Shown here: in pieces, positions 1-20,188 of the stretch | Numbering within the stretch: position 1 is the stretch's first letter | Layout: every line of letters begins with the position of its first letter | From: a virus | Virus record (IMG/VR): IMGVR_UViG_3300036785_000144 | Span: 1-20,188 of that record | Direction: 5' to 3' (one strand) | Length of the DNA stretch: 20,188 nt | The notes under the pieces: generated by a model | The model's input: the letters and a program-made list of their open reading frames with translations, nothing else | What the model was told of the DNA's origin: nothing | Database searches by the model: none | Translations under genes and position numbers: made by a program

Positions 1-434
1 GGAACGCCGTACTCGACGAAGGTCATGTCGAATGTGCAATAGCCACCGAGCCGTTCCTCCTCGGTCCAGCGATACTGCGGATTGACCACCGAAATTGGAG
101 CGATGGTCGGCAGCTGCAGCACGCCGGGGCCGCCGGAGCTCTCCAGCGCCAGGATCAGATTGTCGCGCGCGATGCGGTAATCGTTGCTGTAATTCGGCAC
201 GCCTGTCTCAACCGGGAAGGTGATGCAATAGCCGCGCACCGTGAATTGCTGCGCCCGCCGGCCCATGTCCTCCGAATATGGAACGTCCTTTTTCGGGAAC
301 TCATGGACGACGATGCGGCGACCGCTTTCCTTGCTGCCAGCCTCGACGTGAAAGAACGCCCCGCGAAACGACGCCGGCAGCAGCGCGTCGCGCCACGGCG
401 CATTCGGCATATTGGTGATCTTGAAGAGGCCCAT
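1..434 (-). CDS. DNA circularisation protein N-terminal domain (Mu gpN-like), partial
   Basis: Open from the ATG at 434 to the left edge, where it is cut off after about 144 codons. The protein starts MGLFKITNMPNAPWRDALLP and continues with VVHEFPKKDVPYSEDMGRRA and FTVRGYCITFPVE. These are recalled signatures of the DNA-circularisation N-terminal family, the gpN proteins of Mu-like contractile tails. Despite the name, the protein is a baseplate or tail-hub component that follows the tape measure gene, which is its position here. A second ATG at 437 overlaps the tape measure stop (ATGA). I prefer 434 because the GGAG upstream is then seven bases away. The C-terminal part lies outside the window. 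The family call is strong; the exact baseplate role is inherited from the family. Confidence 0.88.
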   Translation of the reverse strand, partial: MGLFKITNMPNAPWRDALLPASFRGAFFHVEAGSKESGRRIVVHEFPKKDVPYSEDMGRRAQQFTVRGYCITFPVETGVPNYSNDYRIARDNLILALESSGGPGVLQLPTIAPISVVNPQYRWTEEERLGGYCTFDMTFVEYGV

Positions 435-3400
435 CATTCCTCTCCGGATGATGTTGACGCCATTTCCATTTGCGCTCGTCGATTGACTGCGACCTTCTTG
501 AACAGGCCGCCGCCCGATGCGCGGGTAAACGTATTTCTGGGAGCATTGACGTTGACGTCGATCTGGCCGGTGCCCACGACGCGGTGCTCGGTCATCTGTC
601 GGTCGACGTCGGCGCGTCGCATGCCGCTTAGGTCGCCGCGCGCTCCAATCGCGTGCCAGTCCGAACCTGTGTCGCTGCGACCCGTGACATCCCGGTAGCC
701 GCTTAGGTCGCCGCGCGCTCCAATCGCGTGCCAGTCCGAACGCGTGTCGCTGCCGCCCGTGACATCCCGGTAGCCGCTCAGGTCGTCTCGCTGGCTGGCG
801 ACTTGCGTCTGCGGCTGGACGATCTCATGGCGAATGTGATACTGCCCCGGCCTGTCGCCTATGGTGATAGGTTTGTTGGAGATGACATCGCGCCCGTATT
901 GACCCGTCCCGAGGTAAGCACTTCTCGGATCTTGATTGACCCCGACGCCGCGAAATCCGGTTATCTGGCCGTCTTTGCCGAAGATCGGCACGGCTCCGGT
1001 GACGTGCGATCCGGTCGACCCGACGCCAGCGCCTTGCTTGACCGCGATGTTGATGGCGTTCGGGTCGCTTGAATATCCAGCACCTTCCCGGCCGCCGAAA
1101 GCGTTCCAGTTCGACGCCACCGCTGGGTTTTGAGGTGGGACGCCGCCGTGCTCCTTGACAACGGCCGCCATGAATTGTCCGCAGGTCGCTTCGCTTAGGT
1201 CGATGTGGTGCGCCTGCATGTAGGCGCGGATATTGTGCGGCTGGGCACCGGCCAGCGTCATCGCCGTCAGATCGCCCGCAAACTGCGATGGAACGCCATG
1301 CGTTAGACCTCCCCCGCCGTCCCCGCCACCGCCGCCCAAGCTAGCGTACTTCTGGCCGCCGCCGCCGCCAGCGCCAGCGGCCGCTATTTGACGTTGGACC
1401 CACTTCTTATCTGCGTTTTCCTGAACGAAGCGTTCGCGGCCGCGGCCGAAATCTCTGGTGACGGGCGCGCCTCCGCTATGCACGCCGCCGCTTTCGTTGC
1501 CGGTGGCGAAGCCGCTGACATTTGAACCAGCGATTACTTGCTTCGTGATGTCGTCGATACGTGTTTGCTCGGCGCCTGATATCGGCCGATCAAGTTTGCT
1601 CGTCGTCGTTGTTGGATAGTAATGCTTATCGCGGAGTGTATCTGTGAGGCTTTTGCCGCGCGATGACGCGCGATTAATAACGGATTCAATGTAGGACTGC
1701 GTGGCCTCTGCGCCCTGGCCGCCGACCTCGGCCGCCGCTGATGCCGCGAGCAACCGGCGCGTTTCCGGGTTCTTAAGTTCTTCGGCGAATTTTGCGCGCT
1801 GCTCTGCAAGCGATCCGAGAGGCTCGCCACCACCACCGCCGCCACCATCACCGCCTCCGTCGCCTCCGCCGCGTCGCCTGCCTCCGCCGCCTCCACCGCC
1901 CGGCATGCCACCGAGCCCGCCCATGCCGCCGCCCGTGATGCTGCGCAGGATGCCGCCGGGGCCGCCGAGCATTCCGCCCAGGCCGCCGCCACCACCGCCT
2001 CGGCCGCCGAATCCGGGCAAGCCGCCGAGTCCGCGCATTATGCCGCCCAGGCCGCCGCCGCCCATCAACCCACCAAGTATTCCGCCCAGACCACCAGCGC
2101 CGCCGCCGGCGCCCAGGCCGCCGAGCATGCCGCCCAGACCGCCACCACCACCGCCGCCACCTAGAGCGCTGAGCATGCCGCCCAGGCCGCCACCAGCGCC
2201 GCCGCCCATGATGCCGCCAAGCACGTCACCTAACCCGCCGCCGGGGCCGCCGCCCATGAGAGCGCCAAGCATCCCGCCCGGACCGCCGCCCATCAGTGCA
2301 GCCATCATGCCGCCTGGAGCGCCGCCAGCACCGGCAACCGCAGCTGCCATACCACCGCCACCGGGATAGATGATGCCGCGCAAGGCATCGTTCAGCTGCT
2401 TGAGCTGCTCGGTGTTCTCCTTAACCTCCCGCGAATGCTCGTCAGCACCGCCGCCGCCGAGAGCGCCGAGCGGAATGACCGCCTCGGGCCCGGCTTCGCC
2501 GATCATGGCCAATGTTGCACGTGAAACAATGCCGCCGTGCTGCATATGCGGCACGGTCTTCTCCTTCTTCATCATGTCCTGCACGGCTTTTTCGCGTTCG
2601 ATGTTTTGTTGGTTAAATGGATTGACTTTTTGCCAAAATCCTTCCGGTGCTGGATGCTCTTCATTGATCTTGCCGAGTTTTTCGACCTGTCCTACATATC
2701 GCTCCATCATGCTATCGATCCAACGCAGAGCATTCATCAATGGACTCGACGTAATGGATTCATTGAACCAGGCATCCGTGATTTTTTTCCATTCCTGCCC
2801 AATCCGCGTCGTCAAGGCTAAATATTTTTGCGCGGCCTCGTCGCGCGCCTTCTGCGCCTTTTCCTCTTCGGCCGTCACCGCTTGAAATCTATTCAGTAGA
2901 TTGAGATCGGGAATTCCCAAGATTTCCCCGAATTGCTTCCGACGCTCCGCGATGCGTTGTTGGGACAGCCCGGCGGCCTCCATCGACTTTGTGATCTTCG
3001 CCAACCCTTCCTCGGCGTGATTGGCATAAGCGGTCATATCGCCGGATTCGGCCAGTCGCTTCGATTCGGCCAGGAAGTCCTGCATCGCCTGCAACGGCTC
3101 GCCTCGCAAGCCCTCGAGCAGCTTCTGCCGCATCGGGCTCATGACGAGCGTCATTTGATACATCGAGTCCGCCAGACCCTGCGTGTTGCGCGCTATCTGG
3201 CCGGCGGAAAGTCCCCATTGCTCCATCTGTTCGCGCATGCTCTTGAGCGTAGCAGCGCCAGTTCCTGTCTGGATCGAAAGCTGATTCAATCGCACCAGCT
3301 CGCTGGAATACTTGGCGAGCGCATCGAGGCCCTTTTCGGCGGCGTAGCCGAACGCCAGCATTCCGGTGGCGGCGCCGCCGATCCCTCGCAGGAACGGCAG

Positions 3401-3607
3401 CAGCGACTCGCCTGCTTTCTTGAAGTCATCGCCGAGCGGGTGGATCTGGCGCTGCAAATCCTCCGTGTGCTTGCGCATCTGCTGGAATGCAGTGGCGTTC
3501 TGGCCGCCAGACAAGCTTCTGAGGCTCTGCTCGATCTTTTTCACGCCCTCCGACGCATTGTCGACAAGCGTGACGGTCAATCGGAGTTCGTCGGCCTCAC
3601 TCGCCAT
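434..3607 (-). CDS. Tail tape measure protein with glycine-rich insert and two wall-hydrolase-like domains
   Basis: 1057 residues directly after the tail chaperone genes, the usual tape measure position. Residues 1-350 are mostly helical tape-measure sequence. Residues 357-380 carry HGGIV and then GEAGPEAVIPL, a motif common in tape measures. Residues 390-412 look like a short coiled coil. Residues 416-597 are more than half glycine. Residues 598-740 resemble a SleB-type cell wall hydrolase: AAAEVGGQGAE with candidate catalytic Glu627, then VINRA. Residues 800-930 resemble an NlpC/P60 or CHAP-type cysteine peptidase, with Cys809 in ATCGQF and His868 in GSHVTGAVPIF. Residues 942-995 contain a 25-residue tandem repeat. 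The tape measure sets tail length and is ejected first, so hydrolase domains would help penetrate the wall. Tape measure identity is strong; the two enzyme domains are motif-based inference. Confidence 0.9.
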   Translation of the reverse strand: MASEADELRLTVTLVDNASEGVKKIEQSLRSLSGGQNATAFQQMRKHTEDLQRQIHPLGDDFKKAGESLLPFLRGIGGAATGMLAFGYAAEKGLDALAKYSSELVRLNQLSIQTGTGAATLKSMREQMEQWGLSAGQIARNTQGLADSMYQMTLVMSPMRQKLLEGLRGEPLQAMQDFLAESKRLAESGDMTAYANHAEEGLAKITKSMEAAGLSQQRIAERRKQFGEILGIPDLNLLNRFQAVTAEEEKAQKARDEAAQKYLALTTRIGQEWKKITDAWFNESITSSPLMNALRWIDSMMERYVGQVEKLGKINEEHPAPEGFWQKVNPFNQQNIEREKAVQDMMKKEKTVPHMQHGGIVSRATLAMIGEAGPEAVIPLGALGGGGADEHSREVKENTEQLKQLNDALRGIIYPGGGGMAAAVAGAGGAPGGMMAALMGGGPGGMLGALMGGGPGGGLGDVLGGIMGGGAGGGLGGMLSALGGGGGGGGLGGMLGGLGAGGGAGGLGGILGGLMGGGGLGGIMRGLGGLPGFGGRGGGGGGLGGMLGGPGGILRSITGGGMGGLGGMPGGGGGGGRRRGGGDGGGDGGGGGGGEPLGSLAEQRAKFAEELKNPETRRLLAASAAAEVGGQGAEATQSYIESVINRASSRGKSLTDTLRDKHYYPTTTTSKLDRPISGAEQTRIDDITKQVIAGSNVSGFATGNESGGVHSGGAPVTRDFGRGRERFVQENADKKWVQRQIAAAGAGGGGGQKYASLGGGGGDGGGGLTHGVPSQFAGDLTAMTLAGAQPHNIRAYMQAHHIDLSEATCGQFMAAVVKEHGGVPPQNPAVASNWNAFGGREGAGYSSDPNAINIAVKQGAGVGSTGSHVTGAVPIFGKDGQITGFRGVGVNQDPRSAYLGTGQYGRDVISNKPITIGDRPGQYHIRHEIVQPQTQVASQRDDLSGYRDVTGGSDTRSDWHAIGARGDLSGYRDVTGRSDTGSDWHAIGARGDLSGMRRADVDRQMTEHRVVGTGQIDVNVNAPRNTFTRASGGGLFKKVAVNRRAQMEMASTSSGEE
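623..785 (-). repeat. 75-bp tandem direct repeat inside the tape measure gene
   Basis: Two near-identical 75-bp units begin at 623 and 698, and the first bases of a third begin at 773. They encode two copies of a 25-residue unit opening DLSGYRDVTG and containing SDWHAIGARG, followed by a partial third copy DLSGMRR. The nucleotide copies differ at only a few positions, so the duplication looks recent. Confidence 0.93.
1815..2365 (-). repeat. Low-complexity glycine-coding tract in the tape measure gene
   Basis: On the plus strand this is an almost unbroken run of ccg/cca/cgc triplets. In the tape measure frame it reads as Gly-rich sequence with scattered Met, Leu and Ala in units such as GGLGGMLGG. 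Other frames give long proline-rich or alanine-rich open frames, which are shadows. The imperfect short repeats suggest growth by slippage. Confidence 0.85.
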
Positions 3608-4168
3608 CGTTGCTCTCGCCGCGCTGCCGCATCAGCTGCGCTATCTGCACCGTCCGCATGACATGCGTGCGCACGTCCGCGAGCGGCATGTTGAGGAAGA
3701 TTTCAGGGGATTGGTGGTACCAGCGCGCCAGCCAGTAGCAGTCGAGAACCAGATTGTCCTCGTCGCCTGCTACGGCTCCCAGATTCGCGCACTTGGCAGA
3801 AAAAAACGGAATAGCTTATAGGCGGCCGTCTGCCAGTCGCGCGGGTCGATCTGATCGAGGACGTGGGTGAGAATGCCGGCGAGGCGTGCGATCATCAGGT
3901 GCATGCGTTGATCGTTAATGACGAAATTGCCGTTCTCGCCCATGTGGATCGGGCTGCCGCAATAGTTGATGTCGCCGCCGGTCGGCTGCCGCAGCCGCAG
4001 CTCGCGGATTTCGTCCAGCACGCTCGGGTCGCGCAACGCCTTGTGCTTGAGCGTGATGACGATGGGCCACTTTTCCACCGGCTCGGGCGGCGCGGCGGGC
4101 TCGGGCGGCGCGGCTGGTTGTTCCGGCACCGGATCGGGTTGGAAGCCTTCGCGGATCGGTCTGTTCAT
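3597..4168 (-). CDS. Tail assembly chaperone, -1 frameshift extended product
   Basis: Inferred 190-residue protein: 123 residues from the zero frame, then a -1 slip at 3806-3800 and 67 residues in the new frame, ending at the TGA at 3599-3597. The extension has no start codon of its own, so a simple open-frame search misses it. It reads as normal protein: GDEDNLVLDCYWLARWYHQS, then PEIFLNMPLADVRTHVMRT, then QLMRQRGESNDGE. Without a frameshift the interval between chaperone and tape measure would be untranslated. The extension overlaps the tape measure start by 11 bp. This matches the lambda gpG/gpGT arrangement and the chaperone pairs of Mu-like phages. The shift itself is inferred; slippery heptamer, reading frame and position all agree. 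Confidence 0.8.
3770..4168 (-). CDS. Tail assembly chaperone, unshifted product (Mu gp41-like)
   Basis: 132 residues between the tube and tape measure genes, where tailed phages encode tail assembly chaperones. The N-terminus is Pro/Glu-rich (residues 9-32), followed by a compact domain containing VITLKHKALRDPSVLDEIRE and RQPTGGDI, which resembles the Mu-type gp41 / phage tail assembly family. The ATG at 4168 is preceded by an AAAGGG element. The zero-frame stop comes 10 codons after a T TTT TTT slippery sequence, so this is the short member of a G/GT-type pair. The chaperone binds the tape measure before tube polymerisation and is absent from the finished virion in studied systems. Confidence 0.82.
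   Translation of the reverse strand: MNRPIREGFQPDPVPEQPAAPPEPAAPPEPVEKWPIVITLKHKALRDPSVLDEIRELRLRQPTGGDINYCGSPIHMGENGNFVINDQRMHLMIARLAGILTHVLDQIDPRDWQTAAYKLFRFFLPSARIWEP
3800..3806 (-). promoter_or_regulatory. Slippery heptamer T TTT TTT for -1 ribosomal frameshifting
   Basis: Seven consecutive T on the minus strand, in zero-frame phase CGT TTT TTT CTG. This fits the X XXY YYZ rule exactly, with both codons phenylalanine before and after slippage. It lies at codons 121-123 of the chaperone gene, 10 codons before the zero-frame stop. I did not fold the downstream sequence for a stimulatory structure. Confidence 0.82.
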
Positions 4169-4179
4169 GCGAGCGCCCT

Positions 4180-4548
4180 TTATGTGAGGCTGGTTTCGGA
4201 ACAGGTCACGCCTTCCCAGCGGACGCGCACCTGGCCATCGCGGGTGTTGGCTTCCAGGTCGGCTTTGCAGCTGGCCTGCCCGAGCGCGTATTGCTTGCCG
4301 TTGGCGAGCTGGGCGACGACGGTGACATTCACCTGGGCCTCAAGGTCCAGGAGATTGAGGTTGGGCACCGTCGAGATATCGCCCTCGATATAGGGCACCC
4401 GCGGCAACTCCTGGTAACCGTGGATTCCGTCCTGGCCCGCGATATAGGTGCGCGCGACCACGCTCGGGCTCACGGTGAAATTGCCGCGCAGCGACATCTG
4501 ATTGCCATCGACCAATAGGGAGGCGATACCCGCGAATCGTTGGGCCAT
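4180..4548 (-). CDS. Tail tube protein (Mu gpM-like)
   Basis: 122 residues immediately downstream of the sheath gene. The sequence opens MAQRFAGIASLLVDGNQMSL and contains GQDGIHGYQELPRVPYIEGD and the predicted strand NVTVVAQLANGKQYALGQA. These match my recollection of Mu gpM-type tail tube proteins, which are about 120 residues long. The tube is the inner rigid channel inside the contractile sheath. The start is an ATG with CAGGAG about nine bases upstream. The sheath-tube-chaperone-tape measure order is the standard one and supports the call. Confidence 0.88.
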   Translation of the reverse strand: MAQRFAGIASLLVDGNQMSLRGNFTVSPSVVARTYIAGQDGIHGYQELPRVPYIEGDISTVPNLNLLDLEAQVNVTVVAQLANGKQYALGQASCKADLEANTRDGQVRVRWEGVTCSETSLT

Positions 4549-4584
4549 GTTGATTGCTCCTGATTACTGTGGGGGGGGGAGGGA

Positions 4585-6159
4585 TCAGCCGACGGTCGGC
4601 AGGATGCCGGTGACGCCGGTGGGGCTCGGCGCGGCGATCAGCGTGTCGATGCCGAGATTGTATTGCAGCCGGAACTGCGCCAGCACGGCGAAGATGCGCA
4701 GCTGGTTGATGAGATCGGGCGGATACAAGACATCCAGCCGATTGGGGTCGGTGGAATTTCTTTCCACCAGAAGGTTGGCCGCGAATGCCACGGCGTTCTC
4801 GACCAGGCCGTTGAACTCGTCGAGCGAGTACTGCGCGATGAGCTCGGCCTTGACGACGCCGGGCGTGACGATCGCCTGCCCGGGTCCGAAGCGGGTGCCG
4901 TCGTCGGCCAGCTTGCAGCGCCCGAACTTGTTGGTCACCACGGCCCGCTGGTTGCGCAACAGCTTGGCGAGCGTCGCCAAGGTCGTCACTACTTCATAGG
5001 CGTCGTCCGGCGTGCCGTAGAGATTGAGCTGGTAGGTCGTCTGTTCCCGGGCGATCATCGGCTGGTTGTCGGCGCCGGCCTTCTGGATCGCAATGCCGTT
5101 GTTGGCGAGCGTCTGCAGGTCGAGGAAATCAAAGCGCTGATGCAGCGGCGCGCATTTGATTTCGTTGAGCGACAGGGTCTGCAGCGGGCGCGCCGGATCG
5201 TTGGTCAACGCGCGCTGCGCCTTGGCGGTGTAGGCCGCCGTCCATTCGAACGCGGGCGACGGGCTCGCGACCTCGAAGCCCATCACGGAGAGGACGCCCG
5301 AATTCTGCGTGTTGCCCCAGGTCTGCAACTCCGACAACGTGCCGCGCATGGCCGAGAAGATGTGTCCGAACAGCTGCCGCTGCCAGCCCCAGCGACCCTG
5401 ATCGGAGAAGCCGAACTCCTCCTCCCAATCCATTACGGTGCTCGAGTCCGTGTACGGCTCGGCGACATATTCGAATGGCTGATCGCCCATATTGGCGATC
5501 GTCGTGGTCGGATCTGGCACGCCGGCGCCGCCGGTCAGCATGCCGGTTGCCGGCAACGTCACGGTCAGGCCGGGCGGCAGCATCTCACCGCCGATCGTGC
5601 CGTAGTAGTTGATCATCACCGAAATCTCGTTGCCGCTGACGCCTTTCCAAAGCGCCGTCAGCGTCACGATATCGGTGGCCGCGGCGGCCGCGACCGGCAG
5701 ATCAAACATGGCGTTGATGGCGGCGGCCATTGCGGTGGCGATAGCGCCGGCCGTATCGGTGGCGCCGACATTGACCGGAACATGATCGCCGGCGATGTAG
5801 AGATGGATGGTTCCCGCATCGGTCGGCGGCGTCGCGATGGTGATCGTGCCGCTCGCAGCCGTTGCACCAACCGGCTCGGCAAGACCAACGCCCCAGACTT
5901 CGTTACCGAAATTGTTGGCGAAATAGGCACGGAACATTCGGCTGAGTTCGGAGCCCTGGCCGAAATGCGCGTCGGCCTGCGCCTGCGAGCCGATGGCAAT
6001 CGGAATGTCGGGCGCTACGTCGCCGATCGTCGCCAGCATGGTGCCGACGATGAGGGCGCGCAGCCCGAGCAGCGGCAGGCCCGCCATGCTCGGGTCCACC
6101 TCGACCCAGTACAGCGGGACTTTGATATTGGAAGGAATCTGGTTAAACGAAATTGGCAA
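4585..6159 (-). CDS. Contractile tail sheath protein (Mu gpL-like)
   Basis: 524 residues. The N-terminus PISFNQIPSNIKVPLYWVEV is the characteristic opening of Mu gpL-type sheath proteins. The middle (about 110-220) is a variable insertion rich in Ala, Thr and Gly, ending VTLPATGMLTGGAG. The C-terminal half carries the conserved sheath core, including REQTTYQLNLYGTPDDAYE and NKFGRCKLADDGTRFGPGQA. The protein forms the contracting outer tail cylinder, making this a myovirus. The start codon is TTG at 6159, supported by a strong AGGAGG five bases upstream; no ATG fits better. A run of nine G (plus strand 4571-4579) sits in the gap before the tube gene. Confidence 0.93.
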   Translation of the reverse strand: MPISFNQIPSNIKVPLYWVEVDPSMAGLPLLGLRALIVGTMLATIGDVAPDIPIAIGSQAQADAHFGQGSELSRMFRAYFANNFGNEVWGVGLAEPVGATAASGTITIATPPTDAGTIHLYIAGDHVPVNVGATDTAGAIATAMAAAINAMFDLPVAAAAATDIVTLTALWKGVSGNEISVMINYYGTIGGEMLPPGLTVTLPATGMLTGGAGVPDPTTTIANMGDQPFEYVAEPYTDSSTVMDWEEEFGFSDQGRWGWQRQLFGHIFSAMRGTLSELQTWGNTQNSGVLSVMGFEVASPSPAFEWTAAYTAKAQRALTNDPARPLQTLSLNEIKCAPLHQRFDFLDLQTLANNGIAIQKAGADNQPMIAREQTTYQLNLYGTPDDAYEVVTTLATLAKLLRNQRAVVTNKFGRCKLADDGTRFGPGQAIVTPGVVKAELIAQYSLDEFNGLVENAVAFAANLLVERNSTDPNRLDVLYPPDLINQLRIFAVLAQFRLQYNLGIDTLIAAPSPTGVTGILPTVG

Positions 6160-6190
6160 ATTAGCCTCCTATGTTTGTTTGATAGACGAC

Positions 6191-6214
6191 GCAATCCATT
6201 ATTGCGTGGATTGC
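6191..6214. other. 8-bp perfect inverted repeat upstream of the sheath gene
   Basis: GCAATCCA at 6191-6198 pairs with TGGATTGC at 6207-6214 around an eight-base loop. It overlaps the stop codon of the 104-residue gene and lies about 30 bases before the sheath start. No T-run follows on either strand, so it is not a typical intrinsic terminator. It could be an RNA stability or processing hairpin, or chance. Confidence 0.4.
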
Positions 6215-6513
6215 TGCGGCGGCTTGGCAGGCGATTGCGGCTTGGTTTCCGGCTTGGCTTCTTCCGGCTTGGCGGCCGTTACCGATTTGTCGAGCAGGCG
6301 GCGGCGCGTGAACCGATCGAGCGGCCAATCAGCCGCGCCACCACTCACCGGAAAGCCGCCCGCGTGCGGGTGCCGCAATAGGCGGCGCACGTCGTCATTT
6401 GCCGGGCTGATGCGGACGCGCTCCCGCTTCGGCGTCCGCCTCGCCAGCATCGCCTTGCGGGCCTCGATTGCCTTCTTGCGTACCTCGATTGGATCGAATG
6501 TCTGATCGGCCAT
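6199..6513 (-). CDS. Small hydrophilic protein of unknown function, upstream of sheath
   Basis: 104 residues, starting MADQTFDPIEVRKKAIEARK. The N-terminal half is basic and probably helical. The middle contains RRLLRHPHAGGFPVSGG, and the C-terminus is a Lys/Pro/Glu-rich tail (about residues 75-104). I chose the ATG at 6513, not the upstream ATG of the same frame, because a clear AAGGAG lies seven bases before it. The gene overlaps the end of the upstream gene by 119 bp in another frame. I do not recognise a family. Its position between the probable tail terminator and the sheath suggests a small tail-assembly or connector role, but nothing in the sequence proves that. Confidence 0.75.
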   Translation of the reverse strand: MADQTFDPIEVRKKAIEARKAMLARRTPKRERVRISPANDDVRRLLRHPHAGGFPVSGGAADWPLDRFTRRRLLDKSVTAAKPEEAKPETKPQSPAKPPQQSTQ

Positions 6514-7252
6514 CGGAGTCTCCTTGTGCAGGTTGCTCTCGCGTTGACCCGGCGAGTCGGGAAGGCGTGAACTCGTAATCGGAAATGATGCGCTGGACTT
6601 GCGCCGCCGGCGGCACAGTGCCGTCATCGGCCAGCGGCACGGTCTGCACGTTGATCTCCAGCAAATCGGGAAAGCCGCCCGGGTACCATTCGGTGCGCAG
6701 CCGGATCGACGCGATGTATTCCAGCTCGCCGATCGGCGTCTCGCCCCGCCCGATGACGCCCCAAACGTGCCTGCGGGTGCCGCGCTCGACGCCCTCGAAT
6801 CGGGTATTGTCCGGCAAGGTCGTGGTGATCATGTTGGTCAGGCCGGTATTGGTCCACAGCCCGTTCATGATCGCCCAGAACGCCGCATCGAGCTCCAGCT
6901 CGGCCGCCACCGGATCGTTGCTCTCGATGATGACCTGAAAGCCGATGCGCAGGGTATGGATGAAGCGAATGTCGCCGGCATTCAGATCGCCGTCCGGCGG
7001 CATCAGCTCGTCGATTATGTAGACCCCGAGATAGGGCAAAAGCGGTTGCTGAATCGGAAGCTGCTTCGATCGCCGCGCGATGTAGCCGGCAAAGAACGGC
7101 AGCTGAACCACAGTCGCAAACAACGTATCGCGGATAACCTGCCCATAGCTCTGCGTGTCGGTGATCCCGCGCGTCGCCCGCAGCTCCGTCTGCAGATCGA
7201 CGGTCAGCGCAGCACCAGATTGGTCTCGCCGCGGAGCGCCGGGGGCACCCAC
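6395..7252 (-). CDS. Probable tail terminator / tail completion protein
   Basis: Up to 285 residues. The globular part contains YGQVIRDTLFATVVQLPFFA, IRFIHTLRIGFQVIIESNDP and IRLRTEWYPGGFPDLLEINV. This alternates helix and strand in the manner of small tail terminator proteins that cap the tube. Its location between connector/stopper and sheath agrees. I could not match it to a named family by eye. The start is uncertain: the GTG at 7252 overlaps the previous gene by 49 bp and lacks a well-spaced ribosome site, and no in-frame ATG occurs before the conserved part, so a CTG near 7207 is also possible. The last 45 or so residues are polar and overlap the next gene, so they may add nothing to the fold. 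Confidence 0.65.
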   Translation of the reverse strand: MGAPGAPRRDQSGAALTVDLQTELRATRGITDTQSYGQVIRDTLFATVVQLPFFAGYIARRSKQLPIQQPLLPYLGVYIIDELMPPDGDLNAGDIRFIHTLRIGFQVIIESNDPVAAELELDAAFWAIMNGLWTNTGLTNMITTTLPDNTRFEGVERGTRRHVWGVIGRGETPIGELEYIASIRLRTEWYPGGFPDLLEINVQTVPLADDGTVPPAAQVQRIISDYEFTPSRLAGSTREQPAQGDSDGRSDIRSNRGTQEGNRGPQGDAGEADAEAGARPHQPGK

Positions 7253-7590
7253 TTCCGCAGCACCAAGTTAGTCTCGCCGCCGCCGTTGCGCGTCACGCTC
7301 ACCACCTCGAATTCGCCTTCGGCCGGAATGTTGTTGTCGGCCGGGATGACGACACGGTCGAGCTGCTGCGGCAACACCGGAAATTCGACCTCGAGGATAT
7401 CGATGGAATCTTGCTGGTCGCGATACAGCGAGCCGTCCTCAAGCACGAGGTCGAGGGTGTCCTGATGCCAGATACCGCGCGCCGCGAACGCCGGCTGCCC
7501 AGCCTGCGAGGCGACCGGATTGAACGTGATCGGCCGCGCCCACTGATCAAAGTTGGGCGCATAGATCAGGGCTGAAAAGTCCATGCCCAT
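7204..7590 (-). CDS. Probable head-tail stopper / attachment protein
   Basis: 128 residues, starting three bases after the connector gene. The sequence is mainly beta-like: FSALIYAPNFDQWARPITF, ARGIWHQDTLDLVLEDG, LEVEFPVLPQQLDRVVIPAD and EFEVVSVTRNGGGETNLVLR. Size, beta content and position directly after a gp6-like connector fit the head-closure (stopper) proteins of siphoviruses and myoviruses. The C-terminus is odd: GETNLVLR occurs twice, 16 residues apart, because of a short DNA duplication that also covers the start of the next gene. An alternative start is the ATG at 7584. Function is inferred from position and size, not from a firm family match. Confidence 0.6.
   Translation of the reverse strand: MGMDFSALIYAPNFDQWARPITFNPVASQAGQPAFAARGIWHQDTLDLVLEDGSLYRDQQDSIDILEVEFPVLPQQLDRVVIPADNNIPAEGEFEVVSVTRNGGGETNLVLRKWVPPALRGETNLVLR
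7208..7280 (-). repeat. 25-bp imperfect direct repeat, 48-bp period, at a gene junction
   Basis: Copies at 7208-7232 and 7256-7280 differ at three of 25 bases. In the stopper frame both encode GETNLVLR. The downstream copy contains the stopper stop codon and the entry into the next gene, so the duplication appears to have lengthened the stopper C-terminus and created the gene overlap. Confidence 0.8.
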
Positions 7591-7593
7591 CGA

Positions 7594-8253
7594 TCAAACT
7601 TCGTAACGGGTGTAATGGGAAAGCAGCGACGTGATCGATGATTGGATCGCACTGTTGCTGCCGGCGCCGAGCGCGGCCTCAAGAATTCGGGCTGGATCGT
7701 GAAAAGATATGCGGGCCTCTTTATGCGCCATCTGCCGGATGCCGGCGACGGTCGCGAGCGACGCGAGAAGTTTTGATTGGAGATTGAGCAAGGCGACCGC
7801 GCGCTTGAGCGGGGGCGGCGCCTCGGTCGGAAGATCATAGCCGCCCCAATAGGTGACCGCGACCGCCTCGATCCACGGATAAGCGAGGCCGCTGGTGGCA
7901 TCGATCAATTCGATTTTGCCGGAAGCCTCTTCCAGCTCGTAGCTCGTGGGATCGAGCACCGTCCCGATCGGCGACTCGACGGACTCGATGTCGGCTTGCT
8001 TGATCGGCCAATGCGACGGGAAGAGGCGGCAGCCGCCATTGAGCTCGCGCCATTCCTCGCGGACTTCCTCATAGGCAAAGATGCGGTTACAGAGTCGCAT
8101 CACCGTCGCGGAATTTATGTCGATGAACATCTGCATTTGCGCATCGTCGGTCGTGTCGGTCAGCGCAATGCCGGCGAGCGTCTTCGCTTCGTCCAGACTC
8201 ATGAGGTCGAAGTTGGTCGCAGGCGTCAGGACGGTGATAATTCGGTCGCTCAT
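7594..8253 (-). CDS. Head-tail connector, gp6-like
   Basis: 219 residues. It starts [20 protein letters not shown] followed by DEAKTLAGI, the usual opening of gp6-type connectors in which a 'ltlaEaKahLri' helix follows a short strand. Further matches to the family layout are [43 protein letters not shown] and [20 protein letters not shown], the last being the conserved beta-turn plus 'P..lk.A' helix. A helical C-terminus follows. The protein forms the ring under the portal. The ATG overlaps the stop of the collagen-like gene (ATGA), indicating translational coupling. It is somewhat longer than the shortest gp6 proteins but within the family range. Confidence 0.85.
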
Positions 8254-9440
8254 CCGGTCTCATCTTGGAACTGTTCGAACAGCGCCCGCAGCTCCAGCGC
8301 AGGCCCTTCGGTGCCGTCCGACATCTTGGGGATCGCCGTGTACTTCTCGCGATCGACTTTCCAGCCGGCGATCCTTGCCGGCAGCGGCGCGATGCCGCGC
8401 TCACCGCGCTCGCCACGTTCGCCGCGCGGACCAGCAACACCGCGCTGGCCTTGGCGAGTCAGCAGCTGCCAGCCTTCCCCTGGGCACGGGCCCGGATTGT
8501 CCTTCAGGGCGATGAAACTGCCGCCGTTCAGAGCGACAATTTCCAATTCGCAGTAGGTCGCCTCGGCGTCGAATGTGCCGCACGGCTTGGGCGATCGCGC
8601 TGGCCGGCCCGGAGCTGCGAGGACGATCCAGTCGTCGCCGCCGGGCGGGCGGCCGGTGTCGCGCCGAGCCTGATACGTCCCGCCAAGGTGGGTGACGACC
8701 TCGCCTTCGTAGTGGACGCCCTCGAGCCAGGATCTCGCGAGCGGCAATTTGCCGGGTTTACCCTCGAGGCCCTGCTTGCCCTCGAGGCCCTGCGGTCCTG
8801 CCGGCCCGATCTCCCCGCCGGCGCCCGCGGGGCCCGCGGGACCAGCTGGGCCCGGTTCGCCCCGAGCGCCGGCGGGGCCATCGGGACCGATCAGACCTTG
8901 CGCGCCTTGCGCGCCCTGCGGTCCAGCTGGACCAGCAGACCCGGGCTCCCCGGGCTCACCAGCGACGCCCTGTGGCCCGTCTGGCCCTATCTCCCCGCGC
9001 TCACCGACCGGCCCGGGCTCCCCGCGTTCACCGGGCTCGCCCGCCGGACCACGCTCGCCGGGGTGGCCGGACAGCCCGGCCGGACCTGGCTCGCCGATAT
9101 TGCCGGCCGGACCAGGTGGACCAGGCGGGCCGCTCTCGCCGACAGCGCCCGTCGGGCCGACCTCGCCACGCTCGCCTTGCCGGCCCTCGGCGCCATCGCG
9201 CAAGGACGCCAAGCGAGCGACGACAGCCGCCTCCAGCTCGCGCCGCAAGGCCGCGCCATCGATGCGGAGCTCGGCGATCGCCGCCCGGGCGTGCGCCTCG
9301 ATCAGCTCGACGGTGCGCTCGCCTTGCCGTTGCTGCTCGGCCAGAACCCCGCCGAGCGCCTCGCGCCAAGCGTCAATTAAAACGTCTTCGCGCTCGACCG
9401 GTGGCGGCGGTAAGTCTTCTGAGTTCCCGTTGGACGGCAT
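8250..9440 (-). CDS. Collagen-like repeat protein with two carbohydrate-binding-like modules
   Basis: 396 residues. Residues 1-20 are Pro/Glu-rich, and 20-82 are a long amphipathic helix that could seed trimerisation. Residues 83-231 are 50 consecutive Gly-X-Y triplets without a break, rich in GPAGPAG and GERGEPG. Residues 237-277 and 288-330 are two related modules sharing an E-V/I-V...GG-T/S-Y/F.A..D-T/N pattern ending in a Trp, which resembles CBM5/12-like carbohydrate-binding modules. Seven more triplets follow (331-349), then a short C-terminal domain. I chose the ATG at 9440 because AAGGA lies nine bases upstream; the longer open frame to 9797 is a portal shadow. It overlaps the portal gene by 68 bp. 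Likely a trimeric fibre or head decoration that binds glycans; whether it sits in the virion is inference. Confidence 0.88.
8750..9192 (-). repeat. Gly-X-Y coding repeat tract of the collagen-like gene
   Basis: About 150 codons of period-9 nucleotide repeats encode the uninterrupted collagen triplets. Units vary in third codon positions and in X and Y residues, so the tract is not a recent perfect expansion. Confidence 0.85.
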
Positions 9441-10818
9441 CGGAATAATCCTTCGGCGGCTCCTTCGGCTCGGGCGGCTTGGGCGCTTCCGGCTCGGGCG
9501 GCTTGGCGGGAGCCGCAGGCGGCGGCGCGTGCGGTCCTGGCGCTGGCGGAATGGCGCTGGCAGCCGACAAGGGGACCACCTGCTGCTGTACCCTTGGCTC
9601 GTCCCCGAATTTCGCTTTGGGCAGTCCCTCCAGCGCGCGCGCCTCGTTCGGCGCGTAGATGCCGCCCTGGACGCCGCGCGCGAGCGCTTCAATTCGTTCC
9701 TTCTGCGCCGAGCGCAGGAGCACGCTGGTATCAAATTCGACGTATTCGTCGGGCAAGCCCTTGAGACCGAACGTGAAGCCGAACGCTTCCTCGACATGAT
9801 TGAGCGCGAAGCCGAGCCCTGTGGATATCCAGAACTGCATCAGCGCTTCGGTCGAATTCATGCCGCCCTGGACCGGCAGGCCGAGGATCTGCATCGGGAT
9901 GCGGAAGGCGAGCGCGATATGCTCCTCGGCGATCTTGAGGACTTCGGCGAGCTGCGCATCCTTGCCGTGAACCGACCACGGCTGCACTTTCAGCCCGGCA
10001 GTCAGGATCGGGGTTTTGCCGACGGCGAGGCCCTTTGATTTCTCGTCCCAGCGATCGGTCAATGCCTGAACCTGGTCCTTATCGAGCACAAGATCGGTTG
10101 ATAGGACCGCGCTCGGGCGCGCTTGGTTCAGATAGAAACTAAGCTGTTGCTGATTGATCGCTTCGCTGACGCTGACGTCGCCGAGCGCCGCCAGCAACGG
10201 GGATTGGCCCCACAACGGGAACGGAAAGCGCCGGCTGCGATCGGCATGCAGCCGCACATGAAGCACGTCGCGTTGCGGCACGACCAGCGCCTCGTCCTCC
10301 AGCCGGCGCTCGATGATCTGATTGCCGGCGAGCCGATAGAAGACCTCGCCGTTATAGGCGAGCTGCGGGCGCGAGATGTAGGAATCCATCAAATGGAGTT
10401 CGGAGATTTCGAAGCGGTCATTGCGGAGGCAGAGGCAGTATCCGTTGCCGTCCATGTAAAGCTGACGCGTCAGGTTGAGCATGAAATCGGAGATGGATTG
10501 ATAGTCATTCGGATAGCGCAGGATGCGCGCGAGGGCCGAATTCTTGACGCGCTCGCGACCGCCCTTGGAGTCGGTTCGCCAATGGTCCCCAGAACACATG
10601 GCCACCGTCTGCGAATACGCCGACACGCAGGCCTCGACGACGGCCGACCGCGTCGACCACGGCAGGACGTTCTGGCCTAACTGCCAAAAATTCGTCGAGG
10701 AACCATCCGGCAGCCAGCCGCCGGAAATCGGCAGCTGATAAGGGCCCGGGCGAGGGGCGCCCTCGACCGCGCGCGCAACAGATCGCAACGCGCCAGCAAC
10801 GAGAGCGAGAGCGCCCAT
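9373..10818 (-). CDS. Portal protein, HK97 family
   Basis: 481 residues. Matches to the HK97-type portal layout include [20 protein letters not shown] (wing helix), [20 protein letters not shown] (start of the crown/stem region), [27 protein letters not shown] and [20 protein letters not shown]. Residues from about 425 to 465 form a Pro/Ala/Lys-rich linker ending in a basic tail. The portal is the dodecameric DNA channel at one capsid vertex and the docking site of the terminase. Unusually, the gene lies downstream of the capsid genes and about 7.6 kb from the terminase. The start is the ATG at 10818; its ribosome site is weak. The 3' end overlaps the collagen-like gene. Confidence 0.93.
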
Positions 10819-10833
10819 TCACGTATCAGCCCG

Positions 10834-11145
10834 TCAAGTCGGCTTCGACGGCGTTGTCGCCGGCTGCGCTTGCCGCGTCTTGTACTCGGCAGGAGAGCCC
10901 GGCTTTTTCGACTCGGGCTCAAGGTTTTTCTTATTCAGGGTCACGTTCGGATCGAGGTCCGATCCGTCCGGTTCGTGCTCGTGAAAATGAGCGCCGAGAA
11001 CCGCAAGGTCATTCTCCTCTTGGGTCGGCGTCGGCTTTCCCTTCGTGCGCTCGACAAAATCCTGCCGCGACTTCTCGGTGGCCTTTTGGTCTTCGGCTAG
11101 CTGCCGCTTCGCTACTTCGTTCTCATGTTGTGGCTGGTCTGCCAT
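10834..11145 (-). CDS. Small hydrophilic protein of unknown function, between capsid and portal
   Basis: 103 residues, starting MADQPQHENEVAKRQLAEDQ. The first half is charged and probably helical (about 5-35), the middle contains PTPTQEENDLAVLGAHFHEH, and the C-terminus is Lys/Pro/Thr-rich. I chose the ATG at 11145 because CAGGAG lies about seven bases upstream; the longer frame from 11256 lacks such support. I do not recognise a characterised family. The extreme hydrophilicity and the neighbourhood of capsid and portal would suit a scaffold, assembly factor or head-filling protein, but this is only context. The sequence shows no membrane segment or catalytic motif. Confidence 0.72.
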   Translation of the reverse strand: MADQPQHENEVAKRQLAEDQKATEKSRQDFVERTKGKPTPTQEENDLAVLGAHFHEHEPDGSDLDPNVTLNKKNLEPESKKPGSPAEYKTRQAQPATTPSKPT

Positions 11146-11259
11146 TGGGTTGCTCCTGTTGCGGGGTTGCGGTACGCTTGTGATGAGGCGGCGGTTGGAT
11201 GCCCAATCAGCCAATGAGTCCCTATCAGCGGTCTCGATCGCCGCCTCACCAATCAATCA
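11146..11259 (-). other. Longest intergenic gap; contains a 9-bp inverted repeat
   Basis: This 114-bp gap follows the capsid fusion gene. It holds a perfect inverted repeat, GAGGCGGCG at 11185-11193 and CGCCGCCTC at 11239-11247, separated by 45 bases. The ribosome site of the next gene lies after it. I see no convincing promoter and no T-run that would make the hairpin a terminator. Confidence 0.5.
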
Positions 11260-13545
11260 TCAAGACCAAGTCACGCCGGTCGTGTAGGCGATCGTTCCAG
11301 CGCGTCTTTGAACCCAATTGAGAGGCATGACCATTCTTAGGGCGATGCTGTCAGTTTGGAACAGCGAACGCTGCGGAGCAGCAACAACACCGGGCGATCC
11401 AGGACCAACAAGATCAAGTGGTGTCGTGTCCTCCATATGTAGGGTCGCCTGGTCCGAGAGCTCCAGCCGAGGTGCTTCGCCACCAACAACAACAAAGTCC
11501 GCGGCGTCGACCAGGATCATCGTTTTCGGCGTGACGGTCGCCGAGGCGATGATTGGAACGGTGTTGAGCGTCCCGCCCTTAATCTCGTCGCGGAACGGGA
11601 AAATACCCGTGTTCGGCGCGCTCGCCAGCGATGCGGATAGGACGTCGCCCGGGTTCATCAACCAAGCCGGCGACCGGATATTGCCATAGGTTCCGAGCAC
11701 CAGCGCCTGGATCAGCACCTTGATATCTCCAATCAAGGCCGGCAGGCCGCCGCCGGCGGTCGGCGGCGTCACCGTGAGGCCGTTCAACAAACCGGGCGGC
11801 CGAATGACGGTCGCCGGGTTCGCGTCCATCAACACATTGTCGATGGCAACAGCGGTGTCGATCTGAATCGCCTCGCGCAACAAACCCTCGATCGCGGGAA
11901 TCGAGTGGTCATTCATCTCGCGGGTCCAGACGCTGATCACGGCCACTTTTTTCGGAGTGAGCGTCTGCGACGTGAATGCGCCCTGGCGCACCGGGATTGC
12001 CATGCCTTCACCAACAAACGAGCCGGCGATTGTTGGCGTCCTCGAACGGGTGGGAATGATGATCCTGCCAGCGTTGCCGAAATTCAGCGTGAGCCCCTTG
12101 GCGGCAAGTCTCGGCAGGATGGCGTCGGGAACGAGGAGCTGCATAAAATCAGTGTAGATTTGTTGGACCAGCTCTGCCGCCCATCCTACCACCGTGGTCA
12201 TTGCCGGCGCGGAGGCGGCGCGTAGGACAACCTCGCACATTCCCTGCGTCACCTCATCCTCGCCGTAGATCTTCCGCCGCACCTCATCCGCCTGGCGCCC
12301 GGTGGTCTTGACGAAGTAGCCAACCGTCGCGGCGCGGATCAGATAGTCGAGCGGGTCGAGCTCCTTCTTCGCCGGCTTGCGCGCCGGCGGCATGAACGAG
12401 CTGCTGGAGCGCGCCTTCTCGTTGACCATAACCAGGGCGCGGCTGCCGTTGCCGTTGCCGTTGTCGATGGTGCCGCCGAGCGCCTTCTCGGAATCGACCA
12501 GCGCGGTGTGCTGGCGCTCCAGCTGCTTGATGTCGGCGTTGAACTTCTGCGTCGCATCGAGGTCGGCGTCGCTGACGTTGGCGTCGTTGACGTGCTCGAG
12601 GTGGGCCTTCAAGGCGTCGCGCTTTTCGACAAGCTGCGCCTCCATTTCGATAATGCGTTGAGCTAACGTCGTCATGACGCTGCTTCCTTCTGACCGAGAT
12701 GTTCTGGCGTGCTTGCCGTTGAGCCCGCGGTGCCTGACCTTGTTCCTGTTGCCATGCTTGGCGAAAACGAGGTCGAGGGTCTGCGGGGAGAGATTGAGCG
12801 ACTTGGCAACCGCCAGCGCGTTCGGGTTGGCGGGGACAGAAACCAGCGAGGTTTCGATCAGCTCCTGCCTGATGAAGCGCAGGCCGGCGTATGGATTTTT
12901 CTTGTCGAGCGGTTCGCTTTCGAGATCGCGAAAGCCGACGCTGACGGCCCGAAGAATGCCGGCGTCGATCAGCTTGCGGATTTCGTCGATGCGATCGGAG
13001 GTGCCTTTGGGCGCCAGCGTCAGCTTGCCGCGCAGGCCCTTGTTCTCAACGCGGAGATTGGACCATTTTCCGATCGGGAAACTGGGCATGTGATTGAACA
13101 GGGCAATGGGGTTCTTGTTGAACGACTCGATGTCCCAGCCGTCAGCCGAAATCGTGTCGCCCATCCGGTCGATCGACTCGTCGGACAGGATGAACTCGAG
13201 GCCCTGGACTTCCTCGGCATGGGTCTTGCGCCGCATCTTGCCGGCGCCGCGCGAATCCCAGGCGAGCTGGCAAAGCTCCTCGGCCTTATCGTCATCGACG
13301 TCGCTGAGTTCATCCGTGCAGCGATCCATGAAGTCATCTTGACTCTCGTCATCCTCGGGATCGGGCACATCGACGTTGTCGTCGTCGTCGTCGAATTGCT
13401 TGTGCGCGTCGGCCCACATAGTTTGACAAGCGGCGACGGCTTGATCATGCGGTCGCTTTGTGCCGCCGCTCTCGCCCATCATTTCGGGCACGCAACGTCC
13501 CATCCAATCAGATTGCGTTTCATCCTTGCCTGGGCTGATAGGCAT
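11260..13545 (-). CDS. Prohead protease - scaffold - major capsid protein fusion
   Basis: 761 residues in one frame. Residues 1-100 hold two related segments with Cys pairs (QSDWMGRC...CQTMW and QDDFMDRC...CQLAW) separated by an acidic linker. Residues 113-250 resemble an S78 (HK97-type) prohead protease: GDTISADGWDIESF, FNHMP with candidate His152, LRAVSVGFRD with candidate Ser202, and ETSLVSVPANPNALAVA. Residues 255-290 are a basic linker. Residues 291-355 are a coiled coil like the HK97 delta scaffold. Residues 400-761 are the HK97-fold capsid domain, with PAMTTVVGWAAEL, FVGEGMAIPVRQG and RSLFQTDSIALRM. The ATG at 13545 has GGAGG upstream. The protease would cut the scaffold away during maturation. 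Compared with phages that encode protease and capsid separately, this is a fusion, and an internal start at 12675 may also yield capsid alone. Confidence 0.9.
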   Translation of the reverse strand: MPISPGKDETQSDWMGRCVPEMMGESGGTKRPHDQAVAACQTMWADAHKQFDDDDDNVDVPDPEDDESQDDFMDRCTDELSDVDDDKAEELCQLAWDSRGAGKMRRKTHAEEVQGLEFILSDESIDRMGDTISADGWDIESFNKNPIALFNHMPSFPIGKWSNLRVENKGLRGKLTLAPKGTSDRIDEIRKLIDAGILRAVSVGFRDLESEPLDKKNPYAGLRFIRQELIETSLVSVPANPNALAVAKSLNLSPQTLDLVFAKHGNRNKVRHRGLNGKHARTSRSEGSSVMTTLAQRIIEMEAQLVEKRDALKAHLEHVNDANVSDADLDATQKFNADIKQLERQHTALVDSEKALGGTIDNGNGNGSRALVMVNEKARSSSSFMPPARKPAKKELDPLDYLIRAATVGYFVKTTGRQADEVRRKIYGEDEVTQGMCEVVLRAASAPAMTTVVGWAAELVQQIYTDFMQLLVPDAILPRLAAKGLTLNFGNAGRIIIPTRSRTPTIAGSFVGEGMAIPVRQGAFTSQTLTPKKVAVISVWTREMNDHSIPAIEGLLREAIQIDTAVAIDNVLMDANPATVIRPPGLLNGLTVTPPTAGGGLPALIGDIKVLIQALVLGTYGNIRSPAWLMNPGDVLSASLASAPNTGIFPFRDEIKGGTLNTVPIIASATVTPKTMILVDAADFVVVGGEAPRLELSDQATLHMEDTTPLDLVGPGSPGVVAAPQRSLFQTDSIALRMVMPLNWVQRRAGTIAYTTGVTWS
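12664..12692 (-). promoter_or_regulatory. Internal ribosome binding site and ATG for a capsid-only product
   Basis: Inside the fusion gene, AGAAGGAAG lies about nine bases before an in-frame ATG at 12675-12673. Translation from it would give 471 residues starting MTTLAQRIIEMEAQLVEKRD, which is where a stand-alone HK97-type capsid precursor with its scaffold would begin. The codons just upstream encode a basic, low-information linker that looks like a former untranslated leader read in frame. Confidence 0.55.
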
Positions 13546-13575
13546 GGGAACCTCCGACTTTGATTGATTGGTCTT

Positions 13576-14790
13576 TTAGACGGCGTCGAGTTGCGCGAGC
13601 GCGCTGTCCCAGTCATCCGCCGCCGTTTGCCGGCGCAGCTTGATGTTCGGATACCATTGCGCGAGCCAGCGCCAGCTGGCCCAATGACCGAGCAGCAGCT
13701 CGACGTGCGGATGGCCAATGGCGCCGGCCAGATGCACCGCCGCCGTATCGACGCTGACGATCCGATCCATCGCCATCATCATGGCGGCGCAGTCGGCGAA
13801 GTCGCCGATCTGATGGACGCGCACGCCGACAGCTGCCGCATCGATATCGCCGTGCTTCTGCACGCTATGCAAATTTGCATCGCCGCCGCCGAGCGCGGCG
13901 ACCAGGCGCTCGATTGGGATATCGCGCGGGTAGTCGCCGGGGCGCACCGTGCTGGACAGCCAGGCGATGCCGATGTGTGGACCGGGCCCGAGCTGGGCGC
14001 GCCAGCGCTCTATCGCCGCCGGGTCGACGCGCAGATAGGCATCGTGACCGCCGACGCTCGCCGGCATGACCGAAAGCATATCGAGGACGTGCAGGATCGG
14101 AAGGACGAAATCGGCCGACACCGCCAGCCCGCTGGTGACCGGCGCGATTTGCTCGGCAAGCGCCCGCAGCTCGTCCGGCACCTTGAGCAGCACGTCAGCG
14201 CCGATCGCCATCAGCGTCGGCACGTAGCGCAACGTCATAATCGTGTCGCCGAAGCCGTGCGCGTGCAGCAGCAGCAACCGCTTGCCGGCAATGTCCTGCC
14301 CGTCCCAGAGTCTGAAGCCCGTCGCCAGCGCCTCGGTCACGGCTGGGCGCGTGAACGGCGGCTGCCGCTCGCATTGCCGATATTCGGAGAACCCTTCGCG
14401 CCAGCGGCCGAGCGCCAGCAGGACAAGCGAGCGGTTGAAGCGGGCAAACAACGTCGGCGCGATTCGGATCGCCGCGTCAAACTCGACCAGTGCCTCGGCA
14501 TTGCGGTTCTCGCGGGCGAAAGCGCGCCCGCGCTCGAAATGAGCCACGTATTCGTCGATGCTAACCTCCCCCCGATTGTCGCCCACGGCTAGGATCGGAC
14601 GCCGGCTGACAGCCTTGTCGCCCTGCACCTGCAGGACATCGCCATCAGGCATCGCCGCCTTGTGGCCGTTGCGGCTGCGCACGTTGAGCAGCTCGCCTTG
14701 GGCCGTCAGGCCGCGCCAGCCGTGCTCGGTCTCCTCGAGCGCGATGATGGCGTCGGTCGGCAGATCGTCGGTGTATGAGGCGAGTTTCAT
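13576..14790 (-). CDS. TPR-containing glycosyltransferase (heptosyltransferase-like fold)
   Basis: 404 residues. Residues 1-75 are an uncharacterised N-terminal part. Residues 80-135 form about two tetratricopeptide repeats (YVAHFERGRAFARENRNAEA, then ALVEFDAAIRIAP and FNRSLVLLALGRWREGFSEY). Residues 158-400 match the glycosyltransferase domain often fused to TPRs: LWDGQDIAGKRLLLLHAHGF then GDTIMTLRYVP, PHIGIAWLSS, and VSVDTAAVHLAGAIGHP followed by WRWLAQWYPN. Such enzymes transfer sugars from nucleotide-activated donors and resemble GT9/GT41 proteins. The ATG overlaps the stop of the upstream capsid gene (ATGA), so the two are translationally coupled; the longer frame to 15027 is a shadow. 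Lying between two capsid genes, it may glycosylate a virion protein; changing host surface glycans is the alternative. Neither substrate nor donor is visible in the sequence. Confidence 0.87.
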   Translation of the reverse strand: MKLASYTDDLPTDAIIALEETEHGWRGLTAQGELLNVRSRNGHKAAMPDGDVLQVQGDKAVSRRPILAVGDNRGEVSIDEYVAHFERGRAFARENRNAEALVEFDAAIRIAPTLFARFNRSLVLLALGRWREGFSEYRQCERQPPFTRPAVTEALATGFRLWDGQDIAGKRLLLLHAHGFGDTIMTLRYVPTLMAIGADVLLKVPDELRALAEQIAPVTSGLAVSADFVLPILHVLDMLSVMPASVGGHDAYLRVDPAAIERWRAQLGPGPHIGIAWLSSTVRPGDYPRDIPIERLVAALGGGDANLHSVQKHGDIDAAAVGVRVHQIGDFADCAAMMMAMDRIVSVDTAAVHLAGAIGHPHVELLLGHWASWRWLAQWYPNIKLRRQTAADDWDSALAQLDAV

Positions 14791-15872
14791 TTCCAGGCAG
14801 GCGTCAGCCATGCAACGGCGCGCGGGTCGCGCAGCGCCCAGGTCACCGGCCATTTCATTTTCAATGCGATGGTTTCGGTCTGGAACAAACTGCGCGCGGG
14901 AGCGGCCGGCGCCCCACCGTTGACGATCGGCAGCGGCGTGTCGTTCATATGCAGCTCGCCCGCCGTGGCCGCCTCGACGTCCGGCATCGGACTGAGCGCC
15001 GCGACCAGCGCCTCCGGCGCGACGCACATCAGATCGTTGCCAACCGCGGTGCTCGCCAGCGCGATTATGTTTCCGGGCTGCAGCACGAACCTCATCTGCA
15101 TCGCGGCGACGCGTCCCGGCGAGCCGATCAACACAAACGGCCCATTGCCGGCGACCGCCGACACCGAATTGATCAAGCTCGCGACGTCGTCGAAGAACGC
15201 CTGGAACGCATCGGTCGACGCGCTCGGCGTCGAGGCGGTGACGCCATTACGCAATCCGGCCGGCGCCGCTGGCGTGGCCGCAGCGTTGCCAAACAGCGCG
15301 ACGTCCAGTGCCGCCGCCGCCGATCGCATCAGCACGTCGCCGACGAGGAATTCGGCATTCGAGGACTCGATCATTTCGCGGGTCAGGACGCCGATCGCCG
15401 CCAACTTGTAGGGCTGCAGCAGCGCCGCCGTCGCCGCGAGCTGGCGCACCGGGATTGGCGCGCCTTCAGCGACGAAGCCCGCATTGGCGGCGCCGGCCAC
15501 GAAGCCGGGCGCGCTGATCAGCCCGTAGCCGTCGAAGATCAGCACCAAAGATTGCAGCAGCAGCTGCGCGCCGGCGGCGGATGGGCCCAGGCCGATCAAT
15601 CCATCTTTGACGATTCTGTGGGCGAGCTCGGCGGCCCAGCCCGCTACGGTGGTCATCGCCGGCGCCGTGGCGGCGCGCGTCAGCATTCCGGCAATGGTCT
15701 TGTCGGTCGGCCAGAGCCAGGCGGCGATCTGGTTTGGCGGCCGATGCGTCGCGCGCGCGATCGCCAGCGTCGTCAGCAGGCGAACGAAGAGATTGCCGCC
15801 CGGCGCCGGCGGCTCGCGAGCCTCGCGCTGCGCCTCGGCGCGCGCGCGCAACGGTTCGACCAGCGCGTTCAT
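14787..15872 (-). CDS. Second major capsid protein paralogue (HK97 fold), no protease or scaffold
   Basis: 361 residues from the ATG at 15872, which has GGGAGAG upstream; the longer frame to 16115 is a shadow. It is clearly homologous to residues 440-761 of the capsid fusion. Shared blocks, in the same order, are PAMTTVAGWAAEL (about 71-83), FVAEGAPIPVRQ (133-144), an LTREM block (163-167), GLRNGVT (206-212), ELHMNDTPLPIV (306-317) and RSLFQTETIALKM (327-339). The N-terminal 65 residues are short, basic and Pro-rich, with no long coiled coil, so it lacks the scaffold part. The core is complete, so it is not an obvious pseudogene. It could be a minor capsid or vertex component, a second hexamer type, or a capsid replacement in progress. 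It is coupled to the glycosyltransferase by an ATGA overlap. Confidence 0.88.
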   Translation of the reverse strand: MNALVEPLRARAEAQREAREPPAPGGNLFVRLLTTLAIARATHRPPNQIAAWLWPTDKTIAGMLTRAATAPAMTTVAGWAAELAHRIVKDGLIGLGPSAAGAQLLLQSLVLIFDGYGLISAPGFVAGAANAGFVAEGAPIPVRQLAATAALLQPYKLAAIGVLTREMIESSNAEFLVGDVLMRSAAAALDVALFGNAAATPAAPAGLRNGVTASTPSASTDAFQAFFDDVASLINSVSAVAGNGPFVLIGSPGRVAAMQMRFVLQPGNIIALASTAVGNDLMCVAPEALVAALSPMPDVEAATAGELHMNDTPLPIVNGGAPAAPARSLFQTETIALKMKWPVTWALRDPRAVAWLTPAWK

Positions 15873-15888
15873 GATTACTCTCCCTGGA

Positions 15889-16245
15889 TCAGATCGCGAC
15901 CGGCGGCTCGATGGCAACGGCGAATTGGCGCCGCTCTGTCTGCACAATGGGATGTGCAGCCGTGCCGGATCGCACCTTGATGAATGCGATGGCTTTGAGA
16001 AAGTCACCATACTGCGAGACGACAAGCGCCGATCCGGGCCTGACCACGACCATGATGTCGTCGCCGTGCCTATCCACAAGATCGTTGAATCCGGTGCCGT
16101 CCGACGAAATTGCAAACGTCAGATTGGCTGGCGTCCATTGTGAGGGCATCGTGATGCGGACAATCGTGCCGTCCGTGCAGTCGAGCGCATCCGACAGCGA
16201 CTCGCCGGCCTGGATGAACGGGCCGTTGAGAATTTCTAGCGCCAT
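15889..16245 (-). CDS. Small virion-module protein of unknown function
   Basis: 118 residues, starting MALEILNGPFIQAGESLSDA. It appears all-beta: alternating hydrophobic strands such as GTIVRITMPSQW, ANLTFAISSDGTGF, DDIMVVVRPGSALVV and RQFAVAIEPPVAI. A strong AAGGAG lies seven to eight bases before the ATG. The gene ends 16 bp before the stand-alone capsid gene, so the two belong to one unit. No membrane segment or catalytic motif is visible. I cannot name a family; the size, beta character and position next to a capsid gene would suit a head decoration protein, which is inference only. Confidence 0.8.
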   Translation of the reverse strand: MALEILNGPFIQAGESLSDALDCTDGTIVRITMPSQWTPANLTFAISSDGTGFNDLVDRHGDDIMVVVRPGSALVVSQYGDFLKAIAFIKVRSGTAAHPIVQTERRQFAVAIEPPVAI

Positions 16246-16268
16246 GTTCTCTCTCCTTGTCGAATGAT

Positions 16269-16297
16269 GCCCCGGCTTTCATAGCCGGGGCGTTTTT
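16269..16297 (+). terminator. Perfect 9-bp GC-rich hairpin with T-run on the plus strand
   Basis: GCCCCGGCT (16269-16277) pairs with AGCCGGGGC (16283-16291) around a five-base loop, and GTTTTTG follows on the plus strand. By the T-run it is an intrinsic terminator for plus-strand transcription, yet every gene here is on the minus strand. On the minus strand it lies in the gap between the Pro/Gly-rich gene and the next gene, with an A-rich stretch before it and no T-run after it. Confidence 0.7.
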
Positions 16298-16304
16298 GTT
16301 TGTT

Positions 16305-16910
16305 TCACACCGGCTGCGGGTGCTCGCCTTCTCCCGGAGGCTTCCCGCCCACCGGCGGCTTGTCCGGATCCGTTGGCGGATGCGGGCGATCAGGCGGACT
16401 GCCTGGGAAGAAACCGGGCGGATACCAGCCCGGAGGAATTCCAGGGAACCAGACCGGCGGCTTGGTGCTGCCCTCCGGTGGCATTGGACCGCCACCTACA
16501 TGAACAGGCGGGCCCTGATCAGGTCGATCAGGCGGCGAGCCAGGATACATCGGCGGATACGGAGGCATCGGACCACCGCCGGGATACATTGGCGGATACA
16601 CCGGACCACCACCGGGATAACCCGGGTAGATCGGCCCACCGCCGGGGTGACCGGGGTAGATCGGTCCACCACCAGGATGACCCGGATAGATCGGTCCACC
16701 GCCAGGGTGTCCCGGATAAATGGGACCGCCGCCGGGGTGACCCGGGTAAACCGGCCCGCCGCCAACGTGTCCAGGTGGCGGCCACACACCCGGCGGGTAG
16801 ACCGGGCCACCACCAACACCCGGCGGCGGGTAGTAGATCGGCGGCATGACCGCGGGCGGCGGCGCGCCGGGCTGAATCGGTTCTACGACAACAAGATAGG
16901 TTTGAGGCAT
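16305..16910 (-). CDS. Proline/glycine-rich tandem repeat protein
   Basis: 201 residues. After a short start (MPQTYLVVVEPIQPGAPPPA) nearly everything is Pro, Gly, Tyr and His. Residues 51-100 are five 10-residue units of the form GGPIYPGHPG. The flanks are looser variants with PPMYPGGGP, VHVGGGPMPP and a C-terminal SPPDRPHPP stretch. There is no signal peptide, membrane segment or enzyme motif. A very good AAGGAG precedes the ATG, implying strong translation. The composition predicts an extended polyproline-type or disordered chain, for example a flexible fibre, spacer or surface coat. I do not know a characterised relative. It is the last gene before the hairpin at 16269, upstream of the capsid block. 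Confidence 0.82.
   Translation of the reverse strand: MPQTYLVVVEPIQPGAPPPAVMPPIYYPPPGVGGGPVYPPGVWPPPGHVGGGPVYPGHPGGGPIYPGHPGGGPIYPGHPGGGPIYPGHPGGGPIYPGYPGGGPVYPPMYPGGGPMPPYPPMYPGSPPDRPDQGPPVHVGGGPMPPEGSTKPPVWFPGIPPGWYPPGFFPGSPPDRPHPPTDPDKPPVGGKPPGEGEHPQPV
16611..16760 (-). repeat. 30-bp tandem repeat, five units
   Basis: Five consecutive 30-bp units encode GGP(V/I)YPG(H/Y)PG. The units differ mostly at third codon positions while the protein unit is almost constant, which suggests older repeats held by selection on the protein. Confidence 0.9.
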
Positions 16911-16971
16911 TTGCTTTTCTCCTTTTGAGGTTAAACGCTTCCTTGTAGCGGGCTTCTACGACACTTTTAGC

Positions 16972-17130
16972 TCAATGCACGATGCGAACGACGCCGCCGA
17001 TAAGCTCGCTCGCGATCCATAGCGCCAGCGCGACCCAGCCGAGATGCCAGACTCCGATTGTTTGGATGCGGGTCGCGATGCAGGCGACGACAAACGCGAA
17101 GACCAGCAAGATCAAGCCGATATTCTGCAT
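16972..17130 (-). CDS. Small membrane protein with two hydrophobic segments, holin candidate
   Basis: 52 residues from the ATG at 17130: MQNIGLILLVFAFVVACIAT, a short polar turn (RIQTIGVWH), then LGWVALALWIASELIGGVV. The two hydrophobic segments with a short loop fit a small two-helix membrane protein. GGAG elements lie just upstream of 17130. An alternative ATG at 17148 overlaps the previous stop (ATGA) and would add six residues. Small size, two helices and proximity to the amidase make it the best holin candidate in the window, but holins share little sequence and the assignment is contextual. Confidence 0.7.
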   Translation of the reverse strand: MQNIGLILLVFAFVVACIATRIQTIGVWHLGWVALALWIASELIGGVVRIVH

Positions 17131-17144
17131 GGCTCCACTCCCCA

Positions 17145-17372
17145 TCATTTGAGTTTGTCTGGTTGCTTTAGCTTCTTGTCCACTTCCGAGCAGCGTTCCT
17201 CCACGCCGATGAACTTGCTGTCGGTGGTGAACACGATGCAATGCACCGACGGAGGCATGTGATCGACCGAGCGGGGTGAACGAATCGACACCACTTCCTC
17301 GGGATTGATCTCTATGATCTGGCCGCCAGGGCCGGTGAGCAGGACCAGCGTCAGAGCAACAAGCTGGCTCAT
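17145..17372 (-). CDS. Small protein with hydrophobic N-terminus, possibly FlbD-like
   Basis: 75 residues. The N-terminus MSQLVALTLVLLTGPGGQII is hydrophobic for about 12 residues, too short for a clear membrane anchor. The rest (INPEEVVSIRSP, then HCIVFTTDSKFIGVEERCSE) reads as a small beta sheet plus a charged helical tail. The 'LT.pgG..i.iNpe.I..i' pattern recalls the small FlbD-like family, a weak match by eye. Two Cys (44 and 61) are present. It starts one base after the stop of the 28-residue gene and ends in an ATGA overlap with the next frame, so it is part of the small-gene cluster behind the amidase. Function unknown. Confidence 0.7.
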   Translation of the reverse strand: MSQLVALTLVLLTGPGGQIIEINPEEVVSIRSPRSVDHMPPSVHCIVFTTDSKFIGVEERCSEVDKKLKQPDKLK

Positions 17373-17373
17373 C

Positions 17374-17460
17374 CTAATCGTTCATCCCATTCGAGATCGC
17401 CACGAATAGTAGGATCAAGACAACAACGCCGACGACGATCCAGAGCCAGCCCGAGTTCAC
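17374..17460 (-). CDS. 28-residue single-pass membrane miniprotein (GTG start)
   Basis: Too short for usual gene calling. From the GTG at 17460 it reads MNSGWLWIVVGVVVLILLFV and AISNGMND. This is one strong hydrophobic helix of about 18 residues with polar ends. The ribosome site is weak. However, an eight-codon frame (17483-17457) starts at an ATG overlapping the amidase stop and ends in a GTGA overlap with this start, so ribosomes could arrive by coupling. The stop lies one base before the next gene. Such single-helix peptides occur in phage lysis clusters. Function is unproven; the main support is tight packing and composition. Confidence 0.55.
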   Translation of the reverse strand: MNSGWLWIVVGVVVLILLFVAISNGMND

Positions 17461-17479
17461 GGAACGAAGTGCCAGTTCA

Positions 17480-18415
17480 TCATGCCGGAAACACCACCTC
17501 GATCTCATCGTCGGTCGTGATGCCGAGATCGGCCATCAGCGACGGCGACAGATCGGCGACCCGGTCCGTCGAGTGGTGTGGGCCCCAATCGGCCGGGAAG
17601 CATTTCAGCGTGACGCCGGTCTTCGACGCGGTAACCTGCGCCAGCTTTTTCAACAACATCTCGCGCGATGTCACCTCGTAATCCCAGCGGCAGGCGATGT
17701 AATGCACGAACGGGTTGAGCCGTCGCGCCAGGCCGGTAGTGCCTTGCGGCTGGTATGGCAGGAACAGATGCGGCGCATCGTCAATGCGTTGGATGAACGC
17801 GAGCCCTTCATCGGGCGCGACGCCGGTGTCATCTGGGCCGCCGAAATGCGAGCATGACCCGGTGGCCATCAATAACGCCTCGCTGTCAACCGGCGGCGAT
17901 GTTGTCTCCCCTGCCAAGGTGTCGGCGATGCTGCCGCAAATCTCATCGAAGCACGAGCCGTAAATGTCGCAATCGGCCTCGCTATCAACGAAGCAGACCT
18001 CGAGTAGCACCGCAGGCATCTCGGTGTTGTTGAGAAAGAACAAGTCGGTACGTTTCTTGGCGCCACGGTCGATAAAGCCGGACTTGGCGATGGCCGCCGA
18101 CAGTCTGGCCGCCAGCGTCTGCTGCGTCACATATAGAATCTCGCAACCCATCGGGTGCTCGACCTGTTCATAGGCGTTAAAGTGAACGCTGACATCGAGG
18201 TCGCGACTCTTGCTGTTGTGAAAATCGACAATGCGGTTGAGATTCTCGTTCTGACTGGTCGAGACATCGTCGTGATAGGTGATCGCCTTGATGCCGTACT
18301 GCGCCAGCTCGCTGGCGACATGGTCGACCACCCGTCGCGCCTCGTCGACCTCATCAATGATGCCGCTGGCGCCGCGTACCTTCAAGCCGTGACCAGACGA
18401 AATGACGATGTTCAT
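17480..18415 (-). CDS. N-acetylmuramoyl-L-alanine amidase fused to a double-psi beta-barrel-like domain
   Basis: 311 residues. Residues 1-168 match zinc amidases of the Amidase_3 type: ISSGHG with His9, a Glu at 22 or 25 in IIDEVDEARRV, DVSVHFNA with His78, and PAVLLEVCFVDS with catalytic Glu139. It cleaves the bond between muramic acid and the peptide stem. Residues about 187-311 resemble an RlpA-type double-psi barrel: HYIACRWDYEVTS, KCFPADWGPHHSTDRVADLS, and PSLMADLGITTDDEIEVVF. That part may bind or cut glycan strands. There is no signal peptide, so export would need a holin. It begins seven bases after the terminase stop with AGGA upstream and leads the small membrane-gene cluster. It is probably the endolysin, oddly placed just behind the terminase. 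Confidence 0.87.
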   Translation of the reverse strand: MNIVISSGHGLKVRGASGIIDEVDEARRVVDHVASELAQYGIKAITYHDDVSTSQNENLNRIVDFHNSKSRDLDVSVHFNAYEQVEHPMGCEILYVTQQTLAARLSAAIAKSGFIDRGAKKRTDLFFLNNTEMPAVLLEVCFVDSEADCDIYGSCFDEICGSIADTLAGETTSPPVDSEALLMATGSCSHFGGPDDTGVAPDEGLAFIQRIDDAPHLFLPYQPQGTTGLARRLNPFVHYIACRWDYEVTSREMLLKKLAQVTASKTGVTLKCFPADWGPHHSTDRVADLSPSLMADLGITTDDEIEVVFPA

Positions 18416-18422
18416 GGCGGTC

Positions 18423-20078
18423 CTAACCTATCAAAGCATCGATGTCGATTGGCTTCGTGATGCGGTCGCGCGCTCGAATTCCCATCAGCATGGCCAGCGC
18501 AACGGCGCCATCGATGCGGAACCTAGCCTTGCTCTTGTCGATCTTTCGAAAGCCGGCCGGATCCATGACCGCGACCGCGTTGGCGACGTTCCAATTCAGG
18601 CAGGGATTATTTGGATGCTGCAGCTTTTTTTCGTCGAGCGCCTTCATCAACGCATCAACGGCGGGCCCCATGTCCCGAAACCCTTGCCCCCAAGGGACGA
18701 TGCGCAGCCCGTCGCCCTTCGGCGCGCGGTTCACAAGACGATGCAAATCATCCGGCGCCTGGGTCGCATCCTCATGGGCCTGCAGTCCGATGCGATCGAA
18801 TTCGCGCAGCAGGTTCTGCATTCGCCAGCGGTCGTAAGCAAGACCGCGCACCTGAAACCTGGTCGCCAGCTCGGCCAGGAACACCGCGATCACCTCGTGG
18901 TCGATGCTCCTGCCGGGCGTCGTCCGCAGATGGCCGCTTGAAACCCACTCTTCGTATCGGTGACTGCCGCTGCCGAAGTCGCGCGCGGAATGTTCCGCCA
19001 GCCACTCGATCGGTTTCCAAAAGAACGCCTGGACCCGACACGGATCGGTCACCGATCCAACAATCAGGGCGGTGAGATCGTCAACGCTCGAAAGGTCGAG
19101 GGCGCCGTAGACTTCCTCGCCGTCGATCAATTTTGCCGGGCCTGCGCATTCTTGCCACATGACGCGACTGATCAGCGTCGAGATTGGTGAGACTCGTTGG
19201 TTGAGGAACAAATTGCGTGTCTTAGGTTCTTCCGCCGGAAGTCTCTTGGCCTTTTTTATCGCGCTTACCAAATCCTCGCGGTCGCGAAACGTGCCGAGCG
19301 CGGGATTGGCCTTCGCCCATTGTGCTTCATCGTCCAGATCGCAGCCCTCGTCGGCGGCGTAGAGATGACAAACAATGCTCGAGTCGATGCCCGACAGCCC
19401 GTCATCGATCAACTTCGAGAGAATATGCTCCGGGTCATTCGACTGCGTGCTGATCACGATGAACAACGGCTCGTCGCGCGCGCCGAAACTGGTATCGAGG
19501 ACGTCGTACAGATCGCGGCTTTTCGCCTGCGCCAGCTCGTCGTAGATCACGACCGACGGAAGATAGCCGTGCTTCGTTCCAGCCTCGGCCGACACCGCTC
19601 GATAAATCGATCCGGTGCTGCGCCCAATCATTGTCTTGGTCGAGGGGATGACGTCGATTTTTCTGCGCAGCTCGGCGTCCTGTTCGACGAGCTGCTTGGC
19701 AAACTTGAAGACAATGCCGGCCTGGTCGCGATCGTTCGCCGCACTGTAGATTTCTCCGTTGGGTATCGCCTCGGGCCCGGCCAAATGGGCGAGCGCGATG
19801 GCGGCAATTAGCGCTGTCTTCCCGTTCTTCCTCGCCACCGAGAGGATCGCACGGCGCACAATGCGGCGCAGACCACGGTGTGGCTCGTAGACATCGCGGA
19901 TGAATCGCCGTTCCCAAGGGTCGAGCTTGAACGGCTTGCCCTGACCGTGCCCGCTCGGGATGGTCAGATGCTGGATGAAATCGATGACTCTCTTTGCGCG
20001 GTTGCGCCCGTGCGCGGACCGCTTGATTGACGGCCGGCGACGGTCGGTCGCCGACGCGTCAGCATCAATAGACGTCAT
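18423..20078 (-). CDS. terL: Terminase large subunit (TerL, HK97-like)
   Basis: 551 residues, full length for the Terminase_1 family. ATPase motifs: a Walker A variant in SVARKNGKTAL (80-90), Walker B in VVIYDE (176-181), and the coupling motif FIVISTQS (206-213). Nuclease motifs: ALDLSSVDDLTAL with Asp328, LAYDRW with Asp416, and RIDGAVALAMLMG with Asp523. It cuts concatemeric DNA and pumps it through the portal into the prohead. The ATG at 20078 overlaps the stop of the upstream partial gene (ATGA). The next gene here is a lysis amidase and not the portal, an unusual order. A small terminase subunit is not in the window and would be expected further right. Confidence 0.95.
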   Translation of the reverse strand: MTSIDADASATDRRRPSIKRSAHGRNRAKRVIDFIQHLTIPSGHGQGKPFKLDPWERRFIRDVYEPHRGLRRIVRRAILSVARKNGKTALIAAIALAHLAGPEAIPNGEIYSAANDRDQAGIVFKFAKQLVEQDAELRRKIDVIPSTKTMIGRSTGSIYRAVSAEAGTKHGYLPSVVIYDELAQAKSRDLYDVLDTSFGARDEPLFIVISTQSNDPEHILSKLIDDGLSGIDSSIVCHLYAADEGCDLDDEAQWAKANPALGTFRDREDLVSAIKKAKRLPAEEPKTRNLFLNQRVSPISTLISRVMWQECAGPAKLIDGEEVYGALDLSSVDDLTALIVGSVTDPCRVQAFFWKPIEWLAEHSARDFGSGSHRYEEWVSSGHLRTTPGRSIDHEVIAVFLAELATRFQVRGLAYDRWRMQNLLREFDRIGLQAHEDATQAPDDLHRLVNRAPKGDGLRIVPWGQGFRDMGPAVDALMKALDEKKLQHPNNPCLNWNVANAVAVMDPAGFRKIDKSKARFRIDGAVALAMLMGIRARDRITKPIDIDALIG

Positions 20079-20188
20079 GCTTTAAGCTGCTTACGACGAC
20101 GTGCCAGCCACCCCATCAGACCGAGCCCGCCAGCGAACAGCGGCAGAGCGGCGGGCAGCGGTGTCGCCGTCAGTTGGAAGTTGGACTG
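20075..20188 (-). CDS. 3' end of a gene with a VPLPA-CTERM-like C-terminus, partial
   Basis: Only the last 37 codons are present, open from the right edge to a TGA at 20077-20075. The tail reads TPLPAALPLFAGGLGLMGWL followed by ARRRKQLKA. It has the three parts of a PEP/VPLPA-CTERM sorting signal: a short PLPA motif, a single hydrophobic helix and a basic cluster at the end. In bacteria such tails are substrates of exosortases and are common in Bradyrhizobium-type genomes. The stop overlaps the terminase ATG, so this frame may belong to the phage operon. It could alternatively be a host gene at a prophage edge, or an unrelated small tail-anchored membrane protein. The N-terminal part is needed to decide. 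Confidence 0.68.
   Translation of the reverse strand, partial: QSNFQLTATPLPAALPLFAGGLGLMGWLARRRKQLKA

Follow-up and report, generated by a model that had tools for sequence, protein, structure and literature searches.

In bacteriophage T4, the capsid protein gp24 forms eleven pentamers and is about 20% identical to gp23, from a duplication of which it probably arose; gp24 loses a propeptide of 10 residues and gp23 one of 65, and bypass mutations in gp23, some of them located in its A domain, allow gp23 to replace gp24 (PMC9958956). A capsid protein reserved for the vertices is considered a peculiarity of T4 (PMC9958956), and T4-type cases were the only ones found when the open literature was searched for phages with a pair of HK97 major capsid proteins; Stenotrophomonas phage SOVA965, whose two 'major capsid proteins' suggested a second example, does not qualify, since these are the halves of one protein. 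The satellite SaPIbov5 encodes Ccm, a homologue of the helper capsid protein (24% identity) that is found in pentamers only (PMC8569155), has a shorter delta domain than the helper protein (PMC5052747, PMC8569155) and turns prolate heads isometric (PMC8569155; PMC5052747). A capsid homologue is also part of the gene set of the PICIs PmCI172 and EcCICFT073, together with an integrase, an AlpA/MerR-type regulator, a primase and TerS (PMC6092414).

The DNA analysed here (the window) is a 20,188-base IMG/VR fragment of a soil phage, the relatives of which have Bradyrhizobium as the host. All late genes of the window are carried by the minus strand, in the order terminase large subunit, TerL (18423..20078, identified by Pfam and PHROG matches), an amidase-like gene, small genes, orf118 (15889..16245), MCP2 (14787..15872), a TPR/GT9-like gene (13576..14790), MCP1 (11260..13545), orf140 (10834..11256), portal protein (9373..10818; PF04860, E = 5e-62), a collagen-like gene, tail sheath (4585..6159; PHROG 165, E = 1e-156) and tape measure. 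The tail sheath is contractile, so the phage is a myovirus. Mapping across relatives identifies orf118, the small protein adjoining MCP2, and orf140, in the interval between MCP1 and the portal gene, as conserved; orf118, which is also found in relatives with a single MCP gene, is a possible decoration protein.

Two of the genes in the window code for HK97-fold capsid proteins. MCP1 (761 aa) is a fusion of a prohead protease, a scaffold-like linker and an HK97 capsid domain: the protein matches PHROG 617 (E = 2e-86), and a Pfam search identifies Peptidase_S78 (residues 128-245, 12811..13164 on the minus strand, E = 1.5e-10) and Phage_capsid (residues 461-688, E = 2.5e-7), with a score above the cut-off for PF05065. 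MCP2 (361 aa) is an HK97-fold capsid protein with neither protease nor scaffold; it has no Peptidase_S78 or Phage_capsid match at the Pfam level, and matches PHROG 617, 'major head protein', with E = 3e-13. BLASTP aligns MCP1 and MCP2 with 34% identity over 359 positions (E = 1e-39), and comparison of the two family profiles gives a probability of 100 (E = 6e-60, 334 columns). The shared block, which in MCP1 comprises residues about 397-761 (11263..12357, minus strand), is preceded by about 22 residues in MCP2 and about 396 in MCP1. AlphaFold models of MCP2 (pLDDT 80.7) and of the MCP1 capsid domain (pLDDT 72.9) both have the HK97 fold, with the best Z of 16.2 over 223-245 residues (HK97 prohead) and 19.6 over 236 residues (HK97 capsids), respectively. 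The first-pass annotation had read the frames at 15872-14787 and 13545-11260 as homologous HK97-fold proteins with shared blocks in the same order, one carrying protease and scaffold and the other neither, and all of this is borne out. As judged from its family, the S78 domain probably gives MCP1 a role in head maturation, with a cleavage site presumably located just upstream of the capsid domain. The main structural difference between MCP1 and MCP2 is a loop of about 14 residues (NTGIFPFRDEIKGGT, about residues 645-659 of MCP1, 11569..11613, minus strand), assigned to the A domain by the order of elements, that is missing from MCP2, from MCP3 (see below) and from nearly all solo capsid proteins.

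Scans of viral contigs detected 110 relatives with MCP2 and 32 with MCP1 as the query, and a profile scan detected 459 relatives for the combined MCP family, most of the relatives sampled being metagenomic fragments. A search for phages with the same capsid-glycosyltransferase-capsid order, as had been proposed, found it in dozens of contigs, with MCP2 identity as low as about 45% (TerL - MCP2 - (TPR/GT9-like gene) - MCP1 - orf140 - portal), and in prophages of cultured Bradyrhizobium. Among 99 distinct MCP2-class sequences, 68, including those of Bradyrhizobium prophages, have MCP1 on the same stretch; across 266 genomes from the genus that includes Bradyrhizobium stylosanthis BR 446, there are five MCP2 prophages in three genomes, each with MCP1 downstream. 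A tblastn search of 50,697 phage records with MCP2 gave zero matches, so that no isolated phage helps. The MCP1-MCP2 pair is thus a standing feature of these phages, some of which carry a third copy, MCP3, alongside MCP2 and MCP1. Other relatives have a single MCP gene and manage without MCP2, which is therefore dispensable to the architecture. The gene noticed between the two capsid genes is real, and it begins at 14790, in a 4-base overlap (ATGA) with the end of MCP2, but the label 'glycosyltransferase' is tentative because its TPR and GT9 matches are below the curated cut-offs. It accompanies MCP2 at 29 of 32 loci and is missing from all 11 single-MCP loci (Fisher 6e-8, not corrected for relatedness); where the TerL-MCP1 interval is complete, the gene is confined to loci with MCP2.

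Homologous capsid genes are also found outside phage head operons. These solo genes are surrounded by integrases, primase or replication genes, AlpA/MerR-type regulators and small terminases; in 23 host genomes, there is no portal, TerL ATPase or S78 match near those solo genes for which contig and position were compared, and 10 of the 23 genomes have zero portal matches anywhere. The islands in this sample come from rhizobia, Paracoccus and Phenylobacterium. Three of them are bounded by direct repeats: L125 (10.3 kb) by 47-base repeats at a tRNA-Asn gene, L132 (12.1 kb) by 42-base repeats at a tRNA-Pro gene, and L140 (9.5 kb) by 19-base repeats resembling those of L132. We call the islands satellite-like on the strength of gene content and, for these three, of the repeats; as mobile, helper-dependent elements they are candidates. 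One solo gene (L130) is close to a tape-measure gene, so not every solo gene need sit in a satellite. Homologues of the island integrase, AlpA, primase and TerS are absent near MCP2 in 27 phage stretches, and a satellite inserted into the phage late region was accordingly rejected as the explanation of the MCP2 locus.

In a 137-row tree, MCP1 and MCP2 are separate and MCP3 forms a third clade. In a 75-row maximum-likelihood tree, MCP2 and MCP3 join the solo capsid proteins of Paracoccus and Phenylobacterium (support 98/97), and MCP1 groups with single-capsid, protease-fused phages. A 62-row tree with 24 solo sequences shows MCP2 and MCP3 to be each monophyletic and nested within an otherwise solo clade (98/99), and places the second capsid gene of a Bradyrhizobium erythrophlei prophage among other solo proteins; the nesting of MCP2 and MCP3 among solo proteins was repeated under another alignment and sampling. 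MCP2 is a member of the solo capsid protein family that small satellite-like islands of Alphaproteobacteria carry.

The reading that we favour, with somewhat better than even confidence, is a division of labour in the head, in which MCP1 builds the hexamer lattice and MCP2 the pentamers at the vertices. MCP1, with its prohead protease and scaffold-like linker, would form the lattice and be cleaved during head maturation; the scaffold-free MCP2, presumably a virion component, would co-assemble with it and supply the vertex pentamers, which would set the local curvature and might also determine the size of the head. Of the roles offered for the second capsid protein by the first-pass annotation, the vertex is the best one, and the pentamer position is suggested by analogy with T4 gp24 and SaPIbov5 Ccm; it is favoured because the anatomy of MCP2 is of the gp24/Ccm type and because its family is carried by satellite-like islands. 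The absence of the A-domain loop from MCP2 fits this role without proving it: the loop is commonly absent from solo proteins as well, so its absence is not specific to the vertex and was set aside as a signature.

Alternatively, MCP2 might enter hexamers or an alternative shell, with the MCP2:MCP1 ratio switching the size or shape of the head. Size redirection is known for Ccm, itself a capsid-protein homologue, and suspected for the PICI PmCI172, and the MCP2 clade includes satellite-like solo proteins; however, Ccm, the solved precedent, acts via pentamers, and MCP2, with neither scaffold nor protease, could not build a shell alone. Switching by this route thus appears unlikely. We consider rather unlikely, too, that MCP2 is an anti-satellite device, a satellite-type pentamer protein made by the phage that outcompetes the size-redirecting protein of the satellite. 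Such a function would agree with the nesting of phage MCP2 and MCP3 among satellite-like solo proteins and with the finding that some Bradyrhizobium genomes (G003 and G034) combine an MCP1-type prophage with a solo capsid gene. Nevertheless, the prophages that so far co-occur with solo genes are single-MCP ones, and none of the three genomes with MCP2 prophages has a solo gene, numbers that are far too small for a test.

Regarding the origin of MCP2, an in-lineage duplication of MCP1 in the manner of T4, with the tree misled by long branches, would account for the position of both genes in one operon and for their 34% identity, and T4 gp24 itself probably arose in this way. Against this possibility, solo proteins lie between MCP1 and MCP2 in all of three trees that differ in sampling and alignment, and single-MCP phages branch inside the MCP1 side. 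For groups that were named after the trees were seen, the AU test rejects a single clade of all phage copies (p = 2e-45), a single clade of the extra phage copies (p = 1e-5) and one made up of MCP2 plus MCP3 alone (p = 0.003). We regard duplication as improbable: as far as these trees can tell, MCP2 is not derived from MCP1, and the earlier description of the two proteins as paralogues stands with respect to homology but not with respect to a simple duplication. Uptake from the satellite-type solo proteins is probably the source of MCP2. With equal costs, the tree implies five label changes from a phage root, a count that three phage uptakes from the solo pool fit; raising the cost of uptake favours transfer the other way. 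The satellite-to-phage direction depends on equal transfer costs and on long branches among the solo proteins. MCP2 would then have been captured from the solo pool of satellite-like islands, and MCP3 and the divergent MCP2 of the B. erythrophlei prophage would be further uptakes. A broader and more tentative proposal, to which we give slightly less than even credence, is one of repeated domestication, in which phages took over the capsid-remodelling protein of the very satellites that parasitise them: each of MCP2, MCP3 and the B. erythrophlei MCP2 would be an independent uptake, now employed at the vertices or in defence against size redirection by satellites, hence the two or three capsid genes of some phages.

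Whatever its origin, MCP2 is under purifying selection, with pairwise dN/dS of 0.05-0.33 (0.05-0.15 for MCP1), and diverges faster than MCP1 (mean distance 0.44 vs 0.30). Across 20 loci, MCP2 distances follow those of MCP1 (Mantel r = 0.86, and 0.71 after removing the portal) whereas terminase distances do not (r = 0.19), which indicates that the capsid genes stay together and the terminase is exchanged. The location in the head operon and the co-divergence with MCP1 favour a shell protein over an HK97-fold virion or morphogenesis protein acting elsewhere, e.g., as part of a collar at the portal vertex or of an encapsulin-like compartment. Encapsulins do appear among the structural matches of the MCP2 model, but such matches are general for HK97-fold proteins and are obtained with the MCP1 model as well; a role outside the shell is very improbable. 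That MCP2 was acquired recently and is useless or decaying, for which its faster evolution might be cited, is scarcely credible given dN/dS well below 1, its presence across divergent phages, and 97 of 99 distinct MCP2-class sequences being full length in one open frame. Neither of the outcomes named at the outset as counting against two working capsid proteins was observed: relatives do not show constant decay of one copy, and the HK97 fold is present in both structure models. The suggestion of a recently acquired capsid finds no support: the pair is old and syntenic, and conservation and trees together rule out recent duplication as well as recent acquisition.

These results point to a large group of phages, unrelated to T4, whose capsid proteins seem to divide their tasks in the T4 manner, here in an HK97-type, protease-fused system, and some of whose members have three capsid genes. 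The existence of a cultured host strain makes this division testable. The phylogeny links a structural gene of phages with capsid proteins from satellite-like islands, so that exchange between the parasites of phages and the shells of the phages themselves becomes directly testable.

Compared with described systems, MCP1 is closest to the PHROG 617 or PAJU2-type fusions, with which it shares the protease - linker - capsid order and a PHROG 617 match along its length, but PAJU2, FSL SP-016 and RHph_X2_26 have a single capsid gene adjoining the terminase and lack MCP2. The pair resembles gp23 and gp24 of T4 in that one phage encodes two HK97-fold capsid proteins of low identity, the second with a much shorter propeptide. 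It differs in that neither MCP1 nor MCP2 has a gp23-type Pfam match at E up to 1, in that the protease and scaffold, separate genes in T4, are both fused to MCP1, and in that gp24 is probably a duplicate of gp23, which MCP2, on the tree evidence, is not of MCP1. The solo-capsid islands have a gene set like those of PmCI172 and EcCICFT073, although these PICIs are Gammaproteobacterial and the islands described here come from rhizobia, Paracoccus and Phenylobacterium. In contrast to Ccm, which is satellite-encoded and has an 87-residue delta domain, MCP2 is encoded by the phage, between TerL and portal, with about 22 residues in the corresponding position. The likeness to Ccm, drawn from its published description, is that of an HK97-fold capsid homologue with a shortened or absent scaffold domain, and the sister family of MCP2 sits in satellite-like islands.

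Some relatives of the window phage encode a third HK97-type capsid clade (MCP3), which is represented in stretches L101 (1052-3176), L145 (2833-4953), L151 (5055-9184) and L152 (1618-5641). In L101 and L145, MCP3 is present together with MCP2, the capsid domain alone, and MCP1, the protease-linker-capsid fusion, so that each of these phages has three capsid genes. Among the genomes of the genus Bradyrhizobium, G206 contains three separate prophages (L243, L245 and L246), each with MCP2 and MCP1. In the Bradyrhizobium genomes G003 (L225/L117 and L262/L122) and G034, a single-capsid MCP1 prophage coexists with a solo, MCP2-related capsid gene elsewhere in the same genome, possibly as a helper/satellite pair.

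Two annotated "major capsid proteins" of Stenotrophomonas phage SOVA965 (L112, 4182-5587) align with consecutive halves of a single capsid profile, so a frameshift or an error has probably divided one protein in two. In L003, the nearest relative, roughly 1.1 kb of additional sequence, possibly an intron, an intein or an insertion, separates the two parts of the terminase gene (2973-3209 and 4284-5636).

In the window, a collagen-like protein is encoded immediately behind the portal gene (8250-9797), and related prophages carry a similar gene at the same position. Upstream of MCP2 lies a gene for a proline/glycine-rich repeat protein with YPGHPGGGPI units (16305-16910), which is present in few relatives.

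Solo HK97-type capsid genes, along with an integrase, are common to islands of 9.5-12 kb in Paracoccus aeridis (L125, 2577-12924), Rhizobium sp. Root1203 (L132, 3897-16030) and Mesorhizobium (L140, 2363-11855). No portal, TerL or protease was found in these three islands; that of P. aeridis additionally encodes a primase, an AlpA-like protein and TerS. Each island is flanked by direct repeats, which are tRNA-derived in L125 and L132, and all three look like satellites of a rhizobial/alphaproteobacterial kind.
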